Source of the DNA: Pigmentiphaga kullae
GTDB lineage: Bacteria > Pseudomonadota > Gammaproteobacteria > Burkholderiales > Burkholderiaceae_B
NCBI RefSeq assembly: GCF_004216695.1
Contig: NZ_SGXC01000002.1
Coordinates: 1,116,001-1,180,000 of the forward strand
Length of the DNA: 64,000 bases
Direction: 5' to 3'
The notes beneath the pieces are model-generated. The model had not been told where the DNA came from, searched no databases, and saw only the letters and a program-made list of their open reading frames with translations. Position 1 is the first letter of the stretch; every line of letters begins with the position of its first letter. Positions 1 to 64,000 of this stretch are shown here, piece after piece. Made by a program: the position numbers and the translations under genes.

Positions 1-1
1 G

Positions 2-580
2 GCCAAGTTCGGCGGCCGTCTCTGGCGCGCCGCCATCGGCCATTCGCCGCTGGACGTGGTGGCCTGGCACGGCAACTACGCCCCCTGCAAGTACGACCTG
101 CGCCGCTTCAACACCATAGGCTCGATCAGCTACGACCATCCCGATCCGTCCATTTTCCTGGTGTTGCAGGCGCCCAGCGACACGCCGGGCGTGGACTCGC
201 TGGACTTCGTCATTTTCCCGCCGCGCTGGCTGGCGGCCGAGGACACCTTCCGTCCGCCCTGGTTCCACCGCAACGTGGCCAGCGAATTCATGGGGCTGGT
301 GCACGGCGCCTACGACGCCAAGGCCGAGGGCTTCGTGCCGGGCGGCGCCAGCCTGCACAACTGCATGACCGGCCACGGCCCCGACGGCGACACCTTCGAG
401 AAAGCCTCGCGCGCCGACACCTCCCGGCCGCACAAGGTCGGCGATACGATGGCGTTCATGTTCGAGACCCGCCACGTCATCAAGCCCACCCGCTATGCGC
501 TGGACACCGCCCAATTGCAAAGCCAGTACTTCCAGTGCTGGCAGAACCTGACCAAGCATTTTTCCCCGGAGACCCGATGA
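2..580 (+). CDS. hmgA: homogentisate 1,2-dioxygenase, C-terminal part (runs in from left edge)
   Basis: Only the last 192 codons are present; the gene begins before the window. The enzyme opens the ring of homogentisate to maleylacetoacetate with non-haem iron, in the cytoplasm, in tyrosine/phenylacetate breakdown. The visible part carries family hallmarks: [11 protein letters not shown], the WFHRN stretch, and the glycine-rich [14 protein letters not shown] segment that supplies iron-ligand and active-site histidines. The stop codon overlaps the start of the fumarylacetoacetase gene (ATGA), which is the usual partner two steps later. The intervening maleylacetoacetate isomerase is not seen in the window. 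Confidence 0.95.
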
Positions 581-1866
581 ATCCCGCCGATCCCACGATC
601 GCCCCCGGCCTGCGAAGCTGGGTCGAATCGGCCAATGCCGCCGACAGCCACTTCCCCATCCAGAACCTGCCCTACGGCGTGTTCAAGCCGTCCGCCGACG
701 CCGCTCCCCGCGTGGGCGTGGCCATCGGCGACCAGATCCTGGACCTGGCCCGGCTCGAACAGACGGGCCTGCTGCGCACGCCCCGGCCCCTGTTCGCCGC
801 CGCCAGCCTGAACGCCTTCATGGCCGCCGGCCGGGACACCTGGCGCAGCGTGCGCGGCCAGGTCAGCACGCTGCTGGCCGCCGATACCGCCACCCTGCGC
901 GACGACGCCGCGGCGCGCGCCCAGGCGCTGGTGCCGCAGGCCGGCGCCACGCTGCTGCTGCCGGTGGAGATCCCCGGCTATACCGACTTCTATTCGTCGA
1001 AGGAACACGCGACCAACGTCGGCGCCCTGTTCCGCGATCCCAAGAACGCCCTGCTGCCGAACTGGCTGGAGATCCCCATCGGCTATAACGGCCGAGCCTC
1101 GTCGGTGGTCGTCAGCGGCACGCCGGTGCGGCGGCCCAACGGGCAGATCAAGCTTCCCAACCAGGAAAGGCCGGTGTTCTCGCCCTGCCTGAAGCTGGAC
1201 TTCGAACTGGAGACCGGCTTTTTCGTCGGCGTGCCCAACGGCATGGCCGAACCGGTGTCCAGCGACGAGGCCGAATCGCACATCTTCGGGATGGTCCTGC
1301 TGAACGACTGGAGCGCGCGCGACATCCAGGCCTGGGAATACGTGCCGCTGGGCCCCTTCAACGCCAAGGGCTTCGCCACGACCATTTCCCCGTGGGTGGT
1401 CACGATGGATGCCCTGGCGCCGTTCCGCACCCTGCAGCCGCGGCAGGAACCCGAACCCCTGGCCTACCTGCGCCACGACGGCCAGCACGCCTTCGACATC
1501 CAGCTGGAAGTGTCGCTGCGCCCGCAGGGCCGCGACCACGCATCCCCCATCGCCCGCACCAACTTCAAGCACATGTACTGGACGATGGCTCAGCAACTGG
1601 CGCACCATACGGTGTCCGGCTGCAACACCCGGGTGGGGGACCTGATGGGGTCCGGCACGATCAGCGGGCCCGACGCAGGTTCGTACGGATCGCTGCTGGA
1701 ACTTACCGTCAATGGCAAGAATCCGGTGGACATCGGCGGGGCGACCCGCGCCTTCATCGAGGACGGCGATGAAGTCATCCTGACCGGCTGGTGCCAGGGC
1801 GACGGCTACCGCGTGGGCTTCGGCTCGTGCGCCGGCACCATCCTGCCCGCCCTGCCCCACCAATGA
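577..1866 (+). CDS. fahA: fumarylacetoacetase
   Basis: This 429-residue cytosolic hydrolase splits fumarylacetoacetate into fumarate and acetoacetate, the last step of the homogentisate route. Catalytic and metal positions of the family are all visible: D137 and H144 in [11 protein letters not shown]210 and E212 in DFELETG, D244 in NDWSARD, and K264 in GPFNAKGF. The ATG at 577 overlaps the hmgA stop and gives the normal family length; an in-frame start 42 bp upstream would lie inside hmgA and is less likely. The Bug receptor gene follows after about 20 bp, so the three probably form one transcript. Confidence 0.95.
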
Positions 1867-1885
1867 CAACTCCAAGGAGACAAAC

Positions 1886-2860
1886 ATGAAAAGCACGTGG
1901 ACGACGGCACTGGCGGCTTCGGCGCTGGTCCTCTGGACCGGCGCGGCCGCGGCGGCCGACGCCTATCCTTCCAAGCCCGTTCGTTGGATCGTTCCCTACG
2001 CGGTGGGCGGCGGCTCCGACTTCCTGGCCCGCACCATCGGCGCCCAGTTGTCCGAGATCATCAAGCAGCCCGTCGTGGTGGACAACAAGCCCGGCGGCAA
2101 CACGGCCATCGGCGCGGTCGAGACGGCGCGCGCCGCGCCCGACGGCTACACGGTGCTGTCGGCCGACAACGGCACGCTGGTGTTCAACCCCGCCCTGTAC
2201 AAGAACCTGAGCTACAACCCCACGCGCGACCTGGCGCCGGTCACGCTGATGGGCAAGTTCCCCATGATCCTGATCGTGGGTCCGAACACCGAGTTCAAGG
2301 ACGCCAAGGACTTCATCGCCAAGGTCAAGAGCCAGCCGGGCAAGTACAGCTACGCCTCGGCCGGCGCGGGCAGCCCGCATCACCTGGCCATGGAACTGCT
2401 GAAGGAACGCACCGGCATGCGCATGCTGCACATCGCCTATCGCGGCGCCGCGCCCGCGCTGGTCGACGTGGCGGGCGGCCAGTTGCCGGCCATGATGACC
2501 GACCTCGCCGCCGGCAATGCCTTCATCAAGGGCCACAAGGTCCGCCCGCTGGCCGTGGCCAACCCCACGCGCCTGCCGCAGCTGCCCGACGTGCCTACCT
2601 TCGCGGAACTGGGCATCCAGGGCGTGGAAGCCTCGGCCCAGGTCGGCATGGTCGCCCCCGCGAACACGCCGCCCGAGGTCATCGCCACCCTCCAGAAACA
2701 AGTCACCGCCGCCATCAAGACCCCGGCCGTGAACAAGAAACTGGTCGAGTTCGGCATCGAGCCCGTAGGCAGCACACCCCAGGAATACGCCGCCCTCGTC
2801 AAGAGCGAAAGCGAGCTCTGGCAAAAACTGATCCGCGACCTGAAGATCACCCTGGACTGA
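1886..2860 (+). CDS. Bug-family tripartite tricarboxylate transporter receptor (copy 1)
   Basis: This 324-residue periplasmic solute-binding protein has an Ala-rich signal peptide (residues 1-24) and the family's ligand loop PYAVGGGSD, with the binding aspartate at D45. A good ribosome site (aaggaga) precedes the ATG. It closes the hmgA-fahA transcript, so its ligand may be an aromatic acid feeding the homogentisate route; that is inference from position only. It is separated from the convergent sulfatase gene by a hairpin-rich repeat. Confidence 0.9.
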   Translation: MKSTWTTALAASALVLWTGAAAAADAYPSKPVRWIVPYAVGGGSDFLARTIGAQLSEIIKQPVVVDNKPGGNTAIGAVETARAAPDGYTVLSADNGTLVFNPALYKNLSYNPTRDLAPVTLMGKFPMILIVGPNTEFKDAKDFIAKVKSQPGKYSYASAGAGSPHHLAMELLKERTGMRMLHIAYRGAAPALVDVAGGQLPAMMTDLAAGNAFIKGHKVRPLAVANPTRLPQLPDVPTFAELGIQGVEASAQVGMVAPANTPPEVIATLQKQVTAAIKTPAVNKKLVEFGIEPVGSTPQEYAALVKSESELWQKLIRDLKITLD

Positions 2861-2971
2861 TCTCCCCCCCTACGCGCTTACGCGCGCCCCCCAGGGGGCG
2901 GCACTGGCGGACCGGCAAAGCCGGATCCGCGGTGCCCTGGGTAGGGGACGCGTCGTGCCTGACGGAGGTCT
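2861..2971. repeat. hairpin-rich intergenic element between convergent genes
   Basis: This 111-bp gap between the converging Bug and sulfatase genes holds two strong inverted repeats. The first, at 2885-2900, is a C-run/G-run hairpin. The second, at 2901-2935, has GCAC/GTGC ends enclosing a CCGGC-AAA-GCCGG core. It resembles the scattered intergenic palindromic elements of Bordetella and Achromobacter genomes. It could stop transcription from both sides, although no clear T-tract follows either hairpin. No other copy was noticed in this window. Confidence 0.5.
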
Positions 2972-4588
2972 CTACGCTAGCGCGTCGGGATAGGGGCTGG
3001 TGTCGATGTGGTAGAGCATGTCGCGCGCCAGGGCCTGCATCATGTCGGCCTTCACGTCCGCGTATTCGGCATCGTCCCACAGGTTCCTGGCCTCGATGGG
3101 GTCTCGCTCCAGGTCGTACAGTTCGCCCCACTCGGCGCCGTCGTAGATCGTGAGCCGATAGCGGTCCGAGCGCAGGGTGCGGCAGCGGATGCGGGCGTCG
3201 AAGCCCAGGATGACGCGCTGGCCCTCTTCCTCGATCATCAGGTGCTCGCGCACGCGCTCGGCCTTGCCGGCCATGACGTCCAGCAGGCTCTTGCCCTGGA
3301 TGCCGTTGAAGCCCGCCACGCCGGCCCGCGCCAGGATGGTCGGGGCGACGTCGATGGTGCTGGCCAGCGCGCTGCCGGCGCCCCGCGCCGGCAGCGCGGG
3401 GTCGTGCCAGATGAACGGCACCCGCACCAGGCCACGGTAGTGGATGGGACCCTTCAGCATCAGTTGGTGGTCGCCCAGGTAGTCGCCGTGGTCGCTGGTG
3501 AAGATCACCACCGTATCCTTGTCCAGACCCAGCCGCTTCAGCGCCGCCAGCACCCGGCCGATCTGGTGGTCGATGTTGGTGATGGACCCGTAGTTCAGCG
3601 CCAGCGCCTCCTTGGCCTCGCGCTCGGTGCAGGCGAAGATGGCGGGCGTGTGCTTGACCGCCTTGCCGCTGTCGCGCTGGCGGTACAGCCATTCGACGTG
3701 GGGCAGCGGCGCCGCGCCGGTGTGGAAGGACGGCGGCAACTCCATCTCGTCGGGGTCGTACATGTCCCAGTACTTGCCCGGCGGCGTGAAGGGGTGGTGG
3801 GGATCGGGGAACGAGCACTGGATGAAGAACGGCTGGCCGCCGGCGCGCTCCAGGCGCTCGATGGTGCGATCGGCGATGTAGGCGCTGGGATAGAGTTCCT
3901 CGGGCACCGCCGTGCGCCAGGCCTGGCCGAACGAGGTCAGCACGTAGTCCGGCGCGGGCGTGGCGGCCTTCGGCCCGATCAGGGCCTCGACCTCGGGATG
4001 ATGGCGGCGCAGCCACTGCCGGTAGTGGCCGTGGACCGAATCGCTGTGATCGTCCACCAGGTCCACGTCCTCGAAACCGTAGAACGGATAGTCGAGGTCA
4101 TAGTCTTCCCTGGTCAGCCACTTGTTGCGGTTCTCCTGGTCGTAGCGTCCGGGCCCGCGCACCTTCGCCTCGCGCGCCAGCCGGTCGGCGGGGTTGGGCG
4201 GCCAGGGCGGCGGGTTGTCCGTCATGTTCTGGAAATGCGCCTTGCCCACCAGCGAAGTGCGGTAGCCGGCCTGGCGCAGCACGTCGACGAAGGTGGACGA
4301 TTGCAGGTCCAGCGGGATGCCGTTGTGGCGCGCGCCGTGGGCCGACGGATAGCGGCCGGTCAGCAGGCTGGCGCGGTTGGGCATGCAGATGGGCGTGGCG
4401 ACGTGCATCTCGTCGCCGCGCCAGCCGGCGGCGGCCAGCGCGTCCAGGTTGGGCGTGGCGACGACCCGGTTGCCATAGGCGCCCAGGTGGTCGGCGCGAT
4501 GCTGGTCGGTGATGAAAAGCAGGAAATTGACGGGGCGTTGCGATTGCGGCATCGGGGATTCCATCGAAGCGTTGTCGTCCGGACTCAT
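2972..4588 (-). CDS. formylglycine-dependent sulfatase (arylsulfatase / phosphonate monoester hydrolase type)
   Basis: This 538-residue alkaline-phosphatase-superfamily enzyme hydrolyses a sulfate (or phosphate/phosphonate) ester. The N-terminal metal motif FITDQHR (D28) is followed by the core C68-M-P-N-R-A-S-LLTGRYPS, where Cys68 would be converted to formylglycine. Later metal residues lie in FTSDHGDYLGDH. No signal peptide is seen, so it is probably cytoplasmic. The ATG at 4588 overlaps the stop of the upstream Bug gene (ATGA), suggesting coupled translation. In-frame ATGs at 4564 and 4552 are possible alternatives. The substrate cannot be told from sequence. Confidence 0.88.
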   Translation of the reverse strand: MSPDDNASMESPMPQSQRPVNFLLFITDQHRADHLGAYGNRVVATPNLDALAAAGWRGDEMHVATPICMPNRASLLTGRYPSAHGARHNGIPLDLQSSTFVDVLRQAGYRTSLVGKAHFQNMTDNPPPWPPNPADRLAREAKVRGPGRYDQENRNKWLTREDYDLDYPFYGFEDVDLVDDHSDSVHGHYRQWLRRHHPEVEALIGPKAATPAPDYVLTSFGQAWRTAVPEELYPSAYIADRTIERLERAGGQPFFIQCSFPDPHHPFTPPGKYWDMYDPDEMELPPSFHTGAAPLPHVEWLYRQRDSGKAVKHTPAIFACTEREAKEALALNYGSITNIDHQIGRVLAALKRLGLDKDTVVIFTSDHGDYLGDHQLMLKGPIHYRGLVRVPFIWHDPALPARGAGSALASTIDVAPTILARAGVAGFNGIQGKSLLDVMAGKAERVREHLMIEEEGQRVILGFDARIRCRTLRSDRYRLTIYDGAEWGELYDLERDPIEARNLWDDAEYADVKADMMQALARDMLYHIDTSPYPDALA

Positions 4589-5556
4589 TCGGCGGTGGCG
4601 CCGGAAACCTGCACCGCCCGCTTCCACTTGGGCATCTCGGCGGCGATCTGGCGGCCCATGTCGGCCGGGTTCATCGGGCGGGGCACCATGCCGATGTCGG
4701 CCATGGTCTGCGCGAAACCGGGCTTGTCCAGGGCCTTGCGCACATCGGCGTTGATGCGGTCCACCACGGCGGCGGGCGTGCCGGCCGGCGCCGTCAGCCC
4801 CATCCACGAGGTCACCGATACCTCCGGCGCCACGTCCTTGAACAGCGGCACGCCGGGCAGCGTGGGGAACGGCTCGGGATTGGCCACGGCCAGCACACGC
4901 ACCGCGCCCGACTTGATGAACGGCGCCGCCGGCGCGATGCCGCCCATCATCAGCGGCACATGTCCCGCCGCCAGGTCGGCCATCGCCGGACCGGCGCCCT
5001 TGTAGCCCACGTGCACCACGTCCAGGCGGGCGGCCGCCTTCAGCAATTCCATGCCCATGTGATGGACCGTGCCCGATCCCGGCGAGGCATAGCTGTACTT
5101 GCCCGGCGTCTTGCGGATCAGGGCGACCGCTTCCTGGAAGTTCGCCGCCGGAAACGACCGGTGCGCCAGCAGCACGACGACGTTGTCGGCCACCATGGCC
5201 ACCGGCGTGAAGTCCTTGATCGGATCGTAGGGCAGCTGCTTGAACAGGGCGCTGTTCACGCCATGCGTGTTCGAGGTCGCCATCAGCAGCGTGTAGCCGT
5301 CGGGCGCGGATTTGGCCACCGCCTCGGACGCGATCAGTCCGGAGGCGCCAGGCTTATTCTCGACGATGACGGTATAGCCCTGCTGTTCGGACATGACGCG
5401 CGCCAGTTGCCGCGTCATCACGTCCACGGCGCCACCCGGGGCGAACGGCACGACGATGCGCACGGGCCGGGAGGGAAAGGCCGCCGGCTGCGCGGCGGCG
5501 GTCGCGGCCACGGCGAATGTGGCACAGGCCGCGACGAGGATACGGGTCGCACCCAT
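4585..5556 (-). CDS. Bug-family receptor (copy 2), upstream of sulfatase
   Basis: This 323-residue periplasmic binding protein has a signal peptide of about 23 residues ending at AAAQ-PA and the ligand loop PFAPGGAVD (D45). The start at 5556 is chosen because aaggagacaac lies directly upstream; an open frame extends to 5640 without a ribosome site. It is the first gene of a two-gene unit with the sulfatase, so its ligand may be a sulfated or sulfonated organic compound, which is inference. The upstream LysR gene is on the same strand. Confidence 0.9.
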   Translation of the reverse strand: MGATRILVAACATFAVAATAAAQPAAFPSRPVRIVVPFAPGGAVDVMTRQLARVMSEQQGYTVIVENKPGASGLIASEAVAKSAPDGYTLLMATSNTHGVNSALFKQLPYDPIKDFTPVAMVADNVVVLLAHRSFPAANFQEAVALIRKTPGKYSYASPGSGTVHHMGMELLKAAARLDVVHVGYKGAGPAMADLAAGHVPLMMGGIAPAAPFIKSGAVRVLAVANPEPFPTLPGVPLFKDVAPEVSVTSWMGLTAPAGTPAAVVDRINADVRKALDKPGFAQTMADIGMVPRPMNPADMGRQIAAEMPKWKRAVQVSGATAE

Positions 5557-5649
5557 GTTGTCTCCTTGCATGATGGATTTGTGCCTGGAGTATGGATGCG
5601 CGGGCCGCGGCTGGATAATGACTATTGGGCCCGCTGTCATGAATTCTGG

Positions 5650-6576
5650 TTATTCCGGCCGGCGGCCGGCCGCCTGGGCGGCGTCCCTGAGGCAGGACAG
5701 GAAATCCTCCAGCACCGGCGTCGGCAGCGTGCCGGCGCGCCGCAGGACGCCCACCGTGGCCCGGCGGCCCAGCGCCAGGGGCAGGACCTTCAGGCGGCCC
5801 AGCCGGGACAGCGCCTGCACCACGGCGTCCGACATCACCGCCAGCATCTCGCCGTCCTGCAGCAGCGAGGCGATCAGGACCACCGACGAGGCCTCGATGG
5901 CCGCGCGCGGCGTCGGCTCGCCCACCGCGGCCAGGCCCAGTTCCAGTTCGCGCCGCAGCGGCGTGCCGGCCTGGGGCAGCGCCCAGGGATAGTCGCGGGC
6001 GCGGGCCCAGTCCACCTTGCGCAGCCGCGCCAGCGGATGATCGCGGCTGGCCACCACGCATATCCCCTCTTCTTGCAGCGGCTCGGCCACGACGGCGGGA
6101 TCCACCGGCGCCTCGATGCGCGACACGATGCAATCGAGCCGGCCTTCCTTCAACAGGGGCAGCAGCTTCTCCAGGGAATTCTCGTGCACCCCCACGCAGA
6201 TGCCCGGCCGCAGGCGGCGGTAGTGGCCCAGGCACGCCGGCAGCAGCCCGCTGGTCCCGATGGGCGTGGTGCCGACCAGCAACTGCCCCACCGCCCCGTC
6301 GCTCATCGCGCGCAGCGCCTCGCCCGTGCGTTCGAGTTCCCCCAATACCATCCGCGCATGTTCGACCAGCGTGTCGCAGAAACGCGTAGGCACCAGTCCG
6401 CGCGAATGCCGCTCGAACAGCTCCACGCCCAGGTCCGTTTCCAGCTCGCGCAGCCACTTGGACAAGGCGGGCTGGGTCATGTGCATGCGCGCCGCGGTCA
6501 GGCTCAGGTTGGCCGTCTCGTGAAGCGAAACCAGCACATACAGTTGCCTGACACGCAGGCGTTGAATCCAGTCCAT
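5650..6576 (-). CDS. LysR-family transcriptional regulator
   Basis: This 308-residue protein has an N-terminal helix-turn-helix (residues 5-65; LSLTAARMHMTQPALSKWLRE) and a C-terminal LysR effector-binding fold. It lies between the tph-type operon (ending at 6635) and the Bug-sulfatase pair (starting at 5556), all on the same strand. It could regulate either one. The 93-bp gap in front of the Bug gene is the nearest place for a binding site. No strong palindrome was recognised there. Confidence 0.9.
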   Translation of the reverse strand: MDWIQRLRVRQLYVLVSLHETANLSLTAARMHMTQPALSKWLRELETDLGVELFERHSRGLVPTRFCDTLVEHARMVLGELERTGEALRAMSDGAVGQLLVGTTPIGTSGLLPACLGHYRRLRPGICVGVHENSLEKLLPLLKEGRLDCIVSRIEAPVDPAVVAEPLQEEGICVVASRDHPLARLRKVDWARARDYPWALPQAGTPLRRELELGLAAVGEPTPRAAIEASSVVLIASLLQDGEMLAVMSDAVVQALSRLGRLKVLPLALGRRATVGVLRRAGTLPTPVLEDFLSCLRDAAQAAGRRPE

Positions 6577-6634
6577 GAAAGCTCCGCACCCCGACGACGC
6601 CTCATTCTGGCACAGCCGGAAGCGGGCACGGACG

Positions 6635-7663
6635 CTATGCCGCCTGCGGCGCCATGGGTACGAAGGCGTCGCAATAGAAGCGGTCGGTGGGCAGCCCCCG
6701 CTCGTGCACGAAGTCCTGGCGCGCGGCGCTGATCATCGCCGGCGCGCCGCAGGCATAGACCTCGTGCCCGGCCAGCGAGGCAAAGTCGTCCAGCACCGCC
6801 TGGTGGACGAGCCCCCGGCGGCCCTGCCAGCCGTCGTCCGCCGGGCTGTCGGACAGCACGGGCACGAAGCGGAACCAGGGGTGTTTGTCGGCCCACTTGC
6901 GCGGCAGGTCCGCCAGGTACAGGTCCGCTTCCCGGCGCGCGCCCCAATAAAGAGTCATGGGCCGGTCGAGCTTGCGCCGGATGGCGTCCTCGACCATGGA
7001 CTTGATGGGCGCGAAACCGGTGCCGCTGGCCACCAGCACCGCCGGCAGGCCGGTCTCGCGCAGATAGAAGTCGCCGAACGGCAGCGACACGTCCAGCAGC
7101 TGGCCGGCCTGCACCGACTCCGCCAGGTAAGCCGAGAACTTGCCGCCGGGAACGTGCCGGATGTGCAGTTCCACGCCGTCGCTCTGCTGCGGCGGGTTGG
7201 CCATGGAGAAGTGGCGGATGGTGCCGTCCGCCATCCGCGCGTGCAGGTACTGCCCCGCCTTGAAGCGCACCCGGGTGCCGGCGGGAAAGCGCAGGTGCAG
7301 CACCGTCACGTCGTGGGCGGCGCGTGCCAGCCGGTAGACCTTGGCGGCCACGGTCTTGCTGGCGGCCGGATCGCGGCGCTCGATGTCGCGCACCGCCACG
7401 TCCAGGTCGGAACAGGGCCGCGCCTGGCACAACAGCGCCCCGCCCTGGCGCCGCTCGTCCTCGTCCAGCACGCCCTCGCCGGCCCCGCCGCGCACGTCCC
7501 CCCGCACGATGCGGCCCCGGCAACTGCCGCAGATGCCGGTGCGGCAGGAATACGGGATCTCGTAGCCGGCGGCCAGCGCGCCGTCCAGGACGGTCTGGCC
7601 GTCCTCGCAGGGAAATTCGATGTCTCGTTGATCGATGCGTATGGTGTATTGCATGGATTCCAT
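6635..7663 (-). CDS. tphA1: terephthalate 1,2-dioxygenase-type reductase (2Fe-2S / FAD / NAD)
   Basis: This 342-residue electron-transfer protein passes electrons from NAD(P)H to the oxygenase encoded upstream. The N-terminal plant-type ferredoxin domain has C40-x4-C45-x2-C48-x30-C79. The flavin-binding RHFSMANPP and the nucleotide-binding GTGFAPIKS and CGAPAM motifs follow. Length and architecture match TphA1 of terephthalate degraders. It is the last gene of the operon, 14 bp after the PdxA/TphB-like gene. Translation may begin at 7663 or at the fourth codon (7654). A second reductase of the same architecture lies at 32895. Confidence 0.85.
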   Translation of the reverse strand: MESMQYTIRIDQRDIEFPCEDGQTVLDGALAAGYEIPYSCRTGICGSCRGRIVRGDVRGGAGEGVLDEDERRQGGALLCQARPCSDLDVAVRDIERRDPAASKTVAAKVYRLARAAHDVTVLHLRFPAGTRVRFKAGQYLHARMADGTIRHFSMANPPQQSDGVELHIRHVPGGKFSAYLAESVQAGQLLDVSLPFGDFYLRETGLPAVLVASGTGFAPIKSMVEDAIRRKLDRPMTLYWGARREADLYLADLPRKWADKHPWFRFVPVLSDSPADDGWQGRRGLVHQAVLDDFASLAGHEVYACGAPAMISAARQDFVHERGLPTDRFYCDAFVPMAPQAA

Positions 7664-7677
7664 CCGGTCCGGCGGAC

Positions 7678-8685
7678 CTAGTGATCGGCCAACCCGGCCA
7701 AGAGGCGCACGGTGCGCAGCACGGCCGATGGATCGGCCGTGCCCTGGCCCGCGATGTCGAAGGCGCAGCCATGCCCGACGCTGCTGAAACGCACGCCGCC
7801 GCCCAGCGACAGCGCGCTGGCCTGCCGGGGGCTCAGCAGCTTGATCGGGATATGTCCCTGGTCGTGGAACATGGCCAGGTAGACGTCGTGCCCGCGCTGC
7901 GCCAGCATGAGATCGGCCCCCTGCGGACCGTCCACCTCCAGGCCCATGGCGCGCAGGCGCGCCACCGCGGGTTCGGTGATGGCCTGGTCCTCGTCGCCGA
8001 ACAGGCCGCCCTCGCCCGCGTGCGGATTGATGCCGAAGATTCCCAGGCGCGGCCGGTCGATCCCGATCGCACGCGCGCCGTCGATCACGGCCAGCGCCGC
8101 GTCGACCACCAGTTGCGTGTCCAGCCGGTCCAGCGCCCGCCGCACCGGTTCATGCAGCGTCACGTGGCCGATCCTCAGATCGGGCGTGGCCAGCATCAGG
8201 AACACCCGGTCGGCCGGCGTCCCGGTCAGTTGCGCGATCAGCCCCGGATAGCCCGAGAACGGAATGCCGGCCCGTGCCACCGAGGTCTCCGAATGCGGAC
8301 AGCCGACCACGGCATCGACCAGGCCGGCGCGCGCCAGGCGCACCGCCTCGCCCACGTAGGCCACCATGGCCGCGCCGGCCGCCGCGCGCACCTCGCCCGG
8401 CGCGTATTCCGACGGCGGCAGGGCCGCCACCTCGGCCCACGGCAGTTGATCCGGCAGGCGCGCCGCGCCTGGCTCGAAGGCCGTCAGCGCCATTCCGGGC
8501 GCATGGCGGGCCACCTGCTCGCGCAGCACGAAGCCATCGCCCACCAGCACGCAATCGACCGGCTCGTCACGCAGCGCGCGGGCGGCCTTGACGGCGATTT
8601 CCGGGCCGATGCCGTTGGCATCGCCCAGCGCGATGGCGATGCGCTTGCGCGCCGCGCCCCCGGCCGATCCAACGGCCGCGTTCAT
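7678..8685 (-). CDS. tphB: PdxA-family diol dehydrogenase, TphB-like
   Basis: This 335-residue protein belongs to the PdxA fold. In terephthalate catabolism TphB oxidises the cis-dihydrodiol dicarboxylate made by the dioxygenase, giving protocatechuate and CO2. The sequence has the family N-terminus (IALGDANGIGPEI) and three metal-binding histidine regions: CPHSETSVARAG, FGINPHAGEGG and FHDQGHIPIK. From memory it resembles TphB more than biosynthetic PdxA, and its place between the oxygenase small subunit and the reductase is exactly the tph order. Its ATG overlaps the tphA3-like stop (ATGA). Confidence 0.85.
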   Translation of the reverse strand: MNAAVGSAGGAARKRIAIALGDANGIGPEIAVKAARALRDEPVDCVLVGDGFVLREQVARHAPGMALTAFEPGAARLPDQLPWAEVAALPPSEYAPGEVRAAAGAAMVAYVGEAVRLARAGLVDAVVGCPHSETSVARAGIPFSGYPGLIAQLTGTPADRVFLMLATPDLRIGHVTLHEPVRRALDRLDTQLVVDAALAVIDGARAIGIDRPRLGIFGINPHAGEGGLFGDEDQAITEPAVARLRAMGLEVDGPQGADLMLAQRGHDVYLAMFHDQGHIPIKLLSPRQASALSLGGGVRFSSVGHGCAFDIAGQGTADPSAVLRTVRLLAGLADH

Positions 8686-9155
8686 AGCGGGATCGCCAGC
8701 AGGGTGTCGATGTTCCGGCTGTCGCAGATGGCCAGCCGCCGCGCGAACCTGAGTTGCCCATCCTCGCCCTCGACCACGCGGTCCAGGTAGCGCCCGGACG
8801 CGAACACCTCGGTGGCGCCCTCGCGCATGATGCGCACCACGAGGAAGGGCGTCTCGACACTGGCCTCGCCGTCCTGGATGCCCAGCACGAACGGCAGTCC
8901 GACGATGTGGCGATAGCGGTGGCGCTCGTAGACGTTGGCGTCGCGCAGCGCCGAGACGCGGTCCTGCAGCATGGCGCGCGTGTCGGCATAGATCACGCCC
9001 GCCTCCATGCCGGCCGCGTGGTTCTCGGCGGTATTGACCACGTACAGGCAGCGTTCCTCGAAGAACGCCGGCCAGGCCTCGACCTCGTCGTTGTCGATGC
9101 AGCGCGCGTAGGCGGCGTTCAGGGTGCCCAGCCGCTCTTGGGTGAATTCGGCCAT
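8682..9155 (-). CDS. tphA3: ring-hydroxylating dioxygenase small subunit, TphA3-like
   Basis: This 157-residue NTF2-fold beta subunit stabilises the alpha3beta3 oxygenase; it has no cofactor. Segments such as ALRDANVYERHRYRHIVGLP and FASGRYLD are those I associate with terephthalate dioxygenase small subunits, and the length agrees. It starts 3 bp after the large-subunit stop, and its own stop overlaps the next start, implying equal production with both partners. Confidence 0.88.
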   Translation of the reverse strand: MAEFTQERLGTLNAAYARCIDNDEVEAWPAFFEERCLYVVNTAENHAAGMEAGVIYADTRAMLQDRVSALRDANVYERHRYRHIVGLPFVLGIQDGEASVETPFLVVRIMREGATEVFASGRYLDRVVEGEDGQLRFARRLAICDSRNIDTLLAIPL

Positions 9156-9158
9156 GCT

Positions 9159-10400
9159 TCAGATCTCCATGTAGCCGCGATAAGCGTTCCAGAATCCGCG
9201 CACCGACGCCTCGGTGGTGCGGTTCTCCTGGGTCTCGATGCCGCCGCCGCCCATCTCCAGCACGGCTTGCTGATCGCGGCCGGCCGCGATGCCGCGCTGC
9301 ACGAAGCCGCCCACCGCGCCATCCTCCATGGACACGAAACCGGCCGGCCCCGTCAGGTTGGATTGCTTGAGCCGCATGCGCCGCAATTCCGGCGTATCGT
9401 CCTGGAAGCCCAGGTAGGTCCAGTTCAGCACCGTCCGGTCCAGCCCGTCGGGCAGGATCTGGCGCACGGCCAGGGTGTTCTGGATCTGCGCCAGCACGAA
9501 GCCCGGGAACACCGACAGGATCTGCAAGGTCACGCCGTCGCCGAACTCGTCGCAGCCGTCCAGCATGCTGGGGTCGGCCAGCGCGTAGCCTTCCTTGTCC
9601 GAGCGCAGCTTCTCGGCGCTGTACTCGGCGTTGGGCTGGGGCTGGTGCGAAACCTTGGAATAGCTGACATGGTGGGCGCCGGTCTCGCTCACGATCACCC
9701 CGCCCTTCTGCGACAGGCGGTTGATGTTGAAGGTGGTGAAGAACACGTGCAGCAGGCTGGCATGGTAGGAGTCCTTGACGTTCTCCATGTACAGCTTCCA
9801 GTTGTTCGGGATGGTCTGCTTGAAGCGGCCGATCACCTCCACCGGCTTGCACAGCACGCGTTCGATACGCTCCAGGATCTCGTCGCCCAGGTACTCCTCG
9901 ATCGGCGGCACGTCCTCGTCCAGGCTGCCGAACACCATGCCCGCCACGCTGGCGGTGCGCAGCTTGCGCGGGTGATGGTCCTCCATGCGGAAGTCCGGCG
10001 GCATGCCGCCCTTGCCGTTCACGCCCTGCTGGAACGCCACCCCGCGCAGGTTGCCTTGCAGGTCGTAGCGCCAGGCGTGGTAGACGCAGGCGAAGTCCCG
10101 CGTCTTGCCGCCGTCGTCCAGCGCGATCAGCGCGCCCCGGTGGGCGCAGCGGTTCTCGAAGGCCTGCAGTTCGCCGTCCTCGTCGCGGGCGACGATCACC
10201 GGCATGTCGCCCACGAAGGTGGTGCGGTAGGCGCCCGGCTCGGCGATCTCGGCCTCCAGGCACAGGTAGTTCCAGGTCGGCCCCTGGAAGACGCGCCGCT
10301 GTTCGGCGTCATGGATCGCCTGATCGCGATAGACCCAGTAAGGCACGCGCGTCAGGCCCGGCTCCCAGGTCCGGGGTTCTTGGGTGTCGCTGCTAGACAT
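9159..10400 (-). CDS. tphA2: terephthalate 1,2-dioxygenase-type large subunit (Rieske non-haem iron oxygenase)
   Basis: This 413-residue alpha subunit would add both atoms of O2 to an aromatic dicarboxylate, with terephthalate as best guess. The Rieske centre is C85-x-H87 ... C105-x2-H108. The mononuclear iron site is D210-x2-H213-x4-H218. Long stretches, including the [20 protein letters not shown] region, recall Comamonas TphA2, which I believe has the same length. The start at 10400 has the ribosome site gaggaag; earlier in-frame codons lack one. Substrate identity is inferred from similarity and gene order and is not proven. Confidence 0.88.
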
Positions 10401-10423
10401 GGACTTCCTCGTTGCTGCAAGCA

Positions 10424-11398
10424 TCAGTTGATGGTGACCTCGGCCGTGTCGATGGCCTTTTTCCACTTGGCGCGCTCGGCCCGCATGAATTCGGCCATCC
10501 GGGCCGGCGTGTCGCCGGCCACCTCGGCCCCCTGTTCGATGAATTTCTGCCTGACGTCGGGCATCTTCAGCGCCTCGACGATGGCGGCGTTGAGCTTGCC
10601 CACCACCTCCGGCGGCGTGCCGGCCGGCGCGACCACGCCGAACCAGGTGCTGACGTCGAAACCGGGCAACCCCGACTCGGCCAGCGTGGGCGTCTTGGGC
10701 AGCAAGGGGCTGCGCTGCGCGCCGGTCACGGCCAGGATGCGCACCTTGCCCGACTCGTGCTGGCGGAAGGTCGAACTGATGTTGTCGAAGAAGGCGTCGA
10801 CCTGCCCGCCCATCAGGTCAGCCAGCGCCGGCGCCGTGCCCTTGTACGGCACGAACACGAATTCCAGGCCGGCCTGGGCCGCGACCAGCGCGCCGGTCAG
10901 GTGCGAGGTCGTGCCGTTGCCCTGGGTCGCCACCGTGACCTGCCCGCGGTTCTTGCGGGCATAGTCGATGAACTCCTGCGCCGACTTCACCGGCAGGCCG
11001 GTCTTGACCGCCAGTACGTTGGGCACGCGCGCCAGCACGGTCACCGGCGCGAAGCGCTCGGGATCGAACGGCAGGCTCTTGTACAGATACTGGTTGATGG
11101 CCAGCGGCGCGGGCGGCGTGGCCAGCAGCGTATAGCCGTCGGGCGCCGCCTTGGCCACGATGTCGGCGCCGATGTTGCCGCCCGCGCCGGGGCGGTTGTC
11201 GATGATGACGGGCTGGCCCCAGGCCGCGCTGAGCTTCTCGCCCAGGATGCGCGGCAGCACGTCGGCGGTGCCGCCGGCCGAATAAGGCACGACGATGCGT
11301 ACCGGGCGATTGGGGAAGGTGCCTTCGTCGGCCTGGGCCGAGCTGGAGATCGCCGCCCATGCGGCGATGGCACAGGCTGTCCATGCAGGTTGTCTCAT
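10424..11398 (-). CDS. Bug-family receptor (copy 3), TphC-like position
   Basis: This 324-residue periplasmic binding protein has a signal peptide ending near SSSAQA (residue 23) and the ligand loop PYSAGGTAD (D46). It is the first gene of the dioxygenase operon, 23 bp ahead of the large-subunit gene. That is where terephthalate degraders place tphC, the receptor of a tripartite terephthalate transporter. The membrane subunits are not in the window, so it would have to share them with another locus. Confidence 0.88.
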
Positions 11399-11436
11399 CT
11401 TTGACCTCTTTTGGATAATCGAACAGAAAGTCGCAA

Positions 11437-11454
11437 AGCGAACGTTAGTTCGCT
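11437..11454. promoter_or_regulatory. candidate IclR operator, proximal to Bug/tph operon
   Basis: A perfect inverted repeat, AGCGAAC-GTTA-GTTCGCT, sits in the 115-bp divergent intergenic region 38 bp upstream of the tph-type operon's first start codon. The half-site GTTCG/CGAAC recurs in the second palindrome at 11486. IclR regulators of the PcaR/PobR type are known to use GTTCG-containing palindromes. Confidence 0.65.
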
Positions 11455-11485
11455 AATATCCTTCGATCAAGAAAAGTGGTTAGAA

Positions 11486-11502
11486 TGTTCGCAAAACGAA
11501 CA
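11486..11502. promoter_or_regulatory. candidate IclR operator, proximal to iclR gene
   Basis: This is a perfect inverted repeat TGTTCG-CAAAA-CGAACA, centred 49 bp from the palindrome at 11437 and ending 11 bp before the regulator's ATG. It shares the GTTCG half-site. Its position suggests autoregulation together with control of the divergent operon. Confidence 0.65.
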
Positions 11503-11513
11503 CTCTTTCGACC

Positions 11514-12293
11514 ATGAGCACCGTGCCCGAACCCCGCAGCAAGGAAGACAAGGAATACGTGGCCGGCCTGGAGAAAGGCCTGGCCATCATCGAAGCCTTC
11601 GGCCTGCGCAGCGGCCCGCTCACCCTGAGCGAGGCGGCCGAGATCACCGGGCATCCGCGCGCCACGGCGCGCCGCTCGCTGTTGACGCTGCAGCGGCTGG
11701 GCTACGTGGAAAGCGACGGCAGGTACTTCCGGCTGGCGCCGCGCGCGCTGCGCCTGGGGCACGCCTACGTCAGCTCCAGCCCGCTGCCCAAACTGGTCCA
11801 GCCGGTGCTGGAAACCATCAGCGAGCGCACCAAGGAATCGAGTTCGCTGGCCGTGCTGGACGGCGGCGACGTGGTGTTCGTGGCGCGCGCCGCCACGCGC
11901 CGCAGCCTGTCGGACGGACTGGGCATGGGTTCGCGCCTGCCGGCCCATTGCGCGGCCACCGGACGGGTGCTGATGGCGGCCCTGCCGGACGAGGAAATCG
12001 CGCGCCTGCTGGGCCGCATGCCCCGCCGCGCGCTCACGCCGCGCACCCGCACCGGCATTCCCGAACTGACGGCGCTGCTGGAGGAAACGCGGCGCCTGGG
12101 CTATGCCACCAGCGACGAGGAACTCGAACTGGGCCTGCGTTCCATCGCCGTCCCCATCCACGACCAGACGGGACGCACGGTCGCGGCCATGAGCCTGGTC
12201 GCGGCCACGGGCCGCTATACGTTGGAAAAAATGGTGGAAGTCCTGCTGCCGGAGCTGCTGGGCGGCCGCCGGATGCTGAGCGCGATGCTGTAA
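11514..12293 (+). CDS. IclR-family regulator of the tph-type operon (PcaR/PobR/TphR type)
   Basis: This 259-residue protein has an N-terminal winged helix (residues 15-75; TLSEAAEITGHPRATARRSL) followed by the IclR effector-binding domain with a conserved LPAHCAATGRVL segment. It is transcribed away from the Bug-tphA2A3BA1 operon. Known tph operons are controlled by IclR-type TphR proteins that respond to terephthalate, and protocatechuate/4-hydroxybenzoate regulators belong to the same branch. Two GTTCG palindromes lie between it and the operon. Confidence 0.88.
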   Translation: MSTVPEPRSKEDKEYVAGLEKGLAIIEAFGLRSGPLTLSEAAEITGHPRATARRSLLTLQRLGYVESDGRYFRLAPRALRLGHAYVSSSPLPKLVQPVLETISERTKESSSLAVLDGGDVVFVARAATRRSLSDGLGMGSRLPAHCAATGRVLMAALPDEEIARLLGRMPRRALTPRTRTGIPELTALLEETRRLGYATSDEELELGLRSIAVPIHDQTGRTVAAMSLVAATGRYTLEKMVEVLLPELLGGRRMLSAML

Positions 12294-12299
12294 CAGGCC

Positions 12300-13463
12300 C
12301 TAAGCCACCGCCTGCTTGACCCGGTCCCGCCCCGCCAGCTTCGCCAGGTACAGCGCCCGGTCGGCCCGGCGGAACACGTCGTCGAAATCCCGGTCGCGCG
12401 GCTCGCAGCCGGCCACGCCGGCGGAAATGGTGATGGGGACCGGCGTGCCGTCGACGCTGAAGCGGCTGTCCGCCACCGCGACGCGGATGCGCTCCAGCGC
12501 CGCGGTCGCCGCCCGCAGGTCCAGGTCGTCCATCAGCACCACGAACTCCTCGCCGCCGGTGCGCGCGACCAGATCGCCCTTGCGCGCCGCCTGTTTCAGG
12601 CAGTCCGCGGTAAAGGCCAGCACCTCGTCGCCCACGCCGTGGCCGTAGGTGTCGTTGATCGCCTTGAAATGGTCGATGTCGATCACCCCGACGGCCAGCC
12701 CCGCGCCGGTCTCGCGCGCCCTGCGGAACGCCCAGTTCCCATCCGCCACCAGCGTGCGCCGGTTCGGCAGACCGGTCAGGTAGTCGGTGGCGGCCGCGAT
12801 CTCCAGCTGGCGCTTCACCCGCTCGGTGCACAGCAGCACGAACGCCGTGGTGCCGATCACCGGCAACAGCGCCACGAACATGGGCGAGACCAGATTGATG
12901 CCGTAGTCGTTGGTCGCGATCGAGGTCTCGCCGGGCACGTCCAGATGCAGGTAGACGACGACCCGGCCGATGACGTAGATCACGACCAGACCATAGATCA
13001 CGATCAACATGCGCCGGCTGCGCGACTCGTCTTGCGCGCGCATCGCGTGCAGCAGCCACATCGACCGGAGCAGCAGCAGCGTCCACGCGGCCGACAGCAT
13101 TTCGACGCGGCAGATGAAGCACGGATCGATGGCCGACAGCCAGAACGTACCTGCCGCCGCGGCCAGGGCGACCACGACGTCCACCGGTGCCGAGCGGCGG
13201 CCATAGAAGCGCTCGAACGCCCGGTGGTAGGAACCCAGGCCGAACAGGAGCGTACCGTTCGCCAGGGTCACCATGATCGGCAAGGGCAGGATGCTGCCGA
13301 ACGCGAAGAAGGCGCTGCCCAGCGCGACCAGGGCCGTTCCGGCCTGCCAGCGGATCGCGGCGGGCCGTAGCGCCCCGGGCAGATCGCGGTAGACGTTCGC
13401 CAGCACGGCGCCGTTGGCCAGCACCATCAGCGCAACCGTCGCGAAGACCGACTTGGCGTCCAT
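12300..13463 (-). CDS. membrane-anchored diguanylate cyclase
   Basis: This 387-residue protein makes cyclic-di-GMP. About six hydrophobic segments fill residues 5-200, then a GGDEF domain follows with active site GGEEF at 303-307. An inhibitory RxxD site (RKGD) ends exactly five residues before it, so feedback inhibition by product is likely. The substrate-binding region ATDYLTGLPNRR is intact. It follows the PAS-GGDEF-EAL gene by 20 bp on the same strand, so a synthase and a likely hydrolase are made together. Confidence 0.92.
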   Translation of the reverse strand: MDAKSVFATVALMVLANGAVLANVYRDLPGALRPAAIRWQAGTALVALGSAFFAFGSILPLPIMVTLANGTLLFGLGSYHRAFERFYGRRSAPVDVVVALAAAAGTFWLSAIDPCFICRVEMLSAAWTLLLLRSMWLLHAMRAQDESRSRRMLIVIYGLVVIYVIGRVVVYLHLDVPGETSIATNDYGINLVSPMFVALLPVIGTTAFVLLCTERVKRQLEIAAATDYLTGLPNRRTLVADGNWAFRRARETGAGLAVGVIDIDHFKAINDTYGHGVGDEVLAFTADCLKQAARKGDLVARTGGEEFVVLMDDLDLRAATAALERIRVAVADSRFSVDGTPVPITISAGVAGCEPRDRDFDDVFRRADRALYLAKLAGRDRVKQAVA

Positions 13464-13483
13464 GCTCGTGCGGTTCCTTCCGC

Positions 13484-15274
13484 CTAGGGCGAGGGATCGC
13501 CGACGGGCGGCATCATGTCGAGAACGTCGGACAGGCCGCCGGCGTCGCACGCCTTGCCGAAATACCACCCCTGGAGCAGGTCGCAGCCCATGCGGGCCAG
13601 GAGCTTCGCCTGCTCCGACGTTTCCACGCCCTCGGCCGTCACGGTCTTGCCCAGGCTGTGCGCGATGTCGATGATGCCCCGCACGATGGCCTGGTCCTCT
13701 GCCGAGGCCACCAGGTTGGCGACGAAGCTGCGGTCTATCTTCAACCTGTCGATGGGCAGCAGGCGCAGGTGCGTCAACGACGCATGGCCGGTGCCGAAGT
13801 CGTCCAGCGCGATCTCGACGCCGGCCTCGTGCAGGCGGCGCAGGCCGTCCTCGACCCGGTTCTGGTTCAGCCCCAGGAACATGCTTTCGGTGACCTCGAC
13901 GCAGAACCGGTCCGGGCCGATTCCGCTGTCGCGGAACAACGCGAAGAAACGGTCCAGGAAGGCCTCGGAACGGAAATCGGAATTCGTCAGGTTGATCGCC
14001 ACGCGGCCGAGGCGGATGTTGCGCGCGTACAGCGCGTCGACGTCGCGGAACACGCGCTCCAGCATGAACATGCCCAGCGCGGCGCGCACCGCCGGATCGG
14101 CGAAGCCTTCCTGGAACGCGGCCGGCGGCAGCAGGCCGCGCTGCGGGTGGCGCCAGCGCATCAAGGCTTCCAGCGCGACCTTGCCGCCCGGCGCGACCGG
14201 CACGATGGGCTGGTAGTGCAGCTCGAACGCCTCGCGGCGCAGCCCCGTCTCGATCTCGGCCAGGAGCTCCGACTTGCGTTCGGCGGTTTCCCTGAGCGTG
14301 GGCTGGAAGCATTCCAGGCGATCCCGGCCCAGCGACTTGGCATGGTAGAGCGCGAGGTCGGCCGCCCGGAACATGCTTTCGCTGTCTGCGCCGTGGCCGG
14401 GATACACGGAAACGCCCAGGCTGGCCGAACACCGCCGCGACGTCTCGGCGATGCGCAGGGGATCGCGCACGCGTTCCAGCGCCCGCTCGAACACCGCGGC
14501 GGCCTCGTCATCGGTCGCGCCGGTCAGGACCAGCCCGAACTCGTCGCCTCCCATCCGCGCGACCGACAGGCGGGCGTCGCCCATCGCGCTCAGCCGCCGC
14601 GCGACTTCGCGCAGCAGTTCGTCTCCCGCCAGGTGGCCGAAGAAGTCGTTGATTTCCTTGAAGGCGTCGACGTCCATCAGCCCCAGGTGGAATCCCGTGC
14701 CGGCCAGCCGGCATTCGCCGACCAGCGACACCACGTGCTGGTGGAACCAGCTGCGGTTCGGCAGCCCCGTTACCGGATCGACATAGGCGATGCGCCGCAG
14801 GCTCTCCTTGCTGGTCCTCAAGGCGTCCTCGAGCAGCTTGCGCTCGGTGATGTCCAGGCAGATCGAGGTATAGCTGTCCACCGTCCCGTCCTGCAGGACA
14901 CGGGGCACGATGGTCGTTTCCATCCAGTAGAGCGAGCCGTCCTTGCGCTGGTTGCAGATCTCGCCGTGCCAGACGCGGCCTTGCGAGATCTCGCGGTACA
15001 TGGCGCGGAAGAACGCCGTGCCGTGCAGGCCCGACTTCAATATCCGGTGATTGGAGGCCAGCAACTCCTGCCGGGAATAGCCGCTGATTTCGCAGAACCG
15101 CGCATTGACATAGGTAATGGTGCCCCGGGCGTCGGTGCTGGCCACGATGGCTGCGCAGTCCAGCGCGTAGCGTATGAAATCGGTTTCCGGCTCGAGGCCG
15201 CCCGGGAATTTCGCATCGTTGGCGGGTTCCCTCGTGCCGACTGCCCGTCGGCTGTTGTTGTACTGCGGGGGCAC
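13484..15274 (-). CDS. PAS-GGDEF-EAL cyclic-di-GMP signalling protein
   Basis: This 596-residue protein has no membrane segment. A PAS/PAC sensor (about residues 30-145, ending ICLDITERK) is followed by a GGDEF domain (active site 242-246, no RxxD inhibitory site) and an EAL phosphodiesterase domain. The EAL motif is at 369-371, with NLT at 428, CVEVTES, DDFGTG at 491-496 and EGVET. All expected EAL metal ligands appear present, so it can probably degrade cyclic-di-GMP; net output cannot be predicted. The start at 15274 is the farthest upstream plausible ATG. Confidence 0.92.
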   Translation of the reverse strand: MPPQYNNSRRAVGTREPANDAKFPGGLEPETDFIRYALDCAAIVASTDARGTITYVNARFCEISGYSRQELLASNHRILKSGLHGTAFFRAMYREISQGRVWHGEICNQRKDGSLYWMETTIVPRVLQDGTVDSYTSICLDITERKLLEDALRTSKESLRRIAYVDPVTGLPNRSWFHQHVVSLVGECRLAGTGFHLGLMDVDAFKEINDFFGHLAGDELLREVARRLSAMGDARLSVARMGGDEFGLVLTGATDDEAAAVFERALERVRDPLRIAETSRRCSASLGVSVYPGHGADSESMFRAADLALYHAKSLGRDRLECFQPTLRETAERKSELLAEIETGLRREAFELHYQPIVPVAPGGKVALEALMRWRHPQRGLLPPAAFQEGFADPAVRAALGMFMLERVFRDVDALYARNIRLGRVAINLTNSDFRSEAFLDRFFALFRDSGIGPDRFCVEVTESMFLGLNQNRVEDGLRRLHEAGVEIALDDFGTGHASLTHLRLLPIDRLKIDRSFVANLVASAEDQAIVRGIIDIAHSLGKTVTAEGVETSEQAKLLARMGCDLLQGWYFGKACDAGGLSDVLDMMPPVGDPSP

Positions 15275-15510
15275 GCGCTCCCTCCTCCACGGCTGGGCCG
15301 CCCTCCCCTCCGCACGCGCGACGCCGCTCCGGCACGGTGGGGGAAAAACGGTCCGCCCGATATTCTATTGACTGGAATGCCCCCATGATCCAGGAAATGA
15401 CGCTTGTTTTCCATCGCCACGTGCGAGGCGCGACGGCCGAAGGTCCGGCCGGCGCGGGTGCGGCGGCGGATTCCGGTATGCTTGACGCCCTCAGAACGAG
15501 GAGACATCCC

Positions 15511-16473
15511 ATGTTCCGCAAATGTCTTGCCATCGCCGCCCTGGCGCTGGCCGCCACGGGCGCCCACGCCCAGGCCTATCCGTCCAAGCCCATCCGCCTG
15601 CTGATTCCCTTCCCGCCGGGCGGAGGCACCGACATTCTTTCCCGCCTCGTCGCCACCCGGCTGGGCGAATCCGAGAAATGGACCATCGTGGCCGAGAACC
15701 GCGCCGGCGCGGGCGGCACCATAGGCATCGCGGCGGCCGTGCGCGCGGCGCCCACCGGCTACGAGATGGTGATGGGCCAGAAGGACAACCTGGTGGTCGC
15801 GCCCTGGCTGTACAAGAGCGTGGCCTACGAACCGACCAGGGACCTGATGGCCGTGGCGCACGTCGGCTATACGCCCATCGCCATCGTCACGCAGGCCAAC
15901 TCGCGCTTCAAGACCCTGGCCGACGTGGTCGCCGCGGCCAAGGCCGCCCCCGGCTCCATCACCTATGGCTCGCCCGGCAGCGGCACCACCATCCACCTGG
16001 CCGGCGAGATCTTCAAGGATGCGGCGAAGATCGACATCCGGCACATACCCTACAAGGGATCGAACGCCGCCATGATGGACGTGCTGGCCGGCAACGTCGA
16101 CCTGCTGGTGTCCTCGGTGCCGTCGGCCATGGCGCAGATCCAGTCCGGCAAGCTGCGCGCCCTGGCCGTCACCAGCGCCAGACGCAGCACCTCGCTGCCG
16201 GACGTGCCCACCGTCGCCGAGCTCGGCTACAAGGGCTTCGACGTCAGCACCTGGTATGGCCTGTTCATGCCGGCGGGCACGCCCAAGGAGATCGTCGCCA
16301 CCGTCAACACGGCGGTCAACAAGCTGCTGGCCCAGCCCGAGACCCGCGAAGCCATCCACGCCCAGGGCGCCGAGGCTCAGGCCATGTCGACCGAGGAATT
16401 CGCGCAGTTGCTCAAGTCCGACTACCTGAAGTGGAAGGACATCGTGCGCGCCGCCAACGTCACGGTGGAATGA
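15511..16473 (+). CDS. Bug-family receptor (copy 4)
   Basis: This 320-residue periplasmic binding protein has a signal peptide ending ATGAHA (residue 20) and the ligand loop PFPPGGGTD (D41). Its start is fixed by an acgaggagac ribosome site just upstream. It stands alone: the cyclic-di-GMP genes diverge on one side across 236 bp with no recognised feature, and the RcnB-like gene follows after 127 bp. Nothing nearby suggests its ligand. Confidence 0.9.
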   Translation: MFRKCLAIAALALAATGAHAQAYPSKPIRLLIPFPPGGGTDILSRLVATRLGESEKWTIVAENRAGAGGTIGIAAAVRAAPTGYEMVMGQKDNLVVAPWLYKSVAYEPTRDLMAVAHVGYTPIAIVTQANSRFKTLADVVAAAKAAPGSITYGSPGSGTTIHLAGEIFKDAAKIDIRHIPYKGSNAAMMDVLAGNVDLLVSSVPSAMAQIQSGKLRALAVTSARRSTSLPDVPTVAELGYKGFDVSTWYGLFMPAGTPKEIVATVNTAVNKLLAQPETREAIHAQGAEAQAMSTEEFAQLLKSDYLKWKDIVRAANVTVE

Positions 16474-16600
16474 CGTCGCCGGTCCCTTGAAACAGGCTGC
16501 AATACCTGCATGGCCCCGCGGGGGTGGCGCAGCCGTGCGCGAGGCATAGAATCGACGCAACGCCTGTGTTCCGGCGTTGCAATGCCTCAAGGAGATCATC

Positions 16601-17035
16601 ATGGCACCCAAGCGTCTGCTGGCGCATCTGCTGACCGGTATCCTGCTCGCGGCCTCGACCGCGACCTATGCGCAGGGCGGGCCTCCCGGCGGACGGCCCG
16701 GCGGCGGCCATGGCCCGGGCGGACCGGGACATCCGGGCATGAATCATCCGGGACAAGGTCCCGGCCACGACATGGGACGCGGCCCGGGCCGCGCGCCCGG
16801 CCACGGCCACCGCGGCCCGCAGGGCCCCGGCCCGGCAGACCCCGCCTACAGGCACTGGTCCAAGGGCGACCGCGTCCCCTATCCCTATCGCGGGCCGCAG
16901 TACGTGGTGGACAACTGGCGCGGACATCGCCTGTCCCCGCCCCCGCGCGGCTACCACTGGATCAACGTCGGGGCCGACTACTTCCTGATCGGCGTGGCCA
17001 CCGGCGTCGTGCTCCAGGCCATCCTCAACCCGTAG
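16601..17035 (+). CDS. RcnB-family periplasmic protein
   Basis: This 144-residue secreted protein has a signal peptide ending TATYAQ (residue 24), a 60-residue Gly/Pro/His-rich low-complexity stretch, and a C-terminal RcnB domain. That domain has the pattern YVVDNWRGHRLSPPPRGYHW and ends in a hydrophobic GADYFLIGVATGVVL segment. RcnB of E. coli takes part in periplasmic nickel/cobalt homeostasis, and the His-rich region here would suit metal binding. No efflux pump gene is adjacent. The start at 16601 is chosen for its aaggagatcatc ribosome site. Confidence 0.8.
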   Translation: MAPKRLLAHLLTGILLAASTATYAQGGPPGGRPGGGHGPGGPGHPGMNHPGQGPGHDMGRGPGRAPGHGHRGPQGPGPADPAYRHWSKGDRVPYPYRGPQYVVDNWRGHRLSPPPRGYHWINVGADYFLIGVATGVVLQAILNP

Positions 17036-17048
17036 CCCCGCACGACAC

Positions 17049-17075
17049 GCCTCCCGCGCCATCGCCGCGGGAGGC
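17049..17075. terminator. strong hairpin between convergent genes
   Basis: A perfect 10-bp stem (GCCTCCCGCG / CGCGGGAGGC) with a 7-base loop lies between the RcnB-like gene and the converging Bug gene. No T-run follows on either side, so it is a plausible but non-canonical bidirectional terminator or mRNA-stabilising structure. Confidence 0.5.
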
Positions 17076-17084
17076 CTGCGCCGC

Positions 17085-18071
17085 CTAGTCCACCCGCACG
17101 CCCGCCGCCTTCACCAGCTTGCCGAAGCGCTCCGCATCGGCACGCACCAGCGACGCGAACTCCTCCGGCGTCCTGGTCTCGGTCCCGTCCACGCCCATCT
17201 TCAACAGTTGCTCGCGCACGTCGGGCGCCGCCATGGCCTTGGCGATGCCGTCGTGCAGGCGGTTGACGATGGCGGCCGGCGTGCCCCTGGGCGCGAAGAC
17301 GCCGTACCAGGTGGCGAAACGGTAGTCGGGCAGGCCCGACTCGGCCACCGTGGGCAGGTCGGGAAACTCCGCCAGCCGGCGCGCGCCGGTTACCGCCAGC
17401 GCGCGCAGCTTGCCCGTCTTCACGTAGGGAGCCGTGGTCGGATAGGTATCGAACCCCACCTGCAGGCGCCCCGCCAACAGGTCGGGCATGGATTGCCCCG
17501 TGCTCTTGTACGGGACGTGCAGCAATTGCACCCCGGCCATGCTCTTGAACATCTCGCCGGCGATGTGCGGCGTGGTGCCGCTGCCGGCGGACGGGAAGCT
17601 GAGCTGGCCCGGGTGCGCCTTGGCGTAGGCGATCAGTTCGGCCACGCTGTGCACCGGTACGGAAGGATGCACGGCGATGAAGTGCGGCACCGACGCCGTC
17701 AGCGTCACCGGCGCGAAGTCGGTGGCGGTGTCGTACGGAATGTTGTTGAACAGATGCGGCAGGATGGTGTTGACCGACACCACCCCCATCATCAAGGTAT
17801 AGCCGTCGGGCGGCGCCTTGGCCACCATCCCGCCGGCCACGATGCCGCTGGCGCCCGGCTTGTTTTCCACCACCACCGACTGGCCGAGGATCTCGGACAG
17901 CCGGGGCGCGATGACCCGCGCCACCACATCGGTTCCGCCACCCGGCGCGAATCCCACCAGCAGCCGGATGGGCCGGCTCGGAAACGCCTCGTCCTGCGCC
18001 CGGGCGGACGAGGCCGCGCCCAGCACCGCCACCACTCCCACCCCCAACACACACCGCAGCAATCGGTTCAT
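17085..18071 (-). CDS. Bug-family receptor (copy 5), last gene of an uncharacterised operon
   Basis: This 328-residue periplasmic binding protein has a signal peptide ending SSARAQ (residue 26) and the ligand loop GFAPGGGTD (D48); the usual proline before it is replaced by glycine. It starts 21 bp after the M19-like gene and is the last of four genes running from 21611. Its ligand is probably the substrate of that operon, which is unknown. Confidence 0.9.
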   Translation of the reverse strand: MNRLLRCVLGVGVVAVLGAASSARAQDEAFPSRPIRLLVGFAPGGGTDVVARVIAPRLSEILGQSVVVENKPGASGIVAGGMVAKAPPDGYTLMMGVVSVNTILPHLFNNIPYDTATDFAPVTLTASVPHFIAVHPSVPVHSVAELIAYAKAHPGQLSFPSAGSGTTPHIAGEMFKSMAGVQLLHVPYKSTGQSMPDLLAGRLQVGFDTYPTTAPYVKTGKLRALAVTGARRLAEFPDLPTVAESGLPDYRFATWYGVFAPRGTPAAIVNRLHDGIAKAMAAPDVREQLLKMGVDGTETRTPEEFASLVRADAERFGKLVKAAGVRVD

Positions 18072-18092
18072 GGCCAGCTCCTAGTCGACGAA

Positions 18093-19100
18093 TCAGCCTA
18101 TCGTTTCACGCAACAGCCTCATCCAGTTACCCCCCATGATCTTGTCGATGTCGGCCTGGCCGAAACCGCGCCGGTCCAACTCGACAATGACGTTCTGCAG
18201 GCCGGCGGGCGTACGCATCCACTCCGACCAGCCTTCGTGCGGCGCGATCTCCATTTCCTTGGCGGGCGCGCTCTGGCGCGACCACTTCGCGTAGCGCCAC
18301 CAGGTGCGCACCGAACGCGGATGGCCCGGGCAATAGTCCGTGCCGATGGCCACCGCGTCGATGCCCAGCAGGTCCACGGTCCAGGCGACCATGTCGCCGA
18401 ACTGCTCCAGCGTGGTCGCGGCGCCGTGCCGGGTCATGTTGCGGTTGGGCGTCAGGCCGATCACGCCCCCGCGCCGGGCCAGTTCGCGCAGGGCCTCGGT
18501 CTGCTTCAGGCGGCCCGCGCCGTAGACCGGCGTGCCCACGTACTCGCGTGGATTGGCATGGGTGATGGCCACCGGCCTGCCGGACATCTGGATGGCTTCC
18601 AGGGTCGTGCGCTCGCCGCAATGGGACAGGTCGATCAGGATGCCGAGCTGGTTCATTTCCTCCAGCGCCAGCTTGCCGAAGCGCGACGAGATCCCGGTGT
18701 CCTTTTCCTCCCAGTAGCCGCAGCCGATGTAGTTCTGCAGGTTGTAGGTCAGCTGCATCACGCACACGCCCAGTTCGCGGAACATGCCGAACAGGTCCAG
18801 GTTGTGCTCCACCGGCGCGGTGTTCTGGAACCCGAACATCACGGCGGTGCGGCCCGAGGCGGCCACGGCCTCGATCTCGGCCACGCTGGCGGCCGGCGCG
18901 ACGAGGTCCCGGTTCTGTTCCAGCACGACGCGCCACTTGCCCAGCAGGCCCAGGGTCTCGGCCGCGTTCTCCCACACCGCCACCGTGGTGTTGACGCAGC
19001 CGATGCCCGCCTCGCGCCATTCCTCGAACCAGCGCCGCTCCGGCACCGGCATCGACAATCCGTCGACGATGATGCCGACCTGTTTGTTGACCATGTTCAT
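18093..19100 (-). CDS. M19 (membrane dipeptidase-like) metallohydrolase with missing first metal motif
   Basis: This 335-residue protein has the TIM-barrel pattern of the renal-dipeptidase family: histidines in LIDLSHCG and ITHANPR and an aspartate in AIGTDYCPG match expected ligands. The N-terminal HxD motif is absent (VDGLSM instead of DGHxD), and the bridging glutamate position reads FGFQNT. So it may bind one metal, act on something other than dipeptides, or be a binding protein. There is no signal peptide. The start at 19100 is chosen for an AAGGA eight bases upstream; ATGs at 19106 and 19094 are close alternatives. Confidence 0.75.
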   Translation of the reverse strand: MNMVNKQVGIIVDGLSMPVPERRWFEEWREAGIGCVNTTVAVWENAAETLGLLGKWRVVLEQNRDLVAPAASVAEIEAVAASGRTAVMFGFQNTAPVEHNLDLFGMFRELGVCVMQLTYNLQNYIGCGYWEEKDTGISSRFGKLALEEMNQLGILIDLSHCGERTTLEAIQMSGRPVAITHANPREYVGTPVYGAGRLKQTEALRELARRGGVIGLTPNRNMTRHGAATTLEQFGDMVAWTVDLLGIDAVAIGTDYCPGHPRSVRTWWRYAKWSRQSAPAKEMEIAPHEGWSEWMRTPAGLQNVIVELDRRGFGQADIDKIMGGNWMRLLRETIG

Positions 19101-19119
19101 CTGCATCGTCCTTCGCGCG

Positions 19120-19866
19120 TCACGCGCATCCTTGGCTGGAGGGGACATGGCGGAGCATGTTCAGGTCCATGTCGTCGTCGGCGGGCGGGCGGCCTTGCAG
19201 CGTGCCGTCGTCGCGCAGGATGACCGGTCCGGCATGGCGGCGCGAAACCACCGAGTCGGGGGCCAGCGCCTGGTTCGACAAGGCATGGATGGCGCGCCAC
19301 AGGCCGCCGTCGACGGGGTAGCCGTGGCGAATGGCCTGGGCCAGCAGCGGATCCCATTCATCCATGCCCAGGGGCCGCGCGGTGTTGAACAGCGTCACCA
19401 CCGCCTTCTGTTCGTGGCCCGCGCCCTTGTCGGGCTGCGAGACCTCGGCGCCTGTGCCGTAGCGGCGGCCCAGTGCGGCCATGACGTGCAGCTCGTGCAG
19501 ATCCTGCACGCCCGACACGCGCAGCGTGGCGCGGCCGGCCGACCGCGCCCGCTCCACGCCCAGGTCCATCAGCGTGGGCAGCAGCACCCAGGCATGGATG
19601 CCGCCGCCGTCCACCACCAGCACGCCATCGTCGGCATCCTGCACCGACACCCGCTCCAGCGCCCCTTCGCGCAGCCGCTCATAGCCTTCGTACAAGGCGC
19701 GGAAGCCGCCCAGCCCCATGGACTGGGACAGCAGCACCACTTCCCTGACGCCGTGCACGTAGCCGGACGGCAGGCGGCACACCAGCAGGATGCGGTCTAT
19801 GCACATGCGCGCCTCGCGCACGGATACATCGAACACGCGGGGAGAATCGACGACTTCCCTGTTCAT
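19120..19866 (-). CDS. conserved protein of unknown function, 248 aa
   Basis: I do not recognise this protein with confidence. It is soluble and has no signal peptide or membrane segment. The first 60 residues are helical, with a pattern (LPSGYVHGVREVVLLSQSMGLGGF) faintly like DUF3726 or the N-terminus of Ldh_2-type dehydrogenases. A motif VLVVDGGGIHAW follows near the middle. Its ATG overlaps the stop of the upstream 582-aa gene (ATGA), implying a paired function with it; the M19-like gene follows. Confidence 0.7.
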   Translation of the reverse strand: MNREVVDSPRVFDVSVREARMCIDRILLVCRLPSGYVHGVREVVLLSQSMGLGGFRALYEGYERLREGALERVSVQDADDGVLVVDGGGIHAWVLLPTLMDLGVERARSAGRATLRVSGVQDLHELHVMAALGRRYGTGAEVSQPDKGAGHEQKAVVTLFNTARPLGMDEWDPLLAQAIRHGYPVDGGLWRAIHALSNQALAPDSVVSRRHAGPVILRDDGTLQGRPPADDDMDLNMLRHVPSSQGCA

Positions 19867-21611
19867 AGGACGGGCTCCTGGGGATAGAACCAATGGGGAT
19901 CGGCGCCGGCGGCGATCTCGGCGGCCGTGGGCGCGCCCTGGTAGATGACGCCGCGCAGGTTGCGCTGCAGGTAGTCGCGCGTCTTGTCGATGCCGTGTAT
20001 GCCGATGTTGATGAAGCGCGTGATCTCGCACGGCACGAACTGCTCGCCCATGATGTTGGCGTGGGGCGAGTGGAAGGCCATGCCGCTGAGCGTCTGCACG
20101 CGGCTCACGATGAAGCGGTATTCCGGTTTTTCCAGCAGGAAGCGCGCGACGCTGGTGGCGGGCGGACGCTGGGCGATCTCGCGCTCCAGCCCAACCACCA
20201 GGCGCGGCAGGTCCAGCCCCAGGTTGAAGACCTCGCCCGCCTCCGCGCGCGGGCCGCGGCGCGGCTCTTCCGCCGTGGCCGACTTGTACCAGACGAATTT
20301 CGACGCGCCCTCGGCCTCCAGGTCGATGTCGAAGGCCCAGCCGTATTCGGCATGCAGCAGATCGCGCAGATGACCGATGGACATCGACGGATCGGTCGCG
20401 TATTCCTCGTCCACCGCCAGGCCCTCGGCCAGCCGGTCGCACAGTTCGGGCACCAGCTCGGTCAGCAGGCCCAGGAAGGTCTCGTAGGCTTCCTCGTGCA
20501 CCGTGCCGTCCAGCACGTCGCACAGCGCGGACAAGGGATAGCGTTCGACCTTGCCCCGCACCGCGCCGGTATCGTGCAGCGCCCGCACCTGCGTCCGGAT
20601 GGACGCCAGGTCCGCGGCGATGTCGGCGCTGGCCGTGAACTGTTCGTAATCCATCCGGTCTTCGCGCCGGAAGGCGATGGCCTTGTCCAGCAGCTTGAGC
20701 AGCAGCGCCAGCTTCGCGTCGCCTGCCGCCACGCGCAGCCGCCTGGCGCCCACGATGGCCCGTTCCCGCGCCTGCACCCAGTGGTGCACCAGCTTGGGAT
20801 GGTTGTTCACGTACAGGATCAGCCCCAGCGCCGAAGCGTTGCCCACGCCCAGGAAACGCTCGATCTCCGGCGCCAGCCGCGCCGCCGCCGGCGAGGCGCA
20901 GCGCGCCAGGTGGTTGACCAGGTCCACCGAGAACACCCGCATCATGTACGCGCACAGCATCTGCGCATCCAGCGGGCGCCGCAGCGGATGCGTGCTTTCC
21001 AGCGCGCGGAACGAACGGGTGCCGAAGGTGCCGTTGCCGTCCAGTCCGGTATTGCGCATCAGGTAGCAGACATCGGCCAGCGTCGGCACGTCGGGCTGGC
21101 GCCCCTGTGCCAGCGACTCCACCGTGTGGTTGAACACGCGCGCGCTGCGGTTCGAACGGGCCCAGATCAAGGTGCCCGGCGTGGCGCGGCCGGCGTAGAG
21201 CTTGGGGATTTCCTGGCCGGTGATGCGGATGTCGCGTTCGGACACCGGCCCTTCGACCAGCGCCGCCATCATGTCCCATGCGCGGCCGATGATGCGGCCC
21301 GCCCGCCCTTCCATCTTGGGCTCGAACGAATGCACGATGAAATCGAACGGCATCGCGCCCGTGTCGATGCGGTACAGCGCGGTGCCGCGGGCGCGGTCGT
21401 CGATCTGCCAGCGCACCAGCTCGATGGTCCAGCGCTCGCGTATGGCCTTGGCCATCAGCAGCCGGGACACGCTCAGGCGGCTGGCCTGCATCACGCCCAT
21501 GCGGGCGGGCGTCATCAACAGATCCGCGCTGCGGATCCGGGGTTCGTGCCCGGCCGCGGCGCCATCTTGCGCCTGGGCCGCGGCGGCCTCTTCCACGTCG
21601 GCAAAGTCCAT
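19863..21611 (-). CDS. large conserved protein of unknown function, 582 aa
   Basis: I cannot assign this protein to a family. It has no signal peptide, no membrane segment and no nucleotide-binding loop. It is rich in Arg and Ala with mixed helical character. Motifs that may matter are FIVHSFEPKMEGRAGRIIGR near the N-terminus, LMRNTGLDGNGTFG, and a C-terminal HSPHANIMGEQFVPCEITRFIN segment with several possible metal or acid-base residues. The start at 21611 has an AGGAG five bases upstream. It leads the four-gene operon (582 aa, 248 aa, M19-like, Bug), opposite an IclR regulator. Confidence 0.72.
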   Translation of the reverse strand: MDFADVEEAAAAQAQDGAAAGHEPRIRSADLLMTPARMGVMQASRLSVSRLLMAKAIRERWTIELVRWQIDDRARGTALYRIDTGAMPFDFIVHSFEPKMEGRAGRIIGRAWDMMAALVEGPVSERDIRITGQEIPKLYAGRATPGTLIWARSNRSARVFNHTVESLAQGRQPDVPTLADVCYLMRNTGLDGNGTFGTRSFRALESTHPLRRPLDAQMLCAYMMRVFSVDLVNHLARCASPAAARLAPEIERFLGVGNASALGLILYVNNHPKLVHHWVQARERAIVGARRLRVAAGDAKLALLLKLLDKAIAFRREDRMDYEQFTASADIAADLASIRTQVRALHDTGAVRGKVERYPLSALCDVLDGTVHEEAYETFLGLLTELVPELCDRLAEGLAVDEEYATDPSMSIGHLRDLLHAEYGWAFDIDLEAEGASKFVWYKSATAEEPRRGPRAEAGEVFNLGLDLPRLVVGLEREIAQRPPATSVARFLLEKPEYRFIVSRVQTLSGMAFHSPHANIMGEQFVPCEITRFINIGIHGIDKTRDYLQRNLRGVIYQGAPTAAEIAAGADPHWFYPQEPVL

Positions 21612-21679
21612 GCATGCTCCTGTCGTCATCGCGCCGGCCATGCGGCGCATCGGAAACACCTGGCCGTCCGGCCTTTGAT

Positions 21680-21723
21680 GTATTCTATTAGAATACATAT
21701 GATTCTATTTAAATCATTCTATA
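21680..21723. promoter_or_regulatory. IclR operator region: palindrome plus three ATTCTAT repeats
   Basis: This is an AT-rich island inside the 159-bp divergent region. A perfect inverted repeat GTATTCT-ATT-AGAATAC lies at 21680-21696. ATTCTAT recurs at 21682, 21702 and 21716. A second, weaker dyad (ATGATT ... AATCAT) spans about 21699-21715. It is well placed to control both the operon leftward and the IclR gene rightward. Confidence 0.6.
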
Positions 21724-21770
21724 CTCCCCAACCGGGAATGCAAGAATTTTTCTGACGAGGAAGCTGCGCC

Positions 21771-22502
21771 ATGCTCGAAGCGCGCGAAGCCGGCGGCGTC
21801 CGGCCGCTCAGTTCGGTACTGAAGACGCTGCAATTGCTGGATCTGCTGGGCAAGTCCGACCGGCCCATGAAGCTGATGGAACTCGCGGCCGCCTCGGGCG
21901 GCAGCCGGGCCACGACCTACCAGAAACTGCTGACGCTGATGGAAGCGGGCTGGCTGGAGCAGACCGAACAGGGCAGCTACCGCCTGTCGCTGCACGCGGC
22001 GCTGGTGGGCGAGACCGCGCTGGTCCAGGCCAACCTGGGGGAACGGTTCGCGCACGTGATGCAGGAGCTGGTCCTGCAGGTGGGGGAAACGGCCTCGCTG
22101 GCCGTGCTGAACGGCAATTGCGTGCGGCTGGTGCGCCGCGTGGAAGCGCAGCAGGTGGCGGTGCGCGCCGACGTCAAGGTCGGCACCCTGCTATCGCTGA
22201 ACGACAGTTCGTCCGGCCGGGTGCTGACCGCGTTCTCCAGTCCGGCCTACCGGGAAATGCTCCAGCGCCAGGGCGCCGTGCTGGCCAGGCCGGCCCTGCT
22301 CAAAGCGATCGCCGCGCAAGGCTACGCGGTCTCGGAAGGCACCGACACGCCGGGGGTGCAGTCGGTTGCCATGCCGGTGTTCGATGCCAAGGGCGCCTGC
22401 ATCGCCGCGCTGTCCCTGGTCACGCCGGCCTCGCGCTTCGATCCGGACAAGCTGATCGGACCGCTGCGCGAGGCCGTACAAACGCTCAACCAGCTGAAGT
22501 AG
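21771..22502 (+). CDS. IclR-family regulator of the 582-aa/248-aa operon
   Basis: This 243-residue protein has an N-terminal winged helix (residues 12-70; KLMELAAASGGSRATTYQKLLTL) and an IclR ligand domain ending in AMPVFDAKGACIAALSLV. It is transcribed away from the four-gene operon and is the natural candidate for its control, through the ATTCTAT repeats between them. It converges with the next Bug gene, whose stop codon lies only 10 bp away. Confidence 0.88.
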   Translation: MLEAREAGGVRPLSSVLKTLQLLDLLGKSDRPMKLMELAAASGGSRATTYQKLLTLMEAGWLEQTEQGSYRLSLHAALVGETALVQANLGERFAHVMQELVLQVGETASLAVLNGNCVRLVRRVEAQQVAVRADVKVGTLLSLNDSSSGRVLTAFSSPAYREMLQRQGAVLARPALLKAIAAQGYAVSEGTDTPGVQSVAMPVFDAKGACIAALSLVTPASRFDPDKLIGPLREAVQTLNQLK

Positions 22503-22511
22503 CGCCGGCGG

Positions 22512-23483
22512 CTAGAGCTGGATGTTCAGCTTCTCCACCAGCCCTCCCCACTTGCGTTCGCCCTCGGCGATGGACCGCCGCGCGTCGTCCACCGAACCGC
22601 CCGCCGGCTCGGCGCCTTCGCTCGCGAGGTTCTCCCGGATGGCGGGCGACTTCAACACCTGGTTCACGTCGCGGTTGATCCGGTCCAGGACAGCCTTGGG
22701 CGTACCCGCGGGGGCCATCAGCCCGAACCATCCCACCGCTTCGTAACCCGGCAGGCCGGCCTCGGCCACCGTGGGCACGTCGGGCAGCACCGGCGAGCGC
22801 TTCGCGCTCGTCACCGCCAGCGCCTTGAGCTTGCCACCCTTGATGTGCTCGCGCACCAGGGGAAACGGCGCGAAGTTCAACTGGATCTGTCCGGAGATGG
22901 TGTCCGAAACGGACGGCCCGCTGCCCTTGTAAGGCACGTGGGTGAGCTTGACGCCCGCCATGGACGCGAACAACTCGCCGAACAGATGATTGGACGAGCC
23001 ATTGCCGGACGAACCGTAGTTGAGCTTGCCCGGGTTGCGCCGCGCATATTCGATCAGCCCCTTCACGTCATCGAACGGCATCTTCTCGTTGGCAACCAGC
23101 ACCACCGGCGGCGTGGCCAGCAGCACCACCGGCTCCAGGTCCTTGGCCGGGTCGTAGCTCAGGCTCTTGTACAAACTGCGCGCGACCAGGATGTTGCCGA
23201 ACGAGCCAAGCACGGTGGTGTAGCCATCCGGCCTGGACTTGGCCACCATTTCCACGCCTATCGTGCCGGCCGCGCCCGGCTTGTTCTCGACCACGACCGA
23301 CTGCCCCCAGACCTGGGACAGCCCCTGCGCGACCACCCGCCCCAACAGGTCGGTGTTGCCGCCCGGCGTATAAGGCACGATAAGCCGGCTGGGCCGCGAC
23401 GGAAAGGCATCGTCCGCCCGCGCCGCCGGAGTGGCCAACAGCATGCCGCCCAGCGCGGCGGCCAACAGATTCTTGAAGATCAT
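22512..23483 (-). CDS. Bug-family receptor (copy 6), paired with TauD-type dioxygenase
   Basis: This 323-residue periplasmic binding protein has a signal peptide ending ARA-DD (residue 23) and the ligand loop PYTPGGNTD (D45). The start at 23483 follows gaggagagggcg; an earlier in-frame codon at 23522 lies inside the upstream gene. It follows the dioxygenase gene by 10 bp, so the two share a transcript and probably a substrate. Confidence 0.9.
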   Translation of the reverse strand: MIFKNLLAAALGGMLLATPAARADDAFPSRPSRLIVPYTPGGNTDLLGRVVAQGLSQVWGQSVVVENKPGAAGTIGVEMVAKSRPDGYTTVLGSFGNILVARSLYKSLSYDPAKDLEPVVLLATPPVVLVANEKMPFDDVKGLIEYARRNPGKLNYGSSGNGSSNHLFGELFASMAGVKLTHVPYKGSGPSVSDTISGQIQLNFAPFPLVREHIKGGKLKALAVTSAKRSPVLPDVPTVAEAGLPGYEAVGWFGLMAPAGTPKAVLDRINRDVNQVLKSPAIRENLASEGAEPAGGSVDDARRSIAEGERKWGGLVEKLNIQL

Positions 23484-23493
23484 CGCCCTCTCC

Positions 23494-24525
23494 TCACGAC
23501 GCCGACACGGCGGCCTGTCCATGGCGGCGCTCGTACGAGGTGCCGAACTCGCGCGTCTGGCCGAACACCGCCGGCAGCGGCCGGCCGTTGGGCAGGGTCA
23601 GCCAGGCGCGCAACAGGTGCCGGCGATGGGCCGGATCGTCGTGGTCCTGGTACTTGGTGCGGGCATGCAGCACCGAATAGTTGTTGCCGATCTGGATGTC
23701 GCCCGGCTCCATGCTGAAGCTCAACTGGACCGCGGGGTCGTTGCAGATTTCCTCGACCAGTTCGATGGCCTGCGCCTGCGCGTCGGTCCAGCGCGGCACG
23801 CCGGGCAAATCCTGCGCCAGTTTCAGGTAGCGGCGCTTGTACAGCGCGCTGAGCCGACCTTCGAAGAAATTCAGGATGGGCACGGTCTGGATGCGCAGGC
23901 CGCCGCGATGCTGTCCACGCGTGTCGAAATGGAACGGCTCCTGCAGCACGCCGGCCAGGTCGGACCGGCGCCGCAGCACCTCGTTGTACAGCGCCGCGAC
24001 GCTGACCAGCTTGCTGACGCCGCCGGACACCGCGGTGCGCAGGCACAGCAGCATGAAGGCATCGCCGCCGTCATTGTGGAAGGTCAGTTCGTCGTCGGTC
24101 TGGTAGCTGCGCACCGAGTTGTCGTTCGACACTTTCAGGCCGGTATTGGTGACGCTGTGCATGCGATTGCCGGCGCCGTCCTGCTCCTGCGGCTCGCCCA
24201 GGTTCACGGACAGCCCCCAGAACAGCAGCCGCGCCTCGTCGTCCGTGTAGTCGGCGATGGGCAGGCCGCGCAGCAAGGCGAAGCCGCGCCCGCCCTCGAG
24301 TTCCTGACGCACCTTCTCCAGGCGGGCGGCCATGCGCGGAACGGGGAAGTCGGCGGCCTCGAACTCGGTCGGCTTCATGCCCTTCGCGCGGGCCGCGGCG
24401 GTAGCCTCGGCCAGCTCGCGTATCTCGTCCGGCGCCAGGCGCCAGATCCAGTCGCTGGAGCCGGCCAGGCTGGTGCCGGTCCAGACCTCGGGACCGGCGA
24501 TGGGTTGCAAGGCTTGGGCTGTCAT
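23494..24525 (-). CDS. TauD/TfdA-family Fe(II)/2-oxoglutarate-type dioxygenase
   Basis: This 343-residue cytosolic oxygenase has the facial triad H150-x-D152 (LTFHNDGGD) and H287 (YSVLHART), with the 2-oxoglutarate-binding arginine in RRHLLRAWL (about R306). Families of this type hydroxylate sulfonates, carboxylates or aryloxyacids, commonly releasing the group next to the new hydroxyl. The start at 24525 has an aaggagacacc site. It is first of a pair with the Bug receptor. A perfect GntR-like palindrome lies 40 bp upstream. Confidence 0.87.
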   Translation of the reverse strand: MTAQALQPIAGPEVWTGTSLAGSSDWIWRLAPDEIRELAEATAAARAKGMKPTEFEAADFPVPRMAARLEKVRQELEGGRGFALLRGLPIADYTDDEARLLFWGLSVNLGEPQEQDGAGNRMHSVTNTGLKVSNDNSVRSYQTDDELTFHNDGGDAFMLLCLRTAVSGGVSKLVSVAALYNEVLRRRSDLAGVLQEPFHFDTRGQHRGGLRIQTVPILNFFEGRLSALYKRRYLKLAQDLPGVPRWTDAQAQAIELVEEICNDPAVQLSFSMEPGDIQIGNNYSVLHARTKYQDHDDPAHRRHLLRAWLTLPNGRPLPAVFGQTREFGTSYERRHGQAAVSAS

Positions 24526-24564
24526 GGTGTCTCCTTGGGTCTGTTGAATTTTGAACATCTTAAC

Positions 24565-24576
24565 ATTGTCGACAAT
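24565..24576. promoter_or_regulatory. perfect GntR-type operator ATTGTCGACAAT
   Basis: This 12-bp perfect palindrome lies 40 bp upstream of the TauD-type dioxygenase start. TTGTNNACAA cores are typical targets of FCD-type GntR regulators, and one such regulator is encoded 2 kb away at 26512-27258. The link is inference. Confidence 0.65.
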
Positions 24577-24666
24577 TCAAGGTGAAATCCCCCCCGAAAA
24601 GGATGCCCTCGGAGGCACGAACCCCTGTTGCCATCGGCACGAAGATGCATCAAACTCCATGCAAAA

Positions 24667-24684
24667 CATGAATTAAATTTCATG
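24667..24684. promoter_or_regulatory. inverted repeat CATGAA-N6-TTCATG upstream of tannase-family gene
   Basis: This 18-bp dyad with an AT-only spacer lies 54 bp upstream of the esterase ATG, in the 212-bp divergent region shared with the TauD-type gene. It could be a second operator or an extended promoter element. No known consensus is recognised. Confidence 0.4.
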
Positions 24685-24737
24685 AACGACCCATGGAAAG
24701 CCGGCCATCGGTCATGACAACCAGGCAAGGAGGAGAC

Positions 24738-26489
24738 ATGCACGCAACCCCGACCGCCCCACCACGTACCACCCGATCCGCCCGGCCCCGCCTCGGATTC
24801 CTGCTTGGCGCAGGCCTTGTCCTGGCCGTCGCGGCCTGCGGAGGGGGCGGTGACGGCAGCCCATCCGGTACGACGCCCCCTCCCGACCAGGCCGCGCTGC
24901 GGACGGCCTGTCCCGCGCTGGCCGGCGCCAAGGTGGAAGGCCGCCTGCTCGGCCTGCCCAGCGGCGATGCGACACTGGCATCGGCGCAATTGATGCCGGC
25001 AGGCAGTGTCGCGGGCCTGCCGGAATATTGCCAGGTGCAGGGAGCCATCGCGGCGCGCAGCGCCGGCGCCGATCCCATCCGCTTCCAGATCAACCTGCCG
25101 CTGTCCTGGAACGAGAAAGCGCTGATGGTCGGGGGCGGCGGCTTCAACGGCAGCCTCGTCACCGGGCTCGACCCCCTGCGCGACGCACCCGCCGGCCAGC
25201 CGCTGCCGCTGGCCCAGGGCTACGCCACGTTCGGCACCGACTCCGGCCACGATGCCGCCGCCTATCTCGCCACGGACCCCGCCAGGTTCGCGCTGAACGA
25301 CGAGATGTTCGCCAACTTCGCCCACGAGTCCTACAAGAAGGTCAAGGACGTCGCGCACGAAGTCTTTCGGCGCTTCTACCAGCGCGCCCCCAGGAAGCAG
25401 TACTTCTTCGGCGGATCGGAAGGCGGCCGCGAGGGGCTGACGATGGCGCAGCGCTATCCCCAGGACTTCGACGGTATCGTGTCGGTCGTCCCCGTCATCC
25501 AATGGACCGGGCTCTTCAACGGCTTCCTGGCCTTCACCCAGCCGCAGTTCCACGGCGGAACGCTGGATGCCGCCAAGATCAAGCTGGTGGCCGACGCCGT
25601 CAATGGCGCCTGCGACGCGCTGGACGGCATCGCCGATGGCGTGGTCAGCGACTACCTGGGCTGCCAGGCCAGGTTCGACCTCCAGGCGCTGCGCTGCCCC
25701 GACGGCGGCGACGCCGGCGACAGTTGCCTGTCGGATGCGCAGCTCGCCACGCTGAAGGCCGCCTATGGCCCCGTGAGCATGCCCTTCCCGCTCGCCAACG
25801 GCATCACCACCTATCCGGGCAGGATGTTCGGCGGCGAGATACAGCCCGCAGGCGAAGGCATCGGCCGCTGGATCAGCACCGGGCAGATCCCTTCCGTTCC
25901 CACGCCGGCGGCCACCGACGCGCGAGGTGTGATCTACGGCAGCAGCTACGCCCGCTACGTCATCGCCCGCGACCCCGCGTTCGACGTACGCGGCTATGAT
26001 CCCCTCGCTTACGCGGACCGCATCCGGCAAGTGTCGGAATGGATGGACTCCACCAACCCCGACCTGTCGGCCTTCTTCAAGCGGGGCGGCAAGCTGATCA
26101 TCCGCGAGAACACCGGGGACTTCGCGCAAAGCCCGGCAGCCGGCATCCAGTACTACGAAAGCGTCGTCGCGCGCATGGGGCAATCCGACGCCGACAAGTT
26201 CCTGCGCCTGTATGTGTCGCCCGCCTCGTCGCATGGCGGCCGCGCGGCCAGCCGCACCTCCGGCCAGGAAGTTCCCACCACGCACGATACGCTGGATACC
26301 CTGGACCGCTGGGCCGACGCGGGCGCCGCGCCGGCCGATGCCCTGGTGCAGGTCCGGCGCGACACGGCGGCGCCATACAAGGTCCTGGCATCGCGGCCCA
26401 TGTGCCGCTATCCGGCCTTCCCGCGCTATGGCGGCGGCGATCCGCTGTCGGCCGACAGCTATCGCTGCTCCAGCCTGGGGGCACGTTAG
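24738..26489 (+). CDS. tannase/feruloyl esterase (MHETase) family lipoprotein esterase
   Basis: This 583-residue esterase should act on aromatic esters at the cell envelope. Residues 18-34 form a lipoprotein signal with lipobox LAVAAC (C34). The nucleophile is S227 in FFGGSEGGREG. An acid residue lies in NTGDFAQS and the histidine in SPASSHGG, both where MHETase and tannases have theirs. The family's cysteine before the serine and its partner after the histidine are both replaced by glycine (GGSEGG, SHGG), so the usual disulfide joining the triad is lost. An aaggaggagac site fixes the start. Confidence 0.85.
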   Translation: MHATPTAPPRTTRSARPRLGFLLGAGLVLAVAACGGGGDGSPSGTTPPPDQAALRTACPALAGAKVEGRLLGLPSGDATLASAQLMPAGSVAGLPEYCQVQGAIAARSAGADPIRFQINLPLSWNEKALMVGGGGFNGSLVTGLDPLRDAPAGQPLPLAQGYATFGTDSGHDAAAYLATDPARFALNDEMFANFAHESYKKVKDVAHEVFRRFYQRAPRKQYFFGGSEGGREGLTMAQRYPQDFDGIVSVVPVIQWTGLFNGFLAFTQPQFHGGTLDAAKIKLVADAVNGACDALDGIADGVVSDYLGCQARFDLQALRCPDGGDAGDSCLSDAQLATLKAAYGPVSMPFPLANGITTYPGRMFGGEIQPAGEGIGRWISTGQIPSVPTPAATDARGVIYGSSYARYVIARDPAFDVRGYDPLAYADRIRQVSEWMDSTNPDLSAFFKRGGKLIIRENTGDFAQSPAAGIQYYESVVARMGQSDADKFLRLYVSPASSHGGRAASRTSGQEVPTTHDTLDTLDRWADAGAAPADALVQVRRDTAAPYKVLASRPMCRYPAFPRYGGGDPLSADSYRCSSLGAR

Positions 26490-26490
26490 C

Positions 26491-26509
26491 CCGGGCCGCG
26501 CGGGCCCGG
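26491..26509. terminator. hairpin between converging esterase and GntR genes
   Basis: A perfect 7-bp stem CCGGGCC / GGCCCGG with a 5-base loop fills the 22-bp gap between two converging genes. There is no T-tract; it is likely a bidirectional pause or terminator. Confidence 0.45.
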
Positions 26510-26511
26510 AC

Positions 26512-27258
26512 CTACGCGGCGCCGCTGTCCTTCAGCTGGCGGCGGATCTCCGCGCTGTTCTCGTCCAGCCGGGCGGCCCACAGCCGCTCGGCCTCGTCCG
26601 CGTCGCCCTTGCGGATCGCCTGCAGCGACTTGCGCCACAGCGCCAGCGAACGCTTGCGGCGCTCGACCGAACGCAGGCCCAGCCGGGTATAGCGCGACAT
26701 CTGCAAGGACAGCGACGTGATCAGCGTGAACAGGCGGTCGTTGCCGCTATGGGCGGCGCAGCACAGCGTCAGGCGCGACAGCGTCTCGCCGAAGGCATCG
26801 CCGCCCGCCGGGTCTTCGGCCAGCGGCGCGAGCTGGGCCACCCCCGCCTCCAGGATCGCCACCAGTTCGGGCGACGACTGGCTGGCCACGCGCCGCGCCA
26901 CCACGCGGACCAGGGCCTGGCGCACCTCCTGCAGGTCTTCGATTTCCTTCAGCGACAACTGCGTGGCCTGCGCCCCCCGGCGCGGATGGATGCGCACGAT
27001 GCCTTCCTTCTCCAGCAGCCGCATCGCCTCGCGCACCGGGCTGCGGCTGACCGCGAACTCGTCGGCCAGGTCCTGCTCGCGTATCCACTCGCCCGGCTCG
27101 ATGGCGGAACTCAGGATGCGGTCGCCCACGTGGGCGGCGATCTGCTCCGGCAGCGTCAGGGTCTTGGACTGCCCCAGCAGCCAGCGGAAACTGGTCGCGC
27201 TGCCTTCATCGTTGGCTTGCAGGAATGCGGAAGATCGGGTGATAGCGGACGGCTCCAT
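26512..27258 (-). CDS. GntR-family (FCD subfamily) regulator
   Basis: This 248-residue protein has a winged helix at about residues 35-100 (REQDLADEFAVSRSPVREAMRLLEKEG) and an all-helical FCD effector domain. An unusual N-terminal extension of about 30 residues precedes the DNA-binding domain. Neighbours are the tannase-family gene (convergent) and the phosphonate LysR gene (same strand). A TTGTNNACAA-type palindrome in front of the TauD-type operon is a likely target. Confidence 0.88.
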   Translation of the reverse strand: MEPSAITRSSAFLQANDEGSATSFRWLLGQSKTLTLPEQIAAHVGDRILSSAIEPGEWIREQDLADEFAVSRSPVREAMRLLEKEGIVRIHPRRGAQATQLSLKEIEDLQEVRQALVRVVARRVASQSSPELVAILEAGVAQLAPLAEDPAGGDAFGETLSRLTLCCAAHSGNDRLFTLITSLSLQMSRYTRLGLRSVERRKRSLALWRKSLQAIRKGDADEAERLWAARLDENSAEIRRQLKDSGAA

Positions 27259-27332
27259 CGAATGCCTTGGTTGGTTGTCTGCGTCGGGCAATCGGGCAGT
27301 ATACGGCGCAGGCGCGGCGCGGATCGCGCACC

Positions 27333-28211
27333 CTACCGGCCAACGGCCTTGCGCAAGCTCAGCGCGACGTCGAAGAACGACTCCAGCATGCGGCTGTGGC
27401 GGCGCTCCTCCAGGCAGTAGAGATAGGTCTCGGTGAAGGCAGGATCGCCCTCGATCCGGACCGGCACGAAGCGCGGATCGGGCACGAACTCCGCCTCGGA
27501 CACGGCGCCTATGCCCATGCCGCGCGCCACCGCCTCGCGCAACGCCTCCCGGCTGCCGATCTCCATCGCGTTGTCGGGCACCACGCCTTGCCGCGCCAGC
27601 GCCTCCTCGACCGCGCGGCGCGTGCTGGATCCGCTCTCGCGCCGCAGCAGCGGCTGGCCCTGCAAAGCCTCCAGCGGCACGCCGGCACGGCCGGCGAAGG
27701 CGTGGCCGACCGGCACGAACAGGATCACCGCGTGCCGGGCGTAGGGCATGGCGCTGAAGCCGGGCGCATCGTGGAAGCGCGCGAGCACGCCGATGTCCAC
27801 CGTGTAGTCCTCCAGGTCCTTGAACACCGACGTCGAATTGCCCATGCGTATCGATACGTCGATGCGCGGATAGCGGCGATGGTAGGCATCGGCCATCTCG
27901 ATCACATGGAAAGGTCCGACCGCTCCCAGCCGGAGCTGGCCCGCGTTCAGCTCTCCGCTGTCGTGCAGCAGGCTGTAGGCATCGGCCTCCAGTTCGCCCA
28001 GTTGGCGCGCCAGCGGCAGCAGGCGGGCGCCAATGGCGGTCAGCTCGACCCGGTGCCCGCGCCGGTGGAACAGCTCGACGTTGTAGCGGCGCTCCAACCC
28101 CTGCACCTGGGTGGTCAGGGTGGGCTGGCTCATGCCCAGCGCCCGCGCGGCGGCGCTGAAGGTCCCGTACTGGGCAACGGCAAGGAAGGCGCGAAGCTTG
28201 GCGGCTGACAT
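27333..28211 (-). CDS. LysR-family regulator of phosphonate catabolism
   Basis: This 292-residue protein has an N-terminal helix-turn-helix (residues 2-60; GTFSAAARALGMSQPTLTTQVQ) and a LysR effector domain. It is transcribed away from phnD-phnC-phnE-ADH-phnX, the usual position of the LysR regulators tied to aminoethylphosphonate use. A perfect CCATAGA palindrome with the LysR T-N11-A form lies immediately upstream of its start codon, suggesting strong autorepression. Confidence 0.88.
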   Translation of the reverse strand: MSAAKLRAFLAVAQYGTFSAAARALGMSQPTLTTQVQGLERRYNVELFHRRGHRVELTAIGARLLPLARQLGELEADAYSLLHDSGELNAGQLRLGAVGPFHVIEMADAYHRRYPRIDVSIRMGNSTSVFKDLEDYTVDIGVLARFHDAPGFSAMPYARHAVILFVPVGHAFAGRAGVPLEALQGQPLLRRESGSSTRRAVEEALARQGVVPDNAMEIGSREALREAVARGMGIGAVSEAEFVPDPRFVPVRIEGDPAFTETYLYCLEERRHSRMLESFFDVALSLRKAVGR

Positions 28212-28230
28212 CCATAGATTGTGTCTATGG
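28212..28230. promoter_or_regulatory. LysR box CCATAGA-TTGTG-TCTATGG
   Basis: This is a perfect 7-bp inverted repeat with 5-bp spacer, containing the T-N11-A pattern of LysR sites. It abuts the LysR start codon and lies 92 bp before phnD. Binding here would cover the regulator's own ribosome site and could activate the divergent phn promoter. Confidence 0.7.
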
Positions 28231-28322
28231 AACGATGACGAAATCGTGAATGTCTTGATAAACCCCTGTCACATTGGGTTCTTAATCTGGCGGCACTCGA
28301 ACCAACCCCAGCGAGAACCTCC

Positions 28323-29195
28323 ATGTCCCTGCGTTTCCCCCGCCTGCGCCGCGCCCTGCTCGCCCTGGCCCTTCCCCTGCTGGCCACCGCACCCGCCCAT
28401 GCCGCGGGCACGCTCACCATCGGCCTGATCCCCGCCGAGGACTCCCAGGCCATGATCGAAAGCAGCAAGCAGGTGCTCGACAGCCTGCAACGCCAGCTCG
28501 GCATGCCGGTCAAGCCTTTCGTCGCCACCGACTACAACGGCGTGATCGAGGCGCTGCGCGCCAAGAAGCTGGACGCCGCCTACCTGGGGCCGTTCTCCTA
28601 CGTGCTGGCCAACTCGGTCGCCAACGTCGAGGCCTTCGCCGTCGCGGTCACGAAGAAGACCGGGCAAAGCTCGTACAAGAGCCTGATCATCGCCCGCAAG
28701 GACAGCGGCATCGCGACGCCCGCCGATCTCAAGGGCCGCAACTTCGCCTTCGTCGACCCGACCTCCGCTTCCGGCCACCTGTTCCCCAAGGCCGGCCTGC
28801 TGCAAGCCGGATACGATCCCGACATCTTCTTCGGCCGTGTGGTCTTCTCCGGCTCGCACGACGCCAGCATCCTGGCGGTGGCCAACAAGAAGGTCGATGC
28901 CGCCTCGGTGGCCGACCGCATCCTGGCCAGCGCCATCGCCAAGGGCCAGGTCAGGCAGGACGACCTGCGGATCGTCTGGAGCTCGAACCCGATTCCCGAA
29001 TCGCCCATGGTCTGGCGCAAGGACCTGGACCCCGCCTTGAAGCGGAAGCTGGCCGAGGCGCTGGCCAACATCAAGGACCTGCCCTGGGGGGACCAGGGCG
29101 TGCTGAACGGCCTCCAGCCGACCGATGACGCGGCCTACGACATCGTGCGCGACACCGCCAAGGTGCTCAAGCTCGACCTGCGGAGCATGAAGTGA
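28323..29195 (+). CDS. phnD: phosphonate ABC transporter, periplasmic binding protein
   Basis: This 290-residue protein has a signal peptide ending APAHAA (residue 28). Phosphonate-binding features include an open-cleft FVATDYNGVIEALRAKKLDAAYLGPFSY region and VDPTSASGHLFPKAGL, typical of PhnD. It supplies substrate to PhnC/PhnE encoded directly downstream; its stop overlaps the phnC GTG. Confidence 0.93.
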   Translation: MSLRFPRLRRALLALALPLLATAPAHAAGTLTIGLIPAEDSQAMIESSKQVLDSLQRQLGMPVKPFVATDYNGVIEALRAKKLDAAYLGPFSYVLANSVANVEAFAVAVTKKTGQSSYKSLIIARKDSGIATPADLKGRNFAFVDPTSASGHLFPKAGLLQAGYDPDIFFGRVVFSGSHDASILAVANKKVDAASVADRILASAIAKGQVRQDDLRIVWSSNPIPESPMVWRKDLDPALKRKLAEALANIKDLPWGDQGVLNGLQPTDDAAYDIVRDTAKVLKLDLRSMK

Positions 29196-29995
29196 TCCAC
29201 GTCCGCCAGCTGACCAAGCGCTACGGCGACAACGCGGTCCTGCGCGGCATCGACCTCGATGCCGCGGCCGGGGAATTCGTGGTGGTGCTGGGCGAGTCCG
29301 GCGCGGGCAAATCCACCCTGCTGCGCTGCATGAACCGGCTGGTCGCGGCCGACAGCGGCCAGTTGCGCCTGGACGGGATCGACGTCATGCAATGCGGCGA
29401 CACGCGGGCGCTGCGGCGGCGCGTGGCGATGATTTTCCAGCATCACCACGTCGTGCCGCGGCTGACCGCACTCAAGAACGTCCTGACCGGCCGGCTGGGC
29501 GCCATGTCCACGCTGGCCTCGGTGCTGCATTGCTTCCGCGACGAGGATGTGGCGCTGGCGCACGAATGCCTGGCCCGCGTGGGACTGGCCCACAAGGCCC
29601 ACGAGCGCGCCGACGCGCTGTCCGGCGGACAGATGCAGCGCGTGGGCATCGCCCGCGCGCTGGCACAGCAGCCGCGCGTCATCCTGGCCGACGAACCGGT
29701 CGCCAGCCTGGATCCCCACACCTCGCGCAAGGTGTTGCAGTACCTGCGCGATGCCTCGCGCGACCTGGGCATCACCGTGCTGTGCAACCTGCACCAGGTC
29801 GACTACGCGCGCGCGTTCGCCGACCGCATCGTCGGACTGAACGGCGGCCGCGTCGTGTTCGACGGCGCCGCCGGCTCGCTGTGCCAATCCGCCGTCGATC
29901 GCATCTACCGGCATCCGGCCGGCCCGGCTGACGCGGGCGGCATCGCCCCGCCTCCGGCCGCGCGGCTGGTCGTCTCCTCGGGAGCCCGGGCATGA
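29192..29995 (+). CDS. phnC: phosphonate ABC transporter ATP-binding protein
   Basis: This 267-residue ATPase has Walker A GESGAGKST (34-42), the Q-loop MIFQHHHVVP, signature LSGGQMQR (143-150), Walker B VILADEP (163-169) and an H-loop in NLHQVDYA. The IFQ..H..V form and the long helical insert after it are typical of PhnC. Translation begins at a GTG that overlaps the phnD stop (GTGA). Confidence 0.93.
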   Translation: MIHVRQLTKRYGDNAVLRGIDLDAAAGEFVVVLGESGAGKSTLLRCMNRLVAADSGQLRLDGIDVMQCGDTRALRRRVAMIFQHHHVVPRLTALKNVLTGRLGAMSTLASVLHCFRDEDVALAHECLARVGLAHKAHERADALSGGQMQRVGIARALAQQPRVILADEPVASLDPHTSRKVLQYLRDASRDLGITVLCNLHQVDYARAFADRIVGLNGGRVVFDGAAGSLCQSAVDRIYRHPAGPADAGGIAPPPAARLVVSSGARA

Positions 29996-30816
29996 ACACC
30001 TCGACGAACCGGTATCGCTGGATGGGCCCCGCCCCGCGCGGCGCCCAGGGCTGGATCACCCTGGCGGGCGCTGCCCTGGCGCTGGCCTGGGCCCTGCAAT
30101 GGAGCGCGAGCGGCGCGCAGATCAGCTGGACCGAGCTGGCCTCCGGCCTGCCGCAGATCATGGACTTCGCCGGGCGCACCCTGCCGCCCGACTGGAGCAT
30201 GCTGGGCCGCCTCGTCGCGCCCGCGCTGGAAACCGTGCAGATCGCGATCTGGGGCACGCTGCTGGCGATCCTGCCAGCCATTCCGCTGTCCTTCCTGGCC
30301 GCGCGCAATCTCCAGGGCCGCCGCTGGATCTACCTGGCCACGCGCCAGGTGCTGAACGTCGTGCGCAGCATCAACGAGCTGATACTCGCGCTGGTCTTCG
30401 TCTCGGCCGTTGGACTGGGCCCCTTTCCGGGCGTGCTGGCCCTGGCCGTGCACGGCGCCGGCATGCTGGCCAAGTTCTTCGCCGAGGCCATCGAGGAAAT
30501 CGACCAGGGTCCCGTCGAAGCGCTGCGTGCCACCGGCGCGCGGCCGCTGCAGGTCATCGTGTTCGGCGTACTGCCCCAGGTGGTCACAGCCTGGATCGCG
30601 GTCGTCCTGTACCGCTTCGAGGTGAACCTGCGATCGGCCACCGTGCTCGGCATGGTGGGGGCCGGCGGACTCGGCTTCGAACTGGTCAGCAGCCTGAAGC
30701 TGTTCCGCTACACCGAGACCGCCACTTGCATCATCGTCATCGCAGCGATGGTGGTCGTCGCCGACGCCATTTCCAGCCAGCTCCGCCACCGGATCCAACG
30801 CACCGGCCGGCACTGA
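29992..30816 (+). CDS. phnE: phosphonate ABC transporter permease
   Basis: This 274-residue inner-membrane protein has about six hydrophobic segments and the permease loop EAIEEIDQGPVEALRATGARPLQ, the EAA-type contact with the ATPase. Only one permease gene is present, so it presumably works as a homodimer. Its ATG overlaps the phnC stop. Confidence 0.93.
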   Translation: MNTSTNRYRWMGPAPRGAQGWITLAGAALALAWALQWSASGAQISWTELASGLPQIMDFAGRTLPPDWSMLGRLVAPALETVQIAIWGTLLAILPAIPLSFLAARNLQGRRWIYLATRQVLNVVRSINELILALVFVSAVGLGPFPGVLALAVHGAGMLAKFFAEAIEEIDQGPVEALRATGARPLQVIVFGVLPQVVTAWIAVVLYRFEVNLRSATVLGMVGAGGLGFELVSSLKLFRYTETATCIIVIAAMVVVADAISSQLRHRIQRTGRH

Positions 30817-30847
30817 AGCCCGGCCCCCACCTCTCTCGCAACGACTC

Positions 30848-31933
30848 ATGTGGACCTATACCAATCCCGTCGCCGCACACGTCGGCCGCGGCGCGCTGGA
30901 CCAGCTGCCGCGCCTCTTGGGCGCGCGCCGCGCCATCCTGGTCGCGTTTCCCGAGGCCGGGCCGCTGGGCCTGGTCGACCGCCTGCGAACCCTGTTGGGC
31001 CAACGCCTGGCGGCCGTCGAGCCGCATGTCCTGCCCAACCCCGACGTCGCCTGGCTCGGCCCGCTGTATGAGCGCCTCTGGCGCGACCATCCCGACGTCG
31101 AATGCGTGATCGCGCTGGGCGGCGGCAGCGCCATCGACTGCGGCAAGGCCATGGTGGTGCGCACGCCGTCGGGCACCTTCGGCGAACTCCTGCACTGGCT
31201 GGAGACCGGCGCCCCCGGCACCCCGCACGGGCACCGGCGGCTGATCGCCGTCCCGACCACCGCCGGCACCGGCAGCGAAGTCACCCCCTGGGCCACCCTG
31301 TGGGACCAGGCGCGGTCCCGTAAGCTCTCGCTGCACCTGCCCTGCACCTGGCCCGAAGCCGCCGTGGTCGATGCCGGCCTGATGACCAGCCTGCCGCACG
31401 GCGCCACCCTGGCAAGCGGCCTGGACGCGCTGTCGCACGCGCTGGAGTCCCTGTGGAACGTCCATCGCAACCCGGTTTCGGCCAGCCTGGCCGTGACCGC
31501 CGCACGCGGCATCCTCCGGACCCTGCCCCGGCTGCTGGCCGCCCCGGGCGACCTCGGCCTGCGCGAGCGGCTCGCCACCGCGGCGCTCCAGGCCGGCCTG
31601 GCCTTCTCCAATACCCGCACCGCCCTGGCTCACTCGCTGTCCTACGACATCACGCTGGAACGCGGCGTGCCGCACGGCATCGCCTGCTCGTTCAGCCTGC
31701 CTCGCATCCTGGAGCTGGCCTGGGGACGCGACCCCGAGGTCGATGCGCAGATGCTGGCCATCTTCGAGGCCGACGACCGCGACGGCGCCGTCGCGCGCCT
31801 GACGGCTTTTCTCCAGGATGCCGGCGTGAACACCGACCCCGCCAGCTACGGCATCGCCGACGCCGACTGGCAGCTTCGCATCGACCGTGCCCTGCGCGGC
31901 CCGCGCGGCCGCAACTTCATCGCCGCCGCATGA
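30848..31933 (+). CDS. phosphonate-associated iron-containing alcohol dehydrogenase
   Basis: This 361-residue group III alcohol dehydrogenase has the NAD-binding IALGGGSAIDCGKAM and TTAGTGSEVT motifs and metal-binding histidines in ASGLDALSHALES, ALAHSLSYD and GVPHG. A subfamily with this genome context is tied to phosphonate metabolism, where such enzymes interconvert 2-hydroxyethylphosphonate and phosphonoacetaldehyde. It sits between phnE and phnX, whose start overlaps its stop. Because no phnW transaminase is nearby, oxidation of hydroxyethylphosphonate is an attractive but unproven role. Confidence 0.82.
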   Translation: MWTYTNPVAAHVGRGALDQLPRLLGARRAILVAFPEAGPLGLVDRLRTLLGQRLAAVEPHVLPNPDVAWLGPLYERLWRDHPDVECVIALGGGSAIDCGKAMVVRTPSGTFGELLHWLETGAPGTPHGHRRLIAVPTTAGTGSEVTPWATLWDQARSRKLSLHLPCTWPEAAVVDAGLMTSLPHGATLASGLDALSHALESLWNVHRNPVSASLAVTAARGILRTLPRLLAAPGDLGLRERLATAALQAGLAFSNTRTALAHSLSYDITLERGVPHGIACSFSLPRILELAWGRDPEVDAQMLAIFEADDRDGAVARLTAFLQDAGVNTDPASYGIADADWQLRIDRALRGPRGRNFIAAA

Positions 31934-32778
31934 CTCCCATTCCTTCATCGACCTCCGCCATGTCCATCGCCCTGCCCCCCGACCTGCCCGTTCCCCACCC
32001 CATCCAGGCCGTCATCTTCGACTGGGCCGGCACGCTGGTGGATTTCGGCTCCCTGGCCCCGACGCAAATCTTCGTCGACGCCTTCGCCTCCTTCGGCATC
32101 GACGTCGGCCTGGACCAGGCGCGCGGCCCCATGGGCCTGTCCAAGCGCGATCACATCCGCACCCTGCTCGATCATCCCGGCATACGGGCGCAGTGGCGGG
32201 AACGCTTCGGCCAGCCACCCGGCGAACCCGACGTCGACGCCATCTACCGGCGCTTCATGCCCATGCAGATCGACAAGGTGGGCGACTACTCGGCGCCCAT
32301 CCCCGGCGCCGGGGAAACCCTGGCGTGGCTGCGCCGGCAGGGTATCCGCATAGGCTCCTGCTCCGGCTATCCGCGCGAGGTCCTGGACGTGCTGCTGCCC
32401 ATCGCCGCCGGCCACGGCATCGCGGCCGACCATGTGGTTGCCGGCGACGAACTGAGCGCGGGCGGGCGCCCCGGCCCCTATATGGCGCTGGCCAACGTGC
32501 TGGCGCTGGGCATCGGCGACGTGCGCGCCTGCATCAAGGTGGACGACACCCTCCCCGGCATCCAGGAAGGCCGCAACGCGGGCATGTGGTGCGTGGGGCT
32601 GGCGCTGTCGGGCAACGAGACCGGGCTTACCCTTGACGAGCTGTCCGCTCTCCCCGCCGAACGGGTGGCGGCGCTGCGCCAGGCGGCCGGCCAGCGGCTG
32701 CGGGCCGCGGGCGCGCATTACGTGATCGACAGCGTGGCCGATCTGCCCCCGGTGGTGGCGAAGATCGCGGGCCAATAA
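31930..32778 (+). CDS. phnX: phosphonoacetaldehyde hydrolase (phosphonatase)
   Basis: This HAD-superfamily enzyme cleaves phosphonoacetaldehyde to acetaldehyde and phosphate in the cytosol. The nucleophile lies in FDWAGTLVD, with the Ala two residues on that marks phosphonatases. The Schiff-base lysine lies in MGLSKRDH, and IKVDDTLPGI supplies the later acidic residues. Translation may start at 31930 (overlapping the dehydrogenase stop, 282 aa) or at 31960 (272 aa, closer to the usual length). Confidence 0.9.
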   Translation: MTPIPSSTSAMSIALPPDLPVPHPIQAVIFDWAGTLVDFGSLAPTQIFVDAFASFGIDVGLDQARGPMGLSKRDHIRTLLDHPGIRAQWRERFGQPPGEPDVDAIYRRFMPMQIDKVGDYSAPIPGAGETLAWLRRQGIRIGSCSGYPREVLDVLLPIAAGHGIAADHVVAGDELSAGGRPGPYMALANVLALGIGDVRACIKVDDTLPGIQEGRNAGMWCVGLALSGNETGLTLDELSALPAERVAALRQAAGQRLRAAGAHYVIDSVADLPPVVAKIAGQ

Positions 32779-32894
32779 TCCCGTTAATAACAAGCCTTCT
32801 CTCCGAACGATAGTTCCCCGGCGCGACCGTCATTAGACTGGCGTCGAACACTATGACTGCGCCCCGGCCACGCACCGGGCACAGATGGAGAGAC

Positions 32895-33923
32895 ATGGAC
32901 TACACCATCACCCTGCAACCCAGCGGACATGCCTACGCCTGTCCGCCCGGCACCCCGGTCCTGAAGGCCGGCCTGGACAACGGGCTGTTCATGCCCTACA
33001 GCTGCCGCTCCGGCATCTGCCGCACCTGCCGCGCCACCATCGTCGAAGGCCGGGTCGACTACGGCGACGTCCACCCCAGTTGCCTGGACGAGGACGACAA
33101 GCGCCAGGGCTACGCGCTGCTGTGCAAGGCCACGCCGCTGACCGATCTGGTCGTCCAGGTGAACGAACTGGATCCGTCCGACGCGATCCGCTCGAAATAC
33201 ATGCCGGCCCGCGTGCTGAAGATGGAACGGGCCGCCGACGACGTGATGATCGTCACGCTGGGCCTGCCCATGAACGAGCCCACGCTGTTCCGCGCCGGCC
33301 AGTATCTGGACATCCTGCTGCAGGACGGCACCCGCCGCAGCTATTCGATCGCCAGCGTTCCCGACAACGAGGGCGTGCGCCAGGTCGAGCTGCACATGCG
33401 CCACCTGCCCGGCGGGCGCTTCACCGACCACGTGTTCGGCGCGATGAAGCTGCGCGAGATCCACAAGCTGGAGATCCCGCTGGGTTCCTTCTTCCTTCGC
33501 GAACAAAGCGACAAGCCCATGATCATGCTGGCCTCGGGCACCGGCTTCGCTCCCATCAAGTCGCTGATCGAGCATGCCCTGGCGCGCGGCATCCGCCGCC
33601 CCATCACGCTGTACTGGGGCGGCCGCAAACGGACCGACCTCTATCTGCACGATCTCGCGCAATCATGGGCCGACCGGCACGGGCACGTGCGTTTCGTGCC
33701 GGTGCTGAGCGAGCCCACGCCCGCCTGCGCCTGGACCGGGCGCACGGGGTACGTGCACCTGGCCGCGATGGAGGACTTCCCCGACATGTCCGGCCACCAG
33801 GTCTACGCCTGCGGCGCGCCGGTCGTGGTGGACGCGGCGCGCCGCGACTACGTGGCGCGCTGCGGCCTGCCCGAGGACGAATTCTTCGCCGACGCGTTCC
33901 TGACCGCGGCCGACAAGCGCTGA
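32895..33923 (+). CDS. iron-sulfur flavoprotein reductase (2Fe-2S / FAD / NAD), oxygenase partner not adjacent
   Basis: This 342-residue protein is built like the reductase at 6635: a ferredoxin domain with C37-x4-C42-x2-C45-x31-C77, FAD binding at RRSYSIASVP, and NAD binding at GTGFAPIKS and CGAPVV. Relatives are often labelled CDP-6-deoxy-glucoseen reductase but usually serve ring-hydroxylating oxygenases. No oxygenase is encoded beside it; the next genes are a VOC protein and an FAH hydrolase. A ggagagac site fixes the ATG at 32895. Confidence 0.85.
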   Translation: MDYTITLQPSGHAYACPPGTPVLKAGLDNGLFMPYSCRSGICRTCRATIVEGRVDYGDVHPSCLDEDDKRQGYALLCKATPLTDLVVQVNELDPSDAIRSKYMPARVLKMERAADDVMIVTLGLPMNEPTLFRAGQYLDILLQDGTRRSYSIASVPDNEGVRQVELHMRHLPGGRFTDHVFGAMKLREIHKLEIPLGSFFLREQSDKPMIMLASGTGFAPIKSLIEHALARGIRRPITLYWGGRKRTDLYLHDLAQSWADRHGHVRFVPVLSEPTPACAWTGRTGYVHLAAMEDFPDMSGHQVYACGAPVVVDAARRDYVARCGLPEDEFFADAFLTAADKR

Positions 33924-33957
33924 GGTCCGAACCCACATTCTGGAACAAGGAGACATC

Positions 33958-34491
33958 ATGCTGCCCGACAATTGCAGGGTCGATACGCCGGCCCACGACT
34001 CCGTGATCAAGCCCTTCTGCCTGGGCCACGGCACGCTGGAGTGCTACAGCCTGAAGGCCTCGCGCCGCTTCTACGAGGAATTCCTGGGACTGGAATGCGT
34101 GCGCCACGGCAAGCCGGCGATGGCGGTGCGCCTGGCCATGCGCTTCCACATCATCTGCGTGGAAGTGGGCGACCAGGTCCACCCCGCCAACCTCCTGAAC
34201 CACTGGGGCCTGGACCTGCCCAGCCGCGAGGCCGTGAACCAGGCCCACGCGGACGCCGTGCGCCTGCAGGACAAGTACGGCATCCGCCAGGTGCTGCCGG
34301 TGCAGGACATGCACGGCGTGTACTCCTTCTACCTGGAAGACCTGGACCACAACTGGTGGGAACTCCAGTGCTACGACAACGGCTTCCAGCACGACGACCT
34401 GTTCGACTTCGGCGATCGCTTCTCGATGGACGACGCGGCCGACATCGGCTCGCTGGAAGAACTCAAGATCCGCAACCAGGGTGACGCATGA
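33958..34491 (+). CDS. VOC-family protein (extradiol dioxygenase-like), 177 aa
   Basis: This 177-residue protein has one vicinal-oxygen-chelate module pair with probable metal ligands H24 (GHGTLEC), H82 (LLNHWGLD) and E135 (WWELQC), the 2-His-1-Glu set of ring-cleaving dioxygenases and glyoxalases. A clear aaggagacatc site precedes the ATG. It overlaps the FAH-hydrolase gene, so it probably opens a ring or isomerises a product that the hydrolase then splits. Confidence 0.82.
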   Translation: MLPDNCRVDTPAHDSVIKPFCLGHGTLECYSLKASRRFYEEFLGLECVRHGKPAMAVRLAMRFHIICVEVGDQVHPANLLNHWGLDLPSREAVNQAHADAVRLQDKYGIRQVLPVQDMHGVYSFYLEDLDHNWWELQCYDNGFQHDDLFDFGDRFSMDDAADIGSLEELKIRNQGDA

Positions 34492-35384
34492 TCCAGCTCG
34501 TGACCTTCCTGCACGACGGCCAGAGCCGTACCGGCCTGCTCCACGAGGGCAACATCTACGCCTCGCCGCGCTACGCGCGCGTGCAGGACGTGCTGGACGA
34601 CTGGCCGCGCGCCGACGGCAAGCTGGCCGTGCTGGCCGGCGACCTGCCGGGCCGCGAACCGGTCCGCGGCGCCACCCTGCTCGCGCCGCACCCCCACCCG
34701 CCCACCATCTACTTCGCCGGCGCCAACTACCGCGACCACGTCGAAGAGATGCAGCGCGAGCTGTCCATGCCGCTGGAGATCGACCCCAAGGGCGCGGGCC
34801 AGATGCCCTGGCACGCCATCAAGGCCTCGGGCGCCACGGTGGTCGGGCCCGAGGCCCGGGTGCGCGTGCCGAACGGCGCCCCCCAGCTGGACTGGGAACT
34901 GGAACTGGGCGTGATCGTGGGCAGGACCGCCAAGGACGTGGCCGTGGACGAGGCGATGGACTACGTGGCGGGCTACGTGGTGGCCAACGACCTGTCGGCG
35001 CGCGGCCATTTCGGCCGGCCCGGCGTGGCCGAGGGCTCGCCCTTCAAGTGGGACTGGATAGGCCAGAAATCCTTCGACGGCGCCTGCCCGCTGGGCCCCG
35101 CCATCACGCCGGCGCGCTTCGTGCCCGACCCCATGAACCTGGCCATGAAGCTGTGGGTGAACGACGAGCTGATGCAGGATTCGAACACCTCGCGCATGCT
35201 GTTCGGCATCGCCGACCAGATCGCCCACCTGAGTTCGCGCCTGACGCTGCAACCGGGCGACCTGATCCTGACCGGCACGCCGGCGGGCGTGGGCGCCGCG
35301 CGCAAGCGCTTCCTGAAACCGGGCGACGTCGTGCGGCAATGGATCGAGCACATAGGCGAATTCCGCTTCACCATCGTGCAATGA
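34488..35384 (+). CDS. fumarylacetoacetate hydrolase-family protein
   Basis: This 298-residue enzyme has the FAH metal motif DWELELGVIVG and NDLSARGHFG; the GTPAGVG loop is near the end. Such proteins hydrolyse or decarboxylate 2-oxo-diene acids from meta- or gentisate-type ring cleavage. It is coupled to the VOC gene by ATGA overlap. It converges with a LysR gene after 23 bp without a visible terminator. Confidence 0.88.
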   Translation: MIQLVTFLHDGQSRTGLLHEGNIYASPRYARVQDVLDDWPRADGKLAVLAGDLPGREPVRGATLLAPHPHPPTIYFAGANYRDHVEEMQRELSMPLEIDPKGAGQMPWHAIKASGATVVGPEARVRVPNGAPQLDWELELGVIVGRTAKDVAVDEAMDYVAGYVVANDLSARGHFGRPGVAEGSPFKWDWIGQKSFDGACPLGPAITPARFVPDPMNLAMKLWVNDELMQDSNTSRMLFGIADQIAHLSSRLTLQPGDLILTGTPAGVGAARKRFLKPGDVVRQWIEHIGEFRFTIVQ

Positions 35385-35407
35385 GCCTGCGCGCGCACGC
35401 CCGCCGC

Positions 35408-36313
35408 TCAGGGCCGAAAGCCGATGCCGTCGATGCAGTCGACCACCTGTTCGCGGAACCACTGGCTGGCCGGATCCTTGTGGAAACGGTCGTGCCAGTA
35501 CAGGGCCACCTCGAAGTGGCCCAGCGGCAGGGGCACCGGCTTGACCGCCAGCGGAAAGTACTTGCACAGCTCCACCACCAGCGACTCCGGGCAGGTCCAG
35601 ATCAAGTCCGAATTCAGCACCAGGTGCGGGGCCGCCAGGTATTGCTGCATGCGCACCTGGATCCGGTCGCGCGCGCCCACCTCGTTCAATGCCCGTTCCA
35701 GCAGGATGTGGCCGCTGCCCGCGTACTCCACCAGCAGGTGCTGCTGGGCCACGAAGCGCTTCTGCGTCAGCTCCTGCCGGGCGATGGGATGATCCCGCCG
35801 CATCAGGCACAGGTAGCGCTGCTTGAACAGCACCTTGCGGTGGATGTTGCGCTCGAGCGCCGGCAGGTAGCCCAGGGCCACGTCGATGCGGCCGGTCGAC
35901 AGGCCCTGCACGGTCTCGTCGATGGGGGCGAACACGACATTGAGCTTGACGTCCGGCGCGGCCCGGGCGATGCGCGTGAACAGGCTGGGCAGCACCACCA
36001 CCTCGCCCACGTCGCGCGTGCGTATGGTGAAGGCCCGCCGGGACTGCGCCGCGTCGAACGACGACAGCATGCCCGAGGTCTTGCGTATCGCGTTCAGCGA
36101 TTCGAGCAGCGCGGGCGCGATCTCGGCCGCCAGCGCCGTGGGCTCCATGCGCCGGCCGGCCAGCACGAACAGCTTGTCCCGGTACTCCACGCGCAGGCGT
36201 TTGAGCGCGCTGCTGACCGCGCCCTGGGTCACTCCCAGGTTCTCGGCCGCCAGCGTGACCGAGCGGTCGCGCCACAAGGCCTCGAACACGTAGAGCAGAT
36301 TCAGGTCTTTCAC
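35408..36313 (-). CDS. LysR-family regulator (NahR/LinR branch)
   Basis: This 301-residue protein begins MKDLNLLYVFEALWRDRSVT, the N-terminal style of the NahR/DntR/LinR branch that senses aromatic compounds. An effector domain ending in HDRFHKDPASQWFREQV follows. It diverges from the branched-chain-type receptor gene. A candidate LysR box at 36344 lies 30 bp upstream of its start. Confidence 0.9.
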   Translation of the reverse strand: MKDLNLLYVFEALWRDRSVTLAAENLGVTQGAVSSALKRLRVEYRDKLFVLAGRRMEPTALAAEIAPALLESLNAIRKTSGMLSSFDAAQSRRAFTIRTRDVGEVVVLPSLFTRIARAAPDVKLNVVFAPIDETVQGLSTGRIDVALGYLPALERNIHRKVLFKQRYLCLMRRDHPIARQELTQKRFVAQQHLLVEYAGSGHILLERALNEVGARDRIQVRMQQYLAAPHLVLNSDLIWTCPESLVVELCKYFPLAVKPVPLPLGHFEVALYWHDRFHKDPASQWFREQVVDCIDGIGFRP

Positions 36314-36343
36314 ATCGCGGCTCCTGTCGCGGCTTGGGAAGAA

Positions 36344-36362
36344 CTATCAACCCTGCTAATAG
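36344..36362. promoter_or_regulatory. candidate LysR box CTAT-N11-ATAG
   Basis: A T-N11-A dyad with CTAT/ATAG arms lies in the 185-bp divergent region, 31-49 bp from the LysR start. A TATAAA-like -10 element occurs nearer the receptor gene, at about 36432. It probably mediates control of both genes. Confidence 0.5.
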
Positions 36363-36498
36363 CTTGGAATCATCGCCAACCCATGGATGACGGGCCGGCA
36401 GGCGCGGATACTGGCCAGCCAATGGCCTAACTATAAAACACAGTGATGCCCGAACCGCACCGATGCGCGGGCAGGACATTCAAGAAAGGGAGACAGAC

Positions 36499-37680
36499 AT
36501 GCGAAACACTCTGGCATTGACCTTGGGCCTGGCCGCCGCGGCCGTCTGCGGCCCGGCAGCCGCCGATCTCAAGATAGGATTTCTGGCCACGCTATCCGGC
36601 CCGTCGGCCGACGTCGGACAGGACCAGTACGATGGCTTCATGCTGGCCGTGGAGCAGATGCAGGGCAAGCTGGGGGGCGTGGCCACCCGGGTCGTGCGCG
36701 AGGACGACCAGATGAAGCCCGAAATCGCCGTCCAGTCCCTGGCCAAGCTGCTCGACCGGGACAAGGTCGACGTGGTCACCGGGCTGACCTATGCCAACGT
36801 GCTGATGGCCTTGCAGGGAAAGATCGCCGGCACCGACGTTCCCTTCATCGGCTCGGTGGCGGGCCCCTCGCCCACCGCCGGCGCGCAGTGCAAGCCCAAC
36901 CTCTTCATCACCTCGTGGCAAAGCGACGCCACCGCCGAGGCCATGGGCAAGTATCTCCAGGACACCGGCGTCGATCCCGTCGCGATCCTCGCGCCCAACT
37001 TTCTGGGTTCCAAGGACAAGGTCACCGGCCTGAAGCGCTTCTACCGCGGCAAGATCGCCCAGGAAACCTACACGCCGCTCACCCAGCTCGATTTCTCGGC
37101 CGAGCTGGCCGCCACCGGAAACTCGGGCGCGAAAGGGCTGTTCGCTTTCTTCCCGGGCAGCCAGGGCGTCAGCTTCGTACGCCAGTACCAGCAGTTCGGC
37201 ATGCTGCAGAAGCTGCCCATGTATTCCGTGCACACCGTCGAGCCCGGCAGCGTGAACGCCATGGGCAAGGCCGGCGTCGGCGCCATCGTGGCCGAATCCT
37301 GGCAGCCCGGCGCCGACAACGAAGAATCGCGCCGCTTCGTCGCCGCCTTCGAGAAGAAGTACAAGCGCACCCCGACGTCCTATGCCGCGTTCAGCTACGA
37401 CGCCGCCATGCTGATCGATGCCGCCGTCCGCGCGCGCTCGGGCGACGTGTCCGACCGCCGGGCGCTGGCCGCCGCGCTGCGCGGCGCGCCGTTCAAGTCG
37501 GTGCGCGGGCCGTTCCGGTTCAACCGCAACAACTATCCCGTCCAGAACTACCACATCTACCAGGTGGTGGACGGCGCGGGCGGCAAGCCCGCCTTCAAGG
37601 TGCTGGTGCCGAACGTGCTGGCCAACCACGAGGACGCCTACGCGCGCGAATGCGCGCTCAAGGCGGACGGCGGCGCCTGA
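36499..37680 (+). CDS. ABC-transporter substrate-binding protein, LivJ type (orphan)
   Basis: This 393-residue periplasmic protein of the type I branched-chain amino acid receptor fold has a signal peptide ending GPAAA-DL (residue 22) and the family opening KIGFLATLSGPSADVGQDQYDGF. Relatives in this bacterial group often bind aromatic acids. No LivH, LivM, LivG or LivF gene is present. An agaaagggagac site precedes the ATG at 36499. It is opposite a NahR-type LysR gene, consistent with aromatic-acid uptake. Confidence 0.88.
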   Translation: MRNTLALTLGLAAAAVCGPAAADLKIGFLATLSGPSADVGQDQYDGFMLAVEQMQGKLGGVATRVVREDDQMKPEIAVQSLAKLLDRDKVDVVTGLTYANVLMALQGKIAGTDVPFIGSVAGPSPTAGAQCKPNLFITSWQSDATAEAMGKYLQDTGVDPVAILAPNFLGSKDKVTGLKRFYRGKIAQETYTPLTQLDFSAELAATGNSGAKGLFAFFPGSQGVSFVRQYQQFGMLQKLPMYSVHTVEPGSVNAMGKAGVGAIVAESWQPGADNEESRRFVAAFEKKYKRTPTSYAAFSYDAAMLIDAAVRARSGDVSDRRALAAALRGAPFKSVRGPFRFNRNNYPVQNYHIYQVVDGAGGKPAFKVLVPNVLANHEDAYARECALKADGGA

Positions 37681-37689
37681 CCCGCACGC

Positions 37690-38670
37690 TCAATCCAGCG
37701 TCGCGCCCGCCGCCTTCACGATGGCGGGCCACCGGGCCAGGTCCGCTTCCATCCGGCCGCGGAATCCGTCCACGGTGGCCGGCGCGGGCTCCAGCCCCTG
37801 CCGGGCCAGCTTGTCGCGCACCTCGGGCCGCTCCAGGATGCGGTTCACTTCCCGGTTCAGGCGCTCGACAATGGCCATGGGCGTGCCGGCCGGCGCCACC
37901 ACGCCATTCCACACGCTCACGTCGAAATCGGCGATGCCGGCCTCGGCGAAAGTGGGCACCTGCGGCAGCCCCGCGAAACGGGTCGGCCGCGGGATGGCGA
38001 TGGCCTTCAGGCGCCCGGTCTCGATCTGCGGCAGCGAGGTCGCCAGGGCATCGAACATCAGGTCCACCTGGCCGCCCAGCAGGTCCTGCATGGCGGGCGC
38101 CGCGCCCTTGTAGGGAATGTGGCGCAGCGAGATGCCTGCCCGGGTGTTGAGCATCTCGCCCGCCAGGTGGGCGATGCCGCCATTGCCCGTCGAGCCGAAG
38201 GTCAACCCGCCAGGCTTGGCGCGGGCCAGGCGGATCACTTCCGGCAAGGTATCGGCGGCCACGGCCGGGTTCGCGACCAGCACGACCTGGTTGGTGCAGG
38301 CCAGGGCCACGGGCTGGAAATCCTTGCGCGGGTCGAACCGCAGCGAGCGGTACAGCGCCGGATTGATCGTCAGGATGGCCGAGGTCGCGAAGAACAGCGT
38401 ATGGCCGTCGGCCGGCGCGCGCGCCACCTGCTCGGCGGCGATGTTGCCGTTGGCCCCCGGACGGTTCTCGACGATCACGGGCTGTCCCAGGGCATGGCCC
38501 AGTGGCTCCGCGATCAAGCGCGCGGTGGCGTCCGTGCTGCCGCCCGCGGGAAACGGCACCACCATGCGTATCGGCCGGGTGGGATAGGACTGGGCCTGGA
38601 CCGCCGTCCATCCCAGGGAACACAGGACAGCCGCGCCCAGCGCCAGGCGTCCCGGAAGAAGTCTCGTCAT
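37690..38670 (-). CDS. Bug-family receptor (copy 7), end of hydroxylase/ring-cleavage operon
   Basis: This 326-residue periplasmic binding protein has a signal peptide ending TAVQAQ (residue 27) and the ligand loop PFPAGGSTD (D47). It is the sixth and last gene of the operon that begins at 43195 and lies 23 bp after the FAH gene. It is the second Bug receptor in that one operon, next to copy 8. Confidence 0.9.
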   Translation of the reverse strand: MTRLLPGRLALGAAVLCSLGWTAVQAQSYPTRPIRMVVPFPAGGSTDATARLIAEPLGHALGQPVIVENRPGANGNIAAEQVARAPADGHTLFFATSAILTINPALYRSLRFDPRKDFQPVALACTNQVVLVANPAVAADTLPEVIRLARAKPGGLTFGSTGNGGIAHLAGEMLNTRAGISLRHIPYKGAAPAMQDLLGGQVDLMFDALATSLPQIETGRLKAIAIPRPTRFAGLPQVPTFAEAGIADFDVSVWNGVVAPAGTPMAIVERLNREVNRILERPEVRDKLARQGLEPAPATVDGFRGRMEADLARWPAIVKAAGATLD

Positions 38671-38693
38671 GTTCTTTCCTCGTGATGCGCCGC

Positions 38694-39713
38694 TCAGTTG
38701 CGGTTTGCCGCGATGCGCACGCGTTGGTCGATCGCGCCGAACACCGACCGCCCCCTGGCGTCGACCGCTTCGATGTTCACCCTGTCGCCGTCGTCCAGAT
38801 AGGGGTGCAATTGCGCCTCCGGCACGCCGTCCAGCATCTGCCGCACGCGCGCCTCGGTAATGCAGGCGCTGCCCGCGGCCGGATCGGCATTGCTGATGGT
38901 TCCGGCGCCGACGATGGTGCCCGCGCCCAGCGCGCGCGTGGCGGCCAGGTGGGCGATGATCTGGCCGAAATGGAAGACCGCCTCCTCGCCCGACCTCAGG
39001 TCGCCGAACGGCGCGCCGTTGATGCGCACGCGCACCCGCAGGTCCGCCATCGCGCCCCGCCAGGCCTCGCCCAGCGCCGCCGGCGTCACGGCCACCGGCG
39101 CGAAGCTGGTGGCCGGCTTGCCCTGGTAGAAGCCGAAGCCGCGCGCCACTTCGCCCGGGATCAGTCCCCGCAGCGAGACGTCGTTCAACAGCACCACCAG
39201 CGCGATGTGGTCCAGGGCACGCGCGGCATCCACGCCCATGGGGACATCCGTCGTCACCACGGCGATCTCGGCTTCCAGGTCGATGTCCTGCGCGGCGTCG
39301 GCAGCCACGATGTCCTCGGTGGCCGACAGCATGACATCGGAGCCTCCCTGGTAGACCAGGGGGATTTCCTCATAGCGCGGCGGAATGGGCTCCTTGCGCC
39401 ACTGGTAGATCAGCCGGGCGTGATTGCGATAGACCGAGGCGTCCGCCCACTGGTAGGCGCGCGGCAGCGGCGCCATGCAGTGGCCCGGCAGGAACGGTTC
39501 GGCGCGGCGCCAGCCTTCCTCGTCGTGCCGCGCCCTTAGCGCGTCCAGCCTGGGCGCGGCCTGCTCCCAATCGTCCAGCGCGTCCTGCAAGCTCCTGGCA
39601 ATGGCGCCCGCCGGCACGCAGCCTTGCAGGTCCGGCCTCACCAGCACCAGTTGGCCGTCGCGCGAACCATCGGCCAGTGTCGCGAGCCGCAGCGGATACT
39701 GTCCCGCCTTCAT
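38694..39713 (-). CDS. fumarylacetoacetate hydrolase-family protein (two-domain form)
   Basis: This 339-residue protein has an N-terminal FAH-N-like region (VYRNHARLIYQ) and the catalytic core with DIDLEAEIAVVT and LLNDVSLRGLIPGE. The catalytic signature is more diverged than in the copy at 34488: SLR replaces the usual SAR. It probably cleaves the ring-fission product of the VOC protein, whose stop overlaps its ATG. Confidence 0.85.
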   Translation of the reverse strand: MKAGQYPLRLATLADGSRDGQLVLVRPDLQGCVPAGAIARSLQDALDDWEQAAPRLDALRARHDEEGWRRAEPFLPGHCMAPLPRAYQWADASVYRNHARLIYQWRKEPIPPRYEEIPLVYQGGSDVMLSATEDIVAADAAQDIDLEAEIAVVTTDVPMGVDAARALDHIALVVLLNDVSLRGLIPGEVARGFGFYQGKPATSFAPVAVTPAALGEAWRGAMADLRVRVRINGAPFGDLRSGEEAVFHFGQIIAHLAATRALGAGTIVGAGTISNADPAAGSACITEARVRQMLDGVPEAQLHPYLDDGDRVNIEAVDARGRSVFGAIDQRVRIAANRN

Positions 39714-40252
39714 GCCCGCCCCGCCGCGCGCTCTTGCTTCTCCCGGCTCCAGTCCGCCAGCAGGCCGTGCGCCGCCTCGGCATAGCCGCGCACCGTGGCG
39801 GGCTCGGCCACCTCGATGGTCAGTTCCACCCGCAGGCCGTTGGGATCGAAGAAATAGATGGACTCGATGTAGCCGTCATGGTCGATGACGCCTATGGACT
39901 CTACGCCGTGGCCAAGCAGGCGCGCGCGCATGTCCTCCAGGCTGCGCCGGTCGGGCACGCGCAGCGCGATGTGCTGCACCCAGGCCGGGGTGTTGGCGCT
40001 GGGCAGCGAGGCCGCGTCGTCGCCCAGGTCGAAGAAGGCGATGTGCGAGCCGTCCTGCATGCGGAAGAAGATATGCACGTAGGGGCAGAACTCGCCCGTG
40101 CTGGGCACGTTGTCCTTCTTGATCACGTGCACCAGCGGCAGGCCCAGCAGGTCCTCGTAGAAATGCCGGGTGGCCTCGGCGTCGCGGCAGCGCCACGCGA
40201 AGTGATGCAGGCCGCAGACCGGGCGCGCGTCGGGTAGGGTTGGTTCAGCCAT
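39710..40252 (-). CDS. VOC-family protein (extradiol dioxygenase-like), 180 aa
   Basis: This 180-residue protein has probable metal ligands H16 or H17 (GLHHFAW), H94 (WVQHIALRV) and E143 (RVELTIE), and the ending FFDPNGLRVEL typical of ring-cleaving dioxygenases. It lies between a Bug receptor (4 bp away) and the FAH hydrolase (overlapping). It is not closely similar to the VOC protein at 33958, so the two modules probably act on different rings. Confidence 0.85.
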   Translation of the reverse strand: MAEPTLPDARPVCGLHHFAWRCRDAEATRHFYEDLLGLPLVHVIKKDNVPSTGEFCPYVHIFFRMQDGSHIAFFDLGDDAASLPSANTPAWVQHIALRVPDRRSLEDMRARLLGHGVESIGVIDHDGYIESIYFFDPNGLRVELTIEVAEPATVRGYAEAAHGLLADWSREKQERAAGRA

Positions 40253-40256
40253 GGCT

Positions 40257-41225
40257 TCAGTCCAGGGAAATGTGATTGGCCTTGATGATGGGGCCCCATT
40301 TGCGCGACTCGGCGCGGGCCAGGGCCCGGAACTGCTCGGGGCTGCCGGGGGTCGGCTCCAGCCCGAAATCGGTGAAGCGGCTCATCACCGAAGGATTCTT
40401 CAGCGCCTTGTTCAACGCGTCGTTCAGGCGGCGCACCACCTCGGCGGGCATGCCCGCCGGCCCCAGCACGCCCTGGAAGGCGAACACGTCCACGTCCTCC
40501 ACGCCCAGCTCGGCCAGGGTAGGCACGTCCGGCAGCACCGGCGTGCGGTTGCGCGTACCGATCGCCAGCGGGCGCACCTTGCCGCTCTGGATGATGGACA
40601 GGCCCGAGGCCAGGTCCAGGAACATGGCCGGCACGTGCCCGGCCATCACGTCCTGCATGGCGGGCGCGGCGCCGCGATAGGGAATGTGGGTGATGAAGGT
40701 CTTGGTGCGGTGCTTGAACATCTCCATCGCCAGGTGATGGGGCGACCCGTTGCCGACCGACGCGTAGTTGACCTTGCCGGGGTTGGCCCGCACGTAGTCC
40801 AGGAACTCCTTGAAGTTCCGGGCGGGAAAGGCCGGGTTCACCACCAGCACCAGCGGAAACTTGCCGATCGCGCCGATGTAGGTGAAGTCCTTCTCGGGGC
40901 TGAACGGCAGGCTCTTGAACAGATACTCATTGAAGGCCAGCACCGCGTTGTCGCCCGACATCACGGTATAGCCGTCGGGCCGCGACCGCGCCACCAGTTC
41001 CGCGCCCACGTTGGTGGCGGCGCCCGGGCGGTTCTCGATCACGATCTGCTGGCCCAGGCCGGCGCGCATGGACTCGGCCAGCGTGCGCGCCAGGTTGTCG
41101 GTCCCGCCTCCGGCGGGATAAGGCACCACCCACTTGATCATCTGCGAGGGATAGTCGCCCTGGGCCAGGATGGCCGGGGCCCAGGCCAGCAACATGACCG
41201 CCAGGGCGAATCTGCGTCTATGCAT
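40257..41225 (-). CDS. Bug-family receptor (copy 8), inside hydroxylase/ring-cleavage operon
   Basis: This 322-residue periplasmic binding protein has a signal peptide ending APAILA-QG (residue 21) and the ligand loop PYPAGGGTD (D43). The start at 41225 follows acggagacaacc. It is the third gene of the operon, after the FAD hydroxylase and a 73-aa protein, and probably captures the aromatic substrate of that hydroxylase. Confidence 0.9.
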   Translation of the reverse strand: MHRRRFALAVMLLAWAPAILAQGDYPSQMIKWVVPYPAGGGTDNLARTLAESMRAGLGQQIVIENRPGAATNVGAELVARSRPDGYTVMSGDNAVLAFNEYLFKSLPFSPEKDFTYIGAIGKFPLVLVVNPAFPARNFKEFLDYVRANPGKVNYASVGNGSPHHLAMEMFKHRTKTFITHIPYRGAAPAMQDVMAGHVPAMFLDLASGLSIIQSGKVRPLAIGTRNRTPVLPDVPTLAELGVEDVDVFAFQGVLGPAGMPAEVVRRLNDALNKALKNPSVMSRFTDFGLEPTPGSPEQFRALARAESRKWGPIIKANHISLD

Positions 41226-41259
41226 GGTTGTCTCCGTTTTCGTTGATGGATACATGGCT

Positions 41260-41481
41260 CTAGCCGGCCCTCGCCCCGCCCGGCGCGGACAGCGAAGGTT
41301 CGGGCAGTTCGCGCAGCGCCTCGTCGATGGCGGCCAGGCAGCGCGCCTCGTCGCCCACCTGTTCGAACAGCAGCAGCGCCAGCCGCGCCAGGAACAGCGG
41401 CTCGCGGTTCTCGCCGGCCTCGGACACCGCCTGTGCGCAGCGGGTATAGACGCGATCGCGCGCCGGATCGTCCAGATTCAT
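41260..41481 (-). CDS. small protein (DUF2783-like), 73 aa, downstream of FAD hydroxylase
   Basis: This 73-residue, mostly helical protein (FLARLALLLFEQVGDEARCLAAIDEAL) sits 10 bp after the FAD hydroxylase and before the Bug gene. Small proteins of this size and pattern, labelled DUF2783, recur beside FAD-dependent aromatic hydroxylases in related bacteria. A helper or stability role for the hydroxylase is plausible but unproven. The ATG at 41481 is the only convincing start. Confidence 0.6.
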   Translation of the reverse strand: MNLDDPARDRVYTRCAQAVSEAGENREPLFLARLALLLFEQVGDEARCLAAIDEALRELPEPSLSAPGGARAG

Positions 41482-41491
41482 GAAAAGCCTC

Positions 41492-43195
41492 TCAGTCTTG
41501 CGCGGCCAGTCCGCACGCGCGCCGCAGCGCCCGGAGCACGGCCGCCGGTTCGGCCCGCCGCCAGCGGGCCGCCACATGTCCATCGGGCCGCAGCAGCCAG
41601 GCGGCCCCCCGTCCGCCGCCATAGGCGGCCCGCACGCGATGATCCGGATCGGCCAGGGTATCGCCGGCGGCTTCCCCGGCGCGGCTGGCCACGCGCAGCA
41701 CCCGCAGCGGCAATTCCTGTCCGTCGAACGCCGCGCGCATGCGGCCGCTCGACTCGCCGTCCTCGTCGAACAGCAGCAAGGTGAATCGCCCCCCCGCTCC
41801 CGCATTCACCACCGTGGAAAGATGCCGCAAGCCCTCGCCGGGCAGCACATCCAGCAGCGGCGCGCCCAGGGCGGGCCCCTCGACCGTGTCTTCGTCCGGA
41901 CTGGACAGCGGCGATTCCGCATAAGTGATCGCATGGGTCTGCCGCGGATTGATCAGGCGCGCGATGCCCGGATGCCTTTCGGCCAGCGACAGGCAGGCCT
42001 CGCGCATCAGGTCGAAGCCGCGCGATGGCGGCGACATGAACTCGGTGCTGCGCATGGCGCTGGCGGCGTTGATGTGAAAAGCCGCGAGCCGTTCGTCGCT
42101 GTAGCTGTCCAGCAGCGCCTGGCCGCTCTGCCCCTTGATCGCGTAGGCCAGCTTCCACGCCAGGTTGTCGGCGTCGTCGAACCCCGAGTTCAGTCCCCGC
42201 ACGCCGAAGATGGGCATCGCGTGGGCGGCGTTGCCGGCGAACAGGATGCGGCCATGCCGGTAGCCCCCGATGGTCATGGCGCCGGCGCGATAGATGGACG
42301 TCCAGACCGGCTTCCACGGCAGGTGTCCCTCGCCGATGGCATCCAGGTGGCGCTGGACGAACTCGCGCACACGCGCCGGTTGCAGGGCTTCCTGGGCGTC
42401 CTCGCCGGGCCGCGCCTGGTAATCGATGCGCCAGATGTCGTCGGGCTGCCGGTGCATGAGGATGGTCGAACCGCGCCACCAGGGCGGATCGAACCAGGCG
42501 CGCCGTTCGGTGGGCGCGCGGCTGGGCAGTTCGATGTCGATGATGACGTAGCGCCCGTCGTAGCCGGTGCCCGCCATGGACAGGCCCAGTTCGCCGCGCA
42601 CGAAGCTCTGTCCGCCGTCGCAGGCCACCAGCCAGTCGGCCCGGGCCTCGTAGGCGCCCAGCGCGTTCTCGATCTCGACCCGCACGCCGTCCGCGTCCTG
42701 CCGCAGGCCGGTCACGCGCGAGGCCCAGCGCACGTCCACGCAACCGGGGTCCGACGCGTTGCGGGCCTCGATGGCGTCCAGCAGGTACTGCTCGATGTAG
42801 TACTGCTCCAGGTTGACCATGGGCGGAAACTTCTGCGTCTCGTCGTGCGGCATCGAGAAGCACAGAACTTCGTTGCGGCCGTAGTAGCTGCGCCCCGTGG
42901 TCCACGCCAGCCCCTTGCGCAGGAAAGCGTCGACCGCCCCCAGGCGCTCCAGGATTTCCAGGCTGCGGCGCGAGATACAGGCCGCGCGGCTGCCCTCGCA
43001 GACACTGTCGTCGGCCTCGATCACCACCGAACGCACGCCGTGCCGCGCCAGCCCCAGGGCCAGCGCCAGGCCCACCGGCCCGCCGCCGGCAATCAGGACC
43101 GCGTGGCGCGCCTCGGCGCCGTCCCGCAGCGCGGGCAGTCGCGGCGCATGGCGCTGGTAGATGAAGGGACCGATGCGGTCGAGTCTTGCTGACAT
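41492..43195 (-). CDS. FAD-dependent aromatic hydroxylase (MhpA/PobA superfamily)
   Basis: This 567-residue class A flavoprotein monooxygenase has the N-terminal FAD fold IAGGGPVGLALALGLA (GGGPVG at 37-42), the mid-region DG motif VACDGGQSFVR, and the second FAD motif GNAAHAMPIFGVRGLNSGFDDADNLAWKLA. In the latter, Asn replaces the usual Asp of GDAAH. A C-terminal thioredoxin-like region makes it phenol-hydroxylase/MhpA-sized. It leads a six-gene operon with ring-cleavage and hydrolase genes, so it likely makes the catechol or hydroquinone they consume. A LuxR gene diverges from it. Confidence 0.88.
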   Translation of the reverse strand: MSARLDRIGPFIYQRHAPRLPALRDGAEARHAVLIAGGGPVGLALALGLARHGVRSVVIEADDSVCEGSRAACISRRSLEILERLGAVDAFLRKGLAWTTGRSYYGRNEVLCFSMPHDETQKFPPMVNLEQYYIEQYLLDAIEARNASDPGCVDVRWASRVTGLRQDADGVRVEIENALGAYEARADWLVACDGGQSFVRGELGLSMAGTGYDGRYVIIDIELPSRAPTERRAWFDPPWWRGSTILMHRQPDDIWRIDYQARPGEDAQEALQPARVREFVQRHLDAIGEGHLPWKPVWTSIYRAGAMTIGGYRHGRILFAGNAAHAMPIFGVRGLNSGFDDADNLAWKLAYAIKGQSGQALLDSYSDERLAAFHINAASAMRSTEFMSPPSRGFDLMREACLSLAERHPGIARLINPRQTHAITYAESPLSSPDEDTVEGPALGAPLLDVLPGEGLRHLSTVVNAGAGGRFTLLLFDEDGESSGRMRAAFDGQELPLRVLRVASRAGEAAGDTLADPDHRVRAAYGGGRGAAWLLRPDGHVAARWRRAEPAAVLRALRRACGLAAQD

Positions 43196-43302
43196 GCTGT
43201 GCCGTGCTGGTCGGTGATGGACGATGCCGGTATTCTTCAGCAAAGCGGCGCTCGAGTTGTCGTCATTTATTACTACATGAATACCCCTAGCCCCCGCGCA
43301 TC

Positions 43303-44127
43303 ATGAAACGCTGGAAAGTCGTCCCCGTCTCGGACACCGTCCCCTCGGCCTTCGCCGTCCGCGCCATCGCGGGCATAGGCACGCCGTCGCTGGCCGGCTC
43401 GTTCCTGTCCGCCATGCAGGAATTGCTGCCCGCCAGCCACTGCACCGTCTTCGCGCTGGAAGCGAACGGACGCGTCGCGGCGGTTTCCACGGCCAGCGCC
43501 CACGGCGAGGTCGCAGCGGTGACGGCCGCCGAGTACTACCGCAACCGCTTCGACCTGCAGGATTCGAACATGGTGTGGATGGCGCGCAAGAAGGCGCCCG
43601 TCCGGCCGCAGACCTGGCTCAGCCACCAGTACGCCGAGGACGTTCGCGATCCCCACTACCGGGACGTCTGCTACACCCAGCCCGGCATACGCGAACGGAC
43701 CTCGGTGCTGCTGCTCAATCCCGACGGCGGGCGCATCGCGGTCAGCTTCTACCGCAACCTGGCCTACAAACCCTTCGACGAACGGGATTTCCACATCATC
43801 ACCACCTGCGCGCCGGTGCTGCAGGCGGCGGTTACCGCGCACGTGCGGTCGACGTCCGAGCCGACGGCGGGCGATACCCTGCATCACAAGGTGTTGTCGC
43901 TGCTGGCCAACCGCGAGCGCCAGGTGGTGGCGCACCTGCTGGCGGGCAAGACCTCGCGCGAGACGGCCGAATTGCTGGGGCTGCGGCTGACCACGGTGCT
44001 GACCTACCGCTACCGCGCCTTCGCCAAGCTGGGCGTGCGCACCCAGCGCGAACTGCTGGCGGCGCTGGACAGCCTGCCGCTGAACGTGACGGGCCGCGGC
44101 GCGGCGTCCTCGCGCCGCCCCTCTTAG
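43303..44127 (+). CDS. LuxR-family transcriptional regulator
   Basis: This 274-residue protein has a C-terminal LuxR helix-turn-helix at about residues 203-262 (LANRERQVVAHLLAGKTSRETAELLG) and an N-terminal sensor region of unknown fold, without the autoinducer-binding signature. It diverges from the FAD hydroxylase operon across 107 bp and is the likely regulator. GGTATTC and GAATACC occur near the two ends of that gap (about 43232 and 43276), too far apart to call a single operator. Confidence 0.85.
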   Translation: MKRWKVVPVSDTVPSAFAVRAIAGIGTPSLAGSFLSAMQELLPASHCTVFALEANGRVAAVSTASAHGEVAAVTAAEYYRNRFDLQDSNMVWMARKKAPVRPQTWLSHQYAEDVRDPHYRDVCYTQPGIRERTSVLLLNPDGGRIAVSFYRNLAYKPFDERDFHIITTCAPVLQAAVTAHVRSTSEPTAGDTLHHKVLSLLANRERQVVAHLLAGKTSRETAELLGLRLTTVLTYRYRAFAKLGVRTQRELLAALDSLPLNVTGRGAASSRRPS

Positions 44128-44879
44128 TGGTGCCGCCAGTAGCCCTGGATGTCCTCGGCCACCGGCATCGCCGCCAGGAAGCCCAGCAGCACGGCCAGGG
44201 GCACGGTCGACACGAAGCCGAAATAGGCGAACGACAGCGCGCCCCCTACGCCGCCCGCGAAGAAAAGACCGACCAGCATCGCCAGCACGCGCAGCTTGGC
44301 GCGGTCGGCCTTCACGAAATGACCCGGATCGGCCTCGCGCGAGACGTTCCAGTAGAACAACTTGCCCAGTTCGATGCCGATGTCCGTCACCATGCCGGTG
44401 ACGTGGGTGGTGCGGATTTCGGCGCGCGAGATCTTGGTGATGATGGCGTTCTGCAGGCCCATGATGAAGCACAGCAGCATGACCGTGGCCGGCACCGCCA
44501 GCCAGCGGAACTGCTCGATGTTGCCCCCCAGCAGGCCGAAACACAGCAGCAGCCCCGCCTCCAGCAGCAGCGGCAGCGCGTATTCGCTGGCCAGCCGCGA
44601 GCGGCGGCCGAAGTTGATCAGCACCGCCGACGTCCCCGCCCCCAGCACGAAGAACAGCAGCGCGGCCAGCCCTTGCAGGAAGAAGGCGATGCCGCCCAGG
44701 GCCAGGTGATCGGCCATGGACGACAGGATGCCGGACATGTGGGAGGTGTACTGCTGGACGGCCAGGAAGCCGCCCGCGTTCACCGCGCCGGCGACGAGGG
44801 CCAGGATATAGGCGAGGTGGCGGTTGGCTTGAGGCGTGCGCTCGACGGAGGTCAGTTTGCGTAGGTAGAACAGGAGCAT
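44124..44879 (-). CDS. YoaK/DUF1275-family membrane protein
   Basis: This 251-residue inner-membrane protein has about six hydrophobic segments and the family signatures AYILALVAGAVNAGGFL and TSHMSGILS near the N-terminus, plus AEIRTTHVTGMVTDIGIELG in the middle. Its function is not established. Its stop codon overlaps the convergent LuxR stop region by four bases. The start at 44879 gives the usual family length. Confidence 0.85.
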   Translation of the reverse strand: MLLFYLRKLTSVERTPQANRHLAYILALVAGAVNAGGFLAVQQYTSHMSGILSSMADHLALGGIAFFLQGLAALLFFVLGAGTSAVLINFGRRSRLASEYALPLLLEAGLLLCFGLLGGNIEQFRWLAVPATVMLLCFIMGLQNAIITKISRAEIRTTHVTGMVTDIGIELGKLFYWNVSREADPGHFVKADRAKLRVLAMLVGLFFAGGVGGALSFAYFGFVSTVPLAVLLGFLAAMPVAEDIQGYWRHH

Positions 44880-44955
44880 GGCGCGGGCATTCCGGGAACG
44901 GCGGCGCACGGGCCACCAGAGGCCGCGCCGGACGACTCGCCAAGCATAACGTTTT

Positions 44956-44974
44956 CCCGCCCTCCGGGGGCGGG
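44956..44974. terminator. hairpin downstream of the Zorya-like cluster
   Basis: A 7-bp stem CCCGCCC / GGGCGGG with a 5-base loop lies 8 bp beyond the stop of the DUF2894 gene. On that strand it is followed by A residues, not T, so it is at best a weak terminator. Confidence 0.4.
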
Positions 44975-44981
44975 AGCGGCC

Positions 44982-45584
44982 TCAGTCGGCCTTGCCCTTG
45001 CCCGCCTTCTTCGGCGCCTCGGCGCGCGGGGCGGCGCCCAGCAGCAGATCGGCGCCGCTCATGCGCTCCAGCCAGGACAGGGTATCGGCGTACGACAGGA
45101 AATGCCGCAGGTATCCCGGCGCCAGGTCGTGCATCAGCATCAGCGATTGGTGCACGAGATGCAGCGAGTTCAGCGGCCCTGCGTTCTCGGGCACGTTCTC
45201 CAGGGCCTGCCGCAGCTCCCTGCCCACGCGCAGTTCGGCCCACAGGCCCCGGAAGTAGTCCAGCACCGCCATGTCGCCCGCGGCGTCCTGGAGCGCGGCG
45301 CCATGGGCGGACAGCAGATCGACCAGCGTACCGAGGCCGTCGGCCGGCGCAGGCGCCGCCACGGTCTCGCGCTGGTCGGCCGCCCGCTCCACGTCGCGGG
45401 CATAGGCGGCCAGCGCGCCGGCCAGCTTCTCGTCCAGGATGCGGCGCGCCTCGCCCTCGTGCGCGGACGCGCGCCGCGCCAGCGCCTCGATGAAATGGAA
45501 ACGCAGCGGATCGACGCGATCCGCCCCCTGCCCGCGCCAGGTGTCGAGCAGCGCCGCCGCGTCGGACACGGTGTCCCTACTCAC
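44982..45584 (-). CDS. zorG: DUF2894 protein, candidate Zorya type III component ZorG
   Basis: This 200-residue soluble protein has an N-terminal helical segment RFHFIEALARRASAHEGEARRILDEKL typical of DUF2894, and a Lys/Ala-rich tail. DUF2894 proteins accompany MotA/MotB-like pairs in Burkholderiales. As I recall, they were named ZorG when type III Zorya was defined. Translation appears to start at GTG 45584, overlapping the OmpA-like gene's stop by eight bases; no ATG fits. It is the last gene of the four. Confidence 0.75.
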   Translation of the reverse strand: MSRDTVSDAAALLDTWRGQGADRVDPLRFHFIEALARRASAHEGEARRILDEKLAGALAAYARDVERAADQRETVAAPAPADGLGTLVDLLSAHGAALQDAAGDMAVLDYFRGLWAELRVGRELRQALENVPENAGPLNSLHLVHQSLMLMHDLAPGYLRHFLSYADTLSWLERMSGADLLLGAAPRAEAPKKAGKGKAD

Positions 45585-46215
45585 GGCGCTGCTGGGAAGA
45601 CCGGGGCATGGGCGCGATCTCCACGCGCCGGTTGCGCGACCGGCCCTCGTCATTGGCATTGGACGCCACGGGCTGCTCGGCGCCGAAGGCGGCGGCGAAC
45701 ACCGACGACGAAGGAATCCCCTCGTCGATCAGGGCTCGCGTCACCGTCAGCGCCCGCTGCGCCGACAGCTCCCAGTTGTCGGCGAAGCGGCGGTTGCCCT
45801 CGCGTATCAAGCGGTCGTCGGTGAAACCGCTCACCATGATGATCTCGTCTCGAGCCTTCAGGTAGGCGCCCAGCGGCCCCACCAGGCTCTTGAGCACCTG
45901 CCGGCCTTCCGGCTGCAAGGCATCCGAGTTCAGCGCGAACAGCACGTTGCCGCTGATGCCGATGCGGCCATCGACCAGCGTCACCCGTCCCGTAGCCAGC
46001 GGCCCGGCCAGCGCCTGCTCCAGGGCCTGCCGCCGCTGCACCTCGCCCTGTCGCCGCTGGACTTCTTCCTCGAGCCTGGTCGAGAGTTCCAGTTGCGTGC
46101 CGATCACGCCCACCAGGAGCAGCACGAAGGCCCCCAGCATGACCGACATCAGGTCGCCGAAGACCGCCCAGACGGGCGATGCCGCCTCGACGTTGGATTC
46201 GATGTCGTCGGCCAT
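45577..46215 (-). CDS. zorB: MotB/OmpA-like protein, candidate Zorya ZorB
   Basis: This 212-residue protein has one N-terminal membrane helix (about 18-40) with an aspartate at its start (FGDLMSVMLGAFVLLL, D21). That is the arrangement of the ion-carrying aspartate in MotB, and of ZorB. A short coiled segment and an OmpA peptidoglycan-binding domain follow (ISGNVLFALNSDALQPEG, VSGFTDD, LSAQRALTV, RSRNRRVEI). With the upstream MotA-like protein it would form an ion-driven inner-membrane motor anchored to the cell wall. Its ATG abuts the upstream stop. Confidence 0.82.
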   Translation of the reverse strand: MADDIESNVEAASPVWAVFGDLMSVMLGAFVLLLVGVIGTQLELSTRLEEEVQRRQGEVQRRQALEQALAGPLATGRVTLVDGRIGISGNVLFALNSDALQPEGRQVLKSLVGPLGAYLKARDEIIMVSGFTDDRLIREGNRRFADNWELSAQRALTVTRALIDEGIPSSSVFAAAFGAEQPVASNANDEGRSRNRRVEIAPMPRSSQQRRE

Positions 46216-48581
46216 CAGGTCGCGTCGCCCACCGGCGTCCGTTGCGCGTCGAGCTGCCGCAGCTCCTCGACGATCTGTTTCTGCGACATCATGCTCAGGT
46301 CGATCACGTCCTTGGCCTGCGCGACGTAATAGGCAAGCTGCTCGTCGCTACGCGCGACGGCCTTGTCCAGCGCGCCTTCGATGCCGCGCAGCTGCTCCAT
46401 CAGCCTGTCGCTGGATTCGCCGAACAGTTTGACCGCCTGCCCCAGCGCCTCGCCCAGGCTGGCCACCTCGGCCGCGCTGCCGGTGACCTGCGCCGCCACG
46501 GACTCCAGCTTGCCGGTCTCGGCGCCGACCTGTTCGGTGAAGCGCGTGCCCACCCGGTCCAGCATGTCGGCCGACGCCGCCACCAGCGCATCGACCGCCT
46601 CGCGCTGTTCGGTGCTGGCGTGGTTGACGGTATCCAGCAGGCTGCCCACCGTTTGCAGCAGCCGCTCGCGCTCTTCCAGCATCGCGTTGTCGCGCGTCAT
46701 GCCGTCGGACAGTTGCTGCCGCAGTTCGCCGATGATCTGGGCCGCCGCCAGCGGGGCTTCCGAGGCCGCCTGCACCAGCCGCTCGATCTCGGCGATGGTG
46801 GCGCGGGCATGAGACTGGGACTCGGACGAGATCTCGCCGGCCGTGCGCGCCAGCGTGTCGCAGACCTCCTGCTGCCGGCCCGCGATCTGCGCGCCGGCCT
46901 CGCGCCATTCCTGGCTGAGCGAGCCGGCCAGGGTTTCCAGGGCGCCGGTCCAGGCCGCCTGCCGCGCCTCGTCGCGCGAGGCCAGCTCGGACCGCAGTTC
47001 GCCATGGGCCTGTCCCACCGTGTCCAGCAGCGAGGCCGCATGGCGCTCGAAGGTGGCCGCGGCCTCGGCCAGCGCCGTGTTCCAGGCGCCGGACACCGCG
47101 CCGGCCGTGGCATCCAGGCGGGCGGCGATCCCGTCCACCAGCCCCGCCGAACGCTGCTCGAAATCCCCCGCCAGCCGGTCGAACGACGCGCGGACGTCGC
47201 CGGCCAGCGCCTCGCTGGTGCGCTGGTGCCCGTCCAACGCCGCGCGCCACGCCTCGGACACCTGCCCGGCCACGTTCTCCAGCCGCGCGGCCACGGTTTC
47301 CACCATCTCGGTCGAACGCTGCGCGAAAGCCTGCGCGACGCCGTCGAAGGTGGCGCGCAGTTCGCCCGACAGGGTCTCGCTGGTCTGCTGATGCGCCGCC
47401 AGCGCCGTTCCCCAGGTCGACGAGACCTTGTCCACCGACGCCTCCAGGCGGGCGGACACGCCGTCGACCAGGCTGGCCGAGCGCTGCTCGAAGGTCAACG
47501 CGAACCCGTCCAGCGCCGTGCGCAGGTCGCCCGCCAGCGCGTCGCTGGTCCGCCGGTGCTCGCCCAGCGCGGTGTTCCAGGTATCGGCCACCGTGGCGGT
47601 GCTGGCCTCGAAGCGGCTGGACAGCGCATCCAGCTGCCGCTGCACCGCCTGCGTGACCGTCTCGTGCAGGCTGGCCGTCTCGCGCGCCAGGCCAGCCATG
47701 GCGGTCTCGACCGCCGGCTGTATCGTGGCGCCCGCCACCCGTGCGCTGTCGGCCAGGCTTTCCTTCAGGCTTTGCTCCACCGATCCGGCCAGGCGCCGGT
47801 ACTCGGCCTCCACCCGGCCATGGAAGCTTTCCTGCCCGGCCGCCAGGCGCTCGCCCAGGGCCTCGTTGTGTTTGGCCACGGACTCGGCCAGGGCCTGCAG
47901 CCGGTCCACCAGCGCCGGCATCAGATCCGCCTGCCGCTGCAACAGCTTGAACGATTCCTCGCGCTGGTGAGCCAGCGAATACGGGCGCAGCACCGTCGCG
48001 ATACGCGTATCCAGCATCTGCGCCGCCTGCAGGCGCTCGCGCCGGCACAGCGAGGCCAGCAGCCCCAGCATCGCCGACGCCGCCACGCCCGCCACCGAGG
48101 TCCCGAAGGCGAAGCCCAACCCCTTCACGGGCGCCGCCAGCGACGCGCGGATCGCCTGCAGGTCGGTCGCGCTTTCCAGCGCCACGCCGGTGCCCCGCAG
48201 CGTCGCCACCATGCCCAGGAACGTGCCCAGCATGCCCAGCAGCACCAGCAGGCCGGCCAGATACGGCGTCAGCGCCGGCCCCGGCAGCCCCACCCTTTCA
48301 CCCTCGACGCGCAGCCGCACCGCGTTGCGCAGCGAAGGATGCACCTGCTCCAGCCACGTCCCCAGGCTGGACGGCGGCGCCGACAGCTCCGCCGCGGCCC
48401 GCGCCAGCGAGGACGTCGCCTCGTGGAAACGCCGCAGTTCCAGCCCGCCCAGCACGTAGAACGCGGCGATCAGCAGGATCACCGCCAGCGCCAGCAGGTT
48501 CGAGCCGACATAGCCCACGCCCACCCAGCCCACCACGGCCAGACCCACGAAGAAAACCACGAAAGGAAGATATCTGCTCAT
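46215..48581 (-). CDS. zorA: DUF802 MotA/ExbB-like protein with long helical tail, candidate Zorya ZorA
   Basis: This 788-residue protein has two membrane helices near the N-terminus (about 5-45) and two more at 105-128 and 155-178. The latter pair carries GMLGTFLGMVATLRG and GFAFGTSVAGVAASA, the MotA/TolQ/ExbB stator pattern. The remaining 600 residues are a continuous Ala/Glu/Gln-rich helical tail containing almost four copies of a 55-residue repeat (Trp at 335, 390, 445, 500). A long intracellular tail on a MotA-like subunit is the hallmark of ZorA. It is also annotated as DUF802 in Burkholderiales. Confidence 0.82.
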   Translation of the reverse strand: MSRYLPFVVFFVGLAVVGWVGVGYVGSNLLALAVILLIAAFYVLGGLELRRFHEATSSLARAAAELSAPPSSLGTWLEQVHPSLRNAVRLRVEGERVGLPGPALTPYLAGLLVLLGMLGTFLGMVATLRGTGVALESATDLQAIRASLAAPVKGLGFAFGTSVAGVAASAMLGLLASLCRRERLQAAQMLDTRIATVLRPYSLAHQREESFKLLQRQADLMPALVDRLQALAESVAKHNEALGERLAAGQESFHGRVEAEYRRLAGSVEQSLKESLADSARVAGATIQPAVETAMAGLARETASLHETVTQAVQRQLDALSSRFEASTATVADTWNTALGEHRRTSDALAGDLRTALDGFALTFEQRSASLVDGVSARLEASVDKVSSTWGTALAAHQQTSETLSGELRATFDGVAQAFAQRSTEMVETVAARLENVAGQVSEAWRAALDGHQRTSEALAGDVRASFDRLAGDFEQRSAGLVDGIAARLDATAGAVSGAWNTALAEAAATFERHAASLLDTVGQAHGELRSELASRDEARQAAWTGALETLAGSLSQEWREAGAQIAGRQQEVCDTLARTAGEISSESQSHARATIAEIERLVQAASEAPLAAAQIIGELRQQLSDGMTRDNAMLEERERLLQTVGSLLDTVNHASTEQREAVDALVAASADMLDRVGTRFTEQVGAETGKLESVAAQVTGSAAEVASLGEALGQAVKLFGESSDRLMEQLRGIEGALDKAVARSDEQLAYYVAQAKDVIDLSMMSQKQIVEELRQLDAQRTPVGDAT
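47091..47585 (-). repeat. 165-bp tandem repeats inside the zorA-like gene
   Basis: Three near-complete copies, plus a partial fourth, of a 55-codon unit. Each unit starts around Trp-x-x-Ala-Leu and includes (R/Q)TS(D/E)xLxG(E/D)(L/V)R and (E/A)QRS. Tryptophans fall at residues 335, 390, 445 and 500, exactly 55 apart. Copy number could vary between strains by recombination, which would lengthen or shorten the tail. Confidence 0.8.
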
Positions 48582-48591
48582 CTAGGACGGA

Positions 48592-49308
48592 TCAGCTTGC
48601 GCGAAGGGCCGCCAGCAGCCCCTCGACCGGTTGAAATCGGAAATCCAGTTCGGCCAGCAGGACGCCCCGCATGTCCGCGCGGAAGGTATCCAGCCAGGGG
48701 CCGGGATCGTTGTCGTCATTGGCGGGATCCTGGCCGGCCTTGCGCAGGCGCAGGAAATGGCCTTCCAGCAGGCCGGGCACCGAGGCCAGCAGATTGCGCT
48801 CCTGCGTGCCCAGCACCCGCTCCATGACCGCGTCCACCGCTGCCAGCCGCGCCATTTCCGGCGAGCCGGCGGCCAGCATGGCCCGCAACCGGCCGCGCAG
48901 GGCCGCGATGCCGGTCTCCATCTGCTGCTGCTTGGCCAGGCAGCGCTGGCGGTAGCGGGAAAAATCGGTGTCCTCGTCCGGATCGACCAGCAGCGCGGGA
49001 TCGCGCCGGTGGCGGCTGCGCACGGGGCGCAGCACCCTGTCCCGCTCGATGGCCAGGGCCAGTTCGTCCCGCACCCGCGCGCAATCCTCCCGCGCGGCCG
49101 TATCGCTGGCGGGCGTGCTGGCAGGCGCCGCTTTCGCGTTGCCGCTCAATACCGCGGACAGCGCGATGGCATCGGTCCAGCCGAGCCACAGGCTCAGCCG
49201 GTCGGCAAGCGGCTGCCGGGGGGTGGGAACGTGGGCGTGCGCCAGGCGGGCAAGCAGGCGGACGAAAGCCGGGCCGCTGGCGCCTGTGCGCCCGGACATG
49301 TGCGCCAT
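48592..49308 (-). CDS. zorF: DUF3348 protein, candidate Zorya type III component ZorF
   Basis: This 238-residue soluble protein fits DUF3348: an N-terminal FVRLLARLAHAHVPTPRQPLADRLSLWLGWTDAI, an Arg-rich middle (RDRVLRPVRSRHRRDPALL), and helical remainder. DUF3348 proteins are, to my recollection, ZorF of type III Zorya, encoded next to the ZorA-like gene as here (10 bp spacing). It is the first gene, so the 112-bp region upstream should hold the promoter. The molecular role is unknown; a nucleic-acid effector role is suggested only by its basic stretch. Confidence 0.72.
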   Translation of the reverse strand: MAHMSGRTGASGPAFVRLLARLAHAHVPTPRQPLADRLSLWLGWTDAIALSAVLSGNAKAAPASTPASDTAAREDCARVRDELALAIERDRVLRPVRSRHRRDPALLVDPDEDTDFSRYRQRCLAKQQQMETGIAALRGRLRAMLAAGSPEMARLAAVDAVMERVLGTQERNLLASVPGLLEGHFLRLRKAGQDPANDDNDPGPWLDTFRADMRGVLLAELDFRFQPVEGLLAALRAS

Positions 49309-49420
49309 GGGACCGGACGGGCAAAAGCCGGAAGTTTACACGGCCGGCCGCCCGGCAACCCGCCTGGGGCAACGGGAACAGAAGTGGTTACATCTGCATT
49401 GACAGAGCCGGCCCGGGCCC

Positions 49421-50146
49421 CTAGTCGGCCACTTCGATCTTCCGGTAGACCTTGAACCCCTGGCTGCGCACCGTCGACACCGGCAGTTCCAGCCCGCACG
49501 CCTGTTCCACCTTGCGCCGCAGGCGGCGCATCTGCGTGTCCAGGCGGCGCTGGTCGTAGTCCAGGAAATTCTCGCCCAGCGCCTGCACGATGGCCTTGCG
49601 CGTCACGCATTCGCCGGTGCCGTTGGCCAGGGCGCGCAGCACCCGGTAGTCCTGCCCCGACAGCGGAATCGGCGCGAACCCGGGGGGCGTCAGGCTGGGC
49701 GGCGCCGACGAAAGCCGCCATGCCTCGCCGGCCGTCCCGGCCGGTTGCAGGCGTTCGTCCGGCAGCACGTCGTCGCGCGCGGAAATGTCGCGGGCCACCG
49801 CCACCCGACGCGCCTTGTCGTCCGACAGGCGCGCCGACCACATGATACGGACCACGCTGCCGTCCTTGCGCACGTAGCGGTTCTCGAAATAGCGCTGGAG
49901 ATAACCGGCCTCGATACGCTCCACCGCCTGCAAGGTGCGCGCGCGGTCATCCGGATGGACGAACTCGATCATGCGCCTGCCCAGCATCTCCTCGGGCTTG
50001 TAGCCGAAGATGCTTTCGCCCGCCCCGGTAATGGACAGGAAACGGCCGTCGTGGTCCACGACGCAGATGGCATCTAGCAGCAGGTCCAGGACTTCGGCGG
50101 GCGGCAGCTTGGCCATCGGGTCATTCGGGTAATTGGGGTCACGCAA
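49421..50146 (-). CDS. PAS sensor fused to an OmpR-type winged helix (one-component regulator)
   Basis: This 241-residue protein joins an N-terminal PAS domain (about residues 15-122; ICVVDHDGRFLSITGAGESIFGY ... AVARDISARD) directly to a C-terminal winged-helix DNA-binding domain of the OmpR/PhoB kind (about 160-235; LSGQDYRVLRALANG ... STVRSQGFKVYRKI). There is no receiver or kinase domain, so it would sense and bind DNA by itself. It is just upstream of the Zorya-like cluster on the same strand; any control of that cluster is speculation. Confidence 0.82.
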   Translation of the reverse strand: MRDPNYPNDPMAKLPPAEVLDLLLDAICVVDHDGRFLSITGAGESIFGYKPEEMLGRRMIEFVHPDDRARTLQAVERIEAGYLQRYFENRYVRKDGSVVRIMWSARLSDDKARRVAVARDISARDDVLPDERLQPAGTAGEAWRLSSAPPSLTPPGFAPIPLSGQDYRVLRALANGTGECVTRKAIVQALGENFLDYDQRRLDTQMRRLRRKVEQACGLELPVSTVRSQGFKVYRKIEVAD

Positions 50147-50166
50147 AGGAGACCTGACGCATGATT

Positions 50167-50262
50167 TTACTCAATGGGATTCGGCCTGGGAGTCCGGTAC
50201 GTGGGCGCGCAGATCGCGATCAACGTGACGAGTCCGAAGTACAAGTACCAGTGGCAGGCGAA
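50167..50262 (-). pseudogene. possible remnant of a membrane-transporter C-terminus
   Basis: On the minus strand, this frame in the 120-bp gap between the GntR and PAS-regulator genes encodes WYLYFGLVTLIAICAPTYRT and ends in TAA. One hydrophobic helix followed by a basic tail is how many MFS transporters finish. No upstream part survives; the frame runs into the GntR gene. It may be decay debris or chance. Nothing else is evident in this gap. Confidence 0.3.
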
Positions 50263-50266
50263 AGAC

Positions 50267-50962
50267 TCAACCCAGGTATTTCTGCCGGATCGACCCCACG
50301 TGCGCTTCCATCGTGCGCACCGCTCCGGCGCGGTCGCCGCGCCGGATACAGTCCAGCAGGTCCTCCAGCTCCGCCACGTTCGCCCGCTCGCCCGCGTCCA
50401 CCTTGGGGCGGAACCACAGCAGCATGGAACGATCAAGCAGCAGCGCCGCGAAATCCGACAGGGTGCGGTTGTCCGCCGTCTCGTACAGCAGATGGTGGAA
50501 GCGCCGGTCGATCTCCATGCCGCCCGCATGATCCTTCGCCCGATAGCGTTCCCAGCCGGCATCCACCAGTTCCTGCAACTGCTGCACGATTTCCGGGCGC
50601 ATGTGATCCACCGCCAGTCCCGTCAGAAAAGGCTCGATCAACTGCCGCGCCGCGATCAGCTCCAGGAAACCGTCCAGCGTCTCGGCCTTGACCAGCAGGC
50701 CCTTGCGCGGAAGGATCTCCACCAGCCCTTCGCGGGCCAGCCGATGCGTCGCCAGATGGATGGGGCTGCGGCCCAGGTCCAGCCGCTGGCACAGTTGCCC
50801 GACATTGATGTGCTCGCCCGGCCGCAGCTCGTGCGACAGGATCATCCGCTTGACCGCCACGTAGGCCTGCTCGCCCAGCGAGAGCGAGCCGCCGGCATGT
50901 TCATCGCCGTCGCGGGAGGCGGCGGGTCGCGAGGTCTTCGAGGGTCTGGGCATGCGGATCAA
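50267..50962 (-). CDS. GntR-family (FCD subfamily) regulator, end of ridA-bug operon
   Basis: This 231-residue protein has a winged helix at about residues 28-90 (INVGQLCQRLDLGRSPIHLATHRLAREG). The recognition region has HLATHR where most relatives have VREALR, an unusual change. An FCD helical domain with metal-binding-type histidines follows (DRRFHHLLYE). It lies downstream of the RidA and Bug genes on the same strand, so it is probably co-transcribed and may control the operon through the palindrome at 52393. Confidence 0.86.
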   Translation of the reverse strand: MIRMPRPSKTSRPAASRDGDEHAGGSLSLGEQAYVAVKRMILSHELRPGEHINVGQLCQRLDLGRSPIHLATHRLAREGLVEILPRKGLLVKAETLDGFLELIAARQLIEPFLTGLAVDHMRPEIVQQLQELVDAGWERYRAKDHAGGMEIDRRFHHLLYETADNRTLSDFAALLLDRSMLLWFRPKVDAGERANVAELEDLLDCIRRGDRAGAVRTMEAHVGSIRQKYLG

Positions 50963-51016
50963 TGATGCGTGGCGGGTGCGCCCGCGATTGTAGCCTCGCG
51001 GGCGCCCTGCCCCGGC

Positions 51017-51973
51017 TCACTCCGGCCTGAGTCCCGCCTTCTCCACCGCGACGCGGTACTGGTCCGACTGCTGCTGCAGGAAACGCGCGAACTCTGTCGG
51101 GGTCGAGGGCTTGGCCTCCATGCCCTGCTGCTGCAACGTCTTCTGCACCTCCGGATCCTTCAAGGCCTGCGCGAACAGGTCATGCAGCCGGTCCACCCGG
51201 TCCTGGGCCACGCCCGCGCGGGTCAACAGCCCCATCCAGGTTTCCGACGAAAACCCCTCCAACCCCGCCTGGGCGAAAGTCGGCACCCCGGGCAGCGCCG
51301 CCGAGCGGCTGGTTCCGGACACGGCCAACGCCCTCAGCTTGCCCGCCGCGATGTGCGGCGCCACCACGCCCACGTCGCCCAGCGTCGCGTCCACCTCGCC
51401 CGACAACACCGCCATCGTGGCCGGCGCCGACCCCTTGTACGGCACGTGCAGCATCTCCACGCCCGCGCGCTGCTTGAACAGCTCGAAGCCCAGATGCCCC
51501 GACGACCCATTGCCGAAAGACGAGAAACTCGCCTTGCCCTGCTGCGCCTTCGCCCAGTCGATGAAACCCTTCAGGTCCTGCGCGGGCACCTTCGACGACA
51601 CCACCAGGACGTGCGGATTCGAGGCCAGCGCCGTCACCGGCTGGAAATCCTTGCGCGCATCGAACGGCAGGCTCTTGATCAGATACGGATTGATGACGAA
51701 ACTCGCCGCCATCATCAGCACCGTCTGCCCATCCGCCGGCTTGGCCAGCAGCGCCTGCGCGCCGATGACCGTACCGCCGCCGGGACGGTTCTCCACCACC
51801 ACCGTCACCCCCGCCGCCTTGCCGACCACCTGGGCCAGCGCACGCGCCAACGCATCGGACGACCCGCCCGCGGCATAAGGCACGATCAGCGTCAGGGGTT
51901 GCGAGGGAAACGGCTGCGCCATCGGGGCGGTGGATGCCAGCGACAGCGCCAGGCCCAACACGAGTTTCTTCAT
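51017..51973 (-). CDS. Bug-family receptor (copy 9), between ridA-like and gntR genes
   Basis: This 318-residue periplasmic binding protein has a short signal peptide ending TAPMAQ (residue 20) and the ligand loop PYAAGGSSD (D40). It begins 2 bp after the RidA-like stop and is followed by the GntR gene after 54 bp. Its substrate may be an amino or imino compound, given the RidA neighbour; that is inference. Confidence 0.9.
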   Translation of the reverse strand: MKKLVLGLALSLASTAPMAQPFPSQPLTLIVPYAAGGSSDALARALAQVVGKAAGVTVVVENRPGGGTVIGAQALLAKPADGQTVLMMAASFVINPYLIKSLPFDARKDFQPVTALASNPHVLVVSSKVPAQDLKGFIDWAKAQQGKASFSSFGNGSSGHLGFELFKQRAGVEMLHVPYKGSAPATMAVLSGEVDATLGDVGVVAPHIAAGKLRALAVSGTSRSAALPGVPTFAQAGLEGFSSETWMGLLTRAGVAQDRVDRLHDLFAQALKDPEVQKTLQQQGMEAKPSTPTEFARFLQQQSDQYRVAVEKAGLRPE

Positions 51974-51975
51974 GA

Positions 51976-52377
51976 TCAGCCCCCTGCGCCCAGGCGGGCC
52001 TGGCCCTGGATCTCGACCAGGATCTCCGGCTTGGCCAGCCCCTTCACCTCGACCAGCGCGCAGGCCGGGAAGTCGCCCGTGAAGAACTCGCGGCGCGCCT
52101 TCCAGACGCCCTGGTTGCCCGACATGCGCGTCACGAACACCGTCAGCGTGACCACGTCGTCGATCTTGCCGCCCGCGGCTTCCACCAAGTGCTTGATCTT
52201 GGTGAAGATGTACTGCGACTGTTCGTATTCGTCGCTGCCCTGGATGGTGTCGCCATCGTTGGCGCGGGAGGTCAGGCCGGAGAGGTAAAGCGTGTCGCCC
52301 ACTTGCAGGCAGTTGGACCAGAGGCCGGGGGCGGCTTCGGCGACGTGGGGGCTGAGAATGCGTTGCTTGCGAGGCAT
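51976..52377 (-). CDS. RidA/YjgF-family enamine/imine deaminase
   Basis: This 133-residue protein has the RidA fold pattern: GDTLYLSGLTSRAND, a central helix, VVTLTVFVTRM, and a C-terminal PACALVEVKGLAKPEILVEIQ region with the conserved lysine/glutamate area. The canonical substrate-carboxylate arginine (usually R-x-x-x) is not obvious, so it may be a catabolic subfamily with another role. It is the first gene of the operon; a perfect 9-bp inverted repeat stands 16 bp upstream. Confidence 0.85.
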   Translation of the reverse strand: MPRKQRILSPHVAEAAPGLWSNCLQVGDTLYLSGLTSRANDGDTIQGSDEYEQSQYIFTKIKHLVEAAGGKIDDVVTLTVFVTRMSGNQGVWKARREFFTGDFPACALVEVKGLAKPEILVEIQGQARLGAGG

Positions 52378-52392
52378 GGGGGCTCCTTTGAC

Positions 52393-52415
52393 GTGAAATA
52401 TCAGTAATATTTCAC
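52393..52415. promoter_or_regulatory. operator-like palindrome GTGAAATAT-CAGTA-ATATTTCAC
   Basis: A perfect 9-bp inverted repeat with 5-bp spacer stands just upstream of the ridA-like ATG, in an AT-rich patch within GC-rich DNA. Its position and symmetry fit a repressor site. The GntR encoded at the end of the operon is the first candidate, the LysR encoded upstream the second. Confidence 0.65.
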
Positions 52416-52450
52416 AATCATTCCATAAAAACCCGGCCGCCGCTACCCGG

Positions 52451-53380
52451 TCACGCGTACGTTGCGGCGGCATGCCGGGCCGCCTCGCCGATCACGCCCC
52501 GGAACCATTGGTGGAACGCGCTGCGCTGGGTACGCTCGTGCCAGTACAAGGCATTGCTGACACGCGGCAAGCGGCCCGGGAAATCGACCATCCGCACCGG
52601 AAAGACCTCCCGTATCTTCAGCGCCATGCGCCGCGGCACCGTCGCGACGGCATCCGACACCATCAGCGTGCCCAGCAGCGCCATCAACCCTTGCGCATGA
52701 ATACAGACCGCCAGGCTATGGCCCTGCTGCTTGATGAACTCGTCGATCACCCGTCCCGAGGTGGTGCGGCCGCTGCCCAGCAGCCGCACGTGCGGCAAGG
52801 CCACATAGGCCGGTAGCGTCAGCGGCTCGGCCAGCGCCCGGTTGCCGGGTCCGCCGATCACCACCACATCGTCCTCGAACAGCGGCATGGCCCGCACCGA
52901 GGGCTGGGGATCGCGCACCCAGCCCAGCCGGAAGTCCACGTCGCCCGCGGCCAGCAGCGCATCGATGCGCCGCTGGTCGGGCGAACGTATGCTCAACGCG
53001 ACGCGCGGGGCGTCGCGCCGCAGCACCGTGGCCACGGCGGGCAAAAGCAATTGCTCCAGGTACTCGGGTGCGGTCAACACGACCTCGCGCTGCTCGCGCG
53101 CAGGGTCGAAATCCTGCTGCGACGCCTGGATGTGCGCAACCTCCTCCAGGAACCGCCTGATCTCGCGCTCCAGCGCCAACGCCTTTTCCGTCGGCTGCAT
53201 GCCTTGCGGGCTGCGCACCAGCAGCGGATCGCCGAAGGTCTTGCGCAGCCTGTTCAGCGCCTGCGTGATGGCCGGCTGCGAAATGCCCACCACCAGCGAT
53301 GTAGCCGTCACCCCTCGCTCGGTCATCAACGTCAGGAAAATCTGCAGGGTGCGAAAGTCGACATTGGCCAACGGATGCAT
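52451..53380 (-). CDS. LysR-family regulator (NodD/LinR-like branch)
   Basis: This 309-residue protein opens HPLANVDFRTLQIFLTLMTERG, with the helix-turn-helix at about 8-65 and an effector domain ending ALYWHERTQRSAFHQWFRGVIGE. It diverges from the Bug-cupin-hydrolase operon. A palindrome with LysR geometry lies between them at 53436. Confidence 0.9.
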   Translation of the reverse strand: MHPLANVDFRTLQIFLTLMTERGVTATSLVVGISQPAITQALNRLRKTFGDPLLVRSPQGMQPTEKALALEREIRRFLEEVAHIQASQQDFDPAREQREVVLTAPEYLEQLLLPAVATVLRRDAPRVALSIRSPDQRRIDALLAAGDVDFRLGWVRDPQPSVRAMPLFEDDVVVIGGPGNRALAEPLTLPAYVALPHVRLLGSGRTTSGRVIDEFIKQQGHSLAVCIHAQGLMALLGTLMVSDAVATVPRRMALKIREVFPVRMVDFPGRLPRVSNALYWHERTQRSAFHQWFRGVIGEAARHAAATYA

Positions 53381-53435
53381 AGGGACTCCCCGGGGATAGG
53401 CAAGCGCAGTCTCCAGCCTGCGCCCATTAGACGCC

Positions 53436-53454
53436 GCTTATTTCCTTCATAAGC
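53436..53454. promoter_or_regulatory. candidate LysR box GCTTAT-N7-ATAAGC
   Basis: A perfect 6-bp inverted repeat containing a T-N11-A core lies in the 142-bp divergent gap, 56 bp from the LysR start and 69 bp from the Bug start. It suits control of both directions. Confidence 0.6.
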
Positions 53455-53522
53455 GCCACCCCGCCGACACCGCGTCCGGCGGCGCGTAGCATCCCTGCCA
53501 AACACAAGCACAGGAGACAGCG

Positions 53523-54494
53523 ATGAAACCGACATGGATGCTGGGCGCCCTGTTGGCGGCCTGTTCCACGCTCGCGGTTGCTGGCGATGCCGGGAACTAC
53601 CCGGCCAAGCCCGTCAAACTGGTCTTGCCGTTTCCCACCGGCGCCACCTTCGTCGTCGGCCAGATGCTGGCCGAACGATTGACGCAGGAACTGGGTCAGC
53701 CGGTCGTGGTGGAAAACAAGTCCGGCGCCGGCGGACGCATCGCCATGGAACACGTCGCCAAGGCCCAGCCCGACGGTTATACCCTGCTGCTGACCTCGCC
53801 CACACTGACGATTACCCCCGCCATCAACCAGAGCCTGCGCTTCGACCCCTTGGCCGACCTGGCACCCGTGGCCATGGTCGCCGAGGTGCCCAACGTATTC
53901 GTAGTCAATCCACAGAAGTTCGGCCAGGATGACTTTTCCGCGCTGCGCGCAAGGCTTGCCGCCCATCCGGGCCAGTACAGCTACGGCTCGGGCGGCGCAG
54001 GATCCTCCAACCATCTAGCCTTCGAGAAATTCAAGGCACTGACCGGCACCGACATCCTGCACGTTCCCTACCAGGGCGCCTCGCAGGCCGTAACCTCGGC
54101 GGTAGGCGGACAGATCGACATGGTCATCAACGGCCTGCCCAGCTCCGTGCCGCTCATCAAAGGCCAGCAACTGAAAGCCATGTTCGTGCTGACCCGGGAA
54201 CGCCAACCCCTGCTGCCCGACACCCCATCGGCGGTCGAAGTCGGCTTACCCGACATGGTCGTGACGACCTGGTACGGCGTCCTCGCGCCGCAAGGCACGC
54301 CATCGCCCATCGTCGACAAGATCTCCGCCGCCATCAAACGCGGATTCTCGGCCGCCGAGGTCCGTAAACGCCTGGCGGACAACGGCATCGAAGTCGTCTA
54401 TTCCAATCCGCGCGACTTCTCCGCCTTCATCAAGCAGGACTACACCGCCTGGAAAAAAGTCGTGTCCGACGCGGCCATCAGCGTGCAGAACTGA
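53523..54494 (+). CDS. atypical Bug-family receptor (copy 10) lacking the GG-x-x-D loop
   Basis: This 323-residue protein is clearly a Bug receptor by its C-terminal half (HVPYQGASQAVT, TTWYGVLAPQGTP). The N-terminal ligand loop, however, reads PFPTGATFV instead of PFxxGGxxD, so the binding aspartate is Val44. A cysteine in LLAAC (C14) could be a lipobox, suggesting a lipoprotein instead of a free periplasmic protein. It leads an operon with a cupin and an alpha/beta hydrolase. Ligand chemistry is probably different from the other ten. Confidence 0.85.
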   Translation: MKPTWMLGALLAACSTLAVAGDAGNYPAKPVKLVLPFPTGATFVVGQMLAERLTQELGQPVVVENKSGAGGRIAMEHVAKAQPDGYTLLLTSPTLTITPAINQSLRFDPLADLAPVAMVAEVPNVFVVNPQKFGQDDFSALRARLAAHPGQYSYGSGGAGSSNHLAFEKFKALTGTDILHVPYQGASQAVTSAVGGQIDMVINGLPSSVPLIKGQQLKAMFVLTRERQPLLPDTPSAVEVGLPDMVVTTWYGVLAPQGTPSPIVDKISAAIKRGFSAAEVRKRLADNGIEVVYSNPRDFSAFIKQDYTAWKKVVSDAAISVQN

Positions 54495-54522
54495 GCCCCT
54501 TCCCTTGCCACCAGGAACCGTC

Positions 54523-55131
54523 ATGAAGACCCTCTGCCCCACCCAGGACGAGATGCAATCCCGCATCGCCCGCTTCGACAAACTCAAACCGCGCTCCGCC
54601 CACTGGAACGACAACCTGGGCATCCCCGCCGACGTGCTGCGCATATTCAACCCCAAGGCCAACTACGTGCTGATGGCGCCCGCCTCCCTGCCCGGACGGC
54701 TTTCCCCCAACCCCGCCATCGTCGACGGCGACAAGGGCGTCATCCGCGTCGGCCTCGCCGTTGCCGCGCCCAACGACGGCCCCGAACTCCATGTGCACTG
54801 GAAGACCCACGAAACCTTCATGGCGCTTTCCGGCCGGTGGCTGATACGCTGGGGCGACGAAGGCCAGGAAAGCGTGGAACTGGCCCCCTACGACATGATC
54901 GCCATGCCCCCCAAGGTCGCCCGCCAGTTCATCAACATCTCCGACCAGGACGCCCATCTGCTCGTGATCATCCAGGGCCAGCTGGAAGACTTCGACGACG
55001 TCGGCCGCCTGCCCGCCGTGCGGCAGAAGATCATCGACCAGTACGGTGCCGATGTGCTGGACAAGATGGAGAACAATGGCTGGGATTTTTCCCTGGTGCC
55101 CAAGAGCATGCGGCAGGAGGCTCAGGCATGA
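54523..55131 (+). CDS. cupin-domain protein, 202 aa
   Basis: This 202-residue protein has one cupin barrel: motif 1 ELHVHWKTHETFMALSGRW gives H90, H92 and E97 as metal ligands. Motif 2 (MPPKVARQFINIS) lacks the usual histidine. It may be a dioxygenase, an isomerase or a sensor. The ATG at 54523 follows ccaggaaccg. Its stop overlaps the alpha/beta-hydrolase start (ATGA), suggesting consecutive steps. Confidence 0.8.
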   Translation: MKTLCPTQDEMQSRIARFDKLKPRSAHWNDNLGIPADVLRIFNPKANYVLMAPASLPGRLSPNPAIVDGDKGVIRVGLAVAAPNDGPELHVHWKTHETFMALSGRWLIRWGDEGQESVELAPYDMIAMPPKVARQFINISDQDAHLLVIIQGQLEDFDDVGRLPAVRQKIIDQYGADVLDKMENNGWDFSLVPKSMRQEAQA

Positions 55132-56108
55132 CGGCGGCACCGCTTCCAGTTCTCGATCCCCTGATTGCCGCCGAGCTTGCTCGCCTCAAGGCTGCTGGGT
55201 GCGCCCAGGCGGATCCCACTGTGCTGCCGCTGGCCGAGGCACGGGCTCAGCAGGATCGATACTTTGCGGCGATCAATGCGCGGTTGCCGCCCATTGCGAG
55301 CACGCGTGATCTGACTGTTGCGGGTGCGCAGGGTGATATGCGCGCACGTTTATATCGGCCGGCTATCTGCCGCGACGACGCTTTTGTCGTGTTCGTGCGG
55401 GGAGCGGGTTGGTGGGCGGGCGGGCTGGATTCGCACGAGGCGGTCTGCCGGGGCATTGCCAATGCCACTTCGCGATCGGTGGTCGCGTTGGATTATCGGC
55501 GTTCGCCGGAGCATGTGTTTCCGGCACAGCGCGATGATGTGGTGGCTGGCGTGGAGTGGTTGCTGGATCATGCGAACGACCTGGACCTACCCGCCCGCGC
55601 AGTTCTGTGGGGCGAATCGGCCGGCGCTTCGCTATGTGTTCTGACTTGGCGCCGATTGGCGGACGCCGGGCGCGCGGCGGCGCTTCCCTGTTTGATCCTG
55701 TTCTACGGAAACCTGGGCGGTCCGCGAGAGAATCTGCGGCCGCAGTCGAAATGGGTATGGCAACAATACCTTGGCCCCGCATGGCCCCATCCTCCCGACT
55801 CGGTCGTACCCGCGAAAACCGGGCTGCACGACTTTCCGCCGGTCTGGCTGGGGGTGGGGGATGCCGACCCTCTTATCGAGGATTCACGCATGTTCGCGGG
55901 GCGATTGGCAGGAATGAACCGCCAACATGAATTGACGGTCTATCCGGGCATGCCTCATGGTTTTTCGGGGTATGCGGAAAGCGTACCAATGGCGGCCGGA
56001 GCTGCGCGTGATGCGGCGGTGTTCATGGGACGGGCCCTTGGTGGTGTATCTGGTCCCCTTCAAAGGCAGCCCGACACAAAGGCTGAAGGCGAATCGCTAT
56101 TCACGTAG
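55128..56108 (+). CDS. alpha/beta hydrolase, hormone-sensitive-lipase type, altered oxyanion loop
   Basis: This 326-residue esterase-like protein has the nucleophile S164 in GESAGASL, LDYRRSPEHVFP, an aspartate in GVGDADPL and a histidine in GMPHGF. The HGGG oxyanion motif is replaced by RGAGWW (residues 91-96), which may weaken or redirect activity. From about 55190 onward codon choice shifts toward T- and G-ending codons, unlike the C-rich neighbours, hinting at a different origin. The last 20 residues (after FMGRAL) look like unrelated tail sequence. Confidence 0.78.
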   Translation: MTAAPLPVLDPLIAAELARLKAAGCAQADPTVLPLAEARAQQDRYFAAINARLPPIASTRDLTVAGAQGDMRARLYRPAICRDDAFVVFVRGAGWWAGGLDSHEAVCRGIANATSRSVVALDYRRSPEHVFPAQRDDVVAGVEWLLDHANDLDLPARAVLWGESAGASLCVLTWRRLADAGRAAALPCLILFYGNLGGPRENLRPQSKWVWQQYLGPAWPHPPDSVVPAKTGLHDFPPVWLGVGDADPLIEDSRMFAGRLAGMNRQHELTVYPGMPHGFSGYAESVPMAAGAARDAAVFMGRALGGVSGPLQRQPDTKAEGESLFT

Positions 56109-56183
56109 ATCTGCAATTACCACGGCCGGAGCGAGCGACGCCACGAGGCTACCCAGAATCTGGCAAATCTTGGGGCCCTTGCG

Positions 56184-56214
56184 AGGGTCGTTTTTTTCAA
56201 TCGAAAGCGACCCT
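56184..56214. other. hairpin with T7 loop in a gene-poor gap
   Basis: AGGGTCG ... CGACCCT arms flank a loop that begins with seven T residues, within the 183-bp gap between the converging hydrolase and flavin-reductase genes. It may end transcription from either side. The rest of the gap shows no convincing gene. Confidence 0.35.
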
Positions 56215-56291
56215 GATCTGCTTGCCGCAATGGACAGTATCGTCGACGAAGCCTGATTGACTCGCCTTCTGCCGGTGGAGGATGCCCCTCG

Positions 56292-56795
56292 TCACCCTAC
56301 CTCCGCCACCGGCTCGACCCCCGCCCAGCCCCCATCCACATACAACAGCGGCTGCAACTCCCCGCTGCGGCACCCCGCCTGCACTTCCCCCACGATCAAG
56401 GTGTGCGTGCCCGCCTCCACGCTTTGTACCAGCGCACAATCGAACGCCAGTACCGCGCCCTTGAGCATGGGCACGCCCGACGGCGCACTGGTCCAGTCAT
56501 CGGCGCCGAACCGGGCCTCGCCCGCCATGCCGCCCTGCCCCGCGAACCGCTTGGCCACCCGGATCTGCCCGCGTTCCAGCACATTCACGCAGAACCGGCC
56601 GTGGCGTACCAGCCGCTCGTGCGTATAGGTAGAGCGGTTGATGGCGCACACCAATTGCACCGGCTCCATGGACAGCGACATCACCGCGGTGGCCGTCATG
56701 CCGGACCGGTCGGGCGCCTGGCCGGTGGTGATGACGGTGACGGCGGCCGGATAGCGCCGCATCATCCGCCGGAATTCTTCCGCGCTCAGCGCCAT
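56292..56795 (-). CDS. flavin reductase (HpaC-like), partner of luciferase-type monooxygenase
   Basis: This 167-residue NAD(P)H:flavin reductase supplies reduced flavin by diffusion. Motifs are EFRRMMRRYPAAVTVIT, SGMTATAVMSLSMEPVQLVCAI and GRFCVNVL, all standard for the short-chain flavin-reductase fold. It lies 12 bp after the luciferase-like gene, so the two form a two-component monooxygenase. Confidence 0.9.
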   Translation of the reverse strand: MALSAEEFRRMMRRYPAAVTVITTGQAPDRSGMTATAVMSLSMEPVQLVCAINRSTYTHERLVRHGRFCVNVLERGQIRVAKRFAGQGGMAGEARFGADDWTSAPSGVPMLKGAVLAFDCALVQSVEAGTHTLIVGEVQAGCRSGELQPLLYVDGGWAGVEPVAEVG

Positions 56796-56807
56796 GGCCG
56801 GCTCCCG

Positions 56808-57914
56808 CTAGCGGCCGCCGATGGCGGCGTTGACCCGGGGCATGACCTGGGTGGCCATCAGTTCCATCGACCGGTTGGCCAGGGTCTTGTCCACCATGTC
56901 CATCCCGGCGTAGACGATCTCGCCGAAGTCGCCCGCGGTCTCGCGCAGCGCCAGGATCTGGTCGACGACCTCGTCCACGGTGCCGGCGATCACCAGTTCG
57001 TCGACCAGCCGGTCCAGGGTGACGGCGCTGTCGTCCTCGTCGCGGTGCTTCTTGAAGATGACGTGTCGGTTGGACATCTTCATCTTGGTCAGCATCTGCT
57101 TGTAGTAGTACCGGTAGGGGCTGTTGGCGTCGCGCTTGCCGTAGGACCGCGCGGTGGCGTCGTCGTCGGCCACGAAGATGGTGCGGGCGATGCGCCAGTC
57201 GGCCACGTCGGGCTCCACGCCCACCGAGCGCTTGCCTTCGGCGTAGTTGTCCCAATGGCTGCGCAGCCAGTGCGCCAACAGGAAGTTGGCGGACATGGGG
57301 TGGAAGTCGCGCCGGCCCATGGCGACGACGCCCTTGGAGAACGGCGCGACCACGGTGCCGACGATCTCGGGATACGGCCGCTGGTAGGGCTTGGGCATGA
57401 TGCCGCGGCCGATCTCGAAGGCGCAGGTGCCGGCCGTGGTGACCTTGAAGCGATTGTCGGGCAGGTCGATGTCGTAGGGGGCGTTCTTTTCCCAGATGGC
57501 CAGGATGACGTCGATGGCTTCGGCGAACAGGCGGTTGCGGTCCTGGTCCAGGATGCCGAGCGCCTCGGCGTCGGACGCCAGCGCGCCGGGGCTGATGCCG
57601 AAGATGAAGCGGCCCTTGGCCAGGTGGTCGAACATGGCCGCGTGGGCGGCCAGCAGCGTGGGATGCGAGTGCGACAGGTTGGAGGTTCCGGAGGCCAGCT
57701 TGATCCGTGTCGTCACCGGGATCAAGGTAGCCAGGAAAAGCAGGCTGTTAGTGACGTTCTCGGCCTGGTCGGTCAGGTGTTCGCCCACGAAGGCGTCGTG
57801 GAAGCCCAGCTTGTCGGCCAGGATGATGGCCTCGCGGTCTTCCTGCAGGGTTTCGGTGGGATTGCGATGCAGGGGATGCAGCGGCATCGTGAAGTAACCC
57901 AGGCGCATGTCCAT
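56808..57914 (-). CDS. luciferase-like flavin-dependent monooxygenase
   Basis: This 368-residue LLM-class TIM-barrel protein uses reduced FMN and O2. Motifs are the family opening RLGYFTMPLHP, EHLTDQAENVTNSLLFLATLIPVT, and GRFIFGISPGAL. It sits between a Bug receptor and its flavin reductase. Relatives oxidise alkanes, heterocycles or sulfonates; the substrate is unknown. The start is at 57914 or two codons later. Confidence 0.9.
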   Translation of the reverse strand: MDMRLGYFTMPLHPLHRNPTETLQEDREAIILADKLGFHDAFVGEHLTDQAENVTNSLLFLATLIPVTTRIKLASGTSNLSHSHPTLLAAHAAMFDHLAKGRFIFGISPGALASDAEALGILDQDRNRLFAEAIDVILAIWEKNAPYDIDLPDNRFKVTTAGTCAFEIGRGIMPKPYQRPYPEIVGTVVAPFSKGVVAMGRRDFHPMSANFLLAHWLRSHWDNYAEGKRSVGVEPDVADWRIARTIFVADDDATARSYGKRDANSPYRYYYKQMLTKMKMSNRHVIFKKHRDEDDSAVTLDRLVDELVIAGTVDEVVDQILALRETAGDFGEIVYAGMDMVDKTLANRSMELMATQVMPRVNAAIGGR

Positions 57915-57933
57915 GTCCTATCTCGTTGCGGTG

Positions 57934-58905
57934 TCATTGCGGCGGCACGCCGGCGGCCTTGACCTGGCGGGCCCAGTAGTCGATTTTTTCGCGCGAGAAG
58001 CGCACGTATTCCTGCCGGCTCATGGGCAGCGGCTCCATCCCCAGTTCGTTCAGCTTGGCGACGAAGGCCGGGTCGTGCGCGGCCTCGTCCATCCAGGCGT
58101 GCAGCTTGGCGAGGATAGGCGCGGGCGTGCCCTTGGGCGCGACCAGTCCCAGGTGGAAGTCGAGCTCGTATCCCGGGTAGGTCTCGGCAATGGTGGGCAC
58201 GTCGGGCCAGGCGCCGTAGCGCTTGCTGGCCGTCACACCCAGCGGCACCAGCTTGCCGCCGGGGATCTGGCCGACCGCCGGCAGGTACTCCATGAAGATC
58301 ACCTGGATGTGGCCGCCAAGCAGGTCCGAGGTGGCGTTGCCGATGGATTTGTAGGACACGCCCTTGAGCGGCGCGCCGGATTTCAGCCGGAACAGTTCGC
58401 CGGACATCTGCGAGGCCGAGTTGTAGTAGCCGAAGAAGGCCTTGTCGGGATGCGCCTTGGCGTACTCCGCCAACTGGCGGACGGAAGCGATGCCCGACTC
58501 CTTGCTGACCATGGCCACCGAGGCCGATAGGCCGAAGGGCGCGATGTGCTCGAAGTCCGCCATCGCGTCGTAGGGAAGCTGTTTGTACAGGCTGACGTTG
58601 GCGGCGTGCGTGGTGTTGGTGCTCAGCTCCAGCGTATAGCCGTCGGGCGCCGCTTCCTTGACGTAGCGGGTCCCGATGATGCCGTTGGCGCCGGCGCGGT
58701 TCTCGACCACCACGGGCTGGCCGGTCTTCTTCTGCAGGTATTCGCCGAACACGCGTCCGACGATGTCGCTGGAACCGCCGGGCGCGAACGGCACGACGAG
58801 GCGGACGGGGCGATCCGGGTAGGTATCGTTGGCATGCGCGGCCCAGGGCGCGGCGATCGCCGCGATGGCCAGCATCGATCCCGCAAGCCAGCGGTGCACG
58901 GACAT
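57934..58905 (-). CDS. Bug-family receptor (copy 11), first gene of flavin monooxygenase operon
   Basis: This 323-residue periplasmic binding protein has a signal peptide ending AAHA-ND (residue 25) and the ligand loop PFAPGGSSD (D47). It heads the Bug / luciferase-like / flavin-reductase operon. A ggaggagacc site precedes the ATG, and an IclR-type palindrome lies 71 bp upstream. It probably captures the monooxygenase's substrate. Confidence 0.9.
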   Translation of the reverse strand: MSVHRWLAGSMLAIAAIAAPWAAHANDTYPDRPVRLVVPFAPGGSSDIVGRVFGEYLQKKTGQPVVVENRAGANGIIGTRYVKEAAPDGYTLELSTNTTHAANVSLYKQLPYDAMADFEHIAPFGLSASVAMVSKESGIASVRQLAEYAKAHPDKAFFGYYNSASQMSGELFRLKSGAPLKGVSYKSIGNATSDLLGGHIQVIFMEYLPAVGQIPGGKLVPLGVTASKRYGAWPDVPTIAETYPGYELDFHLGLVAPKGTPAPILAKLHAWMDEAAHDPAFVAKLNELGMEPLPMSRQEYVRFSREKIDYWARQVKAAGVPPQ

Positions 58906-58975
58906 GGTGGTCTCCTCCTGTCGTTTTGGTTGACGCCAGTATAGGCAGGAGGATCTGCGGGAAGAATGGTCAAAG

Positions 58976-58990
58976 TTCCATGTTATGGAA
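58976..58990. promoter_or_regulatory. IclR operator TTCCAT-GTT-ATGGAA
   Basis: A perfect 15-bp dyad lies in the 118-bp region between the IclR gene's stop and the Bug/monooxygenase operon. It matches the site at 59908 at 13 of 15 positions, so one protein probably binds both. The adjacent IclR is the natural candidate. Confidence 0.72.
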
Positions 58991-59023
58991 TTAACAAAGG
59001 CGACCGGACAGCGCCGGATCCGC

Positions 59024-59881
59024 CTACCCGAGCAGGTGCCGCGACCCCGACCCGCGCACCGCCACGCGCCATTTCTCTTCCTGTTGCTGCTGCAGCCGCG
59101 CGCCTTCGTACAGCTTGGCGATCAGCGCGGCCTCGTGCCGCAGCCTGCCCACCAGTTCCTGCAGGTAGCCGCCCTTCATGCGGCTGGCCTCGGCCACCGC
59201 GCACAAGGACCCGATGGGATAGTTCCGCTCATCCAGTATCGGCACCGCCACGCCGGCGTTGCCCTTGTACGAGCGCATCGTGCGCCGGGCGTAGCCGTTG
59301 CGGCGGGTCTTCACGATGGACCCGGCGATGTGTTCGAAGGTCAGGGTGTCCTCGGGGCGGACACGGCGGCGGTTGAAGCCGATCACGTCCTGGATTTCCG
59401 GCTCGGGCAGGAAAGCCAGCACCGCCAGGCTGAACGAACCTATGCCCAGCGGCCAGCGGTCGTTCACTTCCAGCAGCAGGCCCGCCTCGTCGGCCACGGC
59501 CACGTGCTTGTCCAGGCACAGCATGTCGTAGCCGCTGCGCACCCCCAGGTACGCCGCGGTACCCGTCCCTTCGGCCAGGCGGGCCAGGGAGGCCCCGGCC
59601 AGCGGCTGCAGGTCGAAGCAGGAACGCACGGCGATGCCGAAGGCGAAGACGTCCGGCCCCAGCCGGTAGTTGCGCGTGCCCGTCGGGCGTTCGACCAGGC
59701 GCTCGTCCACCATGGCCGCCAGCAGGCGATGGACCGTGGCCTTGGGCAGGCCGGTCAGCCGGCTGATGTCCATCAGCGGCGCGCCCATGGATCCGAAGGT
59801 GGCCAGCGTCCGCAGCAGCAATGCCGCGCGGGCGGTACTTTGCGCGCCTTCCATGCGCGCCGTCGATGTCTTCGTGGCCAT
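59024..59881 (-). CDS. IclR-family regulator of the flavin monooxygenase / CoA-transferase locus
   Basis: This 285-residue protein has a winged helix at about residues 20-75 (MDISRLTGLPKATVHRLLAAMVDERL) and an IclR ligand-binding domain. The start at 59881 is preferred over an upstream TTG. It lies between the monooxygenase operon (same strand, downstream) and the divergent hydrolase/frc genes. Paired palindromes flank it on both sides. Confidence 0.87.
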   Translation of the reverse strand: MATKTSTARMEGAQSTARAALLLRTLATFGSMGAPLMDISRLTGLPKATVHRLLAAMVDERLVERPTGTRNYRLGPDVFAFGIAVRSCFDLQPLAGASLARLAEGTGTAAYLGVRSGYDMLCLDKHVAVADEAGLLLEVNDRWPLGIGSFSLAVLAFLPEPEIQDVIGFNRRRVRPEDTLTFEHIAGSIVKTRRNGYARRTMRSYKGNAGVAVPILDERNYPIGSLCAVAEASRMKGGYLQELVGRLRHEAALIAKLYEGARLQQQQEEKWRVAVRGSGSRHLLG

Positions 59882-59907
59882 GTCTCGCTGCAAATCTTGA
59901 AGAATGT

Positions 59908-59922
59908 TTCCATGATACGGAA
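59908..59922. promoter_or_regulatory. IclR operator TTCCAT-GAT-ACGGAA
   Basis: A near-perfect dyad lies between the IclR gene and the divergent alpha/beta-hydrolase gene, 27 bp from the IclR start. It is nearly identical to the palindrome at 58976. Likely functions are autoregulation and control of the hydrolase. Confidence 0.7.
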
Positions 59923-60051
59923 TATTTCCCAGGACCGCGGGAAATCGCCCGCGACGCCGTTGATGGCGCCGGACCCCGATGGCTAGACTGGCCGCACGAT
60001 GAACCCGTCCCGCCGGCGCCCGGCGGACAAGGACCTGGAGCAGGCACGAGC

Positions 60052-60840
60052 ATGGTTGGACATTCGGATCCGCGGTGGAAGGAAGGTTTCACGGCACTGG
60101 AGAACACACGGCTGCACTACGTCGAGGCCGGCCGGGGCGAACCCTTGATCCTGCTGCACAGCAACGGCAGCTCCGTCTTCGAGTTCCAGTTCGTGATCGA
60201 GGACCTGGCCCGGCGCCACCATGTGTACGCCATCGACCTGCCCGGCCAGGGGGACTCCGACCCGCTCGTCCGCCATTGGACCTACCCCATGTATGCCCGC
60301 GCGGTAGTCGCATTCATGGACGAGCACGGACTCGCCCGGGCCACCGTGCTGGGGACGTCCATAGGCGGCGTCGTCTGCCTGGCCCTGGCCGAGCACCACG
60401 CGGAAAGAATGCGCGCCGTCATCCTGGTGGAAACGCCCATCCGCCCGGCCCAGGCCTGGGCGGACCGCTGGGCCTACGTGGAAAGCAATTTCGCGCTGCC
60501 CGTCCAGACCTTCGACAACGTGGCCGCGCGCGTCGGCAACCTGACGCCGGCACTGCACCAGCGCTGGAACATCGACCGCTGCAAGGCCGGCGCGCACACC
60601 ATGATGGACGCGATGTGGGCCCTGCGCGAGTACGACGCCCCGCAGGGGCTGGCCCGGTCCCGCGTGCCCACCTTCGCGATCCTGGGCTCGAAGGGTCCGG
60701 TGGGCGACAGCCTGGACGCGCTGCGCCAGGCCCTGCCGGCCGAGCGCCTGGCCATCATGGATGGCTGCGGACACTTTCCCATGATCGAGGATCCCGCGGG
60801 CTTCGCCGGACACGTCGAGCGCTACGCCGGATCGCGCTAG
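60052..60840 (+). CDS. alpha/beta hydrolase fold protein
   Basis: This 262-residue cytosolic hydrolase has the nucleophile in VLGTSIGGVV, an oxyanion-side HSNGSSVFEF segment, DLPGQGDSDP and a histidine in DGCGHFPMIED, the order of classic lactonases and C-C-bond hydrolases. The ATG at 60052 follows a GGAG about twelve bases before it. It ends just ahead of a strong terminator, so it is transcribed apart from frc or only partly read through. Confidence 0.85.
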   Translation: MVGHSDPRWKEGFTALENTRLHYVEAGRGEPLILLHSNGSSVFEFQFVIEDLARRHHVYAIDLPGQGDSDPLVRHWTYPMYARAVVAFMDEHGLARATVLGTSIGGVVCLALAEHHAERMRAVILVETPIRPAQAWADRWAYVESNFALPVQTFDNVAARVGNLTPALHQRWNIDRCKAGAHTMMDAMWALREYDAPQGLARSRVPTFAILGSKGPVGDSLDALRQALPAERLAIMDGCGHFPMIEDPAGFAGHVERYAGSR

Positions 60841-60865
60841 GCACACCGCCCTGCAATACACTCCG

Positions 60866-60889
60866 AACAGGCTGCGGCCTGTTTTTTTT
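60866..60889 (+). terminator. rho-independent terminator after alpha/beta hydrolase
   Basis: A perfect 7-bp stem AACAGGC / GCCTGTT with TGCG loop is followed directly by an eight-T run. It is the only textbook intrinsic terminator seen in the window. It stands 26 bp after the hydrolase stop and 28 bp before the frc start. Confidence 0.9.
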
Positions 60890-60917
60890 CGCCCGGCCCA
60901 TGGATAAGGATTCCAGA

Positions 60918-62147
60918 ATGGAGACATCGCTGCATGGCGTCCGGATACTCGACCTGACCCATGTCCAGGCCGGCCCCAGCGCCACCCAGCTGCTGGCGTG
61001 GCTGGGCGCCGAGGTCATCAAGGTCGAACCGCCCCGGGGCGATATCACCCGCCACCACCTGCGGCACGCCGACGGCATCGACAGCCTGTATTTCACGATG
61101 CTCAACTGCAACAAGCAGTCCGTGGTGATCGACCTCAAGCAGGCCGAAGGCGTGGCACTGCTGCTGCGGCTGGCCGAACGCTGCGACGTGCTGGTCGAGA
61201 ACTTCGCGCCGGGCGTCATGGACAGGCTCGGACTGGATTGGGAAACCCTGCATGCCGCCCAGCCGGGGCTGATCGTCGGATCCATCAAGGGCTTCGGCGA
61301 CACCGGCCCCTACAAGGACCTCAAGGCCTACGAGAACATCGCCCAGGCCATGGGCGGCGCGATGAGCGTGACCGGCACGGCCGACGGCGCGCCCACCGTC
61401 AGCGGCGCGCAGATCGGCGACTCGGGCACCGGCCTGCACCTGGCCATCGGCCTGCTGGCCGCCTTGCACCAGCGCACACGCACCGGCCTGGGTCAGCGGG
61501 TCGAATGCGCCATGATGGACGCCGTCATGAACCTGGGCCGCATCAAATGGCGCGACCACCAGCGGCTGGCCCACGAGACGAACGGTACCCCGCCCGGCGC
61601 CGGCGGCGACCTGCCCCGCGCCGGCAACCATTCCGGCGGCGCTTTGCCGGGCAACACCGTCCGGTGCCGTCCCGAAGGCCCCAACGATTATCTCTACATC
61701 GTGCTTCAGGACGATGCCTGGGAACCCCTGGCCCGCTTCCTGGGCGGCGAGGCGCTGGCGCGCGATCCGCGCTTCGCGACGCCGGCCGCCCGGCAGCGCA
61801 ACCAGGACGAGCTCTGGGCCTGTATCGAGTCGGTCACCAGGCGCCACACGAAGACGGAGATGTTCGAGGCCCTGGCGAAGCTGGGCGTCGCCTGCGGACC
61901 CGTGCTGGGCACGGGCGAACTGGCCGGCAACGAACACGTCCGGCAGCGCGGCATGTACGTACACATCGACGATGCCGGGCGCGGCCCATGGGCCACCGTC
62001 GGCATGCCCATCCGGCTGTCCGGCTCGCGGGTGGACATCGTACGCGCGCCCTACCTGGGCGAGCACACGGACGCGGTCCTGCACGGCGTCGCGGAACTGG
62101 ACGACGCCGCGATCCAGGCGCTGCGGGAAAGGCGCGTCGTCGGCTAG
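60918..62147 (+). CDS. frc: formyl-CoA transferase-like CoA-transferase (class III, Frc)
   Basis: This 409-residue class III CoA-transferase is close to formyl-CoA:oxalate CoA-transferase: VQAGPSATQLLAWLGAEVIKVE, SIKGFGDTGPYKDLKAYENIAQ, and catalytic aspartate in QIGDSGTGLH (about D170). The active-site glycine loop reads AGNHSGGALPG; Frc of oxalate degraders has four glycines there, so the acceptor acid may differ. No oxalyl-CoA decarboxylase is adjacent. The start at 60918 has AAGGA seven bases upstream; 60900 is an alternative. It begins 28 bp after a strong terminator. Confidence 0.82.
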   Translation: METSLHGVRILDLTHVQAGPSATQLLAWLGAEVIKVEPPRGDITRHHLRHADGIDSLYFTMLNCNKQSVVIDLKQAEGVALLLRLAERCDVLVENFAPGVMDRLGLDWETLHAAQPGLIVGSIKGFGDTGPYKDLKAYENIAQAMGGAMSVTGTADGAPTVSGAQIGDSGTGLHLAIGLLAALHQRTRTGLGQRVECAMMDAVMNLGRIKWRDHQRLAHETNGTPPGAGGDLPRAGNHSGGALPGNTVRCRPEGPNDYLYIVLQDDAWEPLARFLGGEALARDPRFATPAARQRNQDELWACIESVTRRHTKTEMFEALAKLGVACGPVLGTGELAGNEHVRQRGMYVHIDDAGRGPWATVGMPIRLSGSRVDIVRAPYLGEHTDAVLHGVAELDDAAIQALRERRVVG

Positions 62148-62221
62148 CAGCCCCCTTCCGCTCCGATGCCGGCTGTTGCCGTCGGCAAACACCCGAGAAA
62201 AAAGTAAACATAAGCACAAAT

Positions 62222-62240
62222 AAAAACAATTATCATTACA
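62222..62240 (+). promoter_or_regulatory. probable Fur box upstream of TonB receptor
   Basis: The AT-rich segment around ATTATCATTA matches the Fur consensus GATAATGATAATCATTATC at about 12 of 19 positions, best in its centre and right half. It lies about 40 bp before the receptor ATG in an otherwise GC-rich region. This is consistent with iron repression of a siderophore receptor. Confidence 0.6.
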
Positions 62241-62280
62241 ATTAATTGGGGAACTCAAACCGACCATCACGAGGGAGAAA

Positions 62281-64000
62281 ATGGCAGCCCGCCCAACCGT
62301 ACCCGTTCGACTCAAACGACTCAGCCTGTGCCTTGCCGCAGCCCTGCCCCTGTCCGCCCTGGCGCAGCAAGCACCAGCCGTGCTGCCGGAAATCACGGTG
62401 AACGCCTCCCCCCAGGGCGAAGACCCCGCCACCACCGAAGGCACCGGGTCGTACACCACGACAGGCCCCTCCCGCACCGCCACCCCGCTGGGCCTGAGCC
62501 TGCGCGACACGCCCCAGTCGGTGACGGTGGTCACGCAGCAGCGCTTCGAAGACCAGAGGCTGCAAACCATCACCGACGTGCTGAACAACACCACGGGCGT
62601 CTCGGTGAACCAGTACGAGACCCATCGCGCCCAGTTCAACGCCCGCGGCTTCGACATCAACGCGCTGATGGTGGACGGCGTGCCGACCACCTGGGACCAG
62701 CCCTGGAGCTCGGGCGAGATCTTCAGCAGCCTGGTCACCTACGACCGCGTGGAAATCGTGCGCGGCGCAACCGGGCTGACCACCGGCTCGGGCAACCCTT
62801 CCGCGGCCGTCAACATGGTCCGCAAACGGGCCAGCAGCAAGGAATTCACCGGCGCCGCGGAACTGGACCTGGGCAGCTGGAACCAGCGCCGCGGCATGGT
62901 CGACCTGTCCACGCCGGTCAATACCGCCAAGACGGTGCGGCTGCGCGTGGTGGGCGAACATGCCGAACGCGACAGCTGGGTCGACCGGCTCAGCAACAAG
63001 AACCAGACGCTGTTCGCCACGCTGGAAGCCGACCTGACCAGCAACACCCTGCTGACGGCGGGCCTGAGCTACCAGAAGACCAAGGCGCGCGGCCCGATGT
63101 GGGGCGGCCTGCCGCTGTGGTACAGCGACGGCACCCCGACCAACTGGGACCGCTCCAAGAGCGCGGCGGCCGACTGGACGCGCTGGGACACGACCTACCA
63201 GACGTACTTCGCCTCGCTGCAGCACCGCTTCGACAACGACTGGCGGGTCAAGCTCAGCTACAACCGCAGCGAACGCAAGGCCGACTCCTACCTGCTCTAT
63301 CTGTCGGGCGCGCCCGACCGGACGACCGGGCTGGGCATGACCACCTTCGCCGGCTCCTATGACGTCAAGACGACGCAGGACGACGTGGCGGTGCAGGCCG
63401 ACGGTCCGTTCGAGCTGCTGGGACGCAAGCATCAGCTGGCCTTCGGCTACGTCTACGCCAACCAGAAGTTCAACGCCGATGCCCGCGCGGCCAATCCCGC
63501 GGGCGGCCTCGCGCCGGACTTCAACGCCTGGAACGGCACCTTTCCGGAACCCAGCTGGGGCGCTCCCACCTTCTACGAGAACGGCACTACCACCCAGCAG
63601 GCCATCTACGGCGTCGCGCGCTTCAATGTGACCGATCCGCTCAAGGTGATCCTTGGCGCCCGGATGACGAACTACCGGAAGAAAGGCGACGTGGCCTACA
63701 GCGGCGCCTACGAGGTCAAGAGCGACAACGAGCTGACGCCCTACGCCGGCGTGATCTACGACCTGAACGACCAGTACTCGCTCTACGCCAGCTACACCGA
63801 CATCTTCCTGCCCCAGAACGCGCGCGACGTGACCGGCCGCTACCTCGACCCGGTCAAGGGCAAGGCCATGGAAACGGGCATCAAGGGCGAGTTCCTGGAT
63901 GGCCGGGTGAATGCCTCCGCGTCGGTGTTCCACATCAAGCAGAACAACCTGGCGCAGCAGACCACCGACACCGTGCCCGGGACCAACCCGCCCGAGACCG
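62281..64000 (+). CDS. TonB-dependent siderophore receptor (N-terminal part, runs off right edge)
   Basis: The first 573 codons of an outer-membrane receptor are present. A signal peptide ends LSALAQ (residue 29). The plug domain follows with GLSLRDTPQSVTVVTQQR, the TonB-plug segments FNARGFDINALMVDGVP and YDRVEIVRGATGLTTGSGNPSAAVNMVRKR, then aromatic-rich barrel strands. The pattern is that of hydroxamate/catechol siderophore receptors such as FpvA and FauA. A gagggagaaa site precedes the ATG and a probable Fur box lies upstream. Confidence 0.9.
   Translation, partial: MAARPTVPVRLKRLSLCLAAALPLSALAQQAPAVLPEITVNASPQGEDPATTEGTGSYTTTGPSRTATPLGLSLRDTPQSVTVVTQQRFEDQRLQTITDVLNNTTGVSVNQYETHRAQFNARGFDINALMVDGVPTTWDQPWSSGEIFSSLVTYDRVEIVRGATGLTTGSGNPSAAVNMVRKRASSKEFTGAAELDLGSWNQRRGMVDLSTPVNTAKTVRLRVVGEHAERDSWVDRLSNKNQTLFATLEADLTSNTLLTAGLSYQKTKARGPMWGGLPLWYSDGTPTNWDRSKSAAADWTRWDTTYQTYFASLQHRFDNDWRVKLSYNRSERKADSYLLYLSGAPDRTTGLGMTTFAGSYDVKTTQDDVAVQADGPFELLGRKHQLAFGYVYANQKFNADARAANPAGGLAPDFNAWNGTFPEPSWGAPTFYENGTTTQQAIYGVARFNVTDPLKVILGARMTNYRKKGDVAYSGAYEVKSDNELTPYAGVIYDLNDQYSLYASYTDIFLPQNARDVTGRYLDPVKGKAMETGIKGEFLDGRVNASASVFHIKQNNLAQQTTDTVPGTNPPET

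What the first reader, a model, noticed from the sequence alone, without database searches (positions are those of the whole stretch)
44982..49308. Candidate type III Zorya anti-phage system (zorF-zorA-zorB-zorG)
Seen: four tightly spaced same-strand genes. They encode a DUF3348-like protein, a 788-aa MotA/ExbB-like protein with a 600-residue helical tail, a MotB/OmpA-like protein with an Asp at the head of its membrane helix (D21), and a DUF2894-like protein starting at an overlapping GTG. Known: Zorya uses a MotA/MotB-like motor (ZorA with long tail, ZorB with OmpA domain). My recollection is that type III adds DUF3348 (ZorF) and DUF2894 (ZorG) in place of ZorC/D/E. Inference: this is a complete type III locus. 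It sits among metabolic genes without mobile elements, so it could also be a fixed, domesticated motor with another job.
Basis: partly seen in the sequence, partly recalled or inferred. Interest (0 to 1): 0.85.

Follow-up and report, generated by a model that had tools for sequence, protein, structure and literature searches.

The report
Type III Zorya with modular motor shaft
This is a complete four-gene type III Zorya locus, a known kind of bacterial anti-phage motor, and its motor protein carries a long shaft that in its relatives grows and shrinks by whole repeat modules while the motor end and the tip stay nearly constant.

Summary
In detail: four same-strand, tightly packed genes at 44982-49308 match the PADLOC type III Zorya models, and the putative ion-binding Asp is D21 of ZorB. 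It is a new member of a known kind; Payne et al. 2021 defined type III Zorya and showed phage protection by another member in E. coli. The genus is Pigmentiphaga: 10 of 11 genomes of the genus carry DUF3348, but only 86 of 250 (17 of 43 genera) in the family. Gene order is kept in 113 of 113 loci holding all four genes. Neighbours are metabolic, neighbourhoods differ between genera, and the zor tree rejects monophyly of the genus: an old, stable, sometimes transferred locus.

The new element is the ZorA shaft. Motor (198-199 residues in 99 of 108) and tip (159-160 in 83 of 108) are nearly constant; the shaft varies threefold by tandem modules. In 63 of 108 distinct proteins it is exactly 339+87n residues, with n+1 copies of an 87-residue module; other lineages use other units. 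Against a general grid: 1 of 10 plasmid-collection replicons and 2 of 7 single-contig genomes lie on it. Native activity and effector are untested; neither DUF protein gave a fold match.

The parts
48592..49308 (-). DUF3348 gene (ZorF of Payne 2021; labelled ZorG3 in PADLOC-DB 2.0.0), 238 aa, all-helical in the AlphaFold2 model
   Evidence: PADLOC PDLC00658 8.3e-88; Pfam PF11828 280.3 bits; AF2 mean pLDDT 79, seven helices; no PDB fold match with E <= 0.001
46215..48581 (-). zorA, 788 aa: MotA/ExbB-like motor, long shaft, conserved tip
   Evidence: PADLOC ZorA3 E=0, 1260.5 bits; Pfam DUF802 in three stretches; residues 107-194 match solved chain 8vvn_C, E 5.6e-5
47988..48581 (-). ZorA motor part, residues 1-198; length to the anchor is 198-199 in 99 of 108 homologues
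46695..47987 (-). ZorA shaft between the two anchors, 431 residues (congeners at the same site 504 or 449)
47133..47627 (-). three tandem 55-residue shaft modules (ZorA residues 319-373, 374-428, 429-483)
   Evidence: self-comparison: best offsets 55 and 110
47075..47076 (-). approximate junction (ZorA residue 502/503) where congeners G002, G006, G007 and G008 carry 73 more residues
   Evidence: alignment; shaft 431 against 504
46755..47012 (-). the single 87-residue-type shaft module of this ZorA (residues 524-609)
   Evidence: profile match
46218..46694 (-). ZorA tip, residues 630-788, about as conserved as the motor; residues 740-759 most conserved
   Evidence: mean pairwise identity 0.735 for the tip, 0.745 motor, 0.582 and 0.571 for two shaft segments
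45577..46215 (-). zorB, 212 aa: one membrane helix and an OmpA-like domain of the peptidoglycan-binding type
   Evidence: PADLOC ZorB3 4.2e-115; Pfam OmpA 69.3 bits; NCBIfam PRK09040.1 378.6 bits, cut-off 194
46153..46155 (-). codon of ZorB Asp21, putative ion-binding residue
   Evidence: invariant in 17 of 17; aligned with FSDLM/YADLM of two solved ZorB chains
44982..45584 (-). DUF2894 gene (ZorG of Payne 2021; labelled ZorF3 in PADLOC-DB 2.0.0), GTG start overlapping the zorB stop, 200 aa
   Evidence: PADLOC 3.3e-70; Pfam PF11445 181.8 bits; possible starts; low-confidence AF2 model, pLDDT 69, pTM 0.40

Best explanation
A complete type III Zorya operon that works as an ion-driven membrane motor used against phages. 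ZorA (five copies in the solved type I and II complexes) surrounds two ZorB helices; ZorB anchors in or senses peptidoglycan, and ion flow past Asp21 turns or strains ZorA (inferred from types I and II, Mariano 2025). The motion is carried along the long ZorA shaft to a conserved tip (inferred). DUF3348 and DUF2894 probably act at or through that tip as adaptors or regulators (inferred; about 45% likely as stated). The shaft evolves by gain and loss of tandem modules while motor and tip nearly keep their length (shown by sequence). Shown: gene content, order, conserved Asp, purifying selection, modular shaft. Unknown: the effector, and whether this copy protects its host.
For: All four PADLOC type III models hit. 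Asp21 invariant in 17 of 17 and aligned with solved ZorB. Same order and strand in 113 of 113 loci with all four genes (108 after removing five duplicate contigs). All 43 genomes positive for DUF2894 (of 121) were positive for DUF3348 (checked); the reverse could not be checked because the misses are only partly listed. A Stenotrophomonas type III system lowers plaquing in E. coli (Payne 2021). Module copies equal rung+1 in 63 of 63 on-grid proteins. At least 22 rung changes on the tree. Tip as conserved as the motor.
Against: No defence island seen: of 56 window ORFs PADLOC hits only mad3, mad8 and C3a156. Near-fixed in the genus (10 of 11) and listed as highly conserved in Ralstonia solanacearum (figure legend), which suits a housekeeping role as well. 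No recognisable nuclease or other effector: DUF2894 has no PDB sequence match up to E 1, DUF3348 only one at E 0.9, and neither has a fold match at E <= 0.001. No functional test of this copy was found.
Confidence: 0.7

Rival explanations
1. A fixed, domesticated envelope motor: the same ZorAB-DUF machine, but kept for a cellular task (envelope stress or division-related) rather than phage defence.
For: 10 of 11 congeners carry it; metabolic neighbours; no complete second defence system seen in the window or in 14 scanned relative loci; no relative among viral contigs with the single ZorA query, which reaches close relatives only; on plasmid records only 27 of 72,556, all of 366 kb or more; purifying selection.
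Against: No match in 26 of 43 genera sampled in the family and none in one complete congener; split in another assembly; transfer signal and 53 different neighbourhood groups; published phage protection by a relative.
Confidence: 0.22
2. Inert survivor: an intact locus that once defended and is now carried without use in this lineage.
For: The window copy has 73 shaft residues fewer than four close congeners; the locus is missing or split in 2 of 11 congeners.
Against: All four frames are open and Ka/Ks is at most 0.43 in every comparison with four congeners; equal or shorter shafts are common in other intact loci.
Confidence: 0.08

Closest known systems
Zorya type III (Payne et al. 2021, PADLOC)
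   Same: Same four components with very strong model scores; same gene content as described in the passages seen.
   Different: The experimentally tested member is from Stenotrophomonas nitritireducens; this one is from the genus Pigmentiphaga. The two DUF labels are swapped between paper and PADLOC-DB. Modular shaft length is not mentioned in the passages seen.
Zorya types I and II (ZorAB with ZorCD or ZorE)
   Same: ZorA motor matches 8vvn_C (E 5.6e-5); ZorB profile matches 8vvn_B and 8qyd_F; conserved Asp in the same place.
   Different: No ZorC, ZorD or ZorE; two DUF proteins instead; no nuclease or helicase family hit in the operon.
Flagellar MotAB and other 5:2 motors (PomAB, ExbBD, TolQR)
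   Same: MotA/ExbB-like channel part, MotB/OmpA-like partner.
   Different: A cytoplasmic part of about 590 residues and partners DUF3348 and DUF2894; the MotB models among the 25 NCBIfam rows shown (of 39) score below their cut-offs.

Membership tests
Zorya type III | ZorA: MotA/ExbB-like motor with long cytoplasmic tail | tested here: met
   PADLOC ZorA3 1260.5 bits; about 590 residues after the motor
Zorya type III | ZorB: MotB-like with OmpA-type domain and conserved Asp | tested here: met
   ZorB3 4.2e-115; Pfam OmpA; Asp21
Zorya type III | flanking DUF3348 and DUF2894 genes | tested here: met
   order kept in relatives
Zorya type III | phage protection | not testable with these tools
   published only for another member, as far as the searches here show
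Zorya type III | dependence on ion flow and peptidoglycan binding | not testable with these tools
   shown for types I and II in Mariano 2025 (passages)
Zorya type I or II | ZorC/ZorD or ZorE present | tested here: not met
   the operon holds DUF3348 and DUF2894 instead; 56 other window ORFs give no Zorya hit at E <= 1e-8
Defence island | neighbouring defence systems | tested here: not met
   56 window ORFs: mad3, mad8, C3a156 only. 130 flanking ORFs of 14 relative loci: mad3 in three, and one member each for HEase, mad8, AriA, HNH and two Csa3 models.
Mobile element | integrase, transposase or similar genes beside the locus | tested here: inconclusive
   none in ten window genes from both sides tested one by one, nor among the 25 of 57 Pfam families shown for 56 window ORFs; the other 32 families were not shown, and relatives were not tested

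The most novel reading that the evidence does not exclude
The ZorA-III shaft is a modular transmission rod whose length may change only in steps that keep the helical register: whole tandem modules of 87 (24 turns at 3.625), 80, 55 or 29 residues are gained and lost in place, while motor and tip are held. Length then cannot be a precise ruler to a fixed target; what matters is an in-phase link between motor and a conserved tip, where DUF3348 and DUF2894 would read rotation or strain. Nature has thus made a ready length series (shaft 273 to 861 residues) for testing how a Zorya motor signals.
Probability: 0.33. Interest if true: 0.65.

Novelty: new member of a known kind. Interest (0 to 1): 0.45.

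Why it matters
Type III looks the least studied Zorya in the papers found: the two DUF proteins gave no known fold here and no effector is known to me. The loci collected give a constant four-gene set, a conserved ZorA tip that is a natural place for the DUF proteins to act, and a natural series of shaft lengths in near-identical motors, for example pairs that differ by exactly one module. That makes the open question of what the ZorA tail transmits directly testable.

Tried and rejected
Defence-island reading: not supported for the window and 14 relative loci. Phage or small-plasmid carriage: no viral contig confirmed, only OmpA-domain partial matches in phages, 27 large replicons. Fold of the two DUF proteins: nothing at E <= 0.001; the DUF2894 model is too weak to interpret. 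Unit length as a multiple of 11: rejected, since 87, 80 and 73 are not multiples. 'Array-only' hydrophobic period as proof of phase: rejected as circular, because a tandem array puts its own harmonics into the spectrum. Universal 87-residue grid: rejected (1 of 10 replicons from the plasmid collection; 2 of 7 single-contig genomes). Empty site in G001, G004 and G005: no comparable site found. The first rpoB tree used wrong-strand frames for part of the loci and was discarded; one search failed; one search is the one used. One search failed; one search printed its counts, then crashed, and was repeated. In the second check I lowered the probability of the novel case from 0.35 to 0.33 after counting the single-contig genomes.

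Full report
The observation. The window carries, on the - strand, DUF3348 (48592-49308), zorA (46215-48581, 788 aa), zorB (45577-46215, 212 aa) and a DUF2894 gene starting at a GTG that overlaps the zorB stop (44982-45584, 200 aa). The longer DUF2894 frame of the ORF finder (to 45659) would overlap zorB by 83 nt; the short form matches the 8-nt overlap chosen for close congeners. PADLOC gives ZorA3 E=0 (1260.5 bits), ZorB3 4.2e-115, DUF3348 8.3e-88 and DUF2894 3.3e-70, against 2e-16 at best for type I or II ZorA models. Pfam agrees. NCBIfam scores the type I and II ZorA models below their cut-offs and calls ZorB 'PRK09040.1, hypothetical protein'. PADLOC-DB 2.0.0 uses the two DUF labels the other way round from Payne 2021.

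What is already known. From passages of Payne et al. 2021 (PMC8565338): type III was defined by DUF3348 (ZorF) and DUF2894 (ZorG) beside a gene pair printed there as zorBC, and a Stenotrophomonas nitritireducens system lowered plaquing of at least one phage and protected cultures in E. coli. From passages of Mariano et al. 2025 (PMC11890865): types I and II form ZorA5B2 and need peptidoglycan binding, ion flow and an intact ZorA tail; [quoted passage not shown] A figure legend of PMC13064858 gives type III Zorya in R. solanacearum as an example of a highly conserved system. A passage of PMC12584637 says that only the first one or two genes of Zorya I and Zorya III changed expression in phage-infected B. 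cenocepacia K56-2, and does not count them among the active systems. Hu et al. 2025 (Nature) is not held; I know it only by recall and citation.

Where it occurs. Named contigs of the same length as congeners' contigs show that the genus is Pigmentiphaga. DUF3348 is found in 10 of 11 genomes of the genus, 86 of 250 of the family in 17 of 43 genera, 8 of 200 of the order, of which three are in the family and two are weak, and 7 of 274 of the class, window genome included. DUF2894 was found in 43 of 121 family genomes; all 43 were DUF3348-positive. Genomes without a match are only partly listed, so I give no per-genus fractions beyond the window's genus and cannot check the reverse. G001 lacks the locus. 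In G009 zorA is split near codon 20 between two contigs, by rearrangement or assembly error.

Order and neighbours. Of 39 unnamed stretches, 36 hold all four genes in this order; L085 and L086 have only a weak DUF3348-like match and L057 is the split G009 locus. Of 80 named loci, 76 hold all four in order; L108, L109 and L143 end with their contig and L098 is again the G009 locus. With the window this makes 113 of 113 in one order and strand, largest gap 325 nt; five are the same contig held twice, so 108 are distinct. The 80 named loci are the best 80 of 330 found with one DUF3348 pattern, so they favour close relatives. Loci linked by shared nearby genes (up to three a side, 55% identity, single linkage) form 53 groups: the largest has 17 Paraburkholderia or Burkholderia genomes; the next holds the window and the six congeners that carry DUF1275 in their stretch, four of them twice. 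G004 and G005 are outside it. Window neighbours by Pfam: FAD monooxygenase-type, LuxR-type, DUF1275, PAS with Trans_reg_C, GntR, TctC and L-PSP proteins; eleven of 56 window ORFs are TctC. PADLOC results for neighbours are in the membership table.

Descent. The rpoB tree holds the genus together (SH-aLRT 83). The zor tree does not: forcing the nine zor-bearing congeners in the tree together costs 44.9 log units, p-AU 0.0009. G004 and G005 carry another zor lineage, near G019, at another site. Tree distances still correlate with rpoB (r 0.62 in the family, 0 of 2000 permutations as high; r 0.65 for all 29, 7 of 2000). Holding the family together is only marginally rejected (p 0.046). Descent looks mostly vertical with some transfer.

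The shaft. Between a motor-end anchor and a tip anchor, 108 distinct ZorA (of 109; L081 fell below the anchor score) have a motor part of 198-199 residues in 99 and a tip of 159-160 in 83, but a shaft from 273 to 861. In 63 of 108 it equals 339+87n exactly: 27, 20, 7, 4, 2, 2 and 1 for n = 0 to 6. A profile of the module, built from these 63, finds n+1 copies in 63 of 63. The tree needs at least 22 changes of rung among on-grid rows and 62 changes of exact length among all rows. The 17 genomes with shared neighbours span shafts from 339 to 600, so length changes seem to happen in place. Of 74 nearest-relative pairs with unequal shafts, 42 differ by a multiple of 87 and 32 do not. Other units by self-comparison: 55 in Pigmentiphaga, 80 in Burkholderia stagnalis, 29 in Paraburkholderia phenoliruptrix; about 80 in Cupriavidus metallidurans. 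The window ZorA has three full 55-residue modules, one 87-type module, and 73 residues fewer than four close congeners.

Limits of the shaft result. Ten replicons fetched from the plasmid collection (of 27 hits) gave 1 on the 87 grid; three had 452, the rest 364, 379, 390, 430, 527 and 670. Of seven single-contig genomes among the unnamed ones, 2 are on the grid (774, 339) and 5 are not (357, 500, 504, 504, 711). So the grid belongs to some lineages; changing by modules is wider. Many genomes are drafts, where tandem repeats can be miscounted. The distinct length differences line up best with a helical period of 3.625 (mean cosine 0.519; 62 of 20000 random sets reach it when the period is scanned from 3.60 to 3.70), while DUF3348 and DUF2894 length differences do not (0.012, 0.158). 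But the hydrophobic period measured by windows is 3.655-3.675, where the agreement is weaker (0.38 at 3.65, 0.22 at 3.667). Register-keeping is therefore only suggested. Tandem duplication alone also yields whole modules.

Function. Motor and tip are about equally conserved (0.745 and 0.735 mean pairwise identity), shaft segments less (0.582, 0.571), ZorB 0.758, DUF3348 0.578, DUF2894 0.503 (107 loci, 1500 sampled pairs). The most conserved tip stretch is residues 740-759. AlphaFold2 predicts DUF3348 as all-helical (pLDDT 79) and DUF2894 with low confidence (69, pTM 0.40). Neither has a fold match at E <= 0.001; by sequence the PDB gave nothing better than E 0.9. I infer adaptors or regulators at the tip; there is no direct evidence.

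Novelty. I found no description of modular or stepwise ZorA tail length in the listings of searches of the held library, nor in the passages seen; that does not cover Hu et al. 2025 or other unheld papers. Pfam's DUF802 entry, as I recall it, already notes repeats. Verdict: a new member of a known kind, with a property of type III ZorA that looks new and testable.

Noticed in passing
L057, L098 (G009:C14) and L216 (G009:C9): In Alcaligenaceae bacterium SAGV5 zorA is split near codon 20, with the rest of the operon on another contig: rearrangement or assembly error.
   Followed up: partly
window 49421-50146: A PAS plus Trans_reg_C regulator gene lies 112 nt upstream on the same strand; it was found at the locus in G002, G006, G008 and G009 but not in the stretches of G003, G004, G005, G007 or G010.
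   Followed up: partly
window 44124-44909: A DUF1275 gene lies directly downstream on the same strand in the window and in G002, G003, G006, G007 and G008, and about 3.5 kb further on in G010; not found beside zor in the other stretches searched, G009's split locus apart.
   Followed up: partly
L220 (Variovorax paradoxus VAI-C), L224 (Cupriavidus metallidurans CH34): ZorA shafts with five successive module matches, spaced 47-50 and 76-80 residues.
   Followed up: partly
L043/L086 (G387), L044/L085 (G257): Weak DUF3348-like matches inside 453-460 aa frames with no zor genes found near: perhaps a distant relative of DUF3348 in another setting.
   Followed up: no
PADLOC-DB 2.0.0 models PDLC00652-658: ZorF and ZorG labels are swapped relative to the defining paper.
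   Followed up: yes
window 37690-38670, 40257-41255, 51017-51973, 53523-54494 and elsewhere: Eleven of 56 scanned window ORFs match TctC, the tripartite tricarboxylate transporter receptor family.
   Followed up: no
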